From contig NZ_JAGOPN010000019.1 of NCBI RefSeq assembly GCF_017991995.1, positions 1 to 64,000 of the forward strand: 64,000 nucleotides of DNA. Direction: 5' to 3'. Numbering within the stretch: the stretch's first letter is position 1; every line of letters starts with the position of its first letter. The notes beneath the pieces were generated by a model. That model made no database searches. It had not been told where the DNA came from and worked only from the letters and a program-made list of their open reading frames with translations. The translations under genes were made by a program, and so were the position numbers. Positions 1 to 64,000 of the stretch are shown piece by piece. Source of the stretch: Pseudacidovorax sp. Its GTDB lineage: Bacteria; Pseudomonadota; Gammaproteobacteria; Burkholderiales; Burkholderiaceae_C.

Positions 1-132
1 AGTGCCGAGCGCACCGCTTGGTTGCCCGCTTTCCTGCGCTACTACAACTGCGAGCGCCCGCACTGCGCTCTGGGGCACAAGCCCCCAGCCTCCCGCCTTT
101 GTGGGAACAACCTATTGCAACTCGACACCTAG
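1..132 (+). mobile_element. IS481-family transposase, C-terminal fragment
   Basis: An open frame enters from the window edge and stops at the TAG at 130-132. The visible 43 residues contain RYYNCERPH and GHKPPASRL, then a GNNLLQLDT tail. This is how the integrase (DDE) core of IS481-type transposases ends, with the RPH and P-x-SRL motifs. No terminal inverted repeat or target duplication could be recognised after the stop. Whether the element is intact cannot be told, because its 5' part lies outside the window. It borders the less GC-rich Hint/YcaO stretch and may have brought it in. Confidence 0.75.
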
Positions 133-248
133 TATCCGAGCGACGTCCAAGGCTACTAAACAAAGGAGAGAGCAATCGGATATGCGGCTAGCCGCAGGTC
201 TATTCGCCGGTGGCTTTCTACAACAGCAGATCTATAGAGGAATCAGCC

Positions 249-1013
249 ATGGGCATCATTCAAAACTCTGGCGCTGTACATGTGAACGGCAATGTGTCCG
301 CGGTGCTTGATCGGGAGTCGCAGCAGGATGATCCTGAAGGGTGGTCGATTACCACCCGGCCCTATCGGCCAGCACTGGAAACTGGGGCTATCCCACCCGA
401 ATTTCTTTGCAACACTGGGGAAAACACCTGTTATCTGGCCGGCAATCGCGTTCGGATGGCGGACGGGTCACAAAAGGCCGTCGAGCGCATCAAGATCGGT
501 GATCTTGTGCTGACGATGCAAGGTCCCGACCGGGTCCGGGCCCTGGAGCAGCCCAAACTTGGATTGTCCCGAAAAGTCATCGAACTGCGCGGCCTTGGCG
601 ATGACTGCCTCGTGATCTCAGACGAGCATCCTCTTTGGGTGCGTCGTCTGGACGCAGATGGAAAGAGCGACGACACATGGGGAACATACAACCTCAACCA
701 CCTCATGTACGAGATGCGTAACTCCATCGAGCCGCGGCTACCGTCGCTGCCCGTGCCCTTGCAAATCGACATTCCAGAGCAACTGGCCCACGAGACCGGT
801 TGGGTGCATGCGCAGCCGATCTACCATCACTTGGCACCATCGACGCAGTTGTACAACATCGCTACAGAGAAAGGCTGCGCGGTCTTTGTTGAAGGCTTCG
901 CAGCGTTCAGTCACTGCCTTGGCTCCCTTACCCCCGCCAATGGCTGGCAGGGGTTAAGTGGTCGCCCCGCCGCGCAAGACCTGTTGAGAAAGCTTGAGCT
1001 TCACTCCGCCTGA
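249..1013 (+). CDS. Hint (intein/hedgehog-like autoprocessing) domain protein
   Basis: 254 residues. I chose the ATG at 249 because AGAGGA sits 7 bases upstream; a GTG at 210 in the same frame lacks this. Residues 1-60 are a short N-terminal segment without recognisable fold. Residues 61-223 look like a Hint domain: CYLAGNRVRMADG with Cys61 as the splice/cleavage Cys, then IKIGDLV, a block-B-like ISDEHPLW with His127, and an ending AAFSHC with His222-Cys223 in place of the usual His-Asn. A 31-residue tail follows. Hint domains cut or splice their own backbone through a thioester. The stop overlaps the next gene start (TGATG), so it is translationally coupled to the YcaO-like gene. Base composition is visibly less GC-rich than the rest of the window. 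What it releases is unknown; the short N-segment could be a peptide precursor (inference). Confidence 0.6.
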   Translation: MGIIQNSGAVHVNGNVSAVLDRESQQDDPEGWSITTRPYRPALETGAIPPEFLCNTGENTCYLAGNRVRMADGSQKAVERIKIGDLVLTMQGPDRVRALEQPKLGLSRKVIELRGLGDDCLVISDEHPLWVRRLDADGKSDDTWGTYNLNHLMYEMRNSIEPRLPSLPVPLQIDIPEQLAHETGWVHAQPIYHHLAPSTQLYNIATEKGCAVFVEGFAAFSHCLGSLTPANGWQGLSGRPAAQDLLRKLELHSA

Positions 1014-2272
1014 TGCTCATGACGTCCGCGCGCGGAACTTCACCACTTCTGCGCTTGGGAAAGATCCTCAAGCATGGTTCACGCTGCTTGATTGTGGAGA
1101 AGGCGGATGGAAAAGCAGAGATTCAAGCGCCGGCTAGGGTGTTGAACGCACTGATTCACGTGGGCGACGGCTCCCGCTCACGCTCCGAAATTGAAGCAGA
1201 GTTGGTTGCACGGACTGCTTGGCCATTTGTGTCTGGGTTTCTGGATGGCCTGCTTCTTCAAGGGGCGATGACGACGGATGGCCCGGCCGCAGTGCAGCCG
1301 CGGCGAGCGGCCATCCAATTGACGTCGCTTGACCCACAACTGCCAGCAGCAGTCACCGACCTTGGCTTCAAGTCCTTTCAAGCGACGGTCATGGGCTCCG
1401 CCGCACCTCTGGCAATGGGGTTCGGCCGGTCAGCAGAGGCGCAAATGGCCATGGATATCGCACGCTCCGAGGCATGCGAAAGGTACGCGTACCGCCATCC
1501 TCCGCGAGCGATCCGCGTTTGTAAATCCTCGGAATTGCCGCGCCACATGAGTCCTCTGACGCTGATTCAGTACGCGCCGGAACAGTACAGGAATCCAGCA
1601 CTGGCCCTGAAGCCGTATTCAAGTAGCGATCAACATCCCTGGTTGAAGGCAACTCAGCTTCAGGACGATCAGCCCACGTGGTGTCATGCTCAACTGGTCT
1701 ACGACGTGCGCTCCTCCCATGGGGAAGCGCCAGATTGCGCGCTCATGTGGCCGACCACCTCTGGTTGTGCAAGCGACGTAAACGTGCACCTCGCCATTGA
1801 GAGGGCGGGGTTGGAGGTCGTCGAGCGCGACGCCCTGGCAAGACATTGGCTCGCGCAGAAGCCATCGCATTCCATCCTGCGGAAGACGCTGCCACCCATC
1901 GTCCGCGAGTTGCTGCGACACGCCGAAGGGCAGTCGCTGGAGGTGGATGGCCGGATCGGCCTTGACGCAACAGAGGGGCTGTTCGGCAAGCCCCTCGAAA
2001 GCCTCGGTGCGCTGGGGCGGAGCCGACGACTCCGCCCTGGCACTGCGCTCATTCGCGCACGTTCGCGAACTTCACCAACTCGGCGTACTTGGCCGTGTCC
2101 TCCTGCATCAGCCGCGCCAGGTCTTCCTTGCCCGTGGCGGGGATCGAGCCGCCGTCCTCCAGGCGCCGGCGCATGCCGGGGTCGGTCAGGCCGGCCTGCA
2201 GCGCCTCGCGCAGCTTCTGCGCGAGCGGGGCCGGAAAGTGCTTCGGGCCGGCCAGCGCAAACCAGCCATTGA
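1013..2272 (+). CDS. YcaO-like cyclodehydratase, C-terminus lost (probably broken)
   Basis: The start overlaps the Hint gene stop by one base. Residues about 15-90 resemble the small winged-helix (PqqD/RRE-like) peptide-binding domains seen at the front of RiPP enzymes. Residues about 125-300 carry YcaO signatures: MGFGRSAEAQ, SEACERYAYRH and LEVVERDALARHWL. These match the ATP/Mg-binding Glu-rich blocks of YcaO, which activates amide backbones to make azolines or related groups. Homology stops near residue 330 (about 2005-2045). The remaining frame is Arg/Pro-rich and is simply antisense to the Bug gene at 2049-3044, so the last third of the YcaO domain is missing. A deletion or recombination junction at about 2000-2048 is the simplest reading. 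Another frame at 2009-2048 gives GGADDSALALRSF, which might be a frameshifted scrap of the lost part. Confidence 0.65.
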   Translation: MLMTSARGTSPLLRLGKILKHGSRCLIVEKADGKAEIQAPARVLNALIHVGDGSRSRSEIEAELVARTAWPFVSGFLDGLLLQGAMTTDGPAAVQPRRAAIQLTSLDPQLPAAVTDLGFKSFQATVMGSAAPLAMGFGRSAEAQMAMDIARSEACERYAYRHPPRAIRVCKSSELPRHMSPLTLIQYAPEQYRNPALALKPYSSSDQHPWLKATQLQDDQPTWCHAQLVYDVRSSHGEAPDCALMWPTTSGCASDVNVHLAIERAGLEVVERDALARHWLAQKPSHSILRKTLPPIVRELLRHAEGQSLEVDGRIGLDATEGLFGKPLESLGALGRSRRLRPGTALIRARSRTSPTRRTWPCPPASAAPGLPCPWRGSSRRPPGAGACRGRSGRPAAPRAASARAGPESASGRPAQTSH

Positions 2273-3044
2273 GTTCATAGCCCTTGAGCAGCGGGTGCTC
2301 GCCCAGCGCCGGCACCTGCGGCAGCGTCGGAAAGCGCTGGGCCGAGGTGATGCCCAGGGGAACGAGCCGGCCGCTGGCGATGAAGGGCGCCGCCGCCGTG
2401 GGCGAGAGCATGGCGAAGTCCAGCGCGCCGCCCACCAGGTCGGTGGTGAGCGGCCCGGTGCCGCGGTACGGGATGTGCGTCATGAAGATGCCTGCGCGCT
2501 GCTTGAGCAGCTCGCCTGCGAAGTGCAGCGTGGAGCCGACGCCCGAGCTGCCATAGCTGTACTTGCCCGGGCTGCGCTTGACCAGGGCGATCAGCTGGTC
2601 GATGTTCTTCACGCCGGTGTGCGGCGCCGCGACGAAGAGCACTGGGGCCGTGGCGATCAGCGCGATGGGCGAGAGGTCGGTCAGCGGGCTGTAGCGCTGC
2701 GACGGGTTGACCAGCGCCGTCGCCGCCATCTCGTTGCTCGATCCGGCCAGCAGCGTGTAGCCGTCCGGGCGGCTGGCGGCCACGCGCTGGGCGGCCAGCA
2801 CGCCGGCGGCGCCCGGCAGGTTGTCGATCACCACCGAGCCGCCGAGCCGGGCCGACAGGATGTCCGCCGCCACGCGGGCCGCCATGTCGACCGAGCCGCC
2901 CGGCGCGTAGCCCACCACCATGCGGATCGGCCGGGTCGGATAGGCGTCCTGGGCGAGGGCGAGCGATGCGGCCGGGCAGAGCGCGGCGCCGCCCAGGGCG
3001 CCCAGCAGGCGCCGGCGGGTGACGGAAGAAGGGGGGGAGGTCAT
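2049..3044 (-). CDS. Bug/TctC-family periplasmic solute receptor
   Basis: 331 residues. A twin-Arg-like export signal (TRRRLLGALGGAAL, then a cut near LALAQ-DA) is followed by the family start YPTRPIRMVVGYAPGGSVD, the VVIDNLPGAAG loop, ASRPDGYTLL, SYGSSGVGS and THIPYRGTGP. Bug proteins are Venus-flytrap receptors that capture carboxylates or similar small anions. Most are not encoded with membrane partners, and none is seen here. It lies 42 bp downstream of the M20 amidohydrolase on the same strand, so the two are probably co-transcribed and the receptor may bind an N-acyl amino acid or its product (inference). The C-terminus (EDTAKYAELVKFANVRE) is complete. Confidence 0.92.
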   Translation of the reverse strand: MTSPPSSVTRRRLLGALGGAALCPAASLALAQDAYPTRPIRMVVGYAPGGSVDMAARVAADILSARLGGSVVIDNLPGAAGVLAAQRVAASRPDGYTLLAGSSNEMAATALVNPSQRYSPLTDLSPIALIATAPVLFVAAPHTGVKNIDQLIALVKRSPGKYSYGSSGVGSTLHFAGELLKQRAGIFMTHIPYRGTGPLTTDLVGGALDFAMLSPTAAAPFIASGRLVPLGITSAQRFPTLPQVPALGEHPLLKGYELNGWFALAGPKHFPAPLAQKLREALQAGLTDPGMRRRLEDGGSIPATGKEDLARLMQEDTAKYAELVKFANVRE

Positions 3045-3086
3045 GGCAGTGCGAAGCGGAAGAGAAAAAGGGGCGGTGCGGCCGCG

Positions 3087-4304
3087 TCAGCGTTGCGGCG
3101 CCAGGAAGCGGCGCACCAGCTCCACCCAGTAGCTGGCAGCGATGGGCAGGATGGCGTCGTTGAAGTCGTAGCCTGGGTTGTGGACCATGCAGCCGCCGGT
3201 GTGGTGGTGCTCGCCCACGCCGTTGCCGACGATGAGGTAGCTGCCCGGGCAGTGCTCGAGCATGAAGGAGAAGTCCTCGCTGCCGGTCAGCGGCGCCAGG
3301 TCGTGCAGCAGGCCGTCCTCGCCCAGCCAGTCCGCCGCGACCTGCCGGGCGAAGCGCGTGGAGGCCACGTCGTTGACCAGCGCGGGGTAGCGCCAGTGGT
3401 AGTCCACCTCGGCCTGCACGCCCAGCGTGGCGGCCTGCGACTGCACCAGCGCGGTGATGCGCTCGCGCAGCATGGCGCGGATCTCGGGCCGGTAGGCGCG
3501 CACCGTCAGGCGCATCGTGACGGTGCCGGGAATGACGTTGGGCGCATCGCCGCCGTGGATGGCGCCGACCGACACCACGGCCATCTCGCGCGGATCCACG
3601 TTGCGCGACACGATGGTCTGCAGCGCCACGACGATGTGCGCGGCGGCCACCACCGGGTCGGTCGCCAGGTGCGGTGCCGAGCCATGGCCACCGCGGCCGC
3701 TCACGGTCACATGTACCGTGTCCGACGAGGCCATGAACGGCCCTTCCCTGAAGCCCAGCTTGCCGGCCGGAAAGCCGGGCATGTTGTGCAGGGCGAAGAT
3801 GGCGTCGCAGGGAAAGCGCTCGAACAGTCCTTCCTCCACCATCCGGCGGCCGCCGCCCAGGCCTTCCTCGGCAGGCTGGAAGACCAGGTGCAGCGTGCCG
3901 TCGAAGTCGGCCTGCTGCGCGATGACGCGCGCTGCAGCCAGCAGGATGCTGGTGTGGCCGTCATGGCCGCATGCGTGCATCTTGCCGGCCACCTGACTCG
4001 CATAGGGCAGGCCGGTGGTCTCCTGGATCGGCAGCGCATCCATGTCGGCGCGCAGGCCCAGGCGGCGCGTGCCCTGGCCCTTGCGCAGCGTGCCCACCAC
4101 GCCGGTGCCGGCCAGGCCGCGGTGCACCTCGTAGCCCCAGGCCGCCAGACGCTCGGCCACCAGATCGCTGGTGGCATGTTCCTCGTAGGCCAGCTCCGGG
4201 TGGGCATGGATGCGCTGGCGCAGCGCCACCATCTCCGGTGCGATGTCGCGCACTTCGGGGGGCACATGGTCCAGGGCAGCGGCGGTCTCGATTTCGAATG
4301 GCAT
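3087..4304 (-). CDS. M20-family metallo-amidohydrolase (hippurate-hydrolase-like)
   Basis: 405 residues, usual length for the M20D amidohydrolases. Visible blocks are HAHPELAYEEHAT, LRADMDALPI, MHACGHDGHTSILL (di-metal Cys/His/Asp site), FQPAEEGLGGGRRM and TGSEDFSFMLEHCPGSY, with an HNPGYDFND ending. Family members cleave N-acyl amino acids (hippurate, N-acetyl-amino acids, indole-acetyl-amino acids) in the cytoplasm; the acyl and amino acid here cannot be told. It shares a strand with the Bug receptor downstream and is divergent from the LysR gene at 4412, which is its likely regulator. Confidence 0.92.
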   Translation of the reverse strand: MPFEIETAAALDHVPPEVRDIAPEMVALRQRIHAHPELAYEEHATSDLVAERLAAWGYEVHRGLAGTGVVGTLRKGQGTRRLGLRADMDALPIQETTGLPYASQVAGKMHACGHDGHTSILLAAARVIAQQADFDGTLHLVFQPAEEGLGGGRRMVEEGLFERFPCDAIFALHNMPGFPAGKLGFREGPFMASSDTVHVTVSGRGGHGSAPHLATDPVVAAAHIVVALQTIVSRNVDPREMAVVSVGAIHGGDAPNVIPGTVTMRLTVRAYRPEIRAMLRERITALVQSQAATLGVQAEVDYHWRYPALVNDVASTRFARQVAADWLGEDGLLHDLAPLTGSEDFSFMLEHCPGSYLIVGNGVGEHHHTGGCMVHNPGYDFNDAILPIAASYWVELVRRFLAPQR

Positions 4305-4411
4305 GGGGTCGTCCTTTGCGGAGCCAGTCTAGGAGTGCCTTTGCCGCATCGACAGACAGGCATTGCCCGTCACTGCGTGGCGGCGCCTGTCGCTTCGCAT
4401 AATCGCGGCCC

Positions 4412-5404
4412 ATGAAGCTGCATCAGCTGCGCTACCTCGTCGCAGTCGCCTCCGAGGGCGGCATCCGCGCCGCCGCCCGGTCGCTCGGCGTGACGCAGGC
4501 GACCGTCACCCAGGGCCTGCGCGAACTCGAGGCGCATGCGCAGGTGGCGCTGATCGCGCGCCGCGGCAGCCACGTCGCCCTCACGCCCGCCGGCCAGGCG
4601 CTGCTCGCGCATGCGCAGCGCATGCTGTCCGAGATGCGTCAGGCCGAAGGCATGCTGGCCCGCCATCGCGACACGGGCGCGCCGCAGCGGCTGGCGCTGG
4701 CCATCACGCCCTGGGTGGCGCAGACCCTGCTGCCGCGGGTGCTGCCCGCCTTCCGGCAGGAGCTGCCCCATGTGCAGCTGGAGATGTTCGATGGCCTGTC
4801 GGCACTGGGCTACCCGCGCCTGCGCGAAGGCAGCCTCGACCTGTTGATCGGCCGCCTCGGCCCCACCGAGTCGATGCAGGGCCTGCATGCGCAGCCCATG
4901 TTCCGCTACGAGATGACGGTGGTGGCGCGTCGCGGCCATCCACGCGCCGCGGCCCGTTCGATGGCCGAACTGCTGGACGAGGACTGGGTGCTGAACTTCA
5001 CCGCCGGCGAGCGTGTGAACCTGCTGGACAACCTGTTCGTGCAGCACGGCCTGGCGCCGCCCGTGCACCGCATCCAGCTGGCGCATTCGGCCTCGCTGAT
5101 GCTGGGCCTGGTGCGCAAGACCGACATGCTGACCTTCTGCCCATGGCCCCTGGTGGAGGGCGATGCGCTGCGCGATGAGGTCGTCGCGCTGCCGCTGCGC
5201 GAGCGCTTCCACAGCCATGTGGTGGGGCTGGTGCGCCGCTCGCACGAAGGTCTTTCGCATGCCGCGGGCCGCTTCGTCGCCCACTTCCAGGGGCAGTTGG
5301 CGGGCTGGATGTCCTCGGACGAACCCGAACTGCGCCGGGTGCTGCACTCGGTGGAGTTCGTGGGCGAGTGGCCCGCCGACGGCCCGGCGCCCGGGCGCGA
5401 CTGA
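4412..5404 (+). CDS. LysR-family transcriptional regulator
   Basis: 330 residues. The N-terminal winged helix-turn-helix covers about residues 1-60 (KLHQLRYLVAVASEGGIRAA, LGVTQATVTQGLRELE), followed by the periplasmic-binding-protein-like effector domain. It lies back to back with the M20 amidohydrolase (107-bp gap), the usual layout for a LysR protein controlling the divergent gene and itself. The 30-residue tail past the effector domain is unremarkable. The ligand is unknown; the M20 substrate or product is the natural candidate. Confidence 0.9.
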   Translation: MKLHQLRYLVAVASEGGIRAAARSLGVTQATVTQGLRELEAHAQVALIARRGSHVALTPAGQALLAHAQRMLSEMRQAEGMLARHRDTGAPQRLALAITPWVAQTLLPRVLPAFRQELPHVQLEMFDGLSALGYPRLREGSLDLLIGRLGPTESMQGLHAQPMFRYEMTVVARRGHPRAAARSMAELLDEDWVLNFTAGERVNLLDNLFVQHGLAPPVHRIQLAHSASLMLGLVRKTDMLTFCPWPLVEGDALRDEVVALPLRERFHSHVVGLVRRSHEGLSHAAGRFVAHFQGQLAGWMSSDEPELRRVLHSVEFVGEWPADGPAPGRD

Positions 5405-5634
5405 GCGACCAAGCCGCAGCCCCGTGGCCGCGGTCGCGCCCCAGGCGTGTGCGCGGCGCCCTGCCTTGGGGGAGCCCCGTGGGTCGCCCTGCGGCTCACG
5501 CCGGCTTTGGCGCACCGCCGTGCACCGAAGCACGGGGGGCATGCGGGCATGACTCCTGCATACCCCTCCAGTCTGGCGAACCGGTATCGCATCGCCGTCC
5601 CTGCAAGATTCGCGAAGTTCCGCCTTCAAATGTC

Positions 5635-5652
5635 TTATTGACAGAACAATAA
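5635..5652. promoter_or_regulatory. Inverted repeat, probable GntR/HutC operator
   Basis: TTATTG-N6-CAATAA is a perfect dyad with 6-bp arms, overlapping the -35 hexamer of the promoter at 5638-5667. AT-rich dyads of this size are typical GntR-family operators. Its place directly ahead of the regulator gene suggests autorepression. Confidence 0.5.
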
Positions 5653-5667
5653 AACGGCTCCTACGAT
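5638..5667 (+). promoter_or_regulatory. Sigma-70-type promoter of the GntR gene and operon
   Basis: A consensus -35 TTGACA (5638-5643) is followed by an 18-bp spacer and a -10 TACGAT (5662-5667). Initiation would fall at about 5673-5676, on or just before the ATG at 5676. No Shine-Dalgarno sequence lies ahead of that ATG, so the transcript may be leaderless. Confidence 0.5.
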
Positions 5668-5675
5668 CATTTCCC

Positions 5676-6455
5676 ATGTCCTCGGCGCTGCCGCTTCCCA
5701 AGTACCACCGCATCTACCTCGTGCTCCGGCAGCAGCTAGAGGAGGGCGCCTTCGAAGCGGGGCTGCCGGGCGAACATGCCTTGATGGAGCAGTTCGAGGT
5801 CTCCCGCGTCACGGTGCGCAAGGCGCTGGAGCGCCTGTCCGGCGAGGGCCTCATCAAGCGCGAGCCCGGCCGCGGCACGCGGCCCACGACGGCCAATGCC
5901 TCCGTCGCCGCGCCTGACCGCACGCCGCTCACCGGCCTGCTCGAGAACCTCGTCACCATGGGCCTGAAGACCTCGGTGAAGGTGCTCGATGTGGCGGGCA
6001 TCACCGCCTCCGAGGCGGTGGCGCAGGCGCTGGCCATCCCGGTCGGGGCCGAGGTGCAGAAGGCGGTGCGCGTGCGCAGCACGCGCGAGGGGCCGCTGTC
6101 GCTCATCACCACCTATGTGCCCCAGGCGCTGGCGCAGGGCTTCGGCCGCCGCGAGCTGGCGCGCAAGCCCATCCTGCTGCTGCTGGAGGAGTCGGGCGTG
6201 CGCGTGGGCCGGGCGCACCAGAGCATCTCGGCCCGGCTGGCCGACGCCCACACGGCCGAGCACCTCGACGTGTCGGTCGGCACGGCGCTGCTGGCCGTGC
6301 GCCGCCTCATCTACGACGTGGACGACCGGCCTGTGCAATGGCTGCACGGCCTGTACCGGCCCGACCGCTACGAGTACCAGATGGAGCTGTCCCGCGTTGG
6401 CGACATCGACGCCAAGGTGTGGGTCAGCAAGGACGCTTCCGCCCGCTTTTCCTGA
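5676..6455 (+). CDS. GntR-family regulator, HutC subfamily (UTRA domain)
   Basis: 259 residues. The GntR winged helix occupies about residues 5-75 (YHRIYLVLRQQLEEGAF, FEVSRVTVRKALERL, IKREPGRGT). A UTRA effector domain follows at about 95-250, ending WLHGLYRPDRYEYQM. HutC-type proteins repress catabolic operons until a small ligand binds. The gene is 25 bp upstream of the ABC receptor gene on the same strand and heads the long operon that ends at 19576, so it is the obvious regulator of it. No Shine-Dalgarno sequence is visible before the ATG. Confidence 0.9.
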   Translation: MSSALPLPKYHRIYLVLRQQLEEGAFEAGLPGEHALMEQFEVSRVTVRKALERLSGEGLIKREPGRGTRPTTANASVAAPDRTPLTGLLENLVTMGLKTSVKVLDVAGITASEAVAQALAIPVGAEVQKAVRVRSTREGPLSLITTYVPQALAQGFGRRELARKPILLLLEESGVRVGRAHQSISARLADAHTAEHLDVSVGTALLAVRRLIYDVDDRPVQWLHGLYRPDRYEYQMELSRVGDIDAKVWVSKDASARFS

Positions 6456-6479
6456 CATCGACCCACGAAGGAGTTCGCC

Positions 6480-7694
6480 GTGACCCAGCCCACCCGCAAC
6501 CGTCGCCAGTTCATCGCCCAGTCGGCCGCCGCCGCGTCCGCGCTCGCCTTGCCGACCATCGGCGGTGCCCAGCCGCGCAGCATCAAGGTCGGCGTGCTGC
6601 ACCCGGTCACCGGGGCGCTCGCCTATTCGGGCCAGCAGTGCCGGGCTGGCGCGCTCATGGCCATCGAGGACATCAACAAGGCCGGTGGCATCAAGTCGCT
6701 CGGCGGTGCGCGCCTCGAAGCCCTGCTGGGCGATGCCCAGTCGCAGCCGCAGGCCGGCGCGGCCGAGGTCGAGAAGATGAACGAGGCCGGCGTGTCCGCC
6801 GTGGTCGGCGCCTTCGCCTCGGCCATCTGCCTGGCCACCACGCAGGCCGCCGCCAAGTACAACCTGCCGCACATCGTGGACGTGGGCGTGGCCGACCAGA
6901 TCGTCGAGCGCGGCCTGAAGAACACCTTCCGCTTCGGCCCCGGCTACAAGGCCGTGACCGATCTGGCCATGTCCAACCTGCACGTGCTCAACAGCGTGGC
7001 GGGCAAGCCGGCCAAGACCGTGATGATCATCCACGAGGAGTCGCTCTTCGGCACCGGCACGGCCAACCTGCTGTCGCGCGAACTGCCGGGCTATGGCTTC
7101 GAGGTGAAGGAAGTCATCAAGCACGCCAACCCCACGCGCGACTTCAACAACATCGTGCTGCGCATCAAGTCCGTCAACCCGGACATCGTGATCCCGGCCA
7201 ACTACTACAACGAATACGCACTGCTGGTGCGCACCATGCAGCAGCAGCGCGTGGTGCCCAAGGCCATCTACTCGGTGCTGGGCGGCGCGGCGTCGAGCTA
7301 CAAGTTTGTGCAGGAGTTCCCCGATGCCTCGCACGGCATCATCGACTGCAACCACTGGTTCAACCCCAAGGACGCACGCGCCCAGGCGCTCAAGAAGCGG
7401 GCCGAGGCCCAGAAGCTGTACTTCAGCTATGAGCTGTTCATGACCTACACCAGCATGATGCTGCTGGCCGATGCGCTGGAGCGGGCCAAGTCCAGCGAGC
7501 GCGCGGCGCTGATCGACGCGCTGGAGAAGAGCACCTTCTCCGACCACTTCATGCCCTACGGCCCGACCAAGTTCGTCAATGGCCAGAACCAGGGCGGCCG
7601 CCCGCTGATGACGCAGGTCATCGACAAGGACATCAAGGTCATCATCCCGCGCGAATACCGCGAGGCCGAGCCCCTGTTCCCGCTCAAGGCCTGA
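6480..7694 (+). CDS. Branched-chain-amino-acid-type ABC transporter receptor (periplasmic binding protein)
   Basis: 404 residues with a GTG start preceded by GAAGGAG. A Tat-like signal (NRRQFIAQSAAAASALALP) precedes the type I periplasmic-binding fold: IKVGVLHPVTGALAYSG, AIEDINKAGGI, and a hinge region around NPTRDFNNIVLRIK. It supplies substrate to the LivHMGF genes that follow. Family members bind amino acids, amides, urea or aromatic acids. The downstream hydantoinase and hydro-lyase genes suggest a cyclic amide or dicarboxylate-type ligand (inference). Confidence 0.9.
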   Translation: MTQPTRNRRQFIAQSAAAASALALPTIGGAQPRSIKVGVLHPVTGALAYSGQQCRAGALMAIEDINKAGGIKSLGGARLEALLGDAQSQPQAGAAEVEKMNEAGVSAVVGAFASAICLATTQAAAKYNLPHIVDVGVADQIVERGLKNTFRFGPGYKAVTDLAMSNLHVLNSVAGKPAKTVMIIHEESLFGTGTANLLSRELPGYGFEVKEVIKHANPTRDFNNIVLRIKSVNPDIVIPANYYNEYALLVRTMQQQRVVPKAIYSVLGGAASSYKFVQEFPDASHGIIDCNHWFNPKDARAQALKKRAEAQKLYFSYELFMTYTSMMLLADALERAKSSERAALIDALEKSTFSDHFMPYGPTKFVNGQNQGGRPLMTQVIDKDIKVIIPREYREAEPLFPLKA

Positions 7695-7718
7695 ACGGCA
7701 CCACCAGGCTCCTTTTCC

Positions 7719-8591
7719 ATGTTCGATCTGTCGATCGTGGTGCCGTCCGTGCTGAACGGACTCACCACCGGGGCGGTCTACGCCCTCATCGCCCTGGGGC
7801 TCACGCTGATCTACGGCGTGCTGCACATCATCAACTTCGCGCACGGCGCCTCGCTGATGCTGGCGCTCTATGCCGTCTACTGGCTGCGCGCGCAGTTCGG
7901 CATCGACCCCTACCTGGCGCTGCCGCTGGTGGTGGCGGGCATGTTCGCGCTGGGCTACGTGCTGCAGCGCGGCATCATCAACCGCGCCAGCCACGGCAAG
8001 GACGAGAACATCCTGCTGGTCACGCTGGGCCTGTCGATCGTGATGGAGAACCTGGCGCTGCTGTTCTTCCGCTCCGACACGCGCACCATCGACACGCCCT
8101 ACACGCTGACGACGCTGCAGATCGGCCCGGCCTTCATCGCGCTGCCCAAGCTCATCGCCTTCGGCGGTGCGCTGGCCGGGGCGGCCGTGCTGCTGTGGAT
8201 CGTCAAGGCCACCGACCTGGGCCGCGCGATCCGCGCCGTGGCCAAGGAGAAGCAGGGCGCGCGCCTGATGGGCATCGACGTCGACCATGTCTACGCCATG
8301 AGCTTCGGCATCGGCCTGGCCTGCCTGGGCGCGGCCGCCTGCTTCCTGCTGCCGGCCTACTACGTCAACCCGCAGGTGGGCGGCGGCTTCGTGCTGGTGG
8401 CCTTCACCATCGTGGTGCTGGGCGGCATGGGCAGCTTCGCAGGCGCGCTGGTGGGCGGGCTGCTGATCGGCGTGGTCGAGTCGCTGGGCGGCCTCTTCCT
8501 GGGCGAGTCGCTGGGGCAGATCGGCATCTTCCTCATCTTCATCGCGGTGCTGCTGTTCCGTCCCCAGGGCCTCTTCGGAAGCAAGGCATGA
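7719..8591 (+). CDS. livH: Branched-chain-type ABC transporter permease LivH
   Basis: 290 residues, strongly hydrophobic, about eight membrane spans. LivH hallmarks are LNGLTTGAVYALIALGLTLIYG near the N-terminus, INFAHGASLML, the cytoplasmic loop with KATDLGRAIRAVAKEKQGARLMGID, and the VLGGMGSFAGALVGGLLIG segment. It forms the inner-membrane channel with LivM. Its stop overlaps the livM start (ATGA). Confidence 0.95.
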   Translation: MFDLSIVVPSVLNGLTTGAVYALIALGLTLIYGVLHIINFAHGASLMLALYAVYWLRAQFGIDPYLALPLVVAGMFALGYVLQRGIINRASHGKDENILLVTLGLSIVMENLALLFFRSDTRTIDTPYTLTTLQIGPAFIALPKLIAFGGALAGAAVLLWIVKATDLGRAIRAVAKEKQGARLMGIDVDHVYAMSFGIGLACLGAAACFLLPAYYVNPQVGGGFVLVAFTIVVLGGMGSFAGALVGGLLIGVVESLGGLFLGESLGQIGIFLIFIAVLLFRPQGLFGSKA

Positions 8592-9542
8592 AATCGGTTC
8601 TTCTCATCGTGGTGTTCGCCCTCGTGGTGGGCGCCATTCCGCTCGTCACCACCTCGGGGGTCTGGCTCAACTTCGTCATGATGGCGCTCTACGCGGCGCT
8701 GCTGGCGCAGGCCTGGAACATCCTGGGCGGCTTCGGCGGGCAGTTCTCCTTCGGGCATGCGCTGTTCTTCGGCTTCGGCGCCTATGTGCAGGCCATCGCG
8801 CAGCTGCAGTGGGGCCTCAACCCCTGGGTGGCGCTGGTGGCGGCGGCTGGCGTCGCGGCGCTGGTCGGCTTGATCGTGGGGGCGCTGAGCTTCCGCTACG
8901 GCCTCAAGGGCTCGTACTTCGCGCTGGTCACGCTGGCCTTCGCGGAGGTGTGCCGCATCCTGGCGCTGTCGCTGCCCTTCACCGGGGCCGGCGTCGGCCT
9001 GATGGTGCCGCTGCGCGAGTCGGTGGCCAACCTGCAGTTCGGCTCGCGGGTGGGATACCTGTACGTGATCCTCGCCATGGTGGTGGCGGCCCTGCTGGTC
9101 AGTGCCTGGCTGCGCCACTCGCGCTTCGGCGCCTACCTCCAGGCGGTGCGCGACAACGAGGACGCGGCCCGCGCGGCCGGCGTCGATCCGCTGCGCGTCA
9201 AGCTCGGCGCCATCGTGCTGTCGGGCGGCTTCATGGGCCTGGCCGGTGCCTTCTATGTGCAGGTGTTCCAGTACATCGACCCGGGCATCGCCTTCGGCTC
9301 CACCGCCTCCGTGGAGGCGCTGGTGGCGGCCATCGTGGGCGGCATGGGCACCGTGTGGGGCCCGCTGCTGGGCGCCTTCGCGCTGCATGTGCTGGCCGAC
9401 CTGACGCGCAACCTGTTCGGCGAGCTGCCGGGCATCAACATGGTCATCTATGGCTGCGTGCTGGTGCTGATCGTGATGTTCCTGCCGCGCGGCATCGCCG
9501 GCGTGGGGCAGAACGTGCGCCGGCTCTGGAAGGGAGGCCGCG

Positions 9543-9550
<8 letters not shown>
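8588..9550 (+). CDS. livM: Branched-chain-type ABC transporter permease LivM
   Basis: 320 residues from the ATG at 8588, which overlaps the livH stop. The frame is open further upstream, but only this start keeps a normal LivM N-terminus. Conserved parts are LAQAWNILGGFGGQFSFGHA, the coupling loop SRFGAYLQAVRDNEDAARAAG and the IVGGMGTVWGPLLGAF segment near the C-terminus. It pairs with LivH in the inner membrane. It overlaps livG by 8 bases. Confidence 0.94.
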
Positions 9551-10309
<759 letters not shown>

Positions 10310-10313
<4 letters not shown>

Positions 10314-11074
10314 GTGCACAAGCGATCGATACGCAGGTCGTGCGCGACGCGAGCACGACCGCCGCGGAGACCCTGCTCGACGTGCGCGGCCTGCGCGGCG
10401 GCTATGGCCGCATCGAGGTGCTGCGCGGCGTGGACCTGCAGGTCGCGCGCGGCGAGATGGTGGCCCTGCTGGGCAGCAACGGCGCCGGCAAGACCACCTT
10501 CAACCACACGCTGTGCGGCCTGGTGAAACCCTGGTCGGGCTCGGTGCGCTTCAACGGCGTGGAGCTGGGCGGCGCGCATTACCGCGAGGTGGTGCGGGCG
10601 GGCCTGATCCAGGTGCCCGAGGGCCGCAAGATCTTCCCCAACCTGAGCGTGATGGAGAACCTGGAGCTGGGCTCCTTCACCCGCGGCCGGGCGCGCCGCG
10701 CGCAGAACCTGGAGAAGGTGTTCGGCATCTTCCCGCGGCTCAAGGAGCGCACCGCCCAGTTGGCCGGCACCATGAGCGGTGGCGAGCAGCAGATGCTGGC
10801 CATCGGCCGCGGCCTGATGGCCGAGCCCGAGTTGCTGATCCTCGACGAGCCCTCGCTCGGCCTGTCGCCGCTGCTGGTGGAGGAGATGTTCGCCCTCATC
10901 GGCCGCCTGCGCGGCGAGGGCCTGGCCATCCTGCTCGTGGAGCAGAACGTGGGTCAGGCGCTGGAGATGGCCGATCGCGCCTACGTGATCGAGAACGGCA
11001 GCATGCGCTTCTCGGGTCGTCCGGAGGAACTCCTCAACTCCGACGCCCTGCGCCGCGCTTACCTGGGGGTATGA
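10310..11074 (+). CDS. livF: ABC transporter ATPase LivF
   Basis: 254 residues from the ATG at 10310, overlapping the livG stop. Walker A is GSNGAGKTTFNHTLCGL, LivF-type IQVPEGRKIFPNLSVMENLE follows, then signature TMSGGEQQMLAIGRGL and Walker B LLILDEPSLGLSP. The residue after the Walker A threonines is Phe instead of the usual Leu. It is the second ATPase of the importer. The next gene starts 1 base after its stop. Confidence 0.94.
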
Positions 11075-11075
11075 C

Positions 11076-12395
11076 ATGAGCACCCCTCAGACCCTGGCGC
11101 AGAAGCTCATCGCGCAAGCCGCGGGCGTGCCCACCGTGCGCGAAGGCGAGATCGTCAACTGCCGCGTGGACCTGGCCATGTTCCACGACTCCTCCGGCCC
11201 GCGCCGGCTCAAGCCCATGCTGGAGGAGCTGGGCGCGCGCATCTGGGATCCGTCCCGCGTGGTGCTGGTGATGGACCACTTCGTGCCCGAGGCCGACGAC
11301 GACGCGCGGCGCATCGTGCGCATCGCGCGCGACTGGGCGGCCGAGCAGGGCCTGCCCCATGTGCACGACAGCCAGGGCATCTGCCATGTGGTGCTGCCGC
11401 AGAAGGGCCACCTGCGCCCGGGCTTGTTCTGCGTCGGCGGCGATTCGCATTCGCCCACCGGCGGCGCCTTCGGCAGCTACATGTTCGGGATCGGCAGCAC
11501 CGAGATGCTGGGCGTGGTCGTCACCGGCGAGATCTGGGTGAAGGTGCCACGCACCCTGCGCATGCGCTGGCAGGGCGGCCTGGCCGACGGCGTCTGCGCC
11601 AAGGACATGATGCTGCACATGATCGGCCGCCTGGGCATGAACGGCGGCGACTACCAGGCGGTGGAGTACGCGGGCGACACGGTGCGCGGCCTCTCGATGG
11701 CCGAGCGCATGACGCTGTCCAACCTGAGCGCCGAGCTGGGCGCCCAGGCCGGCCTGGTGGCGCCCGATGCCACCACCGCCGCCTGGCTGCGCGAGGTCGG
11801 CGTGACGGTGAGCGACGAGGAGCTCGCCCGCTGGCAGACCGATGAAGACGCCGTGTGCATCGACCACGATTTCGACGCGAGCGAGCTGGTGCCCATGGTG
11901 GCGCTGCCTCACAGCCCGCAGAACGGCCGCACGGTCGACGCGGTGGCTGACGAGCCGGTGCAGCTGGCCTACATCGGCGCTTGCACCGGTGCCAAGCTGG
12001 AGGACCTGCAGGCCGCCGCCCGCGTGCTGGCCGGGCGTCGCATCGCCCCCGGCATGCGGCTGCTGGTGGCGCCGGCCAGCGTGCACGACTGGCAGCGGGC
12101 CGAGGCCACGGGCGTGGCCCAGGTGCTGCGCGATGCGGGCGCCGAGCTGCTGCCCAGCGCCTGCGGTGCCTGCGCCGGCTACGGCCAGGCCATCCAGGGC
12201 GCGACGCGGGTCATCTCCAGCACGGCGCGCAATTTCAAGGGCCGCATGGGCTCGGCGCAGGCCGAGGTGTTCCTGGCCTCGCCCTACACCGTGGCGGCCT
12301 CGGCGCTGCGCGGGCGCGTCACCGATCCGCGCGAGCTGCTGGCGGACGGGCGCTCTTCCGCCGTCACTTTTTCATCGCCGAGCGCAAAGCCATGA
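11076..12395 (+). CDS. Aconitase-family hydro-lyase, large subunit (LeuC / dimethylmaleate-hydratase-like)
   Basis: 439 residues. The [4Fe-4S] ligands Cys303 (YIGACTGAK), Cys363 and Cys366 (SACGACAGYG) are all present, as is a GGDSHSPTGGAFG block where LeuC has GDSHTCT. The length and isolated large/small subunit pair fit 3-isopropylmalate dehydratase relatives, including dimethylmaleate hydratase and methylmalate dehydratase. No leuB/leuA neighbours occur. A lyase of the methylisocitrate/dimethylmalate type sits in the same operon, so a catabolic hydratase of a substituted maleate or malate is more likely than leucine synthesis (inference). Confidence 0.82.
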   Translation: MSTPQTLAQKLIAQAAGVPTVREGEIVNCRVDLAMFHDSSGPRRLKPMLEELGARIWDPSRVVLVMDHFVPEADDDARRIVRIARDWAAEQGLPHVHDSQGICHVVLPQKGHLRPGLFCVGGDSHSPTGGAFGSYMFGIGSTEMLGVVVTGEIWVKVPRTLRMRWQGGLADGVCAKDMMLHMIGRLGMNGGDYQAVEYAGDTVRGLSMAERMTLSNLSAELGAQAGLVAPDATTAAWLREVGVTVSDEELARWQTDEDAVCIDHDFDASELVPMVALPHSPQNGRTVDAVADEPVQLAYIGACTGAKLEDLQAAARVLAGRRIAPGMRLLVAPASVHDWQRAEATGVAQVLRDAGAELLPSACGACAGYGQAIQGATRVISSTARNFKGRMGSAQAEVFLASPYTVAASALRGRVTDPRELLADGRSSAVTFSSPSAKP

Positions 12396-12925
12396 GCGCA
12401 TCTCTACTTACCGACGGCGCGGTGCTAGGCCACAGCGTGTGGCGCCTGGGCGCCAATGTCGACACCGACGCGCTGGCCCCCGGCCACGCCATGAAGTTCG
12501 GCATGGACGTCATCGCGCGCCACTGCCTCGAATCGATGCGGCCGGAATTCGCCGCCCAGGTGCGTCCTGGCGACGTGGTGGTGGCCGGGCCGGGCTTCGG
12601 CATCGGCTCCTCGCGCGAGCAGGCCGCGTCCGTGCTCGTGGCCCTGGGCGTGCGCGCCGTCATCGCGCCCAGCTACAGCGGCCTGTACTTCCGCAATGCC
12701 TTCAACGTCGGCCTGCTGCTGCTGACCTGCCCGGACGTTGGCGCGCTGCAGGAAGGCGAGCGCATCGGCCTGGCGGTGGACGACCCCGATCGGCCCCTGG
12801 TGCTGGCGGCCGACGGCCAGGTGCTCGCCTGCGAGCCCGTCCCCGCCTTCCTGATGGCGCGGGTGCGCGCCGGCGGCCTGCTCAACGAACTCAAGCAACG
12901 CTTCTCCAAGGAATCCCATGTCTGA
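12392..12925 (+). CDS. Aconitase-family hydro-lyase, small subunit (LeuD-like)
   Basis: 177 residues from the ATG at 12392, which overlaps the large-subunit stop. LeuD swivel-domain marks are GANVDTDALAPGHAMKF, a GFGIGSSREQAA loop (substrate carboxylate binding) and IAPSYSGLYFRNAFNVGL. It completes the active site of the large subunit. The overlap implies paired translation and complex formation. It overlaps hyuB by 8 bases. Confidence 0.88.
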   Translation: MSASLLTDGAVLGHSVWRLGANVDTDALAPGHAMKFGMDVIARHCLESMRPEFAAQVRPGDVVVAGPGFGIGSSREQAASVLVALGVRAVIAPSYSGLYFRNAFNVGLLLLTCPDVGALQEGERIGLAVDDPDRPLVLAADGQVLACEPVPAFLMARVRAGGLLNELKQRFSKESHV

Positions 12926-14603
12926 AGCCACACTCGATCCCGTCACGCTGGCGGTGCTCAAGGGGCGACTCGAGCAGATCGCCGACGAGATGGACGCGAC
13001 GCTCTACCGCAGCGCGTTCAATCCCATCATTGCCGAGGCGCACGACGCCTGCCACGGCCTGTACGACGCCCAGAGTGGCGACACGCTGGTGCAGGGCAAA
13101 TCGGGCCTGCCGGTGTTCGTGGGCGCCATGGCCTTCGCGGTGCGCGCCGCCAAGCGCGCGGCCGAGGCCCTGGGCGGCATGCGCGAGGGCGAGGTCTGGC
13201 TGTTCAACGACCCCTACGAGGGCGGCACCCATGCCAACGACTTCAAGCTGGTGCGTCCGGTGTTCCGCGACGGCCGGCTGCTGTGCTTCCTGGCCTCGGC
13301 CGCGCACTGGCACGACGTGGGCGGCGCGGTGCCGGGCAACTACAACCCCGCGGCCACCGAATGCTGGCAGGAGGCCGTGCAGATCCCGCCGGTGCGCATC
13401 GTGCAGGGCGGCCAGATCAACCCCGACGTGCTGGCCATCCTGCGGGCCAACACCCGGCTGCCCGACAGCCTGTGGGGCGACCTCAACGGCCAGCTGGCCG
13501 CGCTGGAGCTGGGCGCGCGCCGCCTGGCCGAGCTGCTCGACGCCTACGGCGATGCCGTGGTGCTGCAGGCCCTGCAGGCGCTGCGCGAGCGCGCCCGCCG
13601 GCTGATGCGCGCGCAGATCGCCTCGCTGCCCGACGGCGTCTATCGCTTCTCGGACGTGCTCGACAACGACGGCGTGGTCGACGAACCCCTCACCATCGCG
13701 CTGGACATGACGGTGGAGGGCGAGCGACTGGTGCTGGACTTCTCGCGCAGCTCGCCGCAGTGCCAGGGCCCCGTCAACATCTCGCGCGCCACCGCGGTGG
13801 CGGCCTGCTACGTGGCGCTCAAGCACCTGTTCCCCGAGGTGCCGGCCAATGCCGGCGTGCTCGATGCGGTGGAGTTCGTCATGCCCGAGGGGCTGGTCAT
13901 CACGGCGCAGAGGCCACGGCCGGTGGGCGGCTACACCGAGACCATCCTGCGCATGATCGACGTCATCTTCAGCGCCGCGGCCCAGGCCGATCCGCGCCGC
14001 GCCGTGGCCCAGGCCTACGGCACCATCAATGCGCTGTCCATCGCCGGCCACCGCAGCGAGGGCGCGCGCAGCGGCCAGCGCTGGGTGATGTTCAGCTTCT
14101 TCGGCGGCGGCCACGGCGCCCATGCGGGCGGCGACGGCCTCAACCACGGCAATGCGCCGATCTCCACCGCCACCATCCCGCCGCTGGAGATCCTGGAGGC
14201 CGCCTATCCCGTGCGCTTCACCGAATGGGCCCTGCGCCCCGGCTCGGGCGGCGACGGCACGCACCGCGGCGGCCTGGGTGCCGTCTACGAGATCGAACTG
14301 CTGGAGCGCCAGGCCCAGGCCTTCGTCTTCGGCGAGCGCGGCAAGTCGGCGCCCAAGGGCATTGCCGGCGGCGGCGATGCGCAGGCCAACCGCTTCAGCT
14401 GGCATTCGCAGGGCGCGTGGCACACGCCGCCCATGGTGTCGAAGATGCTGGGCATCACCCTGGAGCGCGGCGACCGCGTGCGGCTCGAAACCCCCGGCGG
14501 CGGTGGCTGGGGCCCGCCCGAGGCGCGCAGCGCCGACGAACGCGCGGTGGATGCCCGCCGCGGCTACCTGGCCGACGCGGCCAACCCGGGAGAACAGCAA
14601 TGA
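12918..14603 (+). CDS. hyuB: Hydantoinase B / oxoprolinase-family subunit
   Basis: 561 residues, usual length for HyuB. Recognisable segments are DPVTLAVLKGRLEQIADEMD, LFNDPYEGGTHANDFKLVRP, FSRSSPQCQGPVNISRATA and RGGLGAVYEIELLE, with the terminal ETPGGGGWGPPEAR. HyuB works with HyuA in ATP-dependent opening of cyclic amides (hydantoins, 5-oxoproline), or, in related enzymes, carboxylation. It overlaps both neighbours, so it is made together with HyuA. Confidence 0.92.
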   Translation: MSEATLDPVTLAVLKGRLEQIADEMDATLYRSAFNPIIAEAHDACHGLYDAQSGDTLVQGKSGLPVFVGAMAFAVRAAKRAAEALGGMREGEVWLFNDPYEGGTHANDFKLVRPVFRDGRLLCFLASAAHWHDVGGAVPGNYNPAATECWQEAVQIPPVRIVQGGQINPDVLAILRANTRLPDSLWGDLNGQLAALELGARRLAELLDAYGDAVVLQALQALRERARRLMRAQIASLPDGVYRFSDVLDNDGVVDEPLTIALDMTVEGERLVLDFSRSSPQCQGPVNISRATAVAACYVALKHLFPEVPANAGVLDAVEFVMPEGLVITAQRPRPVGGYTETILRMIDVIFSAAAQADPRRAVAQAYGTINALSIAGHRSEGARSGQRWVMFSFFGGGHGAHAGGDGLNHGNAPISTATIPPLEILEAAYPVRFTEWALRPGSGGDGTHRGGLGAVYEIELLERQAQAFVFGERGKSAPKGIAGGGDAQANRFSWHSQGAWHTPPMVSKMLGITLERGDRVRLETPGGGGWGPPEARSADERAVDARRGYLADAANPGEQQ

Positions 14604-16645
14604 GCGACGCGCGCACCCGTGTCGTCGGCGTGGACGTCGGCGGCACCTTCACCGACCTCTTCGTGCTCGACGAGGCGGCCGGTACCGCCGAGATCGTCAA
14701 GGTACCCTCCACCCGCGGCGAGGAATCGGTGGGCTTCATGAACGGCATCGCGCGCGTGGACGACCGCGGCGCGCAGAGCCTGGCCACCATCATCCACGGC
14801 ACCACCGTGGGCACCAACGCGCTGCTGGAGCGCAAGGTGGCCCGCACCGGACTGATCACCACGCGGGGCTTTCGCGACGTGCTGGAGATGCGCCGGCGCG
14901 ACCGGCCCCAGACCTGGGGCCTGCGCGGCGGCTTCGAGCCTGTGATCGAGCGCGCCCTGCGCCTGGAGGTGGACGAACGCGTGCTGGCCGACGGCAGCGT
15001 GCACACGCCGGTGGACCTGGACCAGGTGCGCAGCGCCGCCCGCCAGCTGCTGGAGCAGGGCTGCGAGGCGGTGTGCGTGTTCTTCATCAACACCTATGCC
15101 AACCCCAGCAACGAGCACGCCGCCGCAGCGGCGGTGCGCGCGCTCTGGCCCAACGACCATGTGACGGCCGCGGCCGAGGTGCTGCCCGAGATCCGCGAGT
15201 TCGAGCGCGCCTCCACCGCCAGCCTCAATGCCGCGCTGCAGCCCGTGGTGGGCCGCTACCTGGAGCGGCTGGACGGCGACCTGCGCGCGCGCGGCTTCGG
15301 CGGCGAGCTGCTGATCGTGCAGAGCAACGGCGGGGTGATGTCGCGCCGCACCGCGGGCGAACTGCCGGTGCGCACGGCGCTCTCCGGCCCGGCCGCGGGC
15401 GTCATCGCCTGCGCAGCCATCGCCACGGCCGCGGGGCATCCGGACGTGATCACCGGCGACATCGGCGGCACCTCCTTCGACGTGTCGCTCATCGCGGGCG
15501 GGCAGGCGGCCCTGGCCTCGCAGACCAGCATCGACTTCGGCCTGGTGGTGCGCTCGCCCATGATCCAGATCGAGACCATCGGCGCCGGCGGCGGCTCCAT
15601 CGCCAGCGTGGATGCGGGCGGCATGCTGCAGGTCGGGCCCGAGTCCGCCGGCAGCGTGCCCGGCCCGGCATGCTATGGCCGCGGCAACGAGCGGCCCACC
15701 GTGACCGACGCCAACGTGCTGCTGGGCCGCATCGCGGCGCAGCGTCCCCTGGGCGGCGGGCTGCTGGGCGCGCTGGACGTGGAGAAGGCCCGCGAGGCCA
15801 TCCGCCACCACGTGGCCGAGCCGCTGGGCCTGGACGTGCTGGCCGCGGCCGAGGCCATCCTCACGGTGGCCAATGCCAAGATGGCCGGCGCGATGCGGCT
15901 GGTGTCCATCGAGCGCGGCCACGACCCGCGGCGCTTCGCCTACATGCCCTTCGGCGGCGGTGGCGGCCTGCATGTGTGCGCCATGATGCGCGAGGTGGGC
16001 GTGGTCACCGGCATCGTGCCGCGCTACCCCGGCGTCACCTCGGCCCTGGGCTGCGTGATGGCCGACATGCGCCACGACGCGGTCCAGACCCTCAACCAGG
16101 ACCTGGCCGCCATCGACTTCGCCGCGCTGCGCGAACTGCGCGCCGGCTTCGCGTCGCGCTGCCGCGCCCGGCTGGACAGTGCCGGCGTGGCCTTCGAGTC
16201 GGTGCGCGAGGAGCTGGTGCTGGACATGCTCTACCAGGGCCAGACGCACACCGTGGCTGTGCCGGTGCGCGCCGATGCGCTCGATGCCGACGCCGCCCGC
16301 GCCGCCTTCGAGGCTGCCTACCGCGCCGAGTTCGGCCGCGTGCTCGACGGCATCGGCCTGCGGGTCATGAACCTGCGCTATGCCCTCATCGGCGTGCGGC
16401 CCAAGTTCGACCTGTCCGTGCTGGCGCCGCGCGGCGAGGGGCGCACCGAGCCCCTGGGCGAGCAGCCGGTCTACTTCGGCGGCGACTGGGTGCAGGCACG
16501 CCGCTACGCGCGGCTGGACCTGCCGGTGGGCGCGCGCATCGCCGGCCCGGCCATCCTCGAACAGGCCGACACCACCGTGTGGCTCGAACCCGGCTTCGAG
16601 GCCGTGGTCGACGCCCTGGGCAACCTCATCCTTCGCCAGCCATGA
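14600..16645 (+). CDS. hyuA: Hydantoinase A / oxoprolinase-family ATP-binding subunit
   Basis: 681 residues from the ATG at 14600 overlapping the hyuB stop. It carries the N-terminal VVGVDVGGTFTDLFVLDE phosphate-binding loop, IIHGTTVGTNALLERK, ALSGPAAGVIACA and DIGGTSFDVSLI (ASKHA-type ATPase fold). HyuA phosphorylates the ring carbonyl of the substrate so that the ring can be opened. Which ring is cut cannot be read from the sequence. Next gene starts by ATGA overlap. Confidence 0.92.
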   Translation: MSDARTRVVGVDVGGTFTDLFVLDEAAGTAEIVKVPSTRGEESVGFMNGIARVDDRGAQSLATIIHGTTVGTNALLERKVARTGLITTRGFRDVLEMRRRDRPQTWGLRGGFEPVIERALRLEVDERVLADGSVHTPVDLDQVRSAARQLLEQGCEAVCVFFINTYANPSNEHAAAAAVRALWPNDHVTAAAEVLPEIREFERASTASLNAALQPVVGRYLERLDGDLRARGFGGELLIVQSNGGVMSRRTAGELPVRTALSGPAAGVIACAAIATAAGHPDVITGDIGGTSFDVSLIAGGQAALASQTSIDFGLVVRSPMIQIETIGAGGGSIASVDAGGMLQVGPESAGSVPGPACYGRGNERPTVTDANVLLGRIAAQRPLGGGLLGALDVEKAREAIRHHVAEPLGLDVLAAAEAILTVANAKMAGAMRLVSIERGHDPRRFAYMPFGGGGGLHVCAMMREVGVVTGIVPRYPGVTSALGCVMADMRHDAVQTLNQDLAAIDFAALRELRAGFASRCRARLDSAGVAFESVREELVLDMLYQGQTHTVAVPVRADALDADAARAAFEAAYRAEFGRVLDGIGLRVMNLRYALIGVRPKFDLSVLAPRGEGRTEPLGEQPVYFGGDWVQARRYARLDLPVGARIAGPAILEQADTTVWLEPGFEAVVDALGNLILRQP

Positions 16646-17232
16646 AAACCGCCCTGGTCATCATCGACCTGCAGAACGACTTCCTCGACGCCCGCGGCGC
16701 CTATGCCCGCGGCGGCTGTGCCAACCCCGCCGCGCAGGCGCTGCCCGAGCGCGTGCTGCCGCTGGCGCAGGCCGTGCGCGCGGCGGGCGGCCTGGTGGTG
16801 GCCAGCCAGTTCACGCTGTGGCCCGGCGTGGGCGGTGCGCCCATGATCTCGCCGCACCTGCTGGCGCTGCGGCCCTTCCTGCGGCAGGGCGACTTCGCGC
16901 CCGGCAGCTGGGGCCAGGCCAATGTGGAGCTGCTGCAGCCGGTCATCGACGCCACGGTGCACAAGGTGGCGTACTCCGCCTTCTTCAACACCCAGCTCGA
17001 CTGGCTGCTGCGCAAGAACGGCATCGAGCGCGTGGCGGTGTGCGGCATCGTCACCAACGGGGGCGTGGCCAGCACCGTGCGCGATGCGCACATGCGCGAC
17101 TACGACACCTGGGTGGTGGCCGACGGCTGCGCCGCCTTCAAGCCCGAGACCCATGCGACCGCACTGGCCGACATGGCCACCGTGGCCCATGTGGTGGACT
17201 GCGCCGACTTCGGCGCGCGGGTGCTGGCATGA
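16642..17232 (+). CDS. Isochorismatase-fold hydrolase lacking the catalytic Cys
   Basis: 196 residues. The fold is clear: LVIIDLQNDFL with Asp9, an HKVAYSAFFNT strand with Lys108, and VCGIVTNGGVASTVRDA. In amidase members (nicotinamidase, N-carbamoylsarcosine amidase, maleamate amidohydrolase) the nucleophile is the Cys in T-x-x-C-V. Here that position is Gly141, as in true isochorismatases (PhzD, EntB), which use no nucleophile. The Asp and Lys are kept. It is therefore unlikely to act as a thiol amidase; vinyl-ether or other hydrolysis is possible. ATGA-coupled on both sides within the operon. Confidence 0.85.
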   Translation: MKTALVIIDLQNDFLDARGAYARGGCANPAAQALPERVLPLAQAVRAAGGLVVASQFTLWPGVGGAPMISPHLLALRPFLRQGDFAPGSWGQANVELLQPVIDATVHKVAYSAFFNTQLDWLLRKNGIERVAVCGIVTNGGVASTVRDAHMRDYDTWVVADGCAAFKPETHATALADMATVAHVVDCADFGARVLA

Positions 17233-18662
17233 GCGGCCCTCCGGCCGCCACGGCCGGGACGGGCACGGCGGCCCGGGTGGTGGTCGAGCCGGGCTTCGAG
17301 GCGCCGGTGCAGACCGATGTGCTGATCGTGGGCGCGGGCGCCTGCGGCCTCGTGGCCGCACTGCTGCTCGCCGATCTGGGCGTCGAGGCGGTGGTGCTGG
17401 AGCGCGATGCACAGCCCAGCGGCTCGACCAGCCTGTCCTCCGGCTTCATTCCGGCGGCCGGTACACGCACGCAGCAGGCGCTGGGCGTGCAGGACAGTGC
17501 CGAGCGCTTCGCCGAAGACATCCAGGCCAAGGCCCACGGCACGGCGGCGTCGGCCCTGGTGGCGGCCTACACGCAGGCCATCGCCCCGGCGCTGGACCAT
17601 CTCGAATCGCGCCATGGCCTGCAGTGGGAAGTGCTGACGGGCTTTCTCTATCCGGGCCACAGCCGCCATCGCATGCACACGCTGGCCGCCCGCACCGGCG
17701 TCGCGCTGGAGCAGGCGCTGGAGGCCGCGGTCGAGGCGGCGGCGGTGCCCATCCTCTGCGAGGCGCAGGCGACCGAGCTGGTGGTCGACGCGGCGCGCCG
17801 CGTGCTCGGCGTGCGCGCGCGTCGGCCCGACGGCAGCGTGGAGGCCGTCGGCTGCCGCGCGCTGCTGCTGGCCTGTAATGGCTACGGTGGGGCGCCTGCG
17901 CTGGTGCGCCGCTACATCCCCGAGATGGCCGAGGCCACCTTCGGCGGCCACACCGGCAACGACGGCACCGCGCTGCACTGGGGCGAGGCGCTGGGCGCGC
18001 ACCTCGCGGACATGCGGGCCTACCAGGGTCACGGCTCCTGGGCGGTGCCGCATGGCGTGCTCATGACCTGGGCCCTGATGGTCGAGGGCGGGGTGCAGAT
18101 CAACCGCGAAGGCCGTCGCTTCCACGACGAGTCGCAGGGCTACTCCGAAGCCGCGCTGCATGTGGTCGCGCAGCCCGGCGGCATCGCCTGGAATGTGTTC
18201 GACACGCCGGTGCATGCGCTGGCGCAGGGCTTTCCCGACTTCGTCGACGCCGAGCGCGCCGGTGCCGTCCGGCGGGCCGATTCGCTCGAAGCGCTGGCGG
18301 GGCTCATCGGCTGCGATCCGGCGACGCTCGGCGAGACGCTGTCTGCCTGGACGCCGGGCGAGCCCGATGCCTTCGGCCGCCGGCTGCCGCGCCGCCTCGA
18401 CGCACCCTTCTACGCCGTGAAGGTGACCGGCGCCCTGTTCCATACGCAGGGCGGGCTCGACATCGATGCGCGGACCCGCGTGCTCGATGGCCAGGGGCAA
18501 CCGCTGCCCAACCTCTGGGCGGCGGGCGGCGCGGCGCGTGGCGTCTCCGGCAACCATGTCAGCGGCTACCTCTCCGGCAACGGCCTGCTCAGCGCGGTGG
18601 CGGGCGGCTACATCGCGGCCCATGACATGGCGGCCTTCCTGCGCACATCCACTTCGACATGA
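17229..18662 (+). CDS. FAD-dependent dehydrogenase, fumarate-reductase flavoprotein-like
   Basis: 477 residues. After a 30-residue lead, TDVLIVGAGACGLVAALLLADLG is the FAD-binding dinucleotide fold, followed by GSTSLSSGFIPAAG. The C-terminal half has FHDESQGYSEAALH, FHTQGGLDIDARTRVLD and the closing GNHVSGYLSGNGLLS, as in soluble fumarate reductases, tricarballylate dehydrogenase and ketosteroid dehydrogenases. It would introduce or remove a C=C bond next to a carboxylate or carbonyl. In this operon it could feed the hydro-lyase with an unsaturated acid (inference). Overlaps both neighbours by ATGA. Confidence 0.85.
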   Translation: MSGPPAATAGTGTAARVVVEPGFEAPVQTDVLIVGAGACGLVAALLLADLGVEAVVLERDAQPSGSTSLSSGFIPAAGTRTQQALGVQDSAERFAEDIQAKAHGTAASALVAAYTQAIAPALDHLESRHGLQWEVLTGFLYPGHSRHRMHTLAARTGVALEQALEAAVEAAAVPILCEAQATELVVDAARRVLGVRARRPDGSVEAVGCRALLLACNGYGGAPALVRRYIPEMAEATFGGHTGNDGTALHWGEALGAHLADMRAYQGHGSWAVPHGVLMTWALMVEGGVQINREGRRFHDESQGYSEAALHVVAQPGGIAWNVFDTPVHALAQGFPDFVDAERAGAVRRADSLEALAGLIGCDPATLGETLSAWTPGEPDAFGRRLPRRLDAPFYAVKVTGALFHTQGGLDIDARTRVLDGQGQPLPNLWAAGGAARGVSGNHVSGYLSGNGLLSAVAGGYIAAHDMAAFLRTSTST

Positions 18663-19576
18663 ACGAGACAGCTTCTTCTTCGTCGCGCCCTGGGCGCAGC
18701 GCTTCCGTCCCTGCAGGCGCCGGGCTTGCCGCGCGCCTGGCGCGCCCCGAGCCCCTGCTGTGCCCGGGCGTCTACGACGCCTTCAGCGCCCTGCTGGCCG
18801 AGCAGGCCGGCTTCGAGGCGCTGTACCTGTCGGGTGCCTCCGTCGCCTACACCAAGCTGGGCCGCTCCGACATCGGCCTCACCACCTTCACCGAGGTCTG
18901 CGACACGCTGGCCCACATCACCGAGCGGGTGCGCACGCCGGTGATCGTGGATGCCGACACCGGCTTCGGCAATGCGCTGAACACGCAGCGCACCGTGGCC
19001 GGCCTGGAGCGCGCCGGCGCCGCCATGATCCAGCTGGAGGACCAGGGCTTTCCCAAGCGATGCGGCCACCTGGACGGCAAGACCGTGGTGCCCGTCGCCG
19101 AGATGCAGGGCAAGCTGCGCGCGGCGCTGGACGCGCGCCGCAGCGCCGACACGCTGATCCTCGCGCGCACCGATGCCCTGGCCGTGGAGGGCTGGGACGC
19201 CGCCATGGAACGGGCCGAGGCCTACCTGGCCTGCGGTGTCGATGCGCTCTTCATCGAGGCCCTGCGCACGCCGGAACAACTGGCCAAGGCCGCACAACAA
19301 TTCGCCGGCCGCGTGCCGCTGCTGGCCAACATGGTCGAAGGCGGCAAGACGCCGATCACACCCGCGGACGCGCTCGGCCGCCTGGGCTTTCGCATCGTCA
19401 TCTTTCCCGGCGGCACGGTGCGGGCCCTGGCCCATGCGATGCAGGGCTACTTCACCAGCCTGCGGGCGCACCAGACCACCGAGCCCTGGCGTTCGTCGAT
19501 GCTGGACTTCGATGGGCTCAATGCCGTGATCGGCACGCCCGACTTGCTCGCGCGGGGTCGGCAGTACGAGGGATGA
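18659..19576 (+). CDS. Isocitrate lyase/PEP mutase superfamily lyase (2-methylisocitrate or dimethylmalate lyase-like)
   Basis: 305 residues. Mg-binding VIVDADTGFGN (Asp98, Asp100) and LEDQ (Glu127) are followed by the lyase signature KRCGH with catalytic Cys135. This places it with C-C lyases (2-methylisocitrate, 2,3-dimethylmalate) and not with PEP mutases or oxaloacetate decarboxylases, which lack the Cys. Such lyases split a 2-hydroxy-tricarboxylate or dicarboxylate into a 2-oxoacid and a second acid. It is the last gene of the operon; the aconitase-family hydratase would make its substrate. Confidence 0.85.
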   Translation: MNETASSSSRPGRSASVPAGAGLAARLARPEPLLCPGVYDAFSALLAEQAGFEALYLSGASVAYTKLGRSDIGLTTFTEVCDTLAHITERVRTPVIVDADTGFGNALNTQRTVAGLERAGAAMIQLEDQGFPKRCGHLDGKTVVPVAEMQGKLRAALDARRSADTLILARTDALAVEGWDAAMERAEAYLACGVDALFIEALRTPEQLAKAAQQFAGRVPLLANMVEGGKTPITPADALGRLGFRIVIFPGGTVRALAHAMQGYFTSLRAHQTTEPWRSSMLDFDGLNAVIGTPDLLARGRQYEG

Positions 19577-19579
19577 GGC

Positions 19580-19597
19580 GCGGCGCGGGCGCGCCGC
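19580..19597. terminator. GC-rich palindrome between convergent genes
   Basis: An 18-bp perfect palindrome (GCGGCGCGGGCGCGCCGC) lies in the 51-bp gap between the lyase gene and the convergent LigB-type gene. It could fold as a short hairpin stopping both transcripts. No T-run follows, so the call is weak. Confidence 0.3.
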
Positions 19598-19627
19598 TCG
19601 GCCCGCCCGACGCCGATGCCTCGGCGC

Positions 19628-20455
19628 TCAGGCCTGCGCCGCCCAGGAGGCCACGGCGATGCCCGTGTACCAGGTCGGCACGGCTTCGTAGAAGTGCGTC
19701 CGACAGCCGCGTCCGCCGGCGGCGCCATGGGCCACCAGCCAGTTGCGGATTTCCTCGGCGCCATTGCCGGCCTCGTTCACATGGTCGGTGGCAAAGCGCA
19801 GCAGGGCGGCGGTGTCGTCGCCCTCCAGCAAGCTGAGCAACTCGCGGTCGAAGGCTTCGTTGACCATGCCCATGCGCGGCGTGGCCACGTCATGACTGAT
19901 GCCCCCTGTCGCCAGCACCGCCACCCGCACGTCGGCCGGATAGGAGTCGATGGCCGACCGCAGCATGCGGCCCCACTGGAGGCTGCGCCGCATGGTCGGC
20001 AGCGGTGGCTGCACGCAGTTGATCAGCAGCGGCACCAGGCGGACCTGCTGTTCGAGCCCGGCAAGCAGCAGCGGGGTCAGCACGCCGTGGTCCAGCGTGA
20101 GTTGCATGGAGAACGAGGGATCGAAGTCGTGCTCCAGGGCCTCGCCCAGCAAATGCGCCCCGAAGGCGGCATCGCCTTGCAACGCCAGCCGGGGTGCCTT
20201 CAGCCAATGCTCGGCAGGTGCGGGCCAGCGGCTTCCGGCACCGATGCAGAACGAGGGAAAGTTGTCCAGGAAGAAGTTGTGCAGGTGGTCGTCGGAGACC
20301 AGCACCAGCACATCCGGTCGGACGGCGGCGATGGCCTCGCCGAGCGCCTTGAACGCGTCGTACACCCGCTGCCGTGTGGCGTCGTCGACGGCCCCGGGCA
20401 GGTTCAGCATCACAGGGGTATGGCTGGCAGCGAAGGCGCCGACGAACTCAGCCAT
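19628..20455 (-). CDS. ligB: Class III extradiol ring-cleavage dioxygenase, catalytic (LigB-type) subunit
   Basis: 275 residues from the ATG at 20455; the longer open frame upstream belongs to the alpha subunit in another frame. LigB-type iron ligands are seen in AFAASHTPVML and SDDHLHNFF, with LDHGVLTPLLL and TGGISHDVATPR as later conserved blocks. The family opens protocatechuate, gallate or related catechols at the ring bond outside the diol. The start overlaps the 3' end of the LigA-type gene by 8 bases, so the two subunits are co-translated. Confidence 0.85.
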   Translation of the reverse strand: MAEFVGAFAASHTPVMLNLPGAVDDATRQRVYDAFKALGEAIAAVRPDVLVLVSDDHLHNFFLDNFPSFCIGAGSRWPAPAEHWLKAPRLALQGDAAFGAHLLGEALEHDFDPSFSMQLTLDHGVLTPLLLAGLEQQVRLVPLLINCVQPPLPTMRRSLQWGRMLRSAIDSYPADVRVAVLATGGISHDVATPRMGMVNEAFDRELLSLLEGDDTAALLRFATDHVNEAGNGAEEIRNWLVAHGAAGGRGCRTHFYEAVPTWYTGIAVASWAAQA

Positions 20456-20756
20456 GGGACGCCTCCTCGCGCACCGCACGCAGCGACTGCAGGAAGTCCT
20501 GCTCCGGCATGTGCACGCCCAGCGCGTGGGCGCGCAGCAGGTAGGGGTTGGCCCCGGCCAGGTAGAGCGCGCCGATGGCGTTGTCGCGGATCTGCGCCTT
20601 GCGCAGGGGCGGGAGGTCGATCGGGTCCATGTATCGGAGGGGGTCTTCCAGATATTGCTGCAGATGGCCTTCCTTGTGGTGGACATCGAACAGCACCCGG
20701 TTGATCCAGTAGCTTTCGGGCGTGGGCATGCTGAGCTGCCAGTTGCGTACGGCCAT
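20448..20756 (-). CDS. ligA: Protocatechuate 4,5-dioxygenase alpha-type (LigA) subunit
   Basis: 102 residues from the ATG at 20756, chosen because a GGAG stands about 10 bases upstream and the protein then begins as usual for LigA (small helical protein). Recognisable segments are YWINRVLFDVHHKEGHLQQY and LRKAQIRDNAIGALYLAGAN. LigA covers the active-site mouth of LigB. The frame is open for another 375 bases upstream, but that part is low-complexity and has no start with a ribosome site. Confidence 0.78.
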   Translation of the reverse strand: MAVRNWQLSMPTPESYWINRVLFDVHHKEGHLQQYLEDPLRYMDPIDLPPLRKAQIRDNAIGALYLAGANPYLLRAHALGVHMPEQDFLQSLRAVREEASHG

Positions 20757-21145
20757 CACGGGCACTCCGGCGTGTCGGCAGGCGTGGAGCGGCGCTGCGG
20801 GCGGCCGGCGTCGCCCGGCGCTGCGAGGTGGGTCATGTCCATCGAGTCGTCTCGTCTGCGTGGTGGCCCCGGGCCTGCCCTTGCTGGCCTGCCTCGGGGG
20901 GATGCAGGCATGGTAGGAGTGGGCCCCGGCGCAAGCTTGCCTGCGGCTGCGCCCGATCTTGACCGGGTGTGCGGATGCCCGGCCTGCCGCGCAAGGCCGC
21001 GCCGTGGACCCGAGCCGGTCTCCCGGTCCCGATTTGCCTGGGCCTGTACTTCTTCTTGACCACGACGGGGCTTGGTTCACCGCGTCGTTGACGCAAGGCC
21101 CTGGGCCTCCTTCCAATCGCTGCCATCGCAACAGGAGACAAGCAG
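20757..21145. other. Divergent intergenic region between ligA-type and flavin hydroxylase genes
   Basis: 389 bp without a gene I can support. It must hold the promoters for both the LigAB unit and the hydroxylase/Rieske/MFS unit and is the likely target of the nearby AraC regulator. No clear dyad or consensus promoter was found. GGAGACAAGCAG ahead of 21146 is the ribosome site of the hydroxylase. Confidence 0.6.
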
Positions 21146-22270
21146 ATGGGACAGCAACGAAGGGCGCTCATCGTCGGGGGCGGCATCGCCGGCATGGCCT
21201 CGGCCATCATGCTCGGACGCATCGGCGTCAGCGTGAAGCTGATCGACCTGGACCCCGGGTGGCGTGTGTACGGCGCCGGCATCACCATCACCGGGCCGAC
21301 CCTGCGGGCCATGAAGCAGCTGGGCATCTACGAACAGGTTGCCGCGCAGGCCTACGTGGGCCACGGCATCCGCGTCTGCAACGTGGCGGGCGTGCCGATG
21401 GACGAGGTGGCCACGCCGATTGCCCCCGAGGCGGGCGTGGCCGGATGCGGCGGGATCATGCGCCCCGTGTTGCACCGCCTGCTGTCCGAGCAGGTCCGGG
21501 CGTCGGGTGCCGAGGTCGTGCTGGGCTGCACCGTCAGCGACATGGCTGACCAGGACGGCGGTGCCCTCGTGCGTTGCAGCGATGGATGCGTCGAGCGCTT
21601 CGACCTCGTGGTCGGGGCCGACGGGCTGTTCTCGCGGGTGCGCCAGCTGCTGTTTCCGCAGGCCGAGCCGCCGCGGTACATGGGCCAGTACGTGTGGCGC
21701 ACCGTCGCGCCCCGGCCCCCCGGGCTGGACCAGCGGCACTTCTTCCTGGGCGGTCCGCACAAGGTGGGCCTGACGCCGGTCTCGGCCGACGCCATGTACA
21801 TGTTCCTGCTGGAGGCCCGCGAGGACCGTCAGAACGTCGCCGACGCCGACCTCGCCCCCACATTGGCGCGGCTGCTGGCCACCTATGGCGGCCCGCTGCG
21901 AGACATCCGCGAGAACCTGTCGGATCGCTCGCCCATCATCGTCCGCCCCTTGGAAGCCTTCCGCCTGCCCAGCCCCTGGTCGCGGGGCTGTGTGCAGCTC
22001 ATCGGCGACGCCGCGCATCCCACCACGCCGCAGCTGGCTTCCGGTGCGGGCCTGGCCATCGAGGATGCGTTGGTGCTGGCCGAGGAACTCGCGGCAACGC
22101 AGGACGTCCGGGCCGCCCTGACGCAGTTCATGGCGCGGCGCTATGCCCGCTGCCAGCTGGTCGTCGACAGATCCTTTGCGATTGGCGACAAGGAGCGGGC
22201 GGGCGCGCCTGCGCAAGAGCAGACCGCCATCCTGGCGCGCAGCCTGGCCAGCCTGGCCGAGGAAATATGA
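21146..22270 (+). CDS. FAD-dependent aromatic hydroxylase (group A flavin monooxygenase)
   Basis: 374 residues with an upstream GGAGACAAG. ALIVGGGIAGMASAIML is the FAD fold, DLVVGADGLFSRVR is the DG motif that binds FAD and NADPH, and VQLIGDAAHPTTPQLASGAGL is the GD motif. It resembles salicylate/hydroxybenzoate-type hydroxylases, which add OH to phenolic acids using NAD(P)H and O2. It is the first gene of a unit with a Rieske oxygenase and an MFS transporter, divergent from LigAB. Substrate not determinable. Confidence 0.88.
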   Translation: MGQQRRALIVGGGIAGMASAIMLGRIGVSVKLIDLDPGWRVYGAGITITGPTLRAMKQLGIYEQVAAQAYVGHGIRVCNVAGVPMDEVATPIAPEAGVAGCGGIMRPVLHRLLSEQVRASGAEVVLGCTVSDMADQDGGALVRCSDGCVERFDLVVGADGLFSRVRQLLFPQAEPPRYMGQYVWRTVAPRPPGLDQRHFFLGGPHKVGLTPVSADAMYMFLLEAREDRQNVADADLAPTLARLLATYGGPLRDIRENLSDRSPIIVRPLEAFRLPSPWSRGCVQLIGDAAHPTTPQLASGAGLAIEDALVLAEELAATQDVRAALTQFMARRYARCQLVVDRSFAIGDKERAGAPAQEQTAILARSLASLAEEI

Positions 22271-23379
22271 GTGCCGCAGAGCACCGTCCAGGCCTCTTCG
22301 GAGGCGGACCCACGAAGGAGGCAGCGTCGAATTACGCCACCTCGGTCTGGTACATGGCCGCCTGGAGCGACGAGCTCACCGTTGGCGAGCTGCGTCATCG
22401 CAAGCTGCTCGACCAGGACCTTGTCCTGTTCCGCGACGAGCAGGGAAGGGCACACGCGCTGCACGACCGCTGCCCCCATCGCTTCGCGCCATTGCATCTG
22501 GGCAACTGCACCGCGGCCGGCACCATCCAGTGCAAGTACCACGGCCTGGAGTTCGACAGCGAGGGCCGGTGCGTGCACAACCCCCACGGCACCGGCACCA
22601 TCCCGCGCAACGCGCAGGTTCGCCGCTATCCCCTGGTCGAGCGCCACGGCATCGTCTGGGCCTGGTTCGGCGATCCGGACGCGGCCGACGCCGACAGCAT
22701 CCCCGACTACGGCCGGGCCGACCCGGCGACGGCCTGGTTGGCGCGGCGCTACCTGCACGTCAAGGCCAACTACGTCCTGGAAACCGACAACATCCTGGAC
22801 CTGAGCCACATCCAGTACCTGCACCCGTCCACACTGGGGACGGCCGCCGTGTCCCAGGCCCGGACCGAGGTGGTGCTCGACGGCGAGACGGTGTGGTGCC
22901 GCCGCGAGATTCGCGCCGAGATTCCTTCGCCCTTCCTGGCCCGCAACTTTGGCCTGGTCCCGGGTGCGCCGGCCGATCGCTGGCTGGATGTGCGATGGGA
23001 CGCGGCTTCCAGCCTGCTGTTGCTGGTGAGCATGTCGGCGGCCGGGGAAGGACGCGACCGTGGTCGGACCATCGCCATACCGCACATCTTCACGCCCGAG
23101 ACGCGCACCACCACGCACTACTGGTTCGCCTCCGCGTTCAGCCGTGCCGATGGCGACGATGGACAGGCCCGCGCCGAGGCCCATGTCGAGGGCCTGCTGC
23201 AGCCCTTCGCCACCGAGGACATGCCGATGCTCGAAGCCCAGCAGAGCCGCATGGGCGATGCCGATTTCTGGTCGCTGCGGCCGGTGCTGATGGCGACCGA
23301 CGCCGCCGCGGTGCGGGCCCGGCGGCTGCTCGACGCTCGGATCCAGCGTGACAGGGAATCCGCAGAACGTCGTGCATGA
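22267..23379 (+). CDS. Rieske non-heme iron oxygenase (VanA-like O-demethylase type)
   Basis: 370 residues from the ATG at 22267 overlapping the hydroxylase stop. Rieske ligands are Cys69-x-His71 and Cys89-x2-His92 (RCPHRFAPL, CKYHGLEF). The mononuclear iron site is in DNILDLSHIQYLH (His181, His186). YMAAWSDEL near the start and the single-component layout fit vanillate-demethylase-like or phenoxy-type oxygenases. No VanB-type reductase gene is adjacent, so electrons must come from a reductase encoded elsewhere. Confidence 0.9.
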   Translation: MSAAEHRPGLFGGGPTKEAASNYATSVWYMAAWSDELTVGELRHRKLLDQDLVLFRDEQGRAHALHDRCPHRFAPLHLGNCTAAGTIQCKYHGLEFDSEGRCVHNPHGTGTIPRNAQVRRYPLVERHGIVWAWFGDPDAADADSIPDYGRADPATAWLARRYLHVKANYVLETDNILDLSHIQYLHPSTLGTAAVSQARTEVVLDGETVWCRREIRAEIPSPFLARNFGLVPGAPADRWLDVRWDAASSLLLLVSMSAAGEGRDRGRTIAIPHIFTPETRTTTHYWFASAFSRADGDDGQARAEAHVEGLLQPFATEDMPMLEAQQSRMGDADFWSLRPVLMATDAAAVRARRLLDARIQRDRESAERRA

Positions 23380-23450
23380 CAGGCCGCGTTCCGCGGCGAC
23401 CGCAAACGCTGACAAGGCCGCCATCGTGGGCGGCACCAAAAAGGAGACCT

Positions 23451-24755
23451 ATGAAAGCCGCATCCGTCCTCACGCAGGACGCCCCCCTTCCGGGTGGCGC
23501 CGCCTCCGGATTCGCCGTCCCGGCGACGTCCTCCAACGAAAGCCGCAAGAGTTGGATGGTCGCCGTCGCAGCCATGTACGGGCTGATATTCGGTCCCAGC
23601 GCCATCCTGGTGACCGGCTTCGGCGTGCTTGCGGGGCCGGTGGCGCGCGGCTTCGGCTGGACGCTGGGCCAGGTGTCGTCGGCCGTCAGCGTGATCGCGC
23701 TGTCGATCGTGGCGATCGCGCCGCTGCAGGGGTATCTGATCGACCGCTATGGCGCGCGTCGCGTCGTGCTGGGCTCCGTGGTGGCCTTTGCGGCCTCGCT
23801 GCTCGCCATGTCGTCCCTGCCCGCTGACCTGCTGATCTTTCATCTCGCCTGGGGCCTGATGGCGCTGGCGGCCGTCGGCCTGTGGCCGGCGGCGTACCTG
23901 AAGGTGGTCAGCGGCTGGTTCGACCGCCGCATGGGCCTGGCCATCGGCATCGCCAATGCCGGCATTCCGGTGGGCGCCGTGCTGGTCTCGCCCATCGCGG
24001 CCTATGTGATCGAGGGCTGGGGCTGGCGATCCGCCTTCATGGCCCTGGCCGCCTGCGTGGCGACGACCTTCCCTGTGCTCTACCTCGGATTCCATGAGCG
24101 TGCTTCGCAGCGAGCGGCCGTCCTTTCCCAGCCGGGGGTGCGCAGCGCATCGGCGATGCGCGAGCTCTGGCGCGACCACGACTTCCGTCTGCTGGTGGGC
24201 AGCTTCTTCCTGATCGGCTTCACCGGCACGGGCATGGTCGCGAACCTGGTGCCACTGCTGATCGAAGCGGGGCTCACGTCGAAGGCTGCGGTCGGCCTGA
24301 TGTCGGTGTATGGCCTGTCGTCGCTGGTGGCCCGCCTGGTGACTGGCGCGCTGCTCGACCGGATGTTCGCCAGCCGCCTGCTCAACGTCTTCGTGGCCGG
24401 CGCCCTGGTGGCGTCGTTGATCCTCTCCGTCCAGGCCAGTGGTGCTGTGCTGGTGGTGGCCGTGGTGCTGATCGGCTTCATCATGGGCGCCGAGTTCGAC
24501 ATCCTGGCCTATGTCCTGCGCCGCTACTTCGGCCTGGTGGTGTTCGGCCGGGCTTTCGGTGCGATCTTCGCGGTGTTCCAGTGCGGTGCGGCGCTGGGCG
24601 CCGGCTTTCTTTCGTTGAGCCTGCAGCGCTGGGGCAGCTACCGGCCCGGCATGCTGGCCTTTGCGGCGGCACTGGCGGCCTCCATGCTGATCGTGCACCG
24701 TCTGCGGCCCTACCGCATCAACGTGTTCGGCCAGCCGGTCGGCGCGCCGAAATGA
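23451..24755 (+). CDS. MFS transporter (aromatic/organic acid type)
   Basis: 434 residues. The ATG at 23451 follows AAAAAGGAGACCT, a strong ribosome site, so the longer frame from 23376 is not used. About 12 hydrophobic spans. The cytoplasmic loop LIDRYGARRVVLGS and the central ASQRAAVLSQPG loop fit the oxalate/formate and monocarboxylate-like MFS group. It probably takes up the aromatic acid processed by the hydroxylase and Rieske enzymes. Convergent with the AraC gene. Confidence 0.9.
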   Translation: MKAASVLTQDAPLPGGAASGFAVPATSSNESRKSWMVAVAAMYGLIFGPSAILVTGFGVLAGPVARGFGWTLGQVSSAVSVIALSIVAIAPLQGYLIDRYGARRVVLGSVVAFAASLLAMSSLPADLLIFHLAWGLMALAAVGLWPAAYLKVVSGWFDRRMGLAIGIANAGIPVGAVLVSPIAAYVIEGWGWRSAFMALAACVATTFPVLYLGFHERASQRAAVLSQPGVRSASAMRELWRDHDFRLLVGSFFLIGFTGTGMVANLVPLLIEAGLTSKAAVGLMSVYGLSSLVARLVTGALLDRMFASRLLNVFVAGALVASLILSVQASGAVLVVAVVLIGFIMGAEFDILAYVLRRYFGLVVFGRAFGAIFAVFQCGAALGAGFLSLSLQRWGSYRPGMLAFAAALAASMLIVHRLRPYRINVFGQPVGAPK

Positions 24756-24763
24756 TGGGTGCG

Positions 24764-24778
24764 CCGCCCGGCGGGCGG
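24764..24778. terminator. Short hairpin between convergent genes
   Basis: CCGCCC-GGC-GGGCGG forms a 6-bp perfect stem in the 31-bp gap between the MFS and AraC genes. It is compact and GC-rich but lacks a T-run. Confidence 0.35.
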
Positions 24779-24786
24779 TCCAGCGT

Positions 24787-25746
24787 TCAGGCGGCCGGCA
24801 GGGCGGCCGCGGCGTGCGCCTGCCGCCGGAATTCGCGCGGCGACACGCCGTGGCGCAGCTTGAAGGCCCGGCTGAAATGGGCCACGTCGTTGAAGCCCCA
24901 GTAGTAGGCGATCTCGCCGATGGACCGCGCCCGCAGGGCGGGCGACGCCAGGTCGGCACGGCAAAGCTCCAGCCGATGCGACCACACCCGCTTCATCAGG
25001 GGCTCGCCACTGTCCTCGAAGAGCTCATACACGTAGCGCGTCGACAGGCCGACCGATTCGGCGATGGTCCCCGCGTCCAGGGCGCTGTTGCGCAGGTTGT
25101 CGCGCAGAAAGTCCATGACCCGCTGCCGGTGGATCGCCCGGATGCGCGACGGCGCGCCGTCGATCTGGCGGGCGGTGGTGGCCAGCGCGGCGCTCAGCGT
25201 GTGCGGCAACGCGTGGGCCAACTGGTCTGCCTGGTGCTCGTCCAGGCTGGCCGCACAGGCGAAGAGCTGGTCGACGAAGTTGGCGAACAGTCCGGCGGCG
25301 CCCTCGCGGCAGGGCACGGCGGTGGCCGTCATCGTGTCGGCTTCGGGCAGCACCCGGCGCAGCGCGTCGGGCTCGAGGTAGATCGAGTGCGTGAAGATGT
25401 GGTCGGTCCGGATCGAAAAAGGCCGGGAGGGGTCCACGAGAAACAGGTCTCCCGCCGACACCGTCGAGGAGCGGCCATCCTGCGACACATGCGCCGTGCC
25501 CTCCCGCTGCAGGGTCACCAGCCAGCGCGTGGGTCGCCTGAACTGCTGAGAGCGCGTCAGGTGGGGTGAGAAGCGCAGCGCGGCGAATCGCAGCTTGCGG
25601 CCGCAATAGGCCGTGATCTGGCTGCTGAATTGCGCTCTGTCGGGTTGCTCCACTGCGAGATCCACCGCGAACAGCCGGTGCATCGCGTCGGAAAACTGCA
25701 GAGGTCCAGGGTGGCCCTCGATCAGGATCTTCTGGTAGGGGCTCAT
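24787..25746 (-). CDS. AraC-family transcriptional regulator
   Basis: 319 residues. The N-terminal part (residues about 30-200) has the AraC-binding-like cupin pattern of the NahR/AlkS-like group (WLVTLQREGTAHVSQDGR, VDPSRPFSI). The C-terminal double helix-turn-helix (about 215-315) shows IAESVGLSTRYVYELFEDSG and IAYYWGFNDVAHFSRAFKLRHG. It likely controls the adjacent aromatic cluster (hydroxylase, Rieske, MFS, LigAB). A FixK/FNR-like dyad lies 47 bp upstream of its start. Confidence 0.9.
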   Translation of the reverse strand: MSPYQKILIEGHPGPLQFSDAMHRLFAVDLAVEQPDRAQFSSQITAYCGRKLRFAALRFSPHLTRSQQFRRPTRWLVTLQREGTAHVSQDGRSSTVSAGDLFLVDPSRPFSIRTDHIFTHSIYLEPDALRRVLPEADTMTATAVPCREGAAGLFANFVDQLFACAASLDEHQADQLAHALPHTLSAALATTARQIDGAPSRIRAIHRQRVMDFLRDNLRNSALDAGTIAESVGLSTRYVYELFEDSGEPLMKRVWSHRLELCRADLASPALRARSIGEIAYYWGFNDVAHFSRAFKLRHGVSPREFRRQAHAAAALPAA

Positions 25747-25793
25747 GGCAGAACGCAGGCAGTCATAGGCAGCGGTGCATGGTGTGGGGCGTC

Positions 25794-25807
25794 TTGACCA
25801 GCGTCAA
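25794..25807. promoter_or_regulatory. FNR/FixK-like box TTGAC-N4-GTCAA
   Basis: TTGACCAGCGTCAA is a perfect 5+5 dyad with a 4-bp centre, the spacing of CRP/FNR-superfamily sites. It lies between the AraC gene (start 25746) and the first DGPF gene (start 25915) and could serve either. The arms differ from the FNR consensus TTGAT by one base each side. Confidence 0.4.
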
Positions 25808-25914
25808 TGCCGAGAACCCGCACGGCATGCAGTCACCCAGTCCGGGTACATCGCTCTGACCAGGGACCGAAGCGCTTCAGAATGGCGGCCATCGTCCATT
25901 CCTGCGAGGTCGCC

Positions 25915-26262
25915 ATGCCGCACATGCTCCTGATCGTCGAACCGCTGGGCCAGCGCGCCGGGCGCAGCCGTCCCGAGGGGGAGGCGGCGTACCAGCGCAT
26001 GCTGGACTTCGGCGCCGAACTGAAGGAGGCCGGCCTGCTGATCGCCCGCGAGTCGCTGGGCACCGCCGCGCGGCGCCTCACCCGGCGCGCGGACGATGTG
26101 CAGGTGCTGGACGGCCCCTTCGCGGAGGCCAAGGAGATGGTGGGCGGTTTCTTCCTGCTGGACACCGAGGACGAGGCCGTGGCCCTGCACTGGGCCGGCC
26201 GCTGCCCCGCCGCGGAATGGGCCACGGTGGAGATCCGCGGCGTAGGCCCCTGTTACGCGTAA
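25915..26262 (+). CDS. YciI/DGPF-domain protein
   Basis: 115 residues from the ATG at 25915 (GCGAGG just upstream; an ATG at 25882 in frame has no site). It holds the DGPF motif in VLDGPFAEAKEMVGGFFLL and the ferredoxin-like alpha/beta fold of YciI proteins. Proteins with this motif are regularly encoded beside ECF42 sigma factors, one of which lies at 28744. Role unknown: the ferredoxin-like fold may bind a ligand or partner of the sigma system. Confidence 0.85.
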   Translation: MPHMLLIVEPLGQRAGRSRPEGEAAYQRMLDFGAELKEAGLLIARESLGTAARRLTRRADDVQVLDGPFAEAKEMVGGFFLLDTEDEAVALHWAGRCPAAEWATVEIRGVGPCYA

Positions 26263-26384
26263 GTCGGTCACCGGGCCTGGCGGGCTAGGTAGTTTCCCGA
26301 GGCCTGTCGATTCCGCGCGTGCCGGATCGTCGTAGGCATGAAGGCAGCGAAAGGCGCTGCCGCCCCACCAGGAGAAAGCCTGCC

Positions 26385-26786
26385 ATGCGATTCATGATTC
26401 AGGTCCGCGCGACGGACACCAGCGAGCGCGGCGACAAGCCCGGCCCCGAGTTCGCCAAGCTCTTCGAGGACATGGGCGCCTTCCACGAGGAGATGGCCCG
26501 CGCGGGCGTGCTGCTCGATGGTGCTGGCCTGCGCCCCAGCCGCCAGGGCTGGCGCCAGCGCTACCACGCCGATGGGCGACGCGAGGTCATCGACGGTCCC
26601 TTCGCCGAGACCAAGGAGCTGATCGCCGGCTACACGCTGATCCAGGTGCGCTCCGAAGAGGAGGCTCGCGCCTGGGCCAGCCGCTTCCCGGCGCCCTTCA
26701 TCGGCATCACCTGCGAGATCGAGGTGCGGCGCCTGTACGAGGAGGCCGACTTCGGGCCCGGCGGCGACATGGAGATCGTCCGCTGA
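26385..26786 (+). CDS. YciI/DGPF-domain protein, second copy
   Basis: 133 residues, start ATG 26385 after AGGAGAAAGCC. It begins RFMIQVRATDTSE and contains REVIDGPFAETKELIAGYTLIQVRS, the DGPF block. It is a divergent paralogue of the gene 120 bp upstream. The two DGPF genes head a run of small genes that ends with the ECF42-type sigma factor. Confidence 0.87.
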   Translation: MRFMIQVRATDTSERGDKPGPEFAKLFEDMGAFHEEMARAGVLLDGAGLRPSRQGWRQRYHADGRREVIDGPFAETKELIAGYTLIQVRSEEEARAWASRFPAPFIGITCEIEVRRLYEEADFGPGGDMEIVR

Positions 26787-26813
26787 CCGCGGCCCGTCAT
26801 GCGAAGCACCCCC

Positions 26814-27353
26814 ATGAGAATCCTCGTCTTCGTGCTGATCGGCCTGGCCGTCCTGGTCCTGGCCGTGCTGGCCTATGCCGCCACCCGCCCCGCCACGTTC
26901 TCGGTCGAGCGCCAGCTGCGGATCGAGGCCAGTCCCGAGCGGCTCTGGCCGCTGGTGAGCGAGCTGCAAGGCTTCAACCGCTGGAATCCCTATGCCCGCA
27001 AGGATCCGCAGATGCGCAGCCACTACAGCGGCCCGCCGGTGGGCGTGGGCTCGCGCTACGGCTGGGACAGCAGCAAGGTCGGCACCGGCAGCATGACCCT
27101 CACCGGCCAGCAGCCGGGGCGCGCGGTACAGCTGCAGCTGGACTTTCTCAAGCCCTTCGAAGCCCACAACCAGGCCGAGTTCGCGCTGGAGCCCGCCCCT
27201 GGCGGTGGCACGACCGTGCACTGGCGCATGCATGGCCCGGCCAACCTGATCGGCCGTGTCATGGGCCTGTTCATCGACATGGACCGCATGGTGGGCCGCG
27301 ACTTCGAGGACGGCCTGCAGAACCTGAAACAGATCGCGGAGGCCAGGGCATGA
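26814..27353 (+). CDS. SRPBCC (START/polyketide-cyclase-like) protein with N-terminal membrane anchor
   Basis: 179 residues from the ATG at 26814; an in-frame ATG at 26799 would add five residues and is not excluded. A hydrophobic segment at residues 1-23 (MRILVFVLIGLAVLVLAVLA) is followed by an SRPBCC domain: FSVERQLRIEASPERLWPLV, and the closing FEDGLQNLKQIAE. The fold binds hydrophobic ligands in a deep pocket. It is coupled by ATGA overlap to the next, soluble SRPBCC gene. Confidence 0.82.
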   Translation: MRILVFVLIGLAVLVLAVLAYAATRPATFSVERQLRIEASPERLWPLVSELQGFNRWNPYARKDPQMRSHYSGPPVGVGSRYGWDSSKVGTGSMTLTGQQPGRAVQLQLDFLKPFEAHNQAEFALEPAPGGGTTVHWRMHGPANLIGRVMGLFIDMDRMVGRDFEDGLQNLKQIAEARA

Positions 27354-27799
27354 GCGACCAGCAACACACCATCGACATCGGCGCCACGCCCGAGCGGGTC
27401 TGGGCCTGCCTGTTCGACCCCGTCGCCTTCCGCGACTGGGCCAGCGCCTTCTGCGAAGGGGCGCACTGCGAGGGCGACTGGTCCGAAGGCAGCCGCATGC
27501 GCTTCCTCGACCCCGACTGCAACGGCATGGAGGCCATCGTCGAGCAGCGCCGGCCGCCCGCCCATCTGAGCCTGCGCATCCTGGGCGAGTTGCGCGATGG
27601 CCAGCCGATGACGCCGCCCCTGCCCGACGCTGCGCCGATGCACGAGCGCTACACCCTCGCCCCGCTTTCCGATGGCGGCACCCGCCTGCAGGTGCGGCTG
27701 GAAGGCTGGAGCGACGAACACGCGGCCATGCTCGACGGCATGTGGCCGAAGGCCCTGCAGCGGCTCAAGGCCCTGGCCGAATCGTCGTCCACCCCCTGA
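27350..27799 (+). CDS. SRPBCC-domain protein
   Basis: 149 residues. It begins QQHTIDIGATPERVWACLFD and ends with a GMWPKALQRLKAL helix, the usual first strand and last helix of the SRPBCC/AHSA1 fold. No membrane segment. The start overlaps the previous stop. Function unknown; its place in the sigma-factor neighbourhood suggests a stress or detoxification role like that of AHSA1-type genes found with ECF factors. Confidence 0.8.
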   Translation: MSDQQHTIDIGATPERVWACLFDPVAFRDWASAFCEGAHCEGDWSEGSRMRFLDPDCNGMEAIVEQRRPPAHLSLRILGELRDGQPMTPPLPDAAPMHERYTLAPLSDGGTRLQVRLEGWSDEHAAMLDGMWPKALQRLKALAESSSTP

Positions 27800-27810
27800 A
27801 AGGAATCCGC

Positions 27811-28215
27811 ATGCACAAGCTGATCTTCATCAACCTGCCCTGCAAGAGCCTGCCGGCCAGCAAGGCCTTCTTCGAAGCGCTGGGCTACCGCTTCAACCCG
27901 CAGTTCACCAACGAACACGGCGCCTGCCTGGTGCTGGGCGAGAACCTCTTCGCCATGTTGCTGACCGAGGACTTCGCCCGTGGCTTCACCGCCAAGCCGT
28001 TGGTGGACGCGAAGGCCGCGACCGAGGTGCTGGTGTGCCTGTCGTGCGAGAGCCGCGACGAGGTGGACAGCCTGGTCGTCAAGGCCCGCGCGGCCGGCGC
28101 CGCGGTGCCGCGTCCGCCGCAGGACCATGGCTTCATGTACGGCCATGGTTTCGAGGACCTGGATGGCCACATCTGGGAACTGGCGTACATGAGCGGCATG
28201 CCGCCCAACGCCTGA
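27811..28215 (+). CDS. VOC-family (glyoxalase/bleomycin-resistance-like) protein
   Basis: 134 residues, ATG 27811 preceded by AAAGGAATCC. KLIFINLPCKSLPASKAFFEALGY and DLDGHIWELAYM mark one VOC domain; the family pairs such modules to hold a metal and act on or bind small molecules. Extra 'SKAFFEAL' and 'FMYGHGFEDLDGH' features fit the YeaR/lactoylglutathione-lyase-like group common with ECF42 clusters. Substrate unknown. Confidence 0.85.
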   Translation: MHKLIFINLPCKSLPASKAFFEALGYRFNPQFTNEHGACLVLGENLFAMLLTEDFARGFTAKPLVDAKAATEVLVCLSCESRDEVDSLVVKARAAGAAVPRPPQDHGFMYGHGFEDLDGHIWELAYMSGMPPNA

Positions 28216-28229
28216 GCAAGGAGATCGCC

Positions 28230-28721
28230 ATGGAGATGCTGAACAAGCTCACGCCCTTCATCTGGTACCAGAAAGGCGCCGAAGACGCGGTGGCCCACTA
28301 CCTGCGGGTCTTCGGTCCCGGCAGTGGCCGCGTGCTGCACACGCAGCACTGGGGCGAGAACGCGCCGGGGCCGGCCGGCACCGTCATGCTGCAGCACGTC
28401 GAGCTGCTGGGCCTGCAGATGACGGCCTTCAACGGCGGGCCGCACTTCAAGCTGAGCGAGGCCTTCTCGCTCACCGTGGCCTGCGAGGACCAGGCGGAGA
28501 TCGACCATCTCTGGGAAGCGCTGCCCGCGGGCGGCGGTACGGCGCTCGCCTGCGGCTGGGTACGCGATGCCTGGGGCCTGTCGTGGCAGGTCATTCCCCA
28601 GGCCTGGTTCCGCATGGTCAACGACCCCGACGCAGCGCGCGTGCAGCGCGTGTTCCAGGCGGTCTGGGGCATGCAGAAGATCGACGTCGCAGCCTTGCAG
28701 CGGGCCTACGACGGCGCCTGA
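28230..28721 (+). CDS. PhnB-like VOC protein
   Basis: 163 residues, ATG 28230 after GCAAGGAGATC. NKLTPFIWYQKGAEDAVAHYLRVF and FKLSEAFSLTVACEDQAEIDHLWEAL with CGWVRDAWGLSWQVIP are characteristic of PhnB/3-demethylubiquinone-methyltransferase-like VOC proteins. It follows the other VOC gene by 14 bp and precedes the sigma factor by 22 bp, so it is part of the same transcription unit. Confidence 0.87.
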   Translation: MEMLNKLTPFIWYQKGAEDAVAHYLRVFGPGSGRVLHTQHWGENAPGPAGTVMLQHVELLGLQMTAFNGGPHFKLSEAFSLTVACEDQAEIDHLWEALPAGGGTALACGWVRDAWGLSWQVIPQAWFRMVNDPDAARVQRVFQAVWGMQKIDVAALQRAYDGA

Positions 28722-28743
28722 CAGGTCGCCCGACACGACGCCG

Positions 28744-30009
28744 ATGCCCGCGCGCCATGCCGACACCGCCGCCGCCGTCTGGCGCATCGAGCGTGGCCGC
28801 CTGGTGGGCGCGGCGGCCAGGCTGCTGCGCGACCTGGACGAGGCCGACGACTGCGCGCAGGACGCGCTGCTCGCCGCCCTCGATGCCTGGCCGTGCGATG
28901 GCGCACCCGCCAACCCGGCAGCCTGGCTGATGACCGCCACACGCAACAAGGCGCTGGACCGCCTGCGCCGACGCGCCATGCAGGAGCGCGAGCATGCGCA
29001 GCTTGCCGCCGACGACGAGGCCCTGGGCGCGCAGGTGGTGCCCGACTTCGCCGATCAGCTCGATGCCGCGCGCGACCAGGCCGCGATCGGCGACGAGCAG
29101 CTGCGGCTGATCTTCATCGCCTGCCATCCGGTGCTGCCGCGCGAGTCGCAGGTGGCGCTCACGCTGCGCCTGCTGGGCGGACTGGAGACGCACGAGATCG
29201 CGCGCGCCTTCCTGCTGCCCGAGGCCACGGTGGCCCAGCGCATCGTGCGCGCCAAGAAGGCGCTCAAGGGCCAGCCCTACGAGCTGCCCGATGCGGGCGA
29301 GCGGACGCAGCGCCTGGGCGCCGTGCTGGCCGTGGTCTACCTCATCTTCAACGAAGGCCACAGCGCGGGCAGCGGCGCGAGCCTGCTGCGCCCGGCCCTG
29401 TGCGACGAGGCGCTGCGCCTTGCGCGACAGCTGCAGCATCTGCTGCCGAACGAGGCCGAGGTGCATGGTCTGGCGTCGCTGCTGGAGATCCAGGCCAGCC
29501 GCCTGCCGGCCCGGCTCGATGCGCAGGGCCGTCCCGTGCTGCTGCCGGATCAGGACCGCCGGCGCTGGGACCGCCTGCTGATCCAGCGGGGGCTCGGCGC
29601 GCTGGCGCGGGCCCAGCGGCTCGATCCCGATGGCCCCTACACATTGCAGGCCGCCATTGCCGCGTGCCACGCGCGCGCGGCCCGCGCCGAGGACACCGAC
29701 TGGCACGCCATCGTGGCCGGCTACGACCGGCTGCTGGCGCGCCATCCATCGCCGGTGGTGGCACTCAACCGGGCCGTGGCCCTGAGCTTTGCCGAAGGCC
29801 CCGCTGCGGCGCTGCCCGTGCTGGACGCCCTGGCCGGGGAACCGCAGCTCCAGCGCTATCCCTACCTGCACGGTGCGCGCGCCGATGTGCTGGAGCGCCT
29901 GGGCCGCATCGCCGAGGCGCGCGAGGCCTACCGCCAGGCGGCGGACTTGACGCAGAACGAGGCCCAGCGCGCGCTGCTGCTGTCGCGCATGCAGGCGCTC
30001 GCCCACTGA
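28744..30009 (+). CDS. ECF RNA polymerase sigma factor, ECF42-type with long C-terminal extension
   Basis: 421 residues, about twice the length of a simple ECF sigma factor. Region 2 lies at about 15-80 (DLDEADDCAQDALLAALDAW, AWLMTATRNKALDRLRRR). Region 4 lies at about 125-180 (ESQVALTLRLLGGLETHEIA, LPEATVAQRIVRAKKAL). A helical TPR-like extension of about 230 residues follows (VYLIFNEGHSAGSG, RHPSPVVALNRAVALSFAEG). The extension and the adjacent DGPF proteins match group ECF42, which has no classical anti-sigma factor. No anti-sigma gene is seen here. Confidence 0.9.
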   Translation: MPARHADTAAAVWRIERGRLVGAAARLLRDLDEADDCAQDALLAALDAWPCDGAPANPAAWLMTATRNKALDRLRRRAMQEREHAQLAADDEALGAQVVPDFADQLDAARDQAAIGDEQLRLIFIACHPVLPRESQVALTLRLLGGLETHEIARAFLLPEATVAQRIVRAKKALKGQPYELPDAGERTQRLGAVLAVVYLIFNEGHSAGSGASLLRPALCDEALRLARQLQHLLPNEAEVHGLASLLEIQASRLPARLDAQGRPVLLPDQDRRRWDRLLIQRGLGALARAQRLDPDGPYTLQAAIAACHARAARAEDTDWHAIVAGYDRLLARHPSPVVALNRAVALSFAEGPAAALPVLDALAGEPQLQRYPYLHGARADVLERLGRIAEAREAYRQAADLTQNEAQRALLLSRMQALAH

Positions 30010-30124
30010 CCGAGACCCGCGGGCGCACGATGTCGCGCCCGCCCGCTGCGCCGCCGCCCACATCACGTTGCCCGGCGCGCGGCCGGCAGTCGGGCGCCCA
30101 GCCCCCGCTTTCTAGAATGCCGCG

Positions 30125-31150
30125 ATGACCGACGACGCGCCCCGCCGAAGCCGCCGCAGCAGCGGGGCCGTGACCCTGCATGACGTGGCCCGCCTGGCCG
30201 GCGTGGCGCCCATCACCGCCTCGCGGGCGGTCAACACGCCGTCCCAGGTGTCGGCCGACGTGCTGCGGCGCGTGCAGGAGGCGGTGGCCAGCACCGGCTA
30301 CGTGCCCAACCGCATCGCGGGCGGCCTGGCCTCCTCGCGCAGCCGGCTGGTGGCGGCGCTGGTGCCCACCATCTCGGGCCCGGTGTTCCAGAACGCGATC
30401 CAGGCGCTGATCCAGACCCTGGCCGACCACGACTACCAGCTGATGCTGGGGCAGTCGGGCTACGGCCACAGCCGCGAGGATGCGCTGCTGGAGGCCATCA
30501 TCAGCCGGCGGCCTGACGGCATCGTGCTCACCGGCATCATGCATTCGGCCCAGGGGCGCAAACGCCTGGCCGCGGCGGGCATCCCGGTGGTGGAGACCTG
30601 GGACCTGACACCCACGCCCATCGACATGCTGGTCGGCTTCTCGCATGCCGAGGCGGGCCGGCAGGTGGCGCTGCTGCTGCATGCCAAGGGCCGGCGCCGG
30701 CTGGCCATCATCGCGGGCGACGACGAGCGCGCCAGTCGTCGCACTTCGGCCTTCGCGGAGGCGGTGCGCAGTCTGGGACTGCCCGAGGCGCGGCACATCC
30801 GCGTGCCGGCGCCCACCACCATGCGCAGCGGCCGCCTGGCGCTGCGCGAGCTGCTGCAGTCGGGCGAGACGGTCGACGGCATCTTCTGCAGCTCCGACCT
30901 GCTGGCGCTGGGCGTGCTGGCCGAGGCGCACAGCCAGGGCATCGCGGTGCCCGAGGCGCTGGCGCTGGTGGGCTTCGGCGACCAGGAATTCGCGGCGGAC
31001 TCGCATCCCGCGCTGACCTCGGTCCACATCAAGGGCGCCGCCATCGGGGAGCAGGCGGCGCGCTTCATCCTCGACCGGGCCGACGGCCGCCGCGTCGAGC
31101 AGCCGGTGATCGACATCGGCTTTTCCATCATCGAGCGCGAGACGACCTGA
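30125..31150 (+). CDS. LacI-family transcriptional regulator
   Basis: 341 residues. The LacI helix-turn-helix with hinge is at about 18-75 (TLHDVARLAGVAPITASRAV, YVPNRIAGGLASSRS), followed by a sugar-binding-protein-like effector domain. The GntR/GalR-like LacI subgroup found beside gluconate and glucarate genes has the same start. Two perfect 12-bp palindromes lie in the 206-bp gap between this gene and the Bug receptor gene, so it probably represses the Bug/glucarate dehydratase unit. Confidence 0.92.
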   Translation: MTDDAPRRSRRSSGAVTLHDVARLAGVAPITASRAVNTPSQVSADVLRRVQEAVASTGYVPNRIAGGLASSRSRLVAALVPTISGPVFQNAIQALIQTLADHDYQLMLGQSGYGHSREDALLEAIISRRPDGIVLTGIMHSAQGRKRLAAAGIPVVETWDLTPTPIDMLVGFSHAEAGRQVALLLHAKGRRRLAIIAGDDERASRRTSAFAEAVRSLGLPEARHIRVPAPTTMRSGRLALRELLQSGETVDGIFCSSDLLALGVLAEAHSQGIAVPEALALVGFGDQEFAADSHPALTSVHIKGAAIGEQAARFILDRADGRRVEQPVIDIGFSIIERETT

Positions 31151-31211
31151 GGTCTGGCGGCAAGGCCAAGGCGCTGCCGCACTAGGGCAAACCCGAGCAG
31201 CAAATCAAATC

Positions 31212-31223
31212 GGTAGCGCTACC
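31212..31223. promoter_or_regulatory. LacI-type operator, copy 1
   Basis: GGTAGCGCTACC is a perfect palindrome with the central CG of LacI/GalR operators. The second identical copy is centred 26 bp away, just over two helical turns. Confidence 0.8.
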
Positions 31224-31237
31224 ATTTCGCCACACTT

Positions 31238-31249
31238 GGTAGCGCTACC
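31238..31249. promoter_or_regulatory. LacI-type operator, copy 2
   Basis: A second GGTAGCGCTACC, identical to the first over 12 bp, 108 bp before the Bug start codon. Paired sites this close are expected to hold a tetramer or two cooperating dimers over the promoter. Confidence 0.8.
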
Positions 31250-31356
31250 GACTGGGCCTGCGCGCTTGCGTGCCTGGTGCCCCAGGACCTGCGGCAGCTC
31301 GGGCTGTCCGCGGTGCGCCTCGACCTTCCTCCATTCCTTTCTTCCGGAGACCTTGC

Positions 31357-32319
31357 ATGAAAAAGTTGATCGCCTGCCTTGCCCTGGCCGCCACGGCTGC
31401 GGCGCCCGCCCTGGCCCAGGGCTGGCCCAACAAAACGATCAACCTGATCGTTCCCTTTCCGGCCGGCGGCTCCACCGACATGGTCGCCCGCGCCATCGGG
31501 CCCAAGGTCACGGCCGCGCTCGGCCAGCCCGTCGTGGTCGACAACAAGGCCGGGGCCACCGGCACCATCGGCGCCACCTTCGTCAAGCGCGCCGCGCCCG
31601 ACGGCTACACCTTCCTCGTCACCTCGCTCGGCCCGCTGGTGATCGCGCCGCATCTGATCAAGGGCGTGCAGTACGACGCGCTGAAGGACTTCGACACCAT
31701 CACCGTCGCCGTGCAGGCGCCGAACGTGCTGGTGGTGCCCGCCAACTCGCCCTACAAGACCGTGGCCGATGTCGTGGCCTTCGAGAAGGCCAATCCCGGC
31801 AAGATGAGCTTCGGCTCCTCGGGCACCGGTTCCAGCGACCACCTGACGGCCGCGCTCTTCTGGCAGCAGACCGGCACCTCGGGCCTGCATGTGCCCTACA
31901 AGGGCGGCGCTCCGGTGATCACCGACCTGCTGGGCGGGCAGGTGGACGCCTCGTTCCAGAACATCAACGCCGTCATCCAGTACATCCGCGGCGGCAAGCT
32001 CAGGGCGCTGGCCATCACCTCCGACAAGCGCTCCACGCTGCTGCCCGACGTGCCCACGCTGGGAGAGTCGGGCATCAAGGGCGTGGACGTCTACTCGTGG
32101 CAGGCCGTCGTCGGACCCAAGGGCCTGCCGGCCGACGTGCGCAAGAAGTTCCACGATGCCGTCGTCGCCGCGCTGAACGACGCATCCGTCAAGGAGCCGT
32201 TCGCCGCGTTGGGCTTCGAGATGGTGGCCAACACGCCCGAGCAGTTCGCGGCCTTCCAGCAGAAGGAATACGCGCGCTGGCAGAAGGTCATCGAGACCGG
32301 CAAGATCAGCGCGGAGTAA
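31357..32319 (+). CDS. Bug/TctC-family periplasmic solute receptor (probable aldarate receptor)
   Basis: 320 residues, ATG 31357 after CGGAGACC. Signal peptide KKLIACLALAATAAAPALAQ, then WPNKTINLIVPFPAGGSTDM, VVVDNKAGATGTIG, SFGSSGTGSSDH and HVPYKGGAPVITDLLGGQ. It lies 6 bp ahead of the glucarate dehydratase gene and behind LacI-type operators. A sugar diacid such as glucarate is therefore the likely ligand (inference from neighbours). No transporter membrane subunits are nearby. Confidence 0.92.
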   Translation: MKKLIACLALAATAAAPALAQGWPNKTINLIVPFPAGGSTDMVARAIGPKVTAALGQPVVVDNKAGATGTIGATFVKRAAPDGYTFLVTSLGPLVIAPHLIKGVQYDALKDFDTITVAVQAPNVLVVPANSPYKTVADVVAFEKANPGKMSFGSSGTGSSDHLTAALFWQQTGTSGLHVPYKGGAPVITDLLGGQVDASFQNINAVIQYIRGGKLRALAITSDKRSTLLPDVPTLGESGIKGVDVYSWQAVVGPKGLPADVRKKFHDAVVAALNDASVKEPFAALGFEMVANTPEQFAAFQQKEYARWQKVIETGKISAE

Positions 32320-32325
32320 GCCACC

Positions 32326-33681
32326 GTGCTGGACCGAGTCACGACGGCGATGGCCGTCGACACGCCGCGCGTCGCGTCGGTGCAGGCCATTCCCGTGGCC
32401 GGGCGCGACAGCATGCTGCTCAACCTGAGCGGCGCGCACGCGCCCTTCTTCACCCGCAACCTGCTGCTCGTGACCGACAGCGCCGGCCACACCGGCGTGG
32501 GCGAGGTGCCCGGCGGCGAATCCATCCGCCAGGTGCTGGAGGGGTCCGCGCCGCTGCTGGTGGGCCAGCCCGTCGGTGCGCTGCGCCAGCTGCTGCAGAA
32601 GGTCGAAGCGGCCTTCAGCGACCGCGACGTCGGCGGCCGTGGTTTGCAGACCTTCGACCTGCGCACCACGGTGCATGCGGTCACCGCCATCGAGTCGGCC
32701 CTGCTCGATCTGCTGGGCCAGCATCTGGGCGTTCCCGTGGCGGCCCTGCTCGGCGAAGGCCAGCAGCGCGACCACGTGCCCGTGCTGGGCTACCTGTTCT
32801 ACGTGGGCGACCGCCGCCGGAGCAGCCTGCCCTATGCCAGCGAACCCGATGCGCAGGACGACTGGCTGCGGCTGCGCCACGAGGAGGCCCTCACGCCCGA
32901 GGCCGTCGTGCGCCTCGCCGAGGCGGCGCATGCGCGCTACGGCTTCGAGGACTTCAAGCTCAAGGGCGGCGTGCTCGCCGGCGATGCCGAGGTCGATGCG
33001 GTGACCGCCCTGCACGAGCGATTTCCGCAGGCGCGCATCACGCTCGACCCCAATGGCGCCTGGCTGCTCAATGACGCCGTGCGCCTGGGCCACCGCATGA
33101 AGGGCGTGGTCGCCTATGCCGAAGATCCCTGCGGCGCCGAAGGCGGCTTCAGCGGGCGCGAGGTGATGGCCGAGTTCCGCCGCGAGACCGGCCTGCCCAC
33201 CGCCACCAACATGGTCGCCACCGACTGGCGCCAGATGGTGCATGCGCTGGCGCTGCAGTCGGTGGACATCCCGCTGGCCGATCCGCATTTCTGGACCATG
33301 GCCGGCAGCGTGCGCGTGGCCCAGACCTGCCGCGACTGGGGCCTGACCTGGGGCTCGCATTCCAACAACCACTTCGATGTGTCGCTGGCCATGTTCACCC
33401 ATGTGGCCGCCGCGGCACCGGGGCGCATCACGGCCATCGACACCCACTGGATCTGGCAGGACGGCCAGCGCCTGACGCGCGAGCCGCTGACCATCGCCGG
33501 CGGCCGGATCGCCGTGCCGGCACGCCCGGGCCTGGGCATCGAGCTGGACATGGACGAAGTGCACAAGGCGCATGCGCTCTACCGCGCGCACGGCCTGGGC
33601 GCGCGCGACGACGCCATCGCCATGGGGCATCTGGTGCCCGGCTGGCGCTTCGATCCCAAGCGGCCCGCGATGGTGCGATGA
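32326..33681 (+). CDS. gudD: Glucarate dehydratase, enolase superfamily
   Basis: 451 residues, GTG start 6 bp after the Bug stop. The GudD pattern is clear: [21 protein letters not shown], catalytic Lys pair in [11 protein letters not shown], metal-binding DPNGAW and [19 protein letters not shown], and the catalytic His/Asn region [21 protein letters not shown]. It dehydrates D-glucarate or L-idarate to 5-keto-4-deoxyglucarate in the cytoplasm. The next enzymes of the pathway (GarL, KdgD) are not in the window. Confidence 0.93.
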
Positions 33682-33775
33682 GCCGTGGGCGGGCAACGCC
33701 CGCCCTTGCCGAATCCGCGAAGCCGTCGCCCAAGAACGGCCGCAACAAGCCACCCACAACGAGTCGGAGAAGACA

Positions 33776-36196
33776 ATGCAATCCATCCTCAGAAGCGGCA
33801 CGTCGTCGCTCGCCCTGACCGTCGCGGCCGCCGCCGCGATGCTCGCCGCCTGTGGCGGTGGCGGGGGCAACAACAGCGGGGCCGCGGCGCTGCTGCTGGC
33901 GGCCTCCGGCGGCACAGGGGGCAGCGGCACCACCAGCCCCTCGACGCCGGGACAGACCGATCCGGTCACCCAGACGACGCCGCCGCGCCAGGCGGGCCTG
34001 GTCTACCAGGCCCCGGTCACCGAAGGTGGCAACGGCGGCTCGGTCGTCAAGGTGGCCGTGCTGGCCGCCTCGGGCCCGGTCACGCTGACCACCGCACCGC
34101 TGGCGACCGATGCGGCGCAGGCGCTGGTGGCCAAGCTGGTGCCCGGCAACCTGGTGGACTGGGTGGCGGGCAGCACGGCGGACAGCGTCGTCACGGCCGA
34201 CGTGGCGGCCGACACCTTCAACGTGATCCTGCGCAAGGGCAGCTCGGCTGCGGCGCAGTTCAACCTGGCCCGCTATGGCGCGGCCGTCTCGCGCCGTGGC
34301 GACGAGCCCGGGCCCATGGTGGCCGCGGGCTGGGTCTACGGCAAGACCGGCACGAGCGTGACGGTGGGCGATGGCCGCGTGGTGACCGCCGACCAGGCTG
34401 GCCGCGCCTACAACCCGCCGATCAAGCGTTACGAGGAAAGCTACACGCTGGCGCCGGACGTGAAGGTCTACAACGTCAACACCGCCGACTACAGCCAGAG
34501 TGCGGCCTCCACGCTCGATGCGTTGCCCGTCACGGCCAATTACGACTACGCCACCACCAGCCGCCAGGCGGCGTACCTGCTGTTCGACCAGAACTACAAG
34601 AACGCCGACAAGGCCCGCGTGGTCGCCATCTGGTACTTCACGCCGACTTCGACGAGCGATGGCAAGCCCGTGTGGGACGTGCCGTCCAACAGCCCCATGC
34701 TGGCGGACAAGGGCACCGACCCGGTCTCGGGCCAGGCCTACGTCAACATCAACGCCACCACGCCCACCACGGCACCGTACGCGCGCAGCACCGAGCCCTT
34801 CGAGATGGTGAAGAACACCATGTACTACGTGGGCGACAACGAGGTGGCCTCGTACCTGCTCGTGGCCGACATGGGCACGCCCGACGACAAGTCCGACGAC
34901 AAGGTCATCAAGGTCGACGCCGGCTGGCCCAACAGCGGCTACCAGTACTGGAAGAACATCGAGCTGCTGGGCCTGGACCCGCGCTCGGTCACCGACATCT
35001 GGCTCACCCACGGCCATTCGGACCACTACGGCACCGTGGTCGAGCAGCTGCGCATGATGGACAACGCCGGCAAGCCTGTCGCGCTGTGGGCCTCCAAGGA
35101 AGACGTGCAGGGCGTCAAGGCCGACCTGCAGGGCAACACCTTCGACATCACCGGCGCGCTGCCGGCGACCGAGACGGTGATCCGCGCCCGCACCACCAAC
35201 TTCTACGAATACGACAAGTGGTACGACTACGGCAACGTGAAGATCATGGTGATCTGGGCGCCGGGCCACACGCCGGGCACCACCAACATGCTGTTCAAGG
35301 TGAAGAACCCGGTCGACGGCCAGTTCTACACCTTCGGCTACCACGGTGGCTACGGCTTCAATGGCCTGACCTCACCGACGGAGGCCAACGGCTGGCTGCG
35401 CCTGTCGTACCAGCATGGCTTCAGCTACCTGCAGAACAGCATCACGGCGGACTTCGTCAGCCCGCAGCACACCAACCAGTTCCCCATCGTCGAGGTGTAC
35501 CAGGCGCTCAAGGCCTACAACCGCGACCCGGCCAACGCCGGCCGGCAGCTGACCATGATGGACGCCATGCAGTCGAAGGTGTATGACTCGCCGTCCATCA
35601 ACGGCACGAAGATCACCAGCGAGTTCGCCAACCAGCTGGAGAAGCGCCGCTCGGTGGCCTCTTACAAGGCCAGCGACGCCGCCAACAGCAGCTACAAGAG
35701 CATCGAGACCTCGGGTCCGTTCAAGCCGGGCCGCGAGAACGGGCTCACGTCGGTGCCGGCGCGCATCCTCGACGACGCACGCATCGTGCAGGGCTTCGTG
35801 GGTCCGCAGAACAAGAACCCGGCCATCCCGCTGCTGGCCAATGGCATCGTGACCGCCACCGACCAGTACGTGAACGATCCGGGCGGCTACTACGTGCAGG
35901 TGTCGCTGGAGGTGCTGGACAACGGCCCGTACCGCGGCTTCATTCCCGAGGGCTACACCCAGTTCAGTCCCGGCCTGAACCGCAGCATCGTCTACAAGGG
36001 CGGCCCGGTGGAGTCGGTGCATGCGGCCAAGGGCACGATCCGTCCGCCCGAAGTGCTGCGCACCCAGCGGCTGGGTTCGCTGGCCGACGCCGTGCGCATC
36101 CTGGGCACGTTGCAGAAAGGCGCGACGGTGACGCTGTCGCTCACGCCGGCCAGCGAGATCGTGGTGCCGGCCGATCCGACCAAGACCTTCCAGTGA
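33776..36196 (+). CDS. Secreted lipoprotein with metallo-beta-lactamase fold
   Basis: 806 residues. A lipobox ending LAAC at Cys26 followed by poly-Gly and a Ser/Thr/Pro-rich linker (about 26-75) predicts outer-membrane or periplasmic anchoring. A first domain of about 300 residues has no family I can name. From about residue 340 an MBL fold is recognisable: THGHSDHYGTVVEQL with ligands His412, His414, Asp416 and His417, and WAPGHTPGTTNMLFKV for the next His. The hydrolysed substrate is unknown; the combination of large N-domain and HGHSDH is also seen in class B3-like hydrolases. The downstream Sel1 gene overlaps its stop by GTGA. Confidence 0.8.
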   Translation: MQSILRSGTSSLALTVAAAAAMLAACGGGGGNNSGAAALLLAASGGTGGSGTTSPSTPGQTDPVTQTTPPRQAGLVYQAPVTEGGNGGSVVKVAVLAASGPVTLTTAPLATDAAQALVAKLVPGNLVDWVAGSTADSVVTADVAADTFNVILRKGSSAAAQFNLARYGAAVSRRGDEPGPMVAAGWVYGKTGTSVTVGDGRVVTADQAGRAYNPPIKRYEESYTLAPDVKVYNVNTADYSQSAASTLDALPVTANYDYATTSRQAAYLLFDQNYKNADKARVVAIWYFTPTSTSDGKPVWDVPSNSPMLADKGTDPVSGQAYVNINATTPTTAPYARSTEPFEMVKNTMYYVGDNEVASYLLVADMGTPDDKSDDKVIKVDAGWPNSGYQYWKNIELLGLDPRSVTDIWLTHGHSDHYGTVVEQLRMMDNAGKPVALWASKEDVQGVKADLQGNTFDITGALPATETVIRARTTNFYEYDKWYDYGNVKIMVIWAPGHTPGTTNMLFKVKNPVDGQFYTFGYHGGYGFNGLTSPTEANGWLRLSYQHGFSYLQNSITADFVSPQHTNQFPIVEVYQALKAYNRDPANAGRQLTMMDAMQSKVYDSPSINGTKITSEFANQLEKRRSVASYKASDAANSSYKSIETSGPFKPGRENGLTSVPARILDDARIVQGFVGPQNKNPAIPLLANGIVTATDQYVNDPGGYYVQVSLEVLDNGPYRGFIPEGYTQFSPGLNRSIVYKGGPVESVHAAKGTIRPPEVLRTQRLGSLADAVRILGTLQKGATVTLSLTPASEIVVPADPTKTFQ

Positions 36197-37083
36197 GCGT
36201 GCGGCCCGTCGTGCGCCGGGCCTGCCGGCAGGGCGCCGCCGTCGCCATGATGGCGGCCGCCCTGGTGGCCGCACCGGCCGGCGCCACGTCGCGCAGCGAT
36301 GCGCGGGCGGCCGCCGCCGCCTGGGCCGAGGGCCAGCGCCTGCAGCGGGGCGAGGGCGTCGCGCCCGACCCGCAGCGGGCGCTGGCGCGCTTCGAGGACG
36401 CATCGCGCCTGGGCTCCGCCGACGCGGCCTATGCGCTGTCGCGCCACTACCGCGGCCTGACCGGCCTGGCCAATGATCCGCAGCGCGCCCGCGAGCAACT
36501 CCAGCGGGCGGCCGAGCGCCAGCACCTGCAGGCGCAGGTCGAGCTGGCCTTCCTGCATCTCAACGGCATGCCGCCGGTGCCACGCGACCTGGATGCGGCA
36601 TACCGCTGGTTCTCGGTGGCGGCCCGCCGCGGCTCGGTGGCCGCGGCCTGCCAGCTGGGCGATTTCCACCAGCAGGGCTGGGGCGGCGCCACGCGGAGCG
36701 CAACGCTGGCCGTGGGCTGGTGGCGACGCACGGCCGACAGTGCCGATGCCTGCGCCGCGCATTCGCAGTTCGCGCTCTACCGCGCCTACCTGACGGGCGA
36801 GGGCGTGCCGCGCCATGGTGCCCGTGCGATGGCCTGGCTGGAGAAGGCGGCCGAGTCGGGCGACGTCCGCGCGCAGCGGGCCCTGGGCCGTGCCTACGAG
36901 CGCGGCGAGGGCGTGCCACGCGATGCCGGGCTGGCCCGCCACTGGCTGCGCAAGTCGCGCGAGGGCGTGGCACCGCACGACGACCATGAGCACGACCTGC
37001 CCAGCTTCGCCGGACCGCTGCTGTTCCAGAAGCTGGCGCCCTTCCAGCCCGACCGTCCGCCAGAAGGCGGCAACCGACCATGA
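36193..37083 (+). CDS. Sel1-repeat (SLR) periplasmic protein
   Basis: 296 residues, GTG start overlapping the lipoprotein stop. A signal sequence (QGAAVAMMAAALVAAPAGA) leads into four to six Sel1-type helical repeats at about 48-260, e.g. RALARFEDASRLGSADAAYA, DAAYRWFSVAARRGSVAA and ARAMAWLEKAAESGDVRA, with G-x-G-V-P-R-D between them. Sel1 repeats serve as protein-binding scaffolds. An Asp/His-rich tail (HDDHEHD) could bind metal. Coupled to both neighbours, so the three proteins probably act together. Confidence 0.85.
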   Translation: MSVRPVVRRACRQGAAVAMMAAALVAAPAGATSRSDARAAAAAWAEGQRLQRGEGVAPDPQRALARFEDASRLGSADAAYALSRHYRGLTGLANDPQRAREQLQRAAERQHLQAQVELAFLHLNGMPPVPRDLDAAYRWFSVAARRGSVAAACQLGDFHQQGWGGATRSATLAVGWWRRTADSADACAAHSQFALYRAYLTGEGVPRHGARAMAWLEKAAESGDVRAQRALGRAYERGEGVPRDAGLARHWLRKSREGVAPHDDHEHDLPSFAGPLLFQKLAPFQPDRPPEGGNRP

Positions 37084-37637
37084 TGCTGTCGCGAAGAATC
37101 CTTCTTGCCGGCGTGCTCCAGGGCGCCGCCTGGGCCGCCTGGGCCCGCGAGCCCGGCTACCGCACCATCGGCTGGGATGCCCTGCTGCCCGAGGGCTGGG
37201 ACCCCTGGGCCGAGTTCAGCGCCGGCGGCGTCGACCTGCGCCGGCTGCCCGACGACGACCCGCGCGCCAAGGCCGCCCTGGCGCGGCTGCGCCGTGTGTG
37301 GGATCAGGCGCCCACCAATGCCGCGCTGGACGGCGCCCTGGTGCGCCTGCCCGGTTATGTGGTGCCGCTGGAGCAGACGGCGCAGGGCCTGCGCGAGCTG
37401 CTGCTGGTGCCGCACTACGGCGCCTGCATCCACACGCCGCCGCCGCCGGCCAACCAGATCGTGCATGTGCGGCTGGATACGCCGGCGCGCTCCGTCGGCA
37501 CCATGGACACCGTCTGGATCAGCGGCCGGCTCCAGGTGGCACGCTCCGAGACCAGCGAGGCCGTCAGCGGCTGGAAGCTGGCCGGCCAGCGCGTTGAGCG
37601 CTACACCGGCACGCCGTCGACGACCGGCCTGCGCTGA
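37080..37637 (+). CDS. DUF3299-domain protein, exported
   Basis: 185 residues. An N-terminal signal (SRRILLAGVLQGAAWAAWA) precedes a DUF3299 pattern: IGWDALLPEGWDP, VRLPGYVVPLE, ELLLVPHYGACIHTPPPPANQIV. In this family the conserved Cys-Ile-His with the Pro-rich stretch suggests metal binding; it is often near ABC or metal-handling genes. Starts by ATGA overlap with the Sel1 gene and ends the unit. Confidence 0.85.
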   Translation: MMLSRRILLAGVLQGAAWAAWAREPGYRTIGWDALLPEGWDPWAEFSAGGVDLRRLPDDDPRAKAALARLRRVWDQAPTNAALDGALVRLPGYVVPLEQTAQGLRELLLVPHYGACIHTPPPPANQIVHVRLDTPARSVGTMDTVWISGRLQVARSETSEAVSGWKLAGQRVERYTGTPSTTGLR

Positions 37638-37676
37638 GCGGCCGCGCGCACGGCATCGCCAGGCGCGGCGCTCAGC
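37633..37676. terminator. Bidirectional hairpin between convergent genes
   Basis: GCTGAGCGGCCGCGC (37633-37647) pairs with GCGCGGCGCTCAGC (37663-37676) with one bulged base. It spans both stop regions of the DUF3299 and LOV-kinase genes and could end both transcripts. No T-run. Confidence 0.5.
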
Positions 37677-39318
37677 CGCCCACCGTGTGCGAGCCCGTGG
37701 GCCCGTCCAGCACGTCGCGCACCTTGCGCGCCAGGTCCACCAGCCGGTAGGGCTTCTTGATGATCTCGAACTCCGCGGGCGCCACCGGGTCCAGGCTGCC
37801 CAGGTCGCGATCGAAGCCGGTGGTCAGCAGCACGCGGGCCGAGGGGCGCAGCTTCTGGATCTCGCGCGCCAGCGTGTAGCCGTTCATGCCGCCGGGCATC
37901 ACCACGTCCGAGAAGAGCAGGTCCGGCTGCTCGAAGGGCGCCAGGCTGCGGAACAGCGTGAGCGCCTCCTGCGCGGAGGTGGCCATGCGCACGGTGTAGC
38001 CCAGGCCTTCCAGCATCTCGCGGGCGAGCAGGCCGACCTCTTCGCGGTCTTCCACCAGCAGGATGCGCTCGTCGCCGCCGCGGTAGTGGGCCTGCACGCC
38101 GCGCACCGCGGCGGTGGGCCGCGCCTCGACGGTGGGGAAGTACATGCGCACCGTGGTGCCCATGCCCAGCTCGGAATAGAGCGTCACCGTGCCGCCCGAC
38201 TGCTTGACGAAGCCGTACACCATCGACAGGCCCAGGCCGGTGCCCTTGCCTTCCTCCTTGGTGGTGAAGAAGGGGTCCATCACGCGGCCGAGCAGCGCCT
38301 TGTCGATGCCGTGGCCGGTGTCGGTGACCGACAACGTGGCATAGCGGCCCGGCGGCAGGCCGGCGAAGGCCGTGGCGTCGTCCTCGCCCACCTCCACGCT
38401 GGCCGTCTGCAGCGTGAGCGTGCCGCCCTCGGGCATGGCGTCGCGCGCGTTGACCAGCACGTTGAGCAGCGCCACCTCCAGCTGCGTCGGGTCGAGCTGG
38501 CAGTTGCCGATGTTCTCTTCCAGTCTGAACTCGACGCGGATCTGCTCGCCCAGCGTGCGCACCGCCAGGTCGGTCATGTCCTTGGTCACGGCATTGAGGT
38601 TGATCACGCGCCCGCGCAGGCTCTGCTTGCGCGAGAAGGCCAGCAGCTGGCTGGTGAGCTTCGAGGCCTTGCTCACCGCCTCGCGGATGTTTTCCACGCC
38701 GCGGCGTACGTGCTCGGGGTCGAGCTTGTTCATGCGCCCGCGCAACTCCAGCAGGTCCAGGTGGCCCGACATCACCTGCAGCAGGTTGTTGAAGTCGTGC
38801 GAGATACCCCCGGTGAGCTGGCCCAGCGCCTCCATCTTCTGCGCCTGGGCCAGGCCGTCCTCGGCGTCGCGACGCCGGCTCACGTCCAACTGCGAGGCGA
38901 AGAAGTACACCAGTTCGCCGGCCGGGTTGAACACCGGCGAGACGAAGAGCGCATTCCAGAAGGTGCTGCCGTCCTTGCGGTAGTTGAGCAGCTCGATCTG
39001 CACCTCGGTGCGGCTCTCGATGGCTTCCCGGATCACGGCGACCGAGGCGCGGTCGGTGCCCGGGCCCTGCAGGAAGCGGCAGTTGGTGCCCATGATCTCT
39101 TCCGGCGTGTAGCCGGTCATCGAGAGGAAGGCGCGGTTGGCGAAGACGATGGGGTTGTCGGGCTGCCGCGGGTCGGTGACCAGCATGGGCATGCGGGTCA
39201 TCTCGATGGCGGCGAAGAAGATGTCGTCCTTGTGGTCCTGCACCTCGCGTGGGCCGCCTTCGGCACGCACGGGTTTGCGGTCGTCGTTGAAGGGGGGTTT
39301 TTCGGGGGTACGGGTCAC
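37672..39318 (-). CDS. LOV-domain hybrid histidine kinase with receiver domain (blue-light sensor)
   Basis: 548 residues, soluble (no membrane span). The LOV domain (about 30-145) has GTNCRFLQGPGTDR with the adduct-forming Cys80, so it should bind flavin and sense blue light. A histidine kinase core follows: His174 in TGGISHDFNNLL, the N box LNVLVNARDAMPEGG, and VTDTGHGI and GTGLGLSMVYGF in the ATP lid. A C-terminal receiver (about 415-540) has phospho-acceptor Asp471 and Lys521. This matches LOV-HK-RR proteins of Pseudomonas and Brucella/Caulobacter kinship. No partner regulator gene is adjacent, so output is via an unlinked factor or the built-in receiver. Confidence 0.92.
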   Translation of the reverse strand: MTRTPEKPPFNDDRKPVRAEGGPREVQDHKDDIFFAAIEMTRMPMLVTDPRQPDNPIVFANRAFLSMTGYTPEEIMGTNCRFLQGPGTDRASVAVIREAIESRTEVQIELLNYRKDGSTFWNALFVSPVFNPAGELVYFFASQLDVSRRRDAEDGLAQAQKMEALGQLTGGISHDFNNLLQVMSGHLDLLELRGRMNKLDPEHVRRGVENIREAVSKASKLTSQLLAFSRKQSLRGRVINLNAVTKDMTDLAVRTLGEQIRVEFRLEENIGNCQLDPTQLEVALLNVLVNARDAMPEGGTLTLQTASVEVGEDDATAFAGLPPGRYATLSVTDTGHGIDKALLGRVMDPFFTTKEEGKGTGLGLSMVYGFVKQSGGTVTLYSELGMGTTVRMYFPTVEARPTAAVRGVQAHYRGGDERILLVEDREEVGLLAREMLEGLGYTVRMATSAQEALTLFRSLAPFEQPDLLFSDVVMPGGMNGYTLAREIQKLRPSARVLLTTGFDRDLGSLDPVAPAEFEIIKKPYRLVDLARKVRDVLDGPTGSHTVGG

Positions 39319-39502
39319 GGGCGAAGCCTCCGCGGATTGCGTTGCGGCAGGATCGTCCGGTGGACGAGGGCGCCGCCCGTGTAGGACGGCAGTCAGAGCC
39401 GCCGTCTGGCGACCGGGTCCTACGGTCGCGCGGCGTGGCGGCCGAACCCAAACGTCGGCGCCCGCGCGCTTGCGCGGGGCCGGCAGGTGCGCGGGGGTGG
39501 CC

Positions 39503-40045
39503 TCAGCCGGGCATGCCCAGCCGCGTGCGCACGGCGTCGGCGTCGGGCAGGAACTCGATGCCGCGCACCGTGCCCTGGTCGAGCACGAGCAGTGTCAGCG
39601 TTCCCGCCTTGCGCGGCAGGGCGGCCGTGACCTGGGCATCGCGCACCAGACCGACGGGGAAGGGCAGGTCGCGCAACTTGGGCAGCGCGAACATGCGGGT
39701 GATGACGGCCGGCATGCCGCTGATGTCGGCCAGGTACACCAGGCGCTGCTGGGCCAGCACCTCCGGATGCGCCTTCAGGGCCTCGGTGGCGACATCGCCG
39801 GCCGCCTTGTCGGCCGCGAAGAGCACCAGCCGGGTGCTGGCGTCCACCACCACGGGGCGGTCGAACTGGTCGTTGACCGAGAGGGGCGGCAGGGCGCTGC
39901 CCACGGCAAGCTCGGCCTCCGCGGCACCGGCCCCGGGCAGCAGCGCGACTGCGAGCAGCGCGGCGCCCGCGCGCAGGGCGTGGCGACGGGACGCCGTTGC
40001 GTCCAGGGCCAGTGGAAGGAAGAAGGAGGCGGATCGTTGGGTCAT
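39503..40045 (-). CDS. Exported thioredoxin-fold-like protein of unknown function
   Basis: 180 residues from the ATG at 40045; a start 36 codons upstream is possible, but the downstream one gives a plain signal peptide (RRHALRAGAALLAVALLPGAGAA). After that, AVGSALPPLSVNDQFDRPVVVD resembles the entry strand of peroxiredoxin/YtfJ-like folds, but the active CxxC is missing. I do not recognise a definite family. It sits alone, downstream of the LysR gene on the same strand. Confidence 0.6.
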   Translation of the reverse strand: MTQRSASFFLPLALDATASRRHALRAGAALLAVALLPGAGAAEAELAVGSALPPLSVNDQFDRPVVVDASTRLVLFAADKAAGDVATEALKAHPEVLAQQRLVYLADISGMPAVITRMFALPKLRDLPFPVGLVRDAQVTAALPRKAGTLTLLVLDQGTVRGIEFLPDADAVRTRLGMPG

Positions 40046-40210
40046 GCGAAAGGAAAAGGGAGAGTGCAGGCGTGGGCGGGCCGCCTGTGCAAGGCCGCCC
40101 AGCATAGGCGCCCGGCCATGCTCCAACCTGAACGGCGCCGCGGCGCCTGCCAACGCCGAGTGGGCGCGTTTCGGCAGGACGTGCGGACCTGACGGACTCG
40201 TCCAACCTTC

Positions 40211-41137
40211 TCAGGCCGGCAGTCGCGCCCCGGCCTCGCGCCGATTGACCTCGTGGAACAGCCCGCGCAGCCAGCGGTTGGCCGGGTCGTTCTGCATGCG
40301 CCGGTGCCAGAACTGCTGCACCTGCAGCGGCGGTGGTTTGAAGGGCAGCACCAGGGTGCGCAACGGAATGTGCCGGCCCACGGCGGTGGCGATGTCCTGC
40401 GGCACCGTGGCCACCAGCTCGGTGCCGGGCAGCAGGGCCAGGAGGCTCATGAAATGCGACAGCTCCAGCGTCACCTGCCGCTGCCAGCCCTTGGCATCCA
40501 GGAAGCGCTCCAGCAGGTGCTCGCGCCCATCGGGCCGCACCACCACATGACGCGCCGCCAGGTACTGCTTGAGCGTGGGCCGATCACCCAGAGCGGTGTG
40601 ACCGGCACTGGTGATGCATTCGTAGGTGGTGGTGAACAGCGACTGCTGGAAGTAGCCGGCCTTCTGCAGGTCCGGGAAGAAGCCGATGGCCAGGTCGGCC
40701 TCGCCCTTTTCCAGCGCGTCGGCCGCCGCGGCGCGGGCGCGCGAGACCGCATGCAGCCGCACCCCCGGCGCCTCGTGCTGCAAGCGCCGAAGCACGCCGG
40801 GCAGGAAGGCCACCTCGCCGATGTCGGGCGTGAGCAGGGTGAAGCTGCGCTGCGCCTGGGCGGGTTCGAAATGGGGCGACTGCAGGATCTCCTGCTGGAT
40901 GGTCTGCACGACCCGCCGCACCACCGGGGCCAGCTGCTGGGCGCGGGGCGTGGGCTCCATCTGCGCGGCGGTGCGCACGAAGAGCGCGTCGTCGAACACG
41001 CCGCGCAGCCGTGCCAGCGCACCACTGGTGGCCGACTGGCTCAGGCCCATGGCCTCGGCGGCCCGGTTGACGCTGCGCGTCTGAATGAGGGTGTCGAACA
41101 GCACCAGCAGGTTGAGGTCGACCGAGCGGATATCCAT
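40211..41137 (-). CDS. LysR-family transcriptional regulator (NodD/LeuO-like group)
   Basis: 308 residues. It starts DIRSVDLNLLVLFDTLIQTR with MGLSQSATSGALARLR, the helix-turn-helix of the NahR/NodD/LeuO branch of LysR proteins. It lies back to back with the extradiol dioxygenase gene (125-bp gap), so it should control the phenolic operon from 41263. A 17-bp dyad starts 4 bp past its own ATG. Confidence 0.9.
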   Translation of the reverse strand: MDIRSVDLNLLVLFDTLIQTRSVNRAAEAMGLSQSATSGALARLRGVFDDALFVRTAAQMEPTPRAQQLAPVVRRVVQTIQQEILQSPHFEPAQAQRSFTLLTPDIGEVAFLPGVLRRLQHEAPGVRLHAVSRARAAAADALEKGEADLAIGFFPDLQKAGYFQQSLFTTTYECITSAGHTALGDRPTLKQYLAARHVVVRPDGREHLLERFLDAKGWQRQVTLELSHFMSLLALLPGTELVATVPQDIATAVGRHIPLRTLVLPFKPPPLQVQQFWHRRMQNDPANRWLRGLFHEVNRREAGARLPA

Positions 41138-41141
41138 GAAA

Positions 41142-41158
41142 CCGATTTTAGGAATCGG
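41142..41158. promoter_or_regulatory. Dyad in the LysR/dioxygenase divergent promoter
   Basis: CCGATT-N5-AATCGG, perfect 6-bp arms, 17 bp in all, in the divergent region. Its length and AT-containing arms fit a LysR binding site (T-N11-A type) next to the regulator gene. Confidence 0.5.
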
Positions 41159-41262
41159 CCGCATCGTCTGTACAGGATCAGGCCCGCTTCCTACGATCCG
41201 CCGCAACCGCAACGACGCTGGCCACCCGCAACCCGCGGCAGCCGCGCGAAGGAGACAAGACG

Positions 41263-42165
41263 ATGAGTTCCCCCTGGATCGAGGGCCTGCGCAGCGTGGC
41301 CCTGTTCGTGCCCGACCTCGCCCGTGCCGAGGCCTTCTACACCCAGACCTGGCACCTGGCCGTGGCCCACCGCGGCGAGGGCGTGCTCTACCTGCGCGGC
41401 ACCGGCGACGACGCCTACCTGCTTGCCCTGCACCAGGGCGGCCATGCGCCCCAGGTGCGGCAGGTGACGCTGCGGGCCCGTAGCCGCGAGGCGCTCGACA
41501 CCCTGTGCGAGACGGCCGTGGCGGCCGGTGGCACGTTGCTCGCTGAGCCGCATGCGCTGACCAAGGACCCGGCCGGCGGCATCGGCATGAAGTTCAAGGA
41601 CCCGCACGGCCGCGTCTTCCAGGTGGTGCACGGCGACGCGCGACGCGAGGCCGACCCGCCCCAGGCCGACATGCCGATCCGCCTCACCCATGCCGTGCTC
41701 AACAGTCACGCGGTGGACGACACCAAGGCCTTCTTCGAACGGGCGATGGGCTTCCGGCTCGCGGACCGCACCGGGATCATGGCCTTCATGAACTGCAACC
41801 GGGACCACCACACCCTGGCCATCGGCATCACCGACAACGACGCGCTCAACCACATCGCCTTCCTGATGCCGGACTTCGAGTCGGTGATGCGCGGGGGTGG
41901 CCGCATGAAGGACGCGGGCCACCCCATCCAGTGGGGCCCCGGCCGGCATGGCCCTGGCAACAACCTCTTCAACTATTTCATCGACCCCTTCGGCGTGGTC
42001 ATCGAATACACGGCCGAGGTGGAGCAGGTGGACGACAGCTATGTCTCGCGCGGGCCCGAGCACTGGAAGTGGCCGCCCGGCCGCATCGACCAGTGGGGCA
42101 TTGCGCCCATGCCCGGCCCCGAACTCAAGGCGGCGCAGCGGCAGGTGCAGTTCGCGCCGGCCTGA
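41263..42165 (+). CDS. Type I extradiol ring-cleavage dioxygenase (VOC superfamily)
   Basis: 300 residues with two VOC repeats. Iron ligands His143 (IRLTHAVLNS), His197 (ALNHIAFLM) and Glu248 (GVVIEYTAE) are in their usual places in the second repeat, as in 2,3-dihydroxybiphenyl dioxygenase and related enzymes. NYFIDPFG precedes the Glu. It opens a catechol ring with O2 and is the first gene of the operon. The downstream FAH-family hydrolase suits hydrolysis of the ring-fission product, and the hydroxylase makes the catechol. Confidence 0.88.
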   Translation: MSSPWIEGLRSVALFVPDLARAEAFYTQTWHLAVAHRGEGVLYLRGTGDDAYLLALHQGGHAPQVRQVTLRARSREALDTLCETAVAAGGTLLAEPHALTKDPAGGIGMKFKDPHGRVFQVVHGDARREADPPQADMPIRLTHAVLNSHAVDDTKAFFERAMGFRLADRTGIMAFMNCNRDHHTLAIGITDNDALNHIAFLMPDFESVMRGGGRMKDAGHPIQWGPGRHGPGNNLFNYFIDPFGVVIEYTAEVEQVDDSYVSRGPEHWKWPPGRIDQWGIAPMPGPELKAAQRQVQFAPA

Positions 42166-42222
42166 GCGAGGCCGACCTCTCCTCCTTCCTTCCTCTTCCT
42201 TCCTTCTCCCGCACGGCGTTCC

Positions 42223-43092
42223 ATGAAGTTCACCACCTACCTGCGCGATGGCGCACCCCGCCTGGCCCTCGTCGACGGCGACATGCTGATCGACCTCCAC
42301 GACGCCGACGGCCGCATTCCGCACGACCTGCGCGCGGCGCTGACCGCCGGCATCGACCTGCCCGCCATGGCCGCGGCCTGTGCCGAGGCCGGCGCTGCCC
42401 GCGTGCCGATGGCCGGCGTGCGGCTGGCCCCGCTGGTGCCCGAGCCGGGCAAGACGGTCTGCCTGGGCCTCAACTACTTCGACCATGCCAAGGAAGGTGG
42501 GCGCGAGAAGCCCGACTACCCCTGGTTCTTCTTCCGCGGTGCCAGCTCGCTGATCGCCCATGGCGATGCCGGCGTGGTGCCGCGCGTGTCGCCTCGCTTC
42601 GACTACGAAGCCGAACTGGCCGTGGTCATCGGGCGGCGAGTGCCGCGGCACGTGAAGGAGGCCGATGCGCTGCAGTACGTCTTCGGCTACAGCTGCTTCA
42701 ACGACATGAGCGTGCGCGACTACCAGAAGCGCACGCCGCAGTGGACCATCGGCAAGAACTTCGACGCCACCGGCGGCTTCGGCCCGGTGCTGGTGACGGC
42801 CGACGAACTGCCGCCCGGCGCAACGGGCCTGCGCATCCAGGGCCGGCTCAACGGCGAGGTCATGCAGGACGCCAACACCACCGACATGATCTTCGGCGTG
42901 GCCGAGACCATCGCCCTGCTGGCCGAGGTGCTCACGCTGGAGCCGGGCGACGTGATCGTGATGGGCACGCCCGCCGGCGTGGGCCAGGCGCGCACGCCGC
43001 CGGTGTGGATGAAGGCCGGCGACACCTACGAGGTGGAGATCGAGCGCGTCGGTCTGCTTTCCAACCCCATCGTCGGGGAAGCGCAGGCATGA
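42223..43092 (+). CDS. Fumarylacetoacetate-hydrolase-family protein
   Basis: 289 residues. FAH fold marks are VCLGLNYFDHAKEG, the metal-binding RFDYEAELAVVIGR (Glu-x-Glu), and GFSCFNDMSVRDYQ-like GYSCFNDMSVRDYQKR, TDMIFGVAETIALLAEVL and GDVIVMGTPAGVG. Enzymes of this type hydrolyse or decarboxylate ring-fission products (acylpyruvates, 2-hydroxymuconate-type acids). It follows the dioxygenase by 57 bp and is ATGA-coupled to the hydroxylase. Confidence 0.9.
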   Translation: MKFTTYLRDGAPRLALVDGDMLIDLHDADGRIPHDLRAALTAGIDLPAMAAACAEAGAARVPMAGVRLAPLVPEPGKTVCLGLNYFDHAKEGGREKPDYPWFFFRGASSLIAHGDAGVVPRVSPRFDYEAELAVVIGRRVPRHVKEADALQYVFGYSCFNDMSVRDYQKRTPQWTIGKNFDATGGFGPVLVTADELPPGATGLRIQGRLNGEVMQDANTTDMIFGVAETIALLAEVLTLEPGDVIVMGTPAGVGQARTPPVWMKAGDTYEVEIERVGLLSNPIVGEAQA

Positions 43093-44636
43093 CGGCCGCG
43101 CCTGTCTACGACGTCGCCATCGTGGGCTACGGGCCGGTGGGCCAGGTGGCCGCCGGGCTGCTGGGCCAGCGCGGCTTCAAGGTCCATGTGTGCGACCGGC
43201 TGACGGAGGTCTACCAGATCCCCCGCGCCATCGCGCTGGACCACGAGATCATGCGCGTCTTCCAGCAGCTGGGCGTGGTGGAGGCCATCGCACCCTTCAC
43301 CGAGCCCTTCTCCAATTCGGAGTACTTCGGCGTGGACGGGCAGCTGATCCGGCGCATGACCATGCTGCCGCCGCCCTATCCGCAGGGCTACACGCCCTCG
43401 CTGGTGTTCACCCAGCCGCCGGTGGAGCGGGCGCTGCGCGAGCGCGTGGCGCGCCTGCCCAACGTGACGGTGGAGCTGGGCGTGGAGATGACCGCCATCG
43501 CGCAGGACGCCGAAGGCGTGCAGCTCACCCTGCAGCGCGAGGGCCGCAGCCACACCGTGCAGGCCCGCTATGCCATCGCCTGCGACGGCGGCAGCAGCGG
43601 CGTGCGCACGCAGCTGGGCCTGCCGCTGGAGGACCTGGATTTCGACGAGCCGTGGCTGGTGGTCGACGTGCTGCTCAACGCCGCCGGCATGGCCCGCCTG
43701 CCAGCAGTGAGCGTGCAGTACTGCGAGCCGGATCGGCCTTGCACCCTGGTGCTGGGCCCGGGCAACCACCGCCGCTGGGAGATCTCGCTCAAGGCCGGCG
43801 AGGACCCGCGGGAGATGGCCACGCCCGAGGCCACCTGGCGGCTGCTGTCGCGCTGGATCGGCCCGGAGCACGGCGAGCTCTGGCGACAGGCCAGCTATCG
43901 CTTCCATGCGCTGGTGGCGGCCGACTGGCGGCGCGGCCGCGTCTTCCTGGCGGGCGATGCGGCCCACATGCAGCCACCCTTCCTGGGCCAGGGCATGTGC
44001 CAGGGCATCCGCGATGCGGCCAACCTGGCCTGGAAGCTGGGCGCCGTGCTGGGCGGCGAGGTTCAGGGCGAGGCGGCCGAGGCGCTGCTGGACAGCTATG
44101 GCCACGAGCGCCGTGCCCATGTGCGCGAACTCACCAGCCGCATCAAGCAGGTGGGCGCCGTGATCTGCGAGCGCGACACCGACCGCGCCCGCGAGCGCGA
44201 CCGCCGCCTGCTGGCCGAGGCCGGCGGCGAGGTGCGCGATACGCCCAGGCAGGACATCCTGCCCGGGCTCGAGACCGGCCTGCTGGCCGAGCGATCCGCC
44301 GGCGGCCGGGGCGGCCTGTTTCCCCAACCCTGGCTGCGCACGGCGCAGGGGCCGCGGCGCATGGACGCGCTGCTGGACCCTGGCTGGCGGCTGGTGATGG
44401 CCGCCGGGGTGCCTCTGCCCGAGGGCGGCTTCGACGGCCTGCGCCTCCTCAACCTGGGCGAGCAGCCCGAGACCGAGGGCGTGGTGCGCGACTGGTTCGC
44501 CCGGCACGCGGCGGTGGCCGCGCTGGTGCGGCCCGACCACTATGTGTTCGGCACCGCGGCGCGGGCCGAGGACATCGGCGCCCTGCTGGACGAGGCCGCC
44601 ACGCGCCTCGGCCTGGCCACGGCCTGCGCCGCCTGA
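43089..44636 (+). CDS. MhpA-like flavin-dependent aromatic hydroxylase
   Basis: 515 residues from the ATG at 43089. It has YDVAIVGYGPVGQVAAGLLG (FAD fold), AIACDGGSSGVRTQLGLPLED (DG motif) and RVFLAGDAAHMQPPFLGQGM (GD motif). The C-terminal thioredoxin-like extension typical of 3-(3-hydroxyphenyl)propionate hydroxylase and phenol hydroxylase relatives is present. It would ortho-hydroxylate a phenolic acid to the catechol cut by the first gene product. Confidence 0.88.
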   Translation: MTAAPVYDVAIVGYGPVGQVAAGLLGQRGFKVHVCDRLTEVYQIPRAIALDHEIMRVFQQLGVVEAIAPFTEPFSNSEYFGVDGQLIRRMTMLPPPYPQGYTPSLVFTQPPVERALRERVARLPNVTVELGVEMTAIAQDAEGVQLTLQREGRSHTVQARYAIACDGGSSGVRTQLGLPLEDLDFDEPWLVVDVLLNAAGMARLPAVSVQYCEPDRPCTLVLGPGNHRRWEISLKAGEDPREMATPEATWRLLSRWIGPEHGELWRQASYRFHALVAADWRRGRVFLAGDAAHMQPPFLGQGMCQGIRDAANLAWKLGAVLGGEVQGEAAEALLDSYGHERRAHVRELTSRIKQVGAVICERDTDRARERDRRLLAEAGGEVRDTPRQDILPGLETGLLAERSAGGRGGLFPQPWLRTAQGPRRMDALLDPGWRLVMAAGVPLPEGGFDGLRLLNLGEQPETEGVVRDWFARHAAVAALVRPDHYVFGTAARAEDIGALLDEAATRLGLATACAA

Positions 44637-44716
44637 ACGGCGCCCGCCGCAATCACGGCGGCGAGGCAGGCCACGCTTTCGACGACGACAACAACCACAG
44701 ACGGAGACAACGCACC

Positions 44717-45691
44717 ATGAACCGACGCCAATTCCAGCAGGCCCTGGCCGCCCTGGCCCTGCCCCTTGCCGCCCCTGCGGCGCGCGCCCAGTCCTGGCCC
44801 GAGAAGCCCGTGCGCTTCGTGCTCTCGCAGCCCGCGGGCTCGGGGCCGGACATCCTGGCCCGCCAGATCGGCGACCAGCTTTCGCGCCTGTGGCAGCAGG
44901 CCGTGATCATCGACAACCGCCCCGGCGGCCAGAACGTGATCGGCGCCCAGGTGGCGGCCCGCGCCGCACCCGACGGCTATACGCTCTACTACGCCACCAC
45001 CGCGGCCATGGTGACCAACGTGTTCACCTTCAAGTCGCTGCCCTACGACCCGGCGCGCGACTTCGTGCCGGTGCGGCTGGTCGGGCGCAGCCCCTTCGTG
45101 CTGGCGGCCGCGGCCAGCTTCCCGGCCAAGGACCTGCCCGACCTCATCGCCCGCGCCAAGGCCCAGCCCGGGATGCTGGCCGCGGGCACCGAGGGGCCCA
45201 AGACTTTCTCGGGCATGGTGCTCGACAGCATGGCCGCCACCGCCGGCATCAAGCTCAACCAGGTGCCCTACACCAAGGCGCCCGAGGCGCTGCAGGACCT
45301 GCTGGGCGGCCGGCTGCAGCTGGTGTGCCTGCCCGAGGCGGCCCTCACCGCCTACATCCAGGGGGGTCAGGTGCGTGCGCTGGCCGTGAGCACCGGCAAG
45401 CGGCTGCCGCAGTGGCCGCAGGTGGCCACCGTGGCCGAGACCCTGCCGGGCTTCGAGTTCACCGGCTGGAACGGCATCTTCGCGCCGGCCGGCACGCCCG
45501 CTGCGGTGGTGGCCCGCATCAATGCCGACCTGGACAAGGTCATGGCCCAGCCCGAGACCGCGCAGCGCCTGGCCGCGCTGGGCACGATGGCCGAAGGCCC
45601 CATGAGCCCGGCCGAGTTCGGCAGCTTCATGAAGGCCGAGCGCGAGCGCTGGGCGGTGGCCGTCAAGACCATCGGCCTGCAGCCCGAATGA
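44717..45691 (+). CDS. Bug/TctC-family periplasmic solute receptor
   Basis: 324 residues, ATG 44717 after ACGGAGACAACG. Signal RRQFQQALAALALPLAAPAARAQ, then WPEKPVRFVLSQPAGSGPD (Ser-Gln in place of the usual VPFPAGG), VIIDNRPGGQNVIG and RAAPDGYTLYYAT. Probably binds the phenolic or its side-chain acid. The second Bug gene follows 21 bp downstream. Confidence 0.9.
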   Translation: MNRRQFQQALAALALPLAAPAARAQSWPEKPVRFVLSQPAGSGPDILARQIGDQLSRLWQQAVIIDNRPGGQNVIGAQVAARAAPDGYTLYYATTAAMVTNVFTFKSLPYDPARDFVPVRLVGRSPFVLAAAASFPAKDLPDLIARAKAQPGMLAAGTEGPKTFSGMVLDSMAATAGIKLNQVPYTKAPEALQDLLGGRLQLVCLPEAALTAYIQGGQVRALAVSTGKRLPQWPQVATVAETLPGFEFTGWNGIFAPAGTPAAVVARINADLDKVMAQPETAQRLAALGTMAEGPMSPAEFGSFMKAERERWAVAVKTIGLQPE

Positions 45692-45712
45692 GCCGGGCCG
45701 GGGGGAAGCGAC

Positions 45713-46696
45713 ATGCAACGCCGCGACTTCATCCGCCAGGCCGGCGCGGGCGCGCTCGCCGGTGCGCTGGGCCCGTCCCTTGCACAGGCACAGGCCGAGC
45801 GCACCGCCTTCATCATCTCGGGCTTTCCGGCCGGCGGCATGGGCGACCAGGTGGCGCGCCCGCTGGCCGAGAAGCTGCGCGGGCGCTATGCGCCCGGCGT
45901 GGTGGTCGATGCCCGGGTGGGCGCCGGCGGCCGCATCGCGGTGGACTACGTGCGCCGGGCGGTGCCCGACGGCATGACGATCCTGCAGATCCCCAGTTCG
46001 CCGATGACGCTGTACCCCAACACCTACCGCAAGCTGAGCTATGACCCGCTCGCGGACTTCGTGCCGGTGTGCAGCACGGTCAACTATGCCTTCGTGCTCA
46101 CCGCCGGGCCCGGCGTGCCGGCCGAGGTACGTACGCTGGCCGACTACCTCAAGTGGGTGCAGGCCAATCCGCAGGCCGCCACCTATGGCGTGCCGGCGGC
46201 GGGCTCGGCCCTGCACTTCGTGGGCATGCTGCTGGAGCGCCACGGCGGCCGCAAGCTCACGGCCGTGCCCTACAAGGGCGGGGCGCCGCTGCTCAACGAT
46301 GTGCTGGGCGGCCAGGTGCCGGTGAGCATCAGCGTGCTGGGCGAGGTCATGCCTTACATCCGCAGTGGCCGGCTGCGCGGACTGGCCGTCTCCAGTGCGC
46401 AGCGCTCGCCCTTCCTGCCCGATGTGCCCACCTTCGTCGAACAGGGACTGGCCGACGTGGTGGTGCAGGAATGGCTGGGCTGGTTCCTGCCGGCCCGCGC
46501 GCCGCGCGAGCGGGTGCAGCAGCTGAACGCGCTGGTGGGCGAAGGCCTGCGCGATCCGGCGCTGGTCGACAGCCTGGCCAGGAACGGGCTGCAGCCCTTC
46601 CACCAGTCGCCGGAGGAATTCGCCCAACTGGTGCGCGGCGATCTGGCGCGCTGGGCGCCCATCGTGAAGTCCTCGGGCTTTACCGCGGAGGACTGA
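45713..46696 (+). CDS. Bug/TctC-family periplasmic solute receptor, tandem second copy
   Basis: 327 residues. The Tat-type signal QRRDFIRQAGAGALAGALG is followed by RTAFIISGFPAGGMGDQVA, an unusual variant of the family start. YKGGAPLLNDVLGGQVPVS is conserved. It differs clearly from its neighbour at 44717 and is not a recent copy, so the pair likely has two ligands. It leads by 4 bp into the ThDP enzyme gene. Confidence 0.9.
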   Translation: MQRRDFIRQAGAGALAGALGPSLAQAQAERTAFIISGFPAGGMGDQVARPLAEKLRGRYAPGVVVDARVGAGGRIAVDYVRRAVPDGMTILQIPSSPMTLYPNTYRKLSYDPLADFVPVCSTVNYAFVLTAGPGVPAEVRTLADYLKWVQANPQAATYGVPAAGSALHFVGMLLERHGGRKLTAVPYKGGAPLLNDVLGGQVPVSISVLGEVMPYIRSGRLRGLAVSSAQRSPFLPDVPTFVEQGLADVVVQEWLGWFLPARAPRERVQQLNALVGEGLRDPALVDSLARNGLQPFHQSPEEFAQLVRGDLARWAPIVKSSGFTAED

Positions 46697-46700
46697 CAGC

Positions 46701-48446
46701 ATGGTGATCGAACTGACGGGTGCGCAGGCGCTGGTGCGGCTGCTGGCGGTCGAGGGCGTGGAGCAGGCCTACGGCATCGTGGGCGGCAAGCTGGCGCCGC
46801 TGCTGCATGCCATCGCGGGCCAGCCGGGGCTGCGCTTCATCGGCACCCGGCACGAGGCCGCGGCGCCCATGATGGCGGCGGCCACCTTCGCCGGAACCGG
46901 CCGGCTGGCCGTGGCCATCGGCGAGATGGGGCCGGGCGGGCTCAACCTGATCTCGGGCCTGGGTGTGGCCTTTGCCAACCAATTGCCGCTGCTGGCCATC
47001 ACCACCAACCAGCACCGCGCCGCCGCCTACCCGCACAGCGGCATGTTCATGGACCTGGATGCGGTGGCCGTGAGCCGCGCCATCACGAAGTGGAATGCCG
47101 TCGTCCACGACGCCCGGCGCCTGCCCGAGCTGGTGCGCCGCGCGCTGCGCGAAGCCCTGGGTGGCCGGCCCGGTCCGGTGCACCTGGACATTCCGCAGGA
47201 CGTGCTGGCCCAGCGCTGCGCCTTCGCCGATGACGAGTTCGACCTGCCGCCGCACCGCTACCGCGCCATCGGTCGGCCGCGGCCGGATGCCCAGTCTGTG
47301 GCGCAGGCGGCCGCGTTGCTGCGCGCGGCGCGCCGTCCGCTGATCGTGGCGGGTGGCGGGGTGGTGGCCAGCGACGCGGCGGCGCAGGTGCAGGACCTGG
47401 CCGCGCGCCTGGGCTGCCCGGTGGTGCCCACGCAGATGGCGCTGGGCGTGGTGCCCACCGCCAGTGCACATTTCATCGGTCATGGCGGCCTCATCGCCGG
47501 CGCCCCGGTGCAGGCGGCCTTTGCCGAGGCGGACGTGATCGTGGCGGTGGGCTGCCGCTGGTCGTCCTGGATGTGGGACGCGCAAGGCCCGCTGGCCCGC
47601 CGCAGCCACCGCACCATCGCCATCAACCTGGACCCCTCGGCGCTGGGCCATCCGGCGGTGCACGAGGTGGCGATGCAGGCAGACGCCCGCGCCGCGCTGG
47701 ACGACCTGTGCGCCGCCCTGCAGACCGGCGAGCTGGCGGTGGAGGCCGACTGGCTGCCGCGCATGAGGGAAGGCCGCCAGCGCTACGAGGCCGCCCTGCA
47801 TGCCGCGGCCGATGCGCCCCGCGAGGAGGGCGCCGCCATGCATCCGGCGGCGCTGGCGCGCGAGATCGGCGCAGCACTGCCGTCCGACGCGCTGGCGGTG
47901 TTCGATGGCGGCCACACCACGTTCTGGTCCAACGACCTGACGCCCGTGACCGCACCGCGCACGCGCTTCCACGAGCCGGGCATGAGCCACCTGGGCTTCG
48001 GCCTGCCCTATGCGCTGGCGCTGCAGGCGGTGCATCCGGGCCGGCCGGTGGCGCTGATCACGGGCGACGGCTCCTTCGGCTTCACGCTCAACGAGCTGGA
48101 CACGGCCCGTCGCCAGCGGCTGCCCGTGCTGGTGGTGATCCACAACAACGAGGCCTGGGGCATCATCCGCGCCGGTCAGCGCAAGGCGCTGGACTTCGAG
48201 CTGGGCACCGACCTGTCGGGCACGGACTATGCGGCAGTGGCACGCGGCTTCGGCTGCCACGGTGAACGCGTGCTCGCGCCGCAGGAGGTACGTCCGGCCA
48301 TGGAGCGGGCCTGGGCCAGCGGCCTGCCGGCGGTGCTGGACTGCCGCACCGACTTCCTGCCCCATCCGGCCGGGCCGATGTTCGGCAGCATGAACCAGTA
48401 CGGCTTCGAGGCGCTCACGCGGCTGCCCGCGGCCCCATCGGCCTGA
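46701..48446 (+). CDS. ThDP-dependent enzyme, acetolactate synthase/benzoylformate decarboxylase family
   Basis: 581 residues in the three-domain layout. The N-terminal activating Glu52 is in GTRHEAAAPMM, and the ThDP/Mg motif spans about 455-483 (GDGSFGFTLNELDTARRQRL to VIHNN). Between them are FAD/cofactor-type middle-domain traits (LARRSHRTIAINLDPSALG). The enzyme forms or breaks C-C bonds next to a carbonyl, e.g. 2-oxoacid decarboxylation or carboligation. In this operon it may process the oxoacid from ring cleavage. It is not the ilvB enzyme: no small subunit follows. Confidence 0.87.
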   Translation: MVIELTGAQALVRLLAVEGVEQAYGIVGGKLAPLLHAIAGQPGLRFIGTRHEAAAPMMAAATFAGTGRLAVAIGEMGPGGLNLISGLGVAFANQLPLLAITTNQHRAAAYPHSGMFMDLDAVAVSRAITKWNAVVHDARRLPELVRRALREALGGRPGPVHLDIPQDVLAQRCAFADDEFDLPPHRYRAIGRPRPDAQSVAQAAALLRAARRPLIVAGGGVVASDAAAQVQDLAARLGCPVVPTQMALGVVPTASAHFIGHGGLIAGAPVQAAFAEADVIVAVGCRWSSWMWDAQGPLARRSHRTIAINLDPSALGHPAVHEVAMQADARAALDDLCAALQTGELAVEADWLPRMREGRQRYEAALHAAADAPREEGAAMHPAALAREIGAALPSDALAVFDGGHTTFWSNDLTPVTAPRTRFHEPGMSHLGFGLPYALALQAVHPGRPVALITGDGSFGFTLNELDTARRQRLPVLVVIHNNEAWGIIRAGQRKALDFELGTDLSGTDYAAVARGFGCHGERVLAPQEVRPAMERAWASGLPAVLDCRTDFLPHPAGPMFGSMNQYGFEALTRLPAAPSA

Positions 48447-48477
48447 TCGCTTCTTGACTCACTTCCTGGAACACGCC

Positions 48478-48906
48478 ATGACCGCCTCCCTCACCCTCGA
48501 CCAGGCCCAGCGCCTGCTGGCCGCCGCCCTGGCGCGATCGCGCGAACGCGGCTTCAAACCCATGGCCGTGGCCGTGCTTGACGGCGCCGGCCACCTCAAG
48601 GCCTTTGTCAGCGAGGACGGCGCCAGCATGTTCCGCTTCGATGTCGCCCGGGCCAAGGCCTGGGGTGCGGTGGGCATGGGCGTGGCCAGCCGCGCGCTGG
48701 CCGAGCGGGCCCGCGACAACCCCAACTTCTTCGTCTCGCTGTCGGCCACGGCGCAGGGCCGCTTCCTGCCGCAGACGGGTGCCGTGGTCATCAAGGATGC
48801 CGCCGGCACGGTGATCGGCGCCGTGGGTGCCAGCGGTGGCACGGGCGACGAGGACGAGCTGATCTGCATCGCGGGCGTGGAGGCCGTCGGGCTGCAGTGG
48901 GGCTGA
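48478..48906 (+). CDS. GlcG/HbpS-family protein
   Basis: 142 residues, no signal sequence. LTLDQAQRLLAAALARSRE and AVAVLDGAGHLKAFVSEDGA are the opening of the GlcG/HbpS (heme-degrading/cobalamin-adenosyltransferase-like) fold, closing with GAVGASGGTGDEDELICIAG. Members are often in operons for glycolate and aromatic degradation, with function usually unproven. It follows the ThDP gene by 31 bp. Confidence 0.85.
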   Translation: MTASLTLDQAQRLLAAALARSRERGFKPMAVAVLDGAGHLKAFVSEDGASMFRFDVARAKAWGAVGMGVASRALAERARDNPNFFVSLSATAQGRFLPQTGAVVIKDAAGTVIGAVGASGGTGDEDELICIAGVEAVGLQWG

Positions 48907-49039
48907 GCCTGGCCGCCATGCGATACGTCGCGCATGGGCATCGGGGCGCGGCGCCCGCTGTGGGCGCCGTTGCCGGTGCGGGCCGTTTCCGCGATCGAGA
49001 GGCTGTCGATGGCCGCCCCCGGCGCCAACCCGGAACACG

Positions 49040-50074
49040 ATGAAACACCCTGCAGCCTGCCCATGCGGCATCGATGTCCACGCGCATGTGGTGCCGGAGA
49101 ACTTTCCGAGCTATATCGGCGACAGGCTTCCCGCCGAGTGGCCGTCGATGGCTCCCGCCCATGCCTGCCATCGCCACGTGATCATCGCGGGCAAGGTGTA
49201 TCGCACCGTCTCCGACGGCTGCTGGAACACCGCCCGGCGTCTCGACGATCTCGCCGCCATGGGCCTGGCCATGCAGGTGATCTCGCCGATGCCGGAACTG
49301 CTCTCCTACTGGATGGCGGCTGCGGACGCGCAGCAGCTGCTTCGCTACACCAACGACTGCATGGCATCGATGGTGAACGAGGGAGGCGGCCATATCGCGG
49401 CGCTGGGTGCGGTTCCGCTCCAGGACCTGGACCTGGCCATTGCGGAGCTGGAGTACGTGGTCAAGACGCTCGGATTCGCCGGCGTGGAGATCGGCAGCAA
49501 CATCAATGGCGTGCCGGTCGGTGCACCACAGCTCGATCCCTTCTTCGAGGCCTGCGAAGGGCTCGGCGCCGCGGTGTTCGTCCACGCACTGCGACCGGCG
49601 GGCATGGAGCGGCTCGTCGGCCCCGCCTCTCTGCAACAGGTGCTGGCCTATCCGGGGGACGTCGGATTGGCGGCGGCATCGGTCATCACCGGCAATCTGA
49701 TGTCGCGCCGCCCGAGATTGCGCATCGCCTTCAGCCACGGAGGCGGCACGCTCGCATCGTTGTTGCCGCGCCTGCAACAGGGCTGGGACGTCTTTCCTGA
49801 ACTGAGGCAGAGCCTCGGCGCCTCGCCGGTGGAACAGGCTCGCCAACTGTTCTACGACACGCTTGTCTTCGATGCGCGGACGCTTCGCCATCTGGTCGAT
49901 CAGTTCGGTGCCGGCCAGTTGATGGTGGGCACCGACTACCCCTTCAACTTCCGCGATCGCATGCCGGTGGAGCGCATCGAGGCCGCAGGCTTCTATGCCC
50001 CGACGGCCCAGGCGCTCCTGCATCGGAATGCGGCGCGCTTTCTCCACCTTCCGGCCGGGGCGCCGGCCGCGTGA
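49040..50074 (+). CDS. ACMSD-like amidohydrolase (metal-dependent decarboxylase family)
   Basis: 344 residues. Metal ligands His14 and His16 (IDVHAHVVPE), His182 (VFVHALRP) and Asp299 (VGTDYPFNF) are those of aminocarboxymuconate-semialdehyde decarboxylase and its aromatic-acid decarboxylase relatives (gamma-resorcylate, 5-carboxyvanillate). FSHGGGTLASLL gives His233 as the fifth. Substrate could be a ring-cleavage semialdehyde or a hydroxybenzoate. It begins 133 bp after the HbpS gene; whether it shares the operon is not sure. Confidence 0.85.
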   Translation: MKHPAACPCGIDVHAHVVPENFPSYIGDRLPAEWPSMAPAHACHRHVIIAGKVYRTVSDGCWNTARRLDDLAAMGLAMQVISPMPELLSYWMAAADAQQLLRYTNDCMASMVNEGGGHIAALGAVPLQDLDLAIAELEYVVKTLGFAGVEIGSNINGVPVGAPQLDPFFEACEGLGAAVFVHALRPAGMERLVGPASLQQVLAYPGDVGLAAASVITGNLMSRRPRLRIAFSHGGGTLASLLPRLQQGWDVFPELRQSLGASPVEQARQLFYDTLVFDARTLRHLVDQFGAGQLMVGTDYPFNFRDRMPVERIEAAGFYAPTAQALLHRNAARFLHLPAGAPAA

Positions 50075-50249
50075 TCCGTCAGGGAGACCACTGCCGAGCG
50101 ACCACGATGGGCCTCTCGTTCGCATTGCAACAAGGCTTTCGATGCGCACCACGAGCCATGATCGAAGCGGCCCAGCCTGACATGGGACGACCGGCCCCCA
50201 CGCTCCGCAGCCGGTGGGGCTGGCAACCGATGGCGGCCCGCCGGGCAGC

Positions 50250-51869
50250 TCAGCCGGCCGGGCCAGGCGTCTCCAGCTCCACCACCGTCTCGCGCAGCCA
50301 GGCGCCGATCTGCGCCAGCCGGCGGGGGTCGGCCGCCTGGTCGCGCAGCACGCCGCAGTTCATCACGTAGCGCAGGCCCTCGACAGGTCGGCTGAAGGGC
50401 ACGGCCACCGCCACGATCTCGGGACGGAAGTCGGCCGAGCTGCACCACCCCTGACGCCGGCAGTCGGCGATGGCCGCACTGGCGGCCGGCCACAGCCGCG
50501 CGAAGGCCTCGGGTTGCGTCAGGCGCAGGCGGTGCAGCAGGGCCTCGCGCGTCGGGTGGTCCACGCTGGCCAGCCAGGCCCGGCCCATGGCGGTGTGCAG
50601 CATCGGCATCGGGGCGCCGGTGTCGGGCGGCAGCAGGCGCGCGTCGGTCTGCCAGGCGGTTTCGACATAGACCATGCTGGTCTCGTGCGGCAGGCCCAGC
50701 GAGACGGCGCCGCCGGTGCGGGCCGCCAGGGCCAGCATGGCCGGCCGTGCGTGACGCCGCAGCGGCAGCCCCGAGAGCATGGGATAGGCCGCGGCCAGCA
50801 CGGCCGGCGCCAGGCGGTAGCCGGCCGTGGCCTCGTCGCGCCGCAGATAGCCGCGTTCCATCAGCGTGTGCACCAGTCGCTGCACGGTGTTGGGCGCGAG
50901 GCCCAGGCGCCGCGCGAGGGCGCGGATGCCCAGCACCGGCTCGCCCGGCGCGAAGCTGCGCAGCAGGTCGATGCCATGCGCCAGCGTGCGGGCGAAGCCG
51001 CCATCGCGTGGATCGTCCTGCGCGGCCGCCGTTCCGTGGCCCACCAGCCAGGCGGGCGCGGGTGGCACGGCCGGTGGCTGGCCCGCGCCGTCGCGCAGCA
51101 GGGCGCGCTGCCAGTCGGCCTCGATGGTGCGTGCCAGCTGCACGAGACATGGGCCGATCTCCCGCTGCAACGCGCGCGGTGCCAGCCGCCGCGCGGGCAG
51201 GCCGGCGTTGAGCAGCAGGTGCTCGCCCTGCAGCGTGATGCGCAGCGGCACGGCCACCGCGTGCACGTCGGGCAGCCAGTCGCCTTCGGAATGGCAGAAG
51301 CCCTGCGCGGCCCACTGCCGCTGGGCTTCGCGCAGCACGCGGTCGAAGCGGCTGGCTTGCGCGCCGTCCACGACGGCGAGCGCCACGCGGGCTGCTTCGC
51401 GTTCCGATGGCGTCGCTGTGGCCAGCCAGGCGCGGCCAATGGCCGTGTCCAGCAGGGGCAGCGGCGCCCCCAGGTCGGGCTGGAAGGTGAGCGGGTCGTT
51501 GTTGCGCCAGGTCTCCACATAGACCATGCGGTGCCGGTCGCGCATGCCCAGCGACACCGAGGCGCCCAGCGCATCGGCCAGCTGCTTCATCGGCAGCCGG
51601 GCGATGCGTCGCAGGCCCAGCTGCGCGAGCAGCGGATAGCCCAGCGTCAGCGCGCCGCTGCCCAGCCGGTGGCCGCGGCCCTCGCCAGCTGGCACGACGA
51701 GGCCGCGGCTGGCCAGCGTGGTGGTGAGCCGGGTGATCGTGGCGCGGGCGAGGCCGGTGCGCTGCGCGAGGGCCGAATTGCCCAGCACGGCGGGCGCGCC
51801 GGCAAAGGCCTCCAGCACGTCCAGGCCGTTTGCCAGCGTGGTGGCGAAGCGCGGGTCGGTGATCGGCAT
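50250..51869 (-). CDS. Tandem IclR-IclR fusion transcriptional regulator
   Basis: 539 residues, about twice a normal IclR regulator. Residues about 10-250 form a full IclR unit: wHTH with LAQRTGLARATITRLTTTLAS, then an effector domain with ASVSLGMRDRHRMVYVETW. From about 290 a second unit repeats both parts: HGIDLLRSFAPGEPVLGIRA, LGLAPNTVQRLVHTLMERG, and GGAVSLGLPHETSMVYVETAW. The halves are similar but clearly diverged. The start is ATG 51869; the same frame stays open far upstream, antisense to two other genes. It is divergent from the Bug/CoA-transferase operon (135-bp gap) and probably controls it. Confidence 0.85.
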   Translation of the reverse strand: MPITDPRFATTLANGLDVLEAFAGAPAVLGNSALAQRTGLARATITRLTTTLASRGLVVPAGEGRGHRLGSGALTLGYPLLAQLGLRRIARLPMKQLADALGASVSLGMRDRHRMVYVETWRNNDPLTFQPDLGAPLPLLDTAIGRAWLATATPSEREAARVALAVVDGAQASRFDRVLREAQRQWAAQGFCHSEGDWLPDVHAVAVPLRITLQGEHLLLNAGLPARRLAPRALQREIGPCLVQLARTIEADWQRALLRDGAGQPPAVPPAPAWLVGHGTAAAQDDPRDGGFARTLAHGIDLLRSFAPGEPVLGIRALARRLGLAPNTVQRLVHTLMERGYLRRDEATAGYRLAPAVLAAAYPMLSGLPLRRHARPAMLALAARTGGAVSLGLPHETSMVYVETAWQTDARLLPPDTGAPMPMLHTAMGRAWLASVDHPTREALLHRLRLTQPEAFARLWPAASAAIADCRRQGWCSSADFRPEIVAVAVPFSRPVEGLRYVMNCGVLRDQAADPRRLAQIGAWLRETVVELETPGPAG

Positions 51870-52004
51870 TGGGGAAAGAGCGGCCTGGATGCGGGGCGGT
51901 GTCTGTCCAATATAGCGAAACAGCGTTTGGCGCCGGACCGGTGCCTCCCTAGTCTTCGGGCCCTGCCGCACTTCAGTGTGCCGGCACCCACCGGAGACAA
52001 CGAC

Positions 52005-52979
52005 ATGCTCAAGCAACTGATGGCCGCCACGCTGGCGGCCGGCCTCGCACTGGCCGCGCCGCTGGCCTCGGCGCAGGCCGCCTATCCCACCAAGCCGATC
52101 CGCCTGGTCGTGCCCTTCGCGCCCGGCGGCTCTGCCGACGTGGTGGGCCGGCTCATCGCCGAGGAACTGCGCGCCGGACTGGGCCAACCCGTGGTGGTGG
52201 ACAACCGCCCCGGCGCCGGCGGCAACATCGCCGGTGACATGGTGGCCAAGTCGCCGGCCGACGGCTACACGCTGCTGCTGGCGGCGGCCGGCCCCATCGC
52301 CATCAATCCCAGCCTGTACGGCCGCATGCCCTACAACCCGGCCACCGACCTGGCGCCGGTGGTGCTGCTGGCGCGCGACCATCAGCTCATGGCCGTCACG
52401 CCGTCGGTGCCGGCGCGCGATGTGCGCGAGTTCATCGCCTATGCCAAGGCCAATCCGGGCAAGGTCTCCTTCGGCTCGCCGGGCAACGGCACGCCCGCGC
52501 ACCTGGGTGGCGAGTTGTTCAACCAGATGGCGGGCACGCAGATGGTCCATGTGCCCTACAAGGGCAGCGCGCCGGCCATGAACGACCTGATCTCGGGCCA
52601 GATCACCGTGATGATCGACAACATGCCGGCGCTGCTGCCCCAGGTGCAGTCCGGCCGCCTGCGGGCCCTGGGCGTGGCCAGCCCGTCGCGCGCGAGCGGT
52701 GCCCCCGACATTCCCACCGTGGCCGAGTCCGGCCTGCCCGGCTTCAACGTCACCGCCTGGAAGGGCCTGATGGCGCCGGCCGGCACGCCCAGACCCATCG
52801 TCGCGAAGCTGAACGAAGTGGCGGTGGCGGCCGTGGCCAAGCCGGAGATCCGCAAGCGCCTGGTGGACCTGGGCGCCGAGCCCGGCGGCGGCAGCCCCGA
52901 GGACTTCGGCGCGCTCATCGCCAAGGACAGCCGCAGCTGGGCGGCGCTGGTGAAGTCCACCGGCGCGCGGGTGGACTGA
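52005..52979 (+). CDS. Bug/TctC-family periplasmic solute receptor
   Basis: 324 residues, ATG 52005 after CCGGAGACAACG. Signal KQLMAATLAAGLALAAPLASAQ; family segments YPTKPIRLVVPFAPGGSADV, VVVDNRPGAGGNIAG, SPADGYTLLLAAAG and VPYKGSAPAMNDLISGQ. Textbook sequence for the family. It lies 3 bp before the CoA-transferase gene, so its ligand is likely the carboxylate that the transferase activates (inference). Confidence 0.92.
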   Translation: MLKQLMAATLAAGLALAAPLASAQAAYPTKPIRLVVPFAPGGSADVVGRLIAEELRAGLGQPVVVDNRPGAGGNIAGDMVAKSPADGYTLLLAAAGPIAINPSLYGRMPYNPATDLAPVVLLARDHQLMAVTPSVPARDVREFIAYAKANPGKVSFGSPGNGTPAHLGGELFNQMAGTQMVHVPYKGSAPAMNDLISGQITVMIDNMPALLPQVQSGRLRALGVASPSRASGAPDIPTVAESGLPGFNVTAWKGLMAPAGTPRPIVAKLNEVAVAAVAKPEIRKRLVDLGAEPGGGSPEDFGALIAKDSRSWAALVKSTGARVD

Positions 52980-52982
52980 GGT

Positions 52983-54197
52983 ATGCCCGACGCTTTCGAT
53001 CCCGCGCAAGGGCCGCTGCACGGCCTGCGCATCCTGGACATGGCCACCGTCGTGGCCGCCCCCTTCGCGGCCACGCTGTGCGCCGACCTGGGCGCGGAGG
53101 TGACCAAGCTGGAACTGCCCGACGGCAGCGACGCCCTGCGTTCGTTGGCGCCGGTGGAGCCCGGTCATGCCCTGTACTGGAAGGTGCTCAACCGCGGCAA
53201 GCGCGGTATCACGCTGGACGTGCGCACCGACGCCGGCCGCGCCCTGTTCCTGCGTCTGGTGGCCGGCATGGACGTGCTGTTGGAGAACTTCCGTCCCGGC
53301 ACGCTGGACCGCTGGGACCTGGACCTGGCGACGCTGCACCGGGCCAATCCGCGGCTCATCGTGCTGCGGCTCACCGGCTTCGGCCAGACCGGGCCCTATG
53401 CGGGCCGGCCCGGCTTCGCGCGCATCTTCGAGGCCATGGGTGGCCTGGCCCATCTGACCGGCGAGGCGGACGGCCCGCCGCAGCATGTCAACTTTCCGCT
53501 GGGCGATTCGATGGCCGGCCTGTTCGGCGCCTTCGCCATTGCGGCGGCGGCGGCGGAGCGGGCGCGCTGCCCCGATGCGCCCGGCCGCGAGATCGACCTG
53601 TCGGCCACCGAGGCCCTGCTGCGCGTGCTGGAGCCGCTGGCGGTGGAGCGCGAGCGCAGCGGCCAGCCGCGCCAGCGCAGCGGTGCCCGTGCCACCTACA
53701 CCGCGCCGTCCAACATCTACCGCACGAAGGACGGCGACTGGATCACGCTGGTGGGCTCGTCGGATGCCATCTTCCGGCGCCTGTGCGTGGCCATGCAGGC
53801 GCCCGACATGGCGGCCGACCCGCGCTTCACCACCAACCCGCTGCGGGTGCGGCACCTCGATGCGCTGGACGGACGCGTCGCCGCCTGGTGCGCCGCGCAC
53901 AGCCATGACGAGCTGCGGGCCGCGCTCGATGCGCATTCGGTGCCCTTCTGCAAGGTCTACGACATCGACGACGTGCTGGCCGATCCGCACTTTGCGGCGC
54001 GCGGCGCCATCGTGCGCCTGCCCGATGCCGAGCTGGGCTCGGTGCCGGCGCCGGCCGTGGTGCCGCGCTTCGGCGGCCATGCCTTCGCGCCGCCGCGCAC
54101 CGGCCCGGCGGTGGGCGAACACAACGCCGAGGTTTTCGGCGCGCTGGGCCTCACGGCCGAGGACCTGCGCGGGCTGCGCGCGGCTGGTGCGCTGTGA
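52983..54197 (+). CDS. CaiB/BaiF-type (family III) CoA-transferase
   Basis: 404 residues. It opens GLRILDMATVVAAPFAATLCADLGAEVTKLE and has FGQTGPYAGRPGF and the catalytic-Asp helix LGDSMAGLFGAFAIAAA (Asp175, at the place of formyl-CoA transferase Asp169). The family moves CoA from an acyl-CoA to a free acid. Paired with an acyl-CoA dehydrogenase, it would activate the acid taken up by the Bug protein. Confidence 0.9.
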   Translation: MPDAFDPAQGPLHGLRILDMATVVAAPFAATLCADLGAEVTKLELPDGSDALRSLAPVEPGHALYWKVLNRGKRGITLDVRTDAGRALFLRLVAGMDVLLENFRPGTLDRWDLDLATLHRANPRLIVLRLTGFGQTGPYAGRPGFARIFEAMGGLAHLTGEADGPPQHVNFPLGDSMAGLFGAFAIAAAAAERARCPDAPGREIDLSATEALLRVLEPLAVERERSGQPRQRSGARATYTAPSNIYRTKDGDWITLVGSSDAIFRRLCVAMQAPDMAADPRFTTNPLRVRHLDALDGRVAAWCAAHSHDELRAALDAHSVPFCKVYDIDDVLADPHFAARGAIVRLPDAELGSVPAPAVVPRFGGHAFAPPRTGPAVGEHNAEVFGALGLTAEDLRGLRAAGAL

Positions 54198-54269
54198 GGT
54201 GGCAGCCACGTCGCGGAGCTGCTCTGCCCACCCTGCCTCACGGCCCAATGCACGAGGGCCGACCCAGAG

Positions 54270-54296
54270 CCGTTCGGGTTGAGCCTGTCGAAGCCT
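54270..54296 (+). repeat. Dispersed REP-like 27-mer, copy A
   Basis: CCGTTCGGGTTGAGCCTGTC (first 20 bases) followed by GAAGCCT. Two more copies, one inverted, occur at 55853-55880 and 55944-55970. The core GAGCCTGTCGAAG has the look of a dispersed intergenic repeat of Burkholderiales/Xanthomonas-type genomes. Confidence 0.6.
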
Positions 54297-54376
54297 GGGC
54301 ACACGCGCAGGGCATGACTGAGTGACCTTGGCCCACGGCCCACCCTTCTCCCCTTCATCCTTCATCCCCCACGACC

Positions 54377-55543
54377 ATGATCCGCGACACCGCCGCCTTC
54401 GACGAAACCCTGCAATCCCTGCGCCGCTATGTGCGCGAGCGCCTGATTCCGCGCGAGGCCGAGGTCGAGGCCGGCGACGAGGTGCCGGCCGATCTGGTGG
54501 AGGACATGGCGCGCCTGGGCTTCTTCGGCTGGTCCATCCCCGAGGCCTGGGGCGGCGCCGGCATGACGACGGAAGAGCTGGTGCTGGCGGCGATGGAACT
54601 CTCGCAGGCCTCGGTGGCTTTCCGGGCGCGCGTGGGCACCAACACCGGCATCGGTTCCGAGGCGCTGGTGGCCGATGGCACGCCCGCGCAGAAGGACCGC
54701 TACCTGCCGCTGCTCGCCAGCGGCCAGCTCACGGGCGCCTTCGCGCTGACCGAGCCCGAAGCCGGTTCGGACGCTACGGCGCTCAAGACCACGGCCGTGC
54801 GCGACGGCGATCACTATGTGCTGAACGGCACCAAGTGCTTCATCACCAATGCGCCCATCGCCGGCCTGTTCACGGTGATGGCGCGTACCGATCCGCAGGA
54901 CGCGAGCGCACGCGGCATCAGCGCCTTCCTCGTCGAGCGGGACATGCCCGGCCTGGGTACTGGCACGCCCTACCGCAAGATGGGCCAGGCCGGATCGCCC
55001 GTGTCGGAGGTGCATCTGCAGGACTGCCGGGTGCCGGCCAGCCACCTCATCGGCGGGACCGAGGGCACGGGCTTCAAGACCGCGATGAAGGTGCTGAACA
55101 AGCAGCGCATCCACCTGGCGGCGCTGTGCACGGGTCCGGCGATCCGCATGCTGGACGAGGCCATCGCCTGGACGACGCAGCGCCGGCAGTTCGGCCAGCC
55201 GGTGGCGGCCTTCCAGCTGATGCAGGCGCTGATTGCCGATTGCCAGACCGAGATCCAGGCGGCGCGCGCGCTGATCCTGCAGACGGCGCGCGAGCGCGAT
55301 GCGGGGCAGGATGTGACGTTGCAGGCGTCGATCTGCAAGTACTTCGCGTCCGAGATGTGTGGGCGCGTGGCCGACCGGTGCGTACAGATGCTGGGCGGCA
55401 CGGGCTTCATCCAGGGTCACCCGATCGAGCGCTTCTACCGTGATGTTCGGCTGTTCCGGTTGTACGAGGGCACGAGCCAGATCCACCAGCTCAACATCGC
55501 GAAGCGGACGATTGCGGCGGCGGGGTATCGACTGGCCGATTGA
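54377..55543 (+). CDS. Acyl-CoA dehydrogenase
   Basis: 388 residues, standard length. FAD/substrate blocks LTEPEAGSDATALKTTAVRD and KCFITNAPIAGLFTV are followed by RRQFGQPVAAFQLMQALIAD and GGTGFIQGHPIERFYRD. The closing RLYEGTSQIHQLNIAKR has catalytic-base Glu364, as in short/medium-chain enzymes. It oxidises an acyl-CoA to the enoyl-CoA, passing electrons to ETF. With the CoA-transferase, a beta-oxidation-like step on an imported acid is likely. Confidence 0.92.
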   Translation: MIRDTAAFDETLQSLRRYVRERLIPREAEVEAGDEVPADLVEDMARLGFFGWSIPEAWGGAGMTTEELVLAAMELSQASVAFRARVGTNTGIGSEALVADGTPAQKDRYLPLLASGQLTGAFALTEPEAGSDATALKTTAVRDGDHYVLNGTKCFITNAPIAGLFTVMARTDPQDASARGISAFLVERDMPGLGTGTPYRKMGQAGSPVSEVHLQDCRVPASHLIGGTEGTGFKTAMKVLNKQRIHLAALCTGPAIRMLDEAIAWTTQRRQFGQPVAAFQLMQALIADCQTEIQAARALILQTARERDAGQDVTLQASICKYFASEMCGRVADRCVQMLGGTGFIQGHPIERFYRDVRLFRLYEGTSQIHQLNIAKRTIAAAGYRLAD

Positions 55544-55594
55544 GCGGGCCCGTCTGCGCGTTTGCGTTCTCGGGTGTGGTGATTGGTGCCTGAT

Positions 55595-55615
55595 GCTTGG
55601 TGCTTGGTGCTTGGT
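55595..55615. repeat. Tandem heptamer GCTTGGT x3
   Basis: Three exact copies of GCTTGGT end to end, followed by GC. Lies 52 bp past the acyl-CoA dehydrogenase stop. Confidence 0.8.
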
Positions 55616-55649
55616 GCGCGTCAAGGGTGACATGGCGAGTGCCGTGAAG

Positions 55650-55817
55650 CTAACCCGGCAGAGGACGCCGGCATGCGCGCTCCCGGTGCACGCTCGCGCT
55701 GACCGGCTTGCCTCGCCGGACGGGTGCTCGCTTTCCACCGACGTGCCCGGGGCACTGCACGGCGCCGCGAATGGCACCTCCGCACGCAGACCGGCATCCT
55801 CCGCCTCGACGCTGCGC
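55650..55817 (+). repeat. Inverted repeat, left arm (168 bp)
   Basis: Reads the same as the reverse complement of 56111-56278 with about 15 mismatches by hand alignment (about 91% identity), without indels. Begins CTAACCCGG and ends CTGCGC. The spacer of about 293 bp has the other repeats. Confidence 0.85.
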
Positions 55818-55852
55818 CCGAACGGCCGGGTTCGGCCATACGGGTCCTAACT

Positions 55853-55880
55853 CCGTTCGCCCTGAGCTCGTCGAAGGGCA
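55853..55880 (+). repeat. Dispersed REP-like 27-mer, copy B
   Basis: CCGTTCGCCCTGAGCTCGTC and then GAAGGGCA. Diverged copy of the element at 54270, in the spacer of the inverted repeat. Confidence 0.55.
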
Positions 55881-55943
55881 GAGCGGAGCGCGGCGCAAAT
55901 GCCCGGCGCTGCTTGACCTGCCTGCGTGCCGCCCACAGGTGCG

Positions 55944-55970
55944 AGGCTTCGACAGGCTCAGCTCGAACGG
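55944..55970 (-). repeat. Dispersed REP-like 27-mer, copy C (inverted)
   Basis: AGGCTTCGACAGGCTCAGCT plus CGAACGG; its reverse complement matches copy A at all but two to three bases. Together with copy B it forms a second, inner inverted pair. Confidence 0.55.
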
Positions 55971-56021
55971 TCTGGGGGTTGACGGGCCCGCCTTGCCCTG
56001 AAACGCAGGATCAGGACTTCA

Positions 56022-56060
56022 GGACTCAAGGACTCAAGGACTCAAGGACTCAAGGACTCC
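56022..56060. repeat. Tandem octamer GGACTCAA, about 4.9 copies
   Basis: Four full copies of GGACTCAA and a partial fifth (GGACTCC). An imperfect first half-copy (GGACTTCA) precedes it. In a non-coding region, so probably slippage-generated. Confidence 0.85.
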
Positions 56061-56110
56061 ACGGCCCTGATGGTCTCAAGGCCCCATGACCTGAACAGCG
56101 GAGGGCTCGC

Positions 56111-56278
56111 GCGCAACGTCGAGGCGGAGGATGCCGGTGTGCGTGCGGAGGTGCCATTCGCGGCGCCGTGCAGTGCGGCAAGCACGTCGGTGGAGAGCGA
56201 GCACCCGTGTCGTGCAGCAAGCCGGTCGGCGCGAGCGTGCACCGGGAGCGCGCATGCCGGCGTCCTCCGCCGGGTTAG
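56111..56278 (-). repeat. Inverted repeat, right arm (168 bp)
   Basis: Reverse-complement partner of 55650-55817. The most diverged stretch is 10 bp in the middle (CCTCGCCGGA versus CTGCACGACA). Confidence 0.85.
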
Positions 56279-56281
56279 TAC

Positions 56282-56344
56282 CCCTATCGCCAGTGCCCAG
56301 CGCCCTATTGCCAGTGCCCGAGGCCCTATTGCCAGTGCACCAGC
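56282..56344. repeat. Tandem 21-mer, three copies
   Basis: Three 21-bp units of the form CCCTATTGCCAGTGCCC plus four bases, differing at a few positions, directly next to the right inverted-repeat arm. Not separated by spacers, so not CRISPR. Confidence 0.8.
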
Positions 56345-56483
56345 GTCCTACCGCCGCTGCCCCGAGACGCTCCGCCAGCGCACCAGGCCCCTGCCACCCA
56401 TCGTCCCAGGACACGACCGCCGGTCGACGCAGGAGAAGCGGCGGATCTTTGCCGCCGGTCGGTGAGACCCCAACGAACCCGCG

Positions 56484-57692
56484 CTACCGGATCACCTGCC
56501 GCGCCCGCAGACCTTCCAGATCGCTGCCCTGCAAACCGAGCAGCTCGCCCAGCACCTCGGCCGTGTGCTCGCCCAGGTGCGGCGGCGGCTGGTGCACGGG
56601 CGCGCGCTGGCCGTCGAACACGTAAGGCGGTGCGTGCACACCCTGCGTGCCGGCCTCGCTGTCCTCGAAGCTGTGCCACAGGCCCACCTCGCGCGTGCGC
56701 TTCGAACCGAGCGCCTCGTACAGCCCCAGCACCTCGCCGCAGGGAATGCCCGCCGCGTCCATGCGCGCGATCAACTGCGCGCGCGGATGCCTGGCGATCT
56801 CGGCCAGCAGGATGGGCAGCAGCACGGCGCGGTGCTTCGCGCGCTCGGTGTTCTGCGCGAAGCGCGGGTCCAGCGGCAGGTCCGGCCGGCCGATCACCGC
56901 CTCGCAGAACTTGCGGAACTGGCCGTTGTTGCCCACGGCGATCACCACCGGCCCATCGGCCGCGTCGAACACGCCGTAGGGCACGATGGACGGATGCGAG
57001 TTGCCGAACTTGGGCGGGTCGGCCTGCTGCATCCAGGCCGTGAGGCCGTAGTACGAGGTGATCATCATGCCGCCGTCGTACAGCGACATCTGGATGTGCC
57101 GGCCCCGGCCCGTTCGATGGCGCTCGTGCAGCACCGCCAGGATGGCCTGCCCGGCATACATGCCCGTGAACATGTCCACTGCCGCGATGCCGAACTTGAG
57201 CGGGCCCTGGCCCTCCTCGCCGTTCATCGCCATCAGGCCCGTCTCGCCCTGGATCACCAGGTCGTAGCCCGGACGCGCGCGCTCCGGCCCCAGCGCCGAG
57301 TAACCCGCGATGGAGCAGTAGATGAGCCCGGGGTTCAGCGCCTTCAGGTCCTCGTAGCCCAGCCCCATCTTCTCGGCGCCACCGTGCTTGAAGTTCTGGA
57401 TCAGCACGTCGCTCTTCGCCGCCAGCTGCCGCGCCATGTCGCGGCCCTCGGGCGTCTGCAGGTCGAGGGCCACCGAGCGCTTGTTGCGGTTGCAGCTGTT
57501 GAAGTAGGTGGTGTTGTGCTGGCCGATGCGCAGCCCCCAGTCGCGCGTGTCGTCGCCGCGCTCGGGATGCTCGACCTTGATCACCTCCGCGCCCAGGTCC
57601 GCCAGCGCCTGCGCGCACAGCGGCCCTGCCATCACGCGGGACAGGTCCAGCACACGCAGGCCGGCGAGCGGGGCGGGAGACAGGGACGTCAT
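56484..57692 (-). CDS. CaiB/BaiF-type (family III) CoA-transferase
   Basis: 402 residues. GLRVLDLSRVMAGPLCAQAL and LADLGAEVIKVEHPERGDDT at the start, catalytic-Asp helix IAAVDMFTGMYAGQAILAVL (Asp173), then GRGRHIQMSLYDGGM. It resembles succinate-dependent glutarate, itaconate or (R)-citramalate CoA-transferases, but these are not told apart by eye. It forms one unit with the Bug gene just upstream on the same strand (13-bp gap). Confidence 0.9.
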   Translation of the reverse strand: MTSLSPAPLAGLRVLDLSRVMAGPLCAQALADLGAEVIKVEHPERGDDTRDWGLRIGQHNTTYFNSCNRNKRSVALDLQTPEGRDMARQLAAKSDVLIQNFKHGGAEKMGLGYEDLKALNPGLIYCSIAGYSALGPERARPGYDLVIQGETGLMAMNGEEGQGPLKFGIAAVDMFTGMYAGQAILAVLHERHRTGRGRHIQMSLYDGGMMITSYYGLTAWMQQADPPKFGNSHPSIVPYGVFDAADGPVVIAVGNNGQFRKFCEAVIGRPDLPLDPRFAQNTERAKHRAVLLPILLAEIARHPRAQLIARMDAAGIPCGEVLGLYEALGSKRTREVGLWHSFEDSEAGTQGVHAPPYVFDGQRAPVHQPPPHLGEHTAEVLGELLGLQGSDLEGLRARQVIR

Positions 57693-57705
57693 GGCGGGCG
57701 GGGCT

Positions 57706-58668
57706 TCAAGTGCCTTGCTTGGGGATGTTCAGGCTCTGCAGCAATGGCAGCCAGCGGTCCGATTCGGTCTTGACGAAGCGGTCCAGCTCTTCGGGCGTGC
57801 TCCCGCGCGGCTCCATGCCGATGGCGCGGGCGCGGGCCACGAACTCGGGGTCGGCGATCACCTGGTTGACGGCCTTGTTCAATTTGTCGATCGCGGCGCG
57901 CGGCGTGCCGGCCGGCACCGAGAACGAATACCAGAGCGTGGCCACCATGTCGTAGCCCATCTCCTTGAAGGTGGGGGCGTCGGGCACCTGCGGCAGGCGC
58001 TGGTCGTCCATCACGCCCAGCACGCGCAGCTTGCCGGCCTTGATGTAGGGCAGCGAGCCGGTGATGGAGGTGCCGTGGATGTCGATCTGCCCACCCAGCA
58101 GCGCCTGCAGCGCCGGCGCGTCGCCGTTGAAGGGGATGTGCGTGGTGCTGAAGCCCTGGGCGCGCTCGAAGGCGATGGGCGCCAGGTTGGTCAGGATGGA
58201 GGCGCCCGGCGAGCCGCGGTTGATCTTGCCGGGGTTGGCCTTGGCATAGGCCACCATCTCCTTGATGTTCTTGTAGGGCAGGTCGGTGCGGCCCACGATC
58301 ACCGAGGGCTGGTAGGCGATCTGCGTGACCGAGGCGAAGTCCTTGGCCGGGTCGTAGGGCAGCTTGTCGTACAGCGCGATGTTGTTGGCCAGCGTGCCCA
58401 GCGACGAGACCAGCACCGTCTGGCCGTCCGGCTTGGAACGGGCCACGTAGTCGGCCGCCAGGATGCCGCTGGCACCCGGCTTGTTCTCGATGATGACGTT
58501 CATGCCGTGCTTGTTCAGCTCCTGGGCCAGGATGCGGCAGTACTGGTCGGTGCCGCCTCCAGCGGCGAAGGGCACCACGATGCGGGTGACGTTCTGCTGG
58601 GCGAAGGCCGGGCTCAGCGCGCAGGCGCCGAGCAGCAGGCCGGCCAGGAAGTGGCGGCGATGGCTCAT
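57706..58668 (-). CDS. Bug/TctC-family periplasmic solute receptor
   Basis: 320 residues from the ATG at 58668. Signal HRRHFLAGLLLGACALSPAFAQ, then TRIVVPFAAGGGTDQYCRIL, VIIENKPGASGILAADYVAR, NRGSPGASILTNL and HIPFNGDAPALQALLGGQ. The sequence after the signal is typical. The gene precedes the CoA-transferase, repeating the Bug-plus-transferase pairing seen at 52005-54197. A perfect FNR-type box lies 68 bp upstream of its start. Confidence 0.92.
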   Translation of the reverse strand: MSHRRHFLAGLLLGACALSPAFAQQNVTRIVVPFAAGGGTDQYCRILAQELNKHGMNVIIENKPGASGILAADYVARSKPDGQTVLVSSLGTLANNIALYDKLPYDPAKDFASVTQIAYQPSVIVGRTDLPYKNIKEMVAYAKANPGKINRGSPGASILTNLAPIAFERAQGFSTTHIPFNGDAPALQALLGGQIDIHGTSITGSLPYIKAGKLRVLGVMDDQRLPQVPDAPTFKEMGYDMVATLWYSFSVPAGTPRAAIDKLNKAVNQVIADPEFVARARAIGMEPRGSTPEELDRFVKTESDRWLPLLQSLNIPKQGT

Positions 58669-58735
58669 GGTGTGTCTCCGGGTCTTGGGCCCTGTCTCGG
58701 GCGTGGCGGCCAGTCTAGGGGGGTGTCCACAGACC

Positions 58736-58749
58736 TTGATCTCGATCAA
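58736..58749. promoter_or_regulatory. Perfect FNR/ANR-type box TTGAT-N4-ATCAA
   Basis: TTGATCTCGATCAA matches the TTGAT-N4-ATCAA consensus of FNR/ANR/DNR oxygen and nitric-oxide regulators at all ten positions. It sits in the divergent region between the Bug/CoA-transferase unit and the SMP-30-like gene. Confidence 0.65.
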
Positions 58750-58811
58750 TGAAAAGATGCTTTCCGTGTCCTGCACATCGGGGCCAAGAGCGGCTGCGCA
58801 CACTGCGAGGC

Positions 58812-59693
58812 ATGCCGCACCTCGACATCCGCCGCCTGGGCACCACGCGCGACCAGCTGGGCGAAAGCCCCTGCTGGGACGACGAGGCGCAGGCCCTGTG
58901 CTGGATCGATGCGCTGGCCGGCACGGTGCACCGCCTGCGCCTCGCCACCGGCACCCTGGAATCTCATGCGCTGCCTGCACCCCTGGGCGCCATCGCGCCG
59001 GCCCAAGGCGATGCGGTGGTGGTGGCGCTGCGCCATGGCTTCGGCCGCTACGACTTCGGCACGCGCCGGCTGACGATGCTCGGCGACATCGGCCTCTCGG
59101 ATCTCGACGTGCGGCTCAACGACGGCAAGTGCGACGCGGCGGGCAACTTCGTGGCCGGCACCATGCACATGAACCGGCCGGCGGATGTGCCGGTGCGCGG
59201 CGGGCTTTACCGGCTGTCGCCGGCAGGTCGCGTGGAGCAACTGGCCGACGACATCGGCTTTGCCAACGGCCCCTGCTTCAGCCCCGACGGACGCACGCTC
59301 TACCTGGCCGACAGCCTGGCCCGCGTGATCTGGGCCTACGACTACGACCCGCGGGGTCCGTTGTCCAACAAGCGCAGCTTCGTGGAGACCCATGGCTTCG
59401 AATCCGGCCCCGACGGTGCGACGGTCGATGCCGAAGGGTTTGTCTGGAGCGTGCTGGTGCGGGCCGCACGGCTGGCCCGCTTTTCGCCGTCGGGCGAGCT
59501 GGAGCGGCTCGTGCCGCTGCCGCTCACATACCCGACCAGCCTGTGCTTCGGCGGGCCGGGCCTGAGGCAGCTGTATGTGACCAGCATCTCGCGTAGCGCC
59601 CGGCTGGAAGGCCGCCTGCCGCAGGACGGCGGCCTGTTCGTTCTCGATGGGCTGCCCGTGGCGGGCTTGCCCACGCAGCGCTTCGGCGGGTGA
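58812..59693 (+). CDS. SMP-30/gluconolactonase-family lactonase
   Basis: 293 residues from the ATG at 58812. GESPCWDDEAQALCWIDALAG carries the metal Glu, NDGKCDAAGNFVAGTM the metal Asn/Asp, and FANGPCFSPDGRTLYLADS and GPDGATVDAEGFVWSVLV the remaining blades of the six-bladed propeller. The family hydrolyses sugar or other lactones. It is the only gene on this strand between two divergent neighbours. Confidence 0.88.
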   Translation: MPHLDIRRLGTTRDQLGESPCWDDEAQALCWIDALAGTVHRLRLATGTLESHALPAPLGAIAPAQGDAVVVALRHGFGRYDFGTRRLTMLGDIGLSDLDVRLNDGKCDAAGNFVAGTMHMNRPADVPVRGGLYRLSPAGRVEQLADDIGFANGPCFSPDGRTLYLADSLARVIWAYDYDPRGPLSNKRSFVETHGFESGPDGATVDAEGFVWSVLVRAARLARFSPSGELERLVPLPLTYPTSLCFGGPGLRQLYVTSISRSARLEGRLPQDGGLFVLDGLPVAGLPTQRFGG

Positions 59694-59723
59694 GCGGCGA
59701 GCGTCATGCCTCGTCGCGTCGGC

Positions 59724-60134
59724 TCAGCCGGCCGCGAGCTTCAGCAACTGCACCAGCTTGGCCGCCTGCGCCGGGCTCAGACGCGCAAGCGTGGCGTCGC
59801 TGACGCTGGCGGCGGCATCGGCAAGTCGTTCGTAAAGCGCCAGGCCCTCCGGTGTCAGCGAGACCAGGACCCGGCGCCGGTGCGCCGGGTCGTCCTGGAA
59901 CTGCACCAGTCCTCGCGTTGCCAGGCGGTCCGCCACGCCCTTGATCGTGGCGGCATCCATGGCGGTCATGCGCCCCAACAGGTTCTGCGAGCACTCCTGC
60001 ACCTGGGCCAGCATGGAGATCACCGCCCACTGGGTGGGCGTCAGTCCGTCCAGGGCCTGGGTCAGCAGTTCCGCATTGCGCTGATAGAGAACCCGCAGCA
60101 GGAAGCCGACCTGTTCATCCAGTCGATAGCTCAT
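59724..60134 (-). CDS. MarR-family transcriptional regulator
   Basis: 136 residues. The winged helix with LTPTQWAVISMLAQVQECSQ and LGRMTAMDAATIKGVADRLA plus the RRRVLVSLTPEGLALYERLA wing is standard MarR. A 20-bp operator-like dyad lies 73 bp upstream, between this gene and the tannase gene, so it likely represses both and senses a phenolic acid. Confidence 0.92.
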   Translation of the reverse strand: MSYRLDEQVGFLLRVLYQRNAELLTQALDGLTPTQWAVISMLAQVQECSQNLLGRMTAMDAATIKGVADRLATRGLVQFQDDPAHRRRVLVSLTPEGLALYERLADAAASVSDATLARLSPAQAAKLVQLLKLAAG

Positions 60135-60207
60135 CGGGGCATTGTGCTTTCGTGTGCCAGGCCGGTGCGCCGGCCCTGGCTCGGATTCTGCTAAGTGGCT
60201 GCGTCCG

Positions 60208-60227
60208 ATTGTTTGCATACAAACAAT
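60208..60227. promoter_or_regulatory. MarR-type operator dyad
   Basis: ATTGTTTGCATACAAACAAT has one mismatched pair in ten. Size, TTG..CAA arms and position between a MarR gene and its divergent target are typical of phenolic-acid-sensing MarR operators. Confidence 0.7.
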
Positions 60228-60305
60228 CAAGGCGGCATGGCGAGGCTGCGGACGGTGCTCGCGCCTGTGCAATCTGATTCCAACTCAATCATCGCGAGGG
60301 ATTCC

Positions 60306-62042
60306 ATGATGAAGTTACAAGGATGGTGTGTGACTGGTGTGGCTGCGGCCGCCACGCTGCTGGTGACCGCATGCGGAGGAAGTGGCGGGGGCACGAGCTT
60401 TGCGCCCACGGCAGCAGCGCCCGCGCCCGCTTCAAGCGGGACCTCCACGAGCAGCGCGCCTGCGCCGGCGCCTGAGGCGAGCTTCGAGGCCCAGTGCAGT
60501 GCACTGGCCGGGCTGCCGCCGGCCAACGGAAAGCTGGTCAGCGCGGTCTACACGGCGGGCGTGACCAACACGGCGAGCCCCGCATCGTCCACACCCGACC
60601 ACTGCCTGGTGCGCGGCGAACTCAATTCGCGCACGGGCGTCGACGGCAAGCCCTACGCGATCCTCTTCGAACTGCGGCTGCCCAAGGACTGGAACCAGCG
60701 CTTCTTCTACCAGGGCGGCAGCGGCGTGGACGGCAGCGTGCCGGCCGCGCTCGGCGCCTATCCCGGGGGTGGCGCCACGCGCAACGCGCTGCTGGACGGC
60801 TATGCGGTCGTGACCACCGACTCGGGGCACGAGGCGCCCTTCGACATGAGCTCGAACGTCACCTTCCTCTTCGCGGTCGATCCGCAGGCCCGTGACGAAT
60901 ACGGCGACAAGCAGCTGCCGCTGGTGGCCGGGTCGTCCCAGGTGGTGATCAAGCAGCTGTATGGCATGCAGCCCAGCCGCTCCTACTTCGTCGGCTGTTC
61001 CAACGGCGGGCGGCAGGCCATGGTCGCGGCGCAGCGCTACCCGCAGCTGTTCGACGGCATCGTGGCCGGCGCGCCCGGCTTTCGCCTGACGGCGGCGGCG
61101 CTCGAGGGCTCGATCTTCCGTGCCCAGGCGGCGGCGTCGGTGGCGCCCTTGGGCACCGACGGCAAGCCCGACATCTTCAATGCGCTCACGAGTGCGGAGA
61201 AGGATACGGTGCGCAACCGCATCCTCGCCAGCTGCGACGCGGCCGACGGCGTCACCGACGGCATGGTCAGCAAGCCCAGCGCCTGCAACCCCGATCCGTC
61301 CCAGTGGGTCTGCACCGGCGGCGCCACCAGCAACTGCCTCAGCGCCGACAAGGCCGCCTATGTGAAGAAGTTCTTCGAGGGTGCGAAGACGTCCACCGGC
61401 CGCCAGATCTACGGACCTTGGCCCTATGACCCCGGCATGATCGACACGGTCGGCACGCCCGCCCAGCTGTACTACGCCATCTTCGCGGGCGAGGCCTCGC
61501 ACGTGTACACCACGCCGCCGACGGTCACGCCCGACCTGCTCGGCTACGCCCGCACGGCCGACCTGGATGCCGAGTACGCCAAGATCTTCGACGTGTCCGG
61601 CATCTACACGCGCTCCGGCCACGAGTTCACGGACGCGGACTCGGCCGACATGGACGCCTTCCGCGCGCGGGGCGGCAAGATCCTGTCGTTCAACGGCACG
61701 GCCGACTGGGCGTTCTCCTTCACCGATCTGTCCAGGTACCAGGACCGCGTGATCGCACGCTACGGCCGCACCGAGGCCGACAAGTTCGCCCGCGCCTTCG
61801 CGGTGCCCGGCATGGACCACTGCAGCGGCGGCAAGTACGGCACCGACCAGTTCGATGCCTTCGGCGCCGTGGTCAACTGGGTCGAGAAGGGCCAGGCGCC
61901 CGACGTGATGGTGGCCACCGCACGCGCCGCCGCCGGCGTCGCTTGGCCGGGCCGCACCCGTCCGCTGTGTCCGTATCCGAAGGAAGCGGTCTACAACGGC
62001 TCGGGCAGCATCGAGTCGGCCAGCAGCTTCAGCTGCCGCTGA
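60306..62042 (+). CDS. Tannase/feruloyl-esterase-family lipoprotein
   Basis: 578 residues. Lipobox LLVTAC gives Cys23; a Pro/Ala/Ser linker follows to about residue 60. The catalytic Ser232 in FVGCSNGGRQA is paired with His505 in GMDHCSGG. The adjacent Cys231 and Cys506 form the disulphide that defines tannases and feruloyl esterases. It cleaves gallate, ferulate or similar esters outside the cytoplasm, and fits the MarR regulator and ring-cleavage operons of the window. Confidence 0.93.
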   Translation: MMKLQGWCVTGVAAAATLLVTACGGSGGGTSFAPTAAAPAPASSGTSTSSAPAPAPEASFEAQCSALAGLPPANGKLVSAVYTAGVTNTASPASSTPDHCLVRGELNSRTGVDGKPYAILFELRLPKDWNQRFFYQGGSGVDGSVPAALGAYPGGGATRNALLDGYAVVTTDSGHEAPFDMSSNVTFLFAVDPQARDEYGDKQLPLVAGSSQVVIKQLYGMQPSRSYFVGCSNGGRQAMVAAQRYPQLFDGIVAGAPGFRLTAAALEGSIFRAQAAASVAPLGTDGKPDIFNALTSAEKDTVRNRILASCDAADGVTDGMVSKPSACNPDPSQWVCTGGATSNCLSADKAAYVKKFFEGAKTSTGRQIYGPWPYDPGMIDTVGTPAQLYYAIFAGEASHVYTTPPTVTPDLLGYARTADLDAEYAKIFDVSGIYTRSGHEFTDADSADMDAFRARGGKILSFNGTADWAFSFTDLSRYQDRVIARYGRTEADKFARAFAVPGMDHCSGGKYGTDQFDAFGAVVNWVEKGQAPDVMVATARAAAGVAWPGRTRPLCPYPKEAVYNGSGSIESASSFSCR

Positions 62043-62053
62043 CGGGCGGCACG

Positions 62054-62090
62054 GCGCCGGCACCGCACCGCGTCAGGGCGGTGCCGGCGC
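62054..62090. terminator. Bidirectional hairpin, 13-bp perfect stem
   Basis: GCGCCGGCACCGC (62054-62066) pairs perfectly with GCGGTGCCGGCGC (62078-62090) around an 11-base loop. It lies between and over the ends of the convergent tannase and LysR genes. Confidence 0.6.
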
Positions 62091-62990
62091 GTCGTCCTGC
62101 AGCGCCTCGGCCACGAAGTCCACGAAGGCCCGCACCTTCAGCGGCAGGGCGCGGTTCTGGCGGAACACCGCGAAGATGCCGTTGGAAAACGCCCGCACCG
62201 CGAAGCGGTACTCGGGCAGCAGGCGCACCAGGGTGCCGTCCTGCAGGTTGCTGCGCACCGTAGGCTCGGACAGCAGCGCCACGCCCATGCCGCCCAGCGC
62301 GGCCAGGCGCAGCATCTCGCCGTTGTTGGCGCTGAGCACACCCTGGATCGCCAGCTCCTGCTGCACGCCCTGCTCGTCCACGTACTTCCAGCTCGTGGCC
62401 TCGTGTTCGCGCCGGTAGGTCAGGCATCGGGCCTGCGGCAGGTCGCTCGGATGCCTGATGCGCGAGTTGGTCTTGAGGTAGGCCGGGCTGGCCACCAGCA
62501 CCTCGTCGCTGGACAGCAGCCGCTTGATCACGAAGCCCGAGTCGTTGGATTCGCCGGTGCGGATGTCCACGTCGAAGTCGTGCTCGACCAGGTTGACCGG
62601 ATGCTCCGACAGCTCGATCTGCACCTGGATGTCCGGATAGCGCTGGGCAAAGCGCGGCAGCAGTGGCGCCACCACGCGCAGGCCGATGTGCGTGCGCGAG
62701 TGCACCCGCAGCCGGCCTTCGGGCCGCTGGCGGGCGCTGCGCGCGGCCTGCTCGGCATCGGCCATGGCTTCGAGCACGCCTTCCGCGCGTGACAGGAAGG
62801 CCTGGCCGGCCTCGGTCATCTTGAGATTGCGGCTGGTGCGGTCCACCAGCTGCACGCCCAGCTCTTCCTCCAGCGCACTGATGCGCCGTGAGATGGTGGC
62901 CGGCGACAGGCTCAGGCTGCGCGCCGCGGCCGACAGGCTGCCCTTGCGCTGGGTGGTGACGAAGATGCGCAGCGAGTCGAGGGCCTTCAT
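62073..62990 (-). CDS. LysR-family transcriptional regulator
   Basis: 305 residues. SLRIFVTTQRKGSLSAAARS and LSLSPATISRRISALEEEL form the helix-turn-helix; the effector domain starts near residue 90. It is divergent from the luciferase-like gene (102-bp gap) and is its likely regulator. The last 10 codons lie within the terminator hairpin. Confidence 0.9.
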   Translation of the reverse strand: MKALDSLRIFVTTQRKGSLSAAARSLSLSPATISRRISALEEELGVQLVDRTSRNLKMTEAGQAFLSRAEGVLEAMADAEQAARSARQRPEGRLRVHSRTHIGLRVVAPLLPRFAQRYPDIQVQIELSEHPVNLVEHDFDVDIRTGESNDSGFVIKRLLSSDEVLVASPAYLKTNSRIRHPSDLPQARCLTYRREHEATSWKYVDEQGVQQELAIQGVLSANNGEMLRLAALGGMGVALLSEPTVRSNLQDGTLVRLLPEYRFAVRAFSNGIFAVFRQNRALPLKVRAFVDFVAEALQDDAPAPP

Positions 62991-63092
62991 TTCGAAAGAC
63001 GCAAAGAAGGTGTGCGCAGGGCGGTGCGCTGGCAGGCCGGGGCGTTCCTAGCATTGATCCACGTCACGAACCAACGATCAGGAGCAACGGCC

Positions 63093-64000
63093 ATGGACTT
63101 CGGAATCTTCATTCTGATGCAGCAGCGGAACAAACATAAGACCTCGCACGAGATCCTGCGGGACGCGGTCGAACAGACGCGTCTGGCGGACGAACTGGGC
63201 TTCGGCGCGGCATGGTATGCCGAGCACCACTTCAGCAACTACGGCATGTGCTCGTCGCCGCTGACGATGATCGCGCATTGCGCCGCCGCCACGCGCCGCA
63301 TCCGCCTGGGCACGGGCATCGTGGTGGCGCCGCTGTACACGCCGGCCCGCCTGATCGCCGATGTGGCGATGGTGGACCAGCTGTCCAACGGGCGGCTCAA
63401 TCTGGGCATCGGCTCGGGCTACCAGCACTTCGAGTTCGAGCGCTTCGGCGTCGCGCTGGAGACGGCCAAGGCCCGCACCTTCGAGATGCTGGATATGCTG
63501 GAGCTGGGCCTCAAGCAGCCCAAGTTCAGCTACGACGGGCAGTACTACCAGCAGCCCATGAGTGCCATCAGCCAGCGCGCGGTGCAGCAGCCCGGCCCGC
63601 CGATGTGGATCACCAGCGTGGACCCGAGCTTCGTCGCCCGCGCCGTGCGCGGCAACCACCATGTGTTCGTCTCCGGCGGCGACGGCGGCCTGGAGAAACT
63701 GGCCAGCACCCGCGCCCTCATCGACCGTGTGGCCACGCAGGAGGGCAAGGACCCGGCCGCCGTGCCCGTGGGCCTGCTGCGCGCCGCCTATGCCAGCAAC
63801 GACAAGAACGAGGTCGAGAAGTACCTGGACTGCGCCCGCTACCAGCGCCGCATCGCCGTGAGCCTCAAGCGCCGCACGGCGCAGATCGCCGACGACTACC
63901 AGGTCGAGGAAGGCATCGTCGAGGGCGAGCCCACGCTCGATGAGATGCGCGCCCTGCTGCCCGTGGGCAGCATCGACACGGTGATCGAGCGCGTGGTCAA
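63093..64000 (+). CDS. Luciferase-like (LLM class) flavin-dependent monooxygenase, cut by the window end
   Basis: 302 residues visible, 3' end outside the window. ATG 63093 after CAGGAGCAACGG. It begins MDFGIFILMQQRNKH and has AWYAEHHFSNYG, RIRLGTGIVVAPLYTPARL and LGIGSGYQHFEFERFGV, typical of the bacterial luciferase TIM barrel that uses reduced FMN and O2. A flavin reductase is usually supplied separately; none is visible. Regulated by the divergent LysR gene (inference). Confidence 0.9.
   Translation, partial: MDFGIFILMQQRNKHKTSHEILRDAVEQTRLADELGFGAAWYAEHHFSNYGMCSSPLTMIAHCAAATRRIRLGTGIVVAPLYTPARLIADVAMVDQLSNGRLNLGIGSGYQHFEFERFGVALETAKARTFEMLDMLELGLKQPKFSYDGQYYQQPMSAISQRAVQQPGPPMWITSVDPSFVARAVRGNHHVFVSGGDGGLEKLASTRALIDRVATQEGKDPAAVPVGLLRAAYASNDKNEVEKYLDCARYQRRIAVSLKRRTAQIADDYQVEEGIVEGEPTLDEMRALLPVGSIDTVIERVV

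Follow-up and report, generated by a model that had tools for sequence, protein, structure and literature searches.

A Hint-domain protein encoded beside a truncated YcaO gene in Pseudacidovorax: a candidate self-cleaving peptide precursor

Inteins, BILs and the hedgehog Hog domain share the Hint fold, of which an N-terminal Cys and a block-B T/S-x-x-H motif are the recognised marks. A protein of Pseudacidovorax sp., encoded in the window (the first 64 kb, or 64,000 nucleotides, of one contig of a 6.24-Mb genome), resembles them in its predicted Hint fold, its N-terminal Cys and its S/T-x-x-H motif. It differs in having neither the terminal His-Asn nor an endonuclease match, and its Hint domain is preceded by a 60-residue peptide, beside a YcaO gene, rather than by a large protein. 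Azole-forming YcaO/SagB RiPP clusters (linear azole peptides) are a second point of comparison. Albitalea terrae, which carries a homologue of the window protein, likewise has a YcaO, a SagB-like dehydrogenase and a candidate precursor on one strand, but here the precursor bears a Hint domain, its core is not rich in Cys, Ser or Thr, and the YcaO of the window is truncated. A third comparison is with the ATP-grasp 'branch 6' loci, which associate with YcaO and SagB. A 2022 survey was unable to assign precursors to most branch 6 loci, and neither Hint nor intein occurs in its main text (PMC8939145). Albitalea likewise combines ATP-grasp with YcaO and SagB, a likeness in gene content. Hint-capped phage tail fibres (Achromobacter phages 2-1 and JWF, and IMG/VR contigs) also have a substrate-like segment before the Hint Cys and a RiPP-type maturase nearby; however, those fibres are large, with a Cys array and a SPASM radical SAM enzyme, whereas the window has a 60-residue peptide with GWSITTRPYR and a YcaO. 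Our search of the open-licence literature returned no Hint-YcaO or Hint-radical SAM system in titles or abstract openings, which does not imply absence from print, and no paper on radical SAM modification of Cys-array phage tail fibres.

The features of the locus are given in Table 1. The contig begins at window base 1, and four plasmid records match window positions 6/7-132 at 76-79% DNA identity, three of them with an annotated IS481 family transposase there. Cys61, His127, His222 and Cys223 are all found in the open reading frame at 249-1013, as a sequence-only reading of this DNA had listed them, and its TGA (1011-1013) does adjoin the YcaO start, overlapping the ATG (1013-1015) by one base. 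The ATG at 249 is supported because a related relic in a congener (see below) opens with an identical MGIIQNS.

Table 1. Coordinates of features in the window, and of candidate peptides in related genomes
Feature	Position	Strand	Basis
IS481-type transposase gene, 3' end, at contig start	1..132	+	Frame ends TAG 130-132 by eye; DNA similarity to plasmids
AGAGG 8 nt 5' of the ATG, probable ribosome binding site	236..240	+	By eye
N-segment/Hint protein gene, ATG start, 254 aa	249..1013	+	ORF; full-length Albitalea terrae homologue at 47% identity
N-segment, residues 1-60, candidate peptide substrate	249..428	+	18 positions invariant across 3 genomes; pLDDT <50 for residues 1-44
Conserved block GWSITTRPYR, residues 31-40	339..368	+	Comparison of three N-segments
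Hint core, residues 61-221 (Cys61 429-431, Ser124 618-620, His127 627-629)	429..911	+	Pfam, alignment, predicted model, fold search
C-terminal tail, residues 222-254, with WQG	912..1010	+	Motif common with phage relatives
YcaO gene remnant: winged-helix/RRE-like N-terminus ~1037-1282, first half of YcaO 1418-1945	1013..1945	+	Profiles, alignments
Junction without detectable YcaO homology; open frame continues to 2272, antisense to next gene	1946..2048	.	ORF and homology search
TctC/Bug-type receptor gene, unrelated neighbour	2049..3044	-	Pfam profile 2-271 of 274
Candidate precursor peptides with RLPH..G.PL after SagB-YcaO	L039:8300, L040:7591, L041:8595, L043:4917	L040 minus	Short-ORF comparison, window's family

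Four Pfam Hint models match within residues 59-131 of the window protein, every one below its cut-off (Hom_end_hint 22.5 bits against 32.1, Vint 21.1 against 27, Hint_2 18.3 against 28.4, Hint 15.2 against 29.7), and the NCBIfam models gave no Hint match. Pfam alone is therefore insufficient, and the Hint domain proposed from the letters holds by virtue of a confident predicted fold and its matches to inteins, BILs and hedgehog. In a structure model built on 14 aligned sequences, the Hint core has ten-residue block means of 78-95 pLDDT over residues 61-150 and 79-89 over residues 171-220; the N-segment is modelled with low confidence and is probably disordered. The best 50 rows of both Foldseek and VIA-align against the PDB hold inteins, BILs (among them a Clostridium BIL) and hedgehog, the top match being the BIL2 domain of a T. 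thermophila BUBL locus. Cys61 aligns structurally with intein position 1 and hedgehog residue 258. Both Cys61 and His127 are invariant across all 14 aligned rows, and the first position of the block-B T/S-x-x-H motif is Ser124 in the window protein and Thr in Albitalea. On the evidence of the predicted model, the Hint assignment is more than chance.

The terminal His222-Cys223 had been listed among the Hint marks, but its reading as a mark of splicing or cyclisation is not supported. His222 is conserved between the window and Albitalea proteins, with Cys or Ser as residue 223, as intein-like splicing might lead one to expect, but window residues 61 to 221 span the first to the last intein residue in many structural alignments. 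Because the last residue of many inteins aligns with Ser221, His222-Cys223 is not the His-Asn junction; Phe220-Ser221 sit at that position in splicing inteins, Ser221 in place of the terminal Asn, and His222-Cys223 fall beyond it. As modelled, the protein is without what a splicing intein requires at its C-terminal end. The 31-residue tail has a W-x-G-L/I in common with most array-type phage relatives, so it is probably Hint-subfamily sequence and not a separate peptide, which also counts against splicing. We regard splicing or cyclisation via His222-Cys223 as improbable in the extreme. An intein inside a host gene was also rejected, given that there is no flanking host protein, no Pfam endonuclease domain match and no splicing end. 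A polymorphic toxin was rejected as well; such plasmid proteins (four of seven matching records) cover just 28% of the query, and the window protein showed no toxin-like feature.

The YcaO gene said to follow the Hint gene is indeed there, but only in part: its frame matches positions 2-177 of the 325-position Pfam profile, and the C-terminal half is gone. With seven full-length YcaO relatives as queries against window positions 1-4000, no convincing alignment was found past base 1945 in any frame, one fragment (E 0.15) lying at 2134-2244. In the alignment, where its row is cut at 1945, the remnant retains an RRE-like N-terminus and the conserved YcaO stretches SEACERYAYR and EVVERDALARHW, has no SagB insert, and lacks everything from there to the C-terminal HPF that is common to all seven relatives. 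A profile of the N-terminal domains gave two matches, PbtF (E 0.0064) and a second chain (E 0.43), which makes the RRE assignment weak. After 1945 the open frame runs antisense into the TctC-type gene, itself a near-complete Pfam match.

We looked for components elsewhere in the same genome that could rescue the locus, and found no YcaO, SagB or ATP-grasp in that role. The truncated YcaO is the sole match in the whole genome, and one SagB-like match, below cut-off, lies on a different contig (C20). There is no dedicated ATP-grasp near the locus, and the genome has just two weak ATP-grasp matches, a pair found in all 15 genomes of the genus that may be a cyanophycin synthetase pair. Given the truncated sole YcaO, the lack of a dedicated ATP-grasp and the location of the SagB-like match, the window locus is probably the remnant of a system whose precursor frame is unbroken. 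Since its YcaO has lost the C-terminal half, the reaction is probably beyond this genome. At L141:7791-9434 it encodes a stand-alone SagB-like dehydrogenase (547 residues), near a nitrogenase-iron-protein-like gene (named by eye).

In a protein search of 299 family genomes, six had any match at E 0.001 (window genome included), and one other homologue was full-length, that of Albitalea terrae S-16 (47% identity). At E 1e-8, profile searches covering 399 genomes of the order and 398 of the phylum matched the window's own genome alone. A scan of genome contigs, insensitive (two short patterns) and possibly excluding the window's own record, returned Albitalea alone. Within the two genera, the Hint protein was matched in 2 of 15 genomes for the window's genus (its own and the congener G1051) and in one of five for Albitalea. 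A plasmid search with the Albitalea SagB-YcaO gave no matches at 1e-20, and a viral scan with the A1 query found no relative.

The Albitalea locus (L007) encodes on one strand a glycosyltransferase (~4770-6056), a radical SAM enzyme (6053-6859), a SagB-YcaO fusion (6811-9045) and the Hint protein (9154-9918), the last beginning 108 nt downstream of the complete fusion gene; two ATP-grasp genes lie on the opposite strand. The YcaO domain there is complete (profile 2-324 of 325), and the SagB-type dehydrogenase falls short of its cut-off (67.3 against 78.4 bits). Judged by gene content, the set looks complete, from glycosyltransferase, radical SAM and SagB-YcaO to Hint precursor and ATP-grasp. 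The gene order is reversed between the two genomes (YcaO then Hint in Albitalea, Hint then YcaO in the window), with adjacency kept in both. In the congener, a relic (L010:1501-2091) has N-segment residues 1-55, 60% identical, in frame with mid-YcaO sequence that is 52% identical over 140 residues; the similarity ends early here too, and the frame runs antisense to another gene. As the alignment reads, the Hint domain and the YcaO N-terminus are deleted from this relic. RHS/YD-repeat-like large proteins with a LysM-like stretch, recognised by eye, are encoded downstream of two YcaO clusters (L007:13243-19494 and L043:7559-11989, both minus strand).

The three N-segments share 18 invariant positions, eight of them in GW[SA]IT[TV]RPYR; GWSITTRPYR is identical in the window and Albitalea, and the congener has GWAITVRPYR. 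A DNA pattern for W.IT.RPY was found in 9 of 117 loci compared, all nine of them copies of the window, Albitalea and congener places. The N-segment is 60 residues long in both full-length proteins, and the residue before the Hint Cys differs between them, Thr in the window protein but Cys in that of Albitalea. The sequence-only reading had made the pairing depend on YcaO recurring beside homologues, and it does: the Albitalea homologue is adjacent to a YcaO, and the congener N-segment is joined to one. These observations bear on whether a stray Hint gene derived from a phage tail simply landed next to a decaying YcaO gene. The nearest other Hints are found in phage tail proteins, and the IS481 element and broken YcaO indicate rearrangement at the window locus, which would suit such an accident. 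However, the adjacency recurs in Albitalea with the order reversed, and the N-segment alone recurs beside YcaO in the congener, and we think an accident very improbable. By these genomic comparisons, a chance Hint-YcaO pairing is unlikely, and the pairing appears real and unusual, with independent support.

With the YcaO profile, 22 of 399 family genomes were positive, window and Albitalea included, and in these two alone was the Hint found. A search of the other 20 genomes and G1051 with the Hint protein found matches at E 1 in 7 of the 21; apart from the G1051 N-segment these were weak, and the best of them (E 5e-4) lies on a contig other than that of the YcaO. An N-segment profile gave nothing better than E 0.05 beyond the window, Albitalea and the congener. 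For 13 of the 20 sister genomes we took 12-16 kb around the YcaO and read six clusters in detail. A related ATP-grasp gene is present in all six and in Albitalea. Among the short ORFs of these 13 loci and of Albitalea, 23 pairs proved similar, of which two lie directly after SagB-YcaO; by their coordinates, several others are antisense to YcaO or ATP-grasp genes. Four of the six clusters have a peptide gene of 58-66 codons beginning 10-73 nt after the SagB-YcaO stop (G099, 62 residues; G1113, 66; G1110, 58; G223, 60). These slot peptides form two similar pairs (43% and 49%), and RLPH..G.PL is common to the four. The fifth cluster (G097) has an unrelated-looking 65-residue ORF 12 nt past the YcaO, and the sixth (G132) has no peptide ORF in the slot. 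Conserved proteins of 199-248 residues, 45-56% identical, are encoded after the peptide gene at L039:8566-9165, L040:6676-7422 (minus) and L041:8788-9468. Cys arrays were also sought in 14 chromosomal YcaO loci, and the four regular-expression matches proved spurious by eye.

By position, the Albitalea Hint gene occupies the slot of the sisters' precursor-like peptide, and the N-segment matches these candidate precursors in length. Similarity in sequence is another matter. An hhalign comparison of the N-segment with the stand-alone slot peptides found none. In three designs that used all rows and controlled relatedness in part, 23, 46 and 37 shuffles per 1000 matched the summed local scores between N-segment and slot peptides, and an earlier design with fewer rows reached the score in 3 of 500. 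A profile of the four slot peptides, whose matches to those same peptides carry no test value, found no relative in the Albitalea stretch at E 1. It may be that the Hint protein is instead a self-processing partner that aids or regulates the YcaO machinery, with the true peptide encoded elsewhere. The lack of convincing similarity between the N-segment and the sister-cluster peptides would fit such a partner, and GWSITTRPYR could be a binding motif rather than a modified one. Nevertheless, the slot-peptide profile found no such peptide in Albitalea, the N-segment is of low confidence in the model, and it was retained beside YcaO after loss of the Hint in the congener; a partner role seems unlikely to us.

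We lean slightly towards the view that the protein is the precursor of a RiPP-like system, with the N-segment as substrate and the Hint domain as a removable C-terminal cap that cleaves at Cys61. The predicted fold, the conserved Cys and His, the gene neighbourhood and the truncation are established, and from them we infer the substrate role, cleavage, modification, product and order of steps. In this scenario, modification would fall on residues 1-60, in which a core around GWSITTRPYR follows a leader that the YcaO N-terminal domain would bind, and the Hint domain would be a C-terminal cap built into the precursor. The modifying enzyme would be YcaO/SagB on the chromosome, or radical SAM in phage. 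Cys61 would attack the preceding peptide bond to form a thioester, and the N-segment could possibly be released by the Hint domain, leaving with a defined C-terminus when the thioester is hydrolysed or taken over by a nucleophile; the cap would not splice. The substrate reading is limited by there being two full-length members alone, by a GWSITTRPYR core that is not Cys/Ser/Thr-rich, by the weak RRE match, by the lack of demonstrable similarity to the slot peptides and by the differing residue before the Hint Cys.

Transfer might also be the main outcome. The Hint domain of hedgehog carries out a transfer reaction, and conjugation has been proposed for BUBL proteins. By analogy, an amine or alcohol would take over the modified N-segment from its thioester with Cys61, giving a conjugate and not a free acid. 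The absence of a C-terminal Asn, the BIL2 domain as top fold match and the ATP-grasp genes adjoining the Albitalea Hint gene are all compatible with a transferase. Fold likeness, however, shows no function, and ATP-grasp genes occur in Hint-less clusters too, and we consider a dedicated transferase doubtful, more so than a partner protein.

The precursor reading gains a parallel from phage. The closest other Hints are in phage tail proteins, the best phage matches covering 61-68% of the protein at 33-37% identity, and a viral scan gave 58 Hint relatives. The window Hint groups with phage array Hints, the tree support being weak (80/47). In the nearest phage group a Cys array, for example NCNCDCNCSC, stands immediately before the Hint Cys, and the final Cys of such a CNCNC-type array is the first residue of the Hint. 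Downstream of six distinct Hint-array loci lie radical SAM genes that belong to a single family: 5 of the 58 (L060-L064), of which L062 is JWF again, together with Achromobacter phages 2-1 and JWF. Providencia PSTNGR1 has neither a Cys array nor such a radical SAM gene within the 8.5 kb examined. The radical SAM enzyme of the G097 cluster is 41% identical to the phage enzyme; that of Albitalea is distant from it (29% over about 100 residues). Both the phage and G097 enzymes have a SPASM domain above cut-off, and among the models they match PapB ranthipeptide maturase best, with scores that fall far short of the cut-off.

A scan of viral contigs with the phage radical SAM enzyme was analysed for the best 80 loci among the matches listed (L150-L229), near-duplicates included. 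Arrays of at least four alternating Cys are found on the same strand in 59 of these best 80 loci and on the opposite strand in eight; as a control, 53 other Hint loci have arrays on the same strand in none and on the opposite strand in seven. A Hint is present in 7 of the 59 array loci. In all 53 arrays without a Hint (in 52 of the best 80 loci), 0-5 residues separate the array from the stop codon, as they do in three of eight opposite-strand control arrays, and the seven Hint-bearing arrays are followed by 170-193 residues. The radical SAM gene starts 1.2-3.3 kb past the array in most of these loci; there are two exceptions, one at 5.4 kb and one with the array on the far side. Under a slightly looser array rule, 20 of these 80 loci are without an array; 17 of them have less than 3 kb of sequence before the enzyme, and the other three have more. 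All four Hint-less array proteins tested match tail-fibre families. L184 (2735-4381 and 6001-7332) is an example: one gene has an alternating Cys array like NCNCNCNC at its very C-terminus, and a gene for a SPASM radical SAM enzyme follows it. From their gene content, the viral Cys-array/radical SAM loci look like RiPP-type modification of tail-fibre tips.

Taken together, the slot peptides and the phage arrays place the start of the Hint where related substrates come to an end. We raise, tentatively and with less confidence than the precursor reading itself, the idea that Hint domains are general removable C-terminal caps for substrates of RiPP-type maturases, in place of the relatives' stop codon. 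Such a cap might shield or present the peptide during modification and then cut itself off, leaving a modified C-terminus, possibly thioester-activated. The YcaO peptides of chromosomes and the Cys-array tail fibres of phage could then be two uses of one trick.

RiPP precursors usually rely on a separate protease to free the core. A self-cleaving precursor, if true, would be a compact alternative to the protease and could yield thioester-activated modified peptides. For YcaO/ATP-grasp loci, a Hint-capped peptide would be a candidate kind of precursor, and the parallel in phage points to tail-fibre tips that may be chemically modified.
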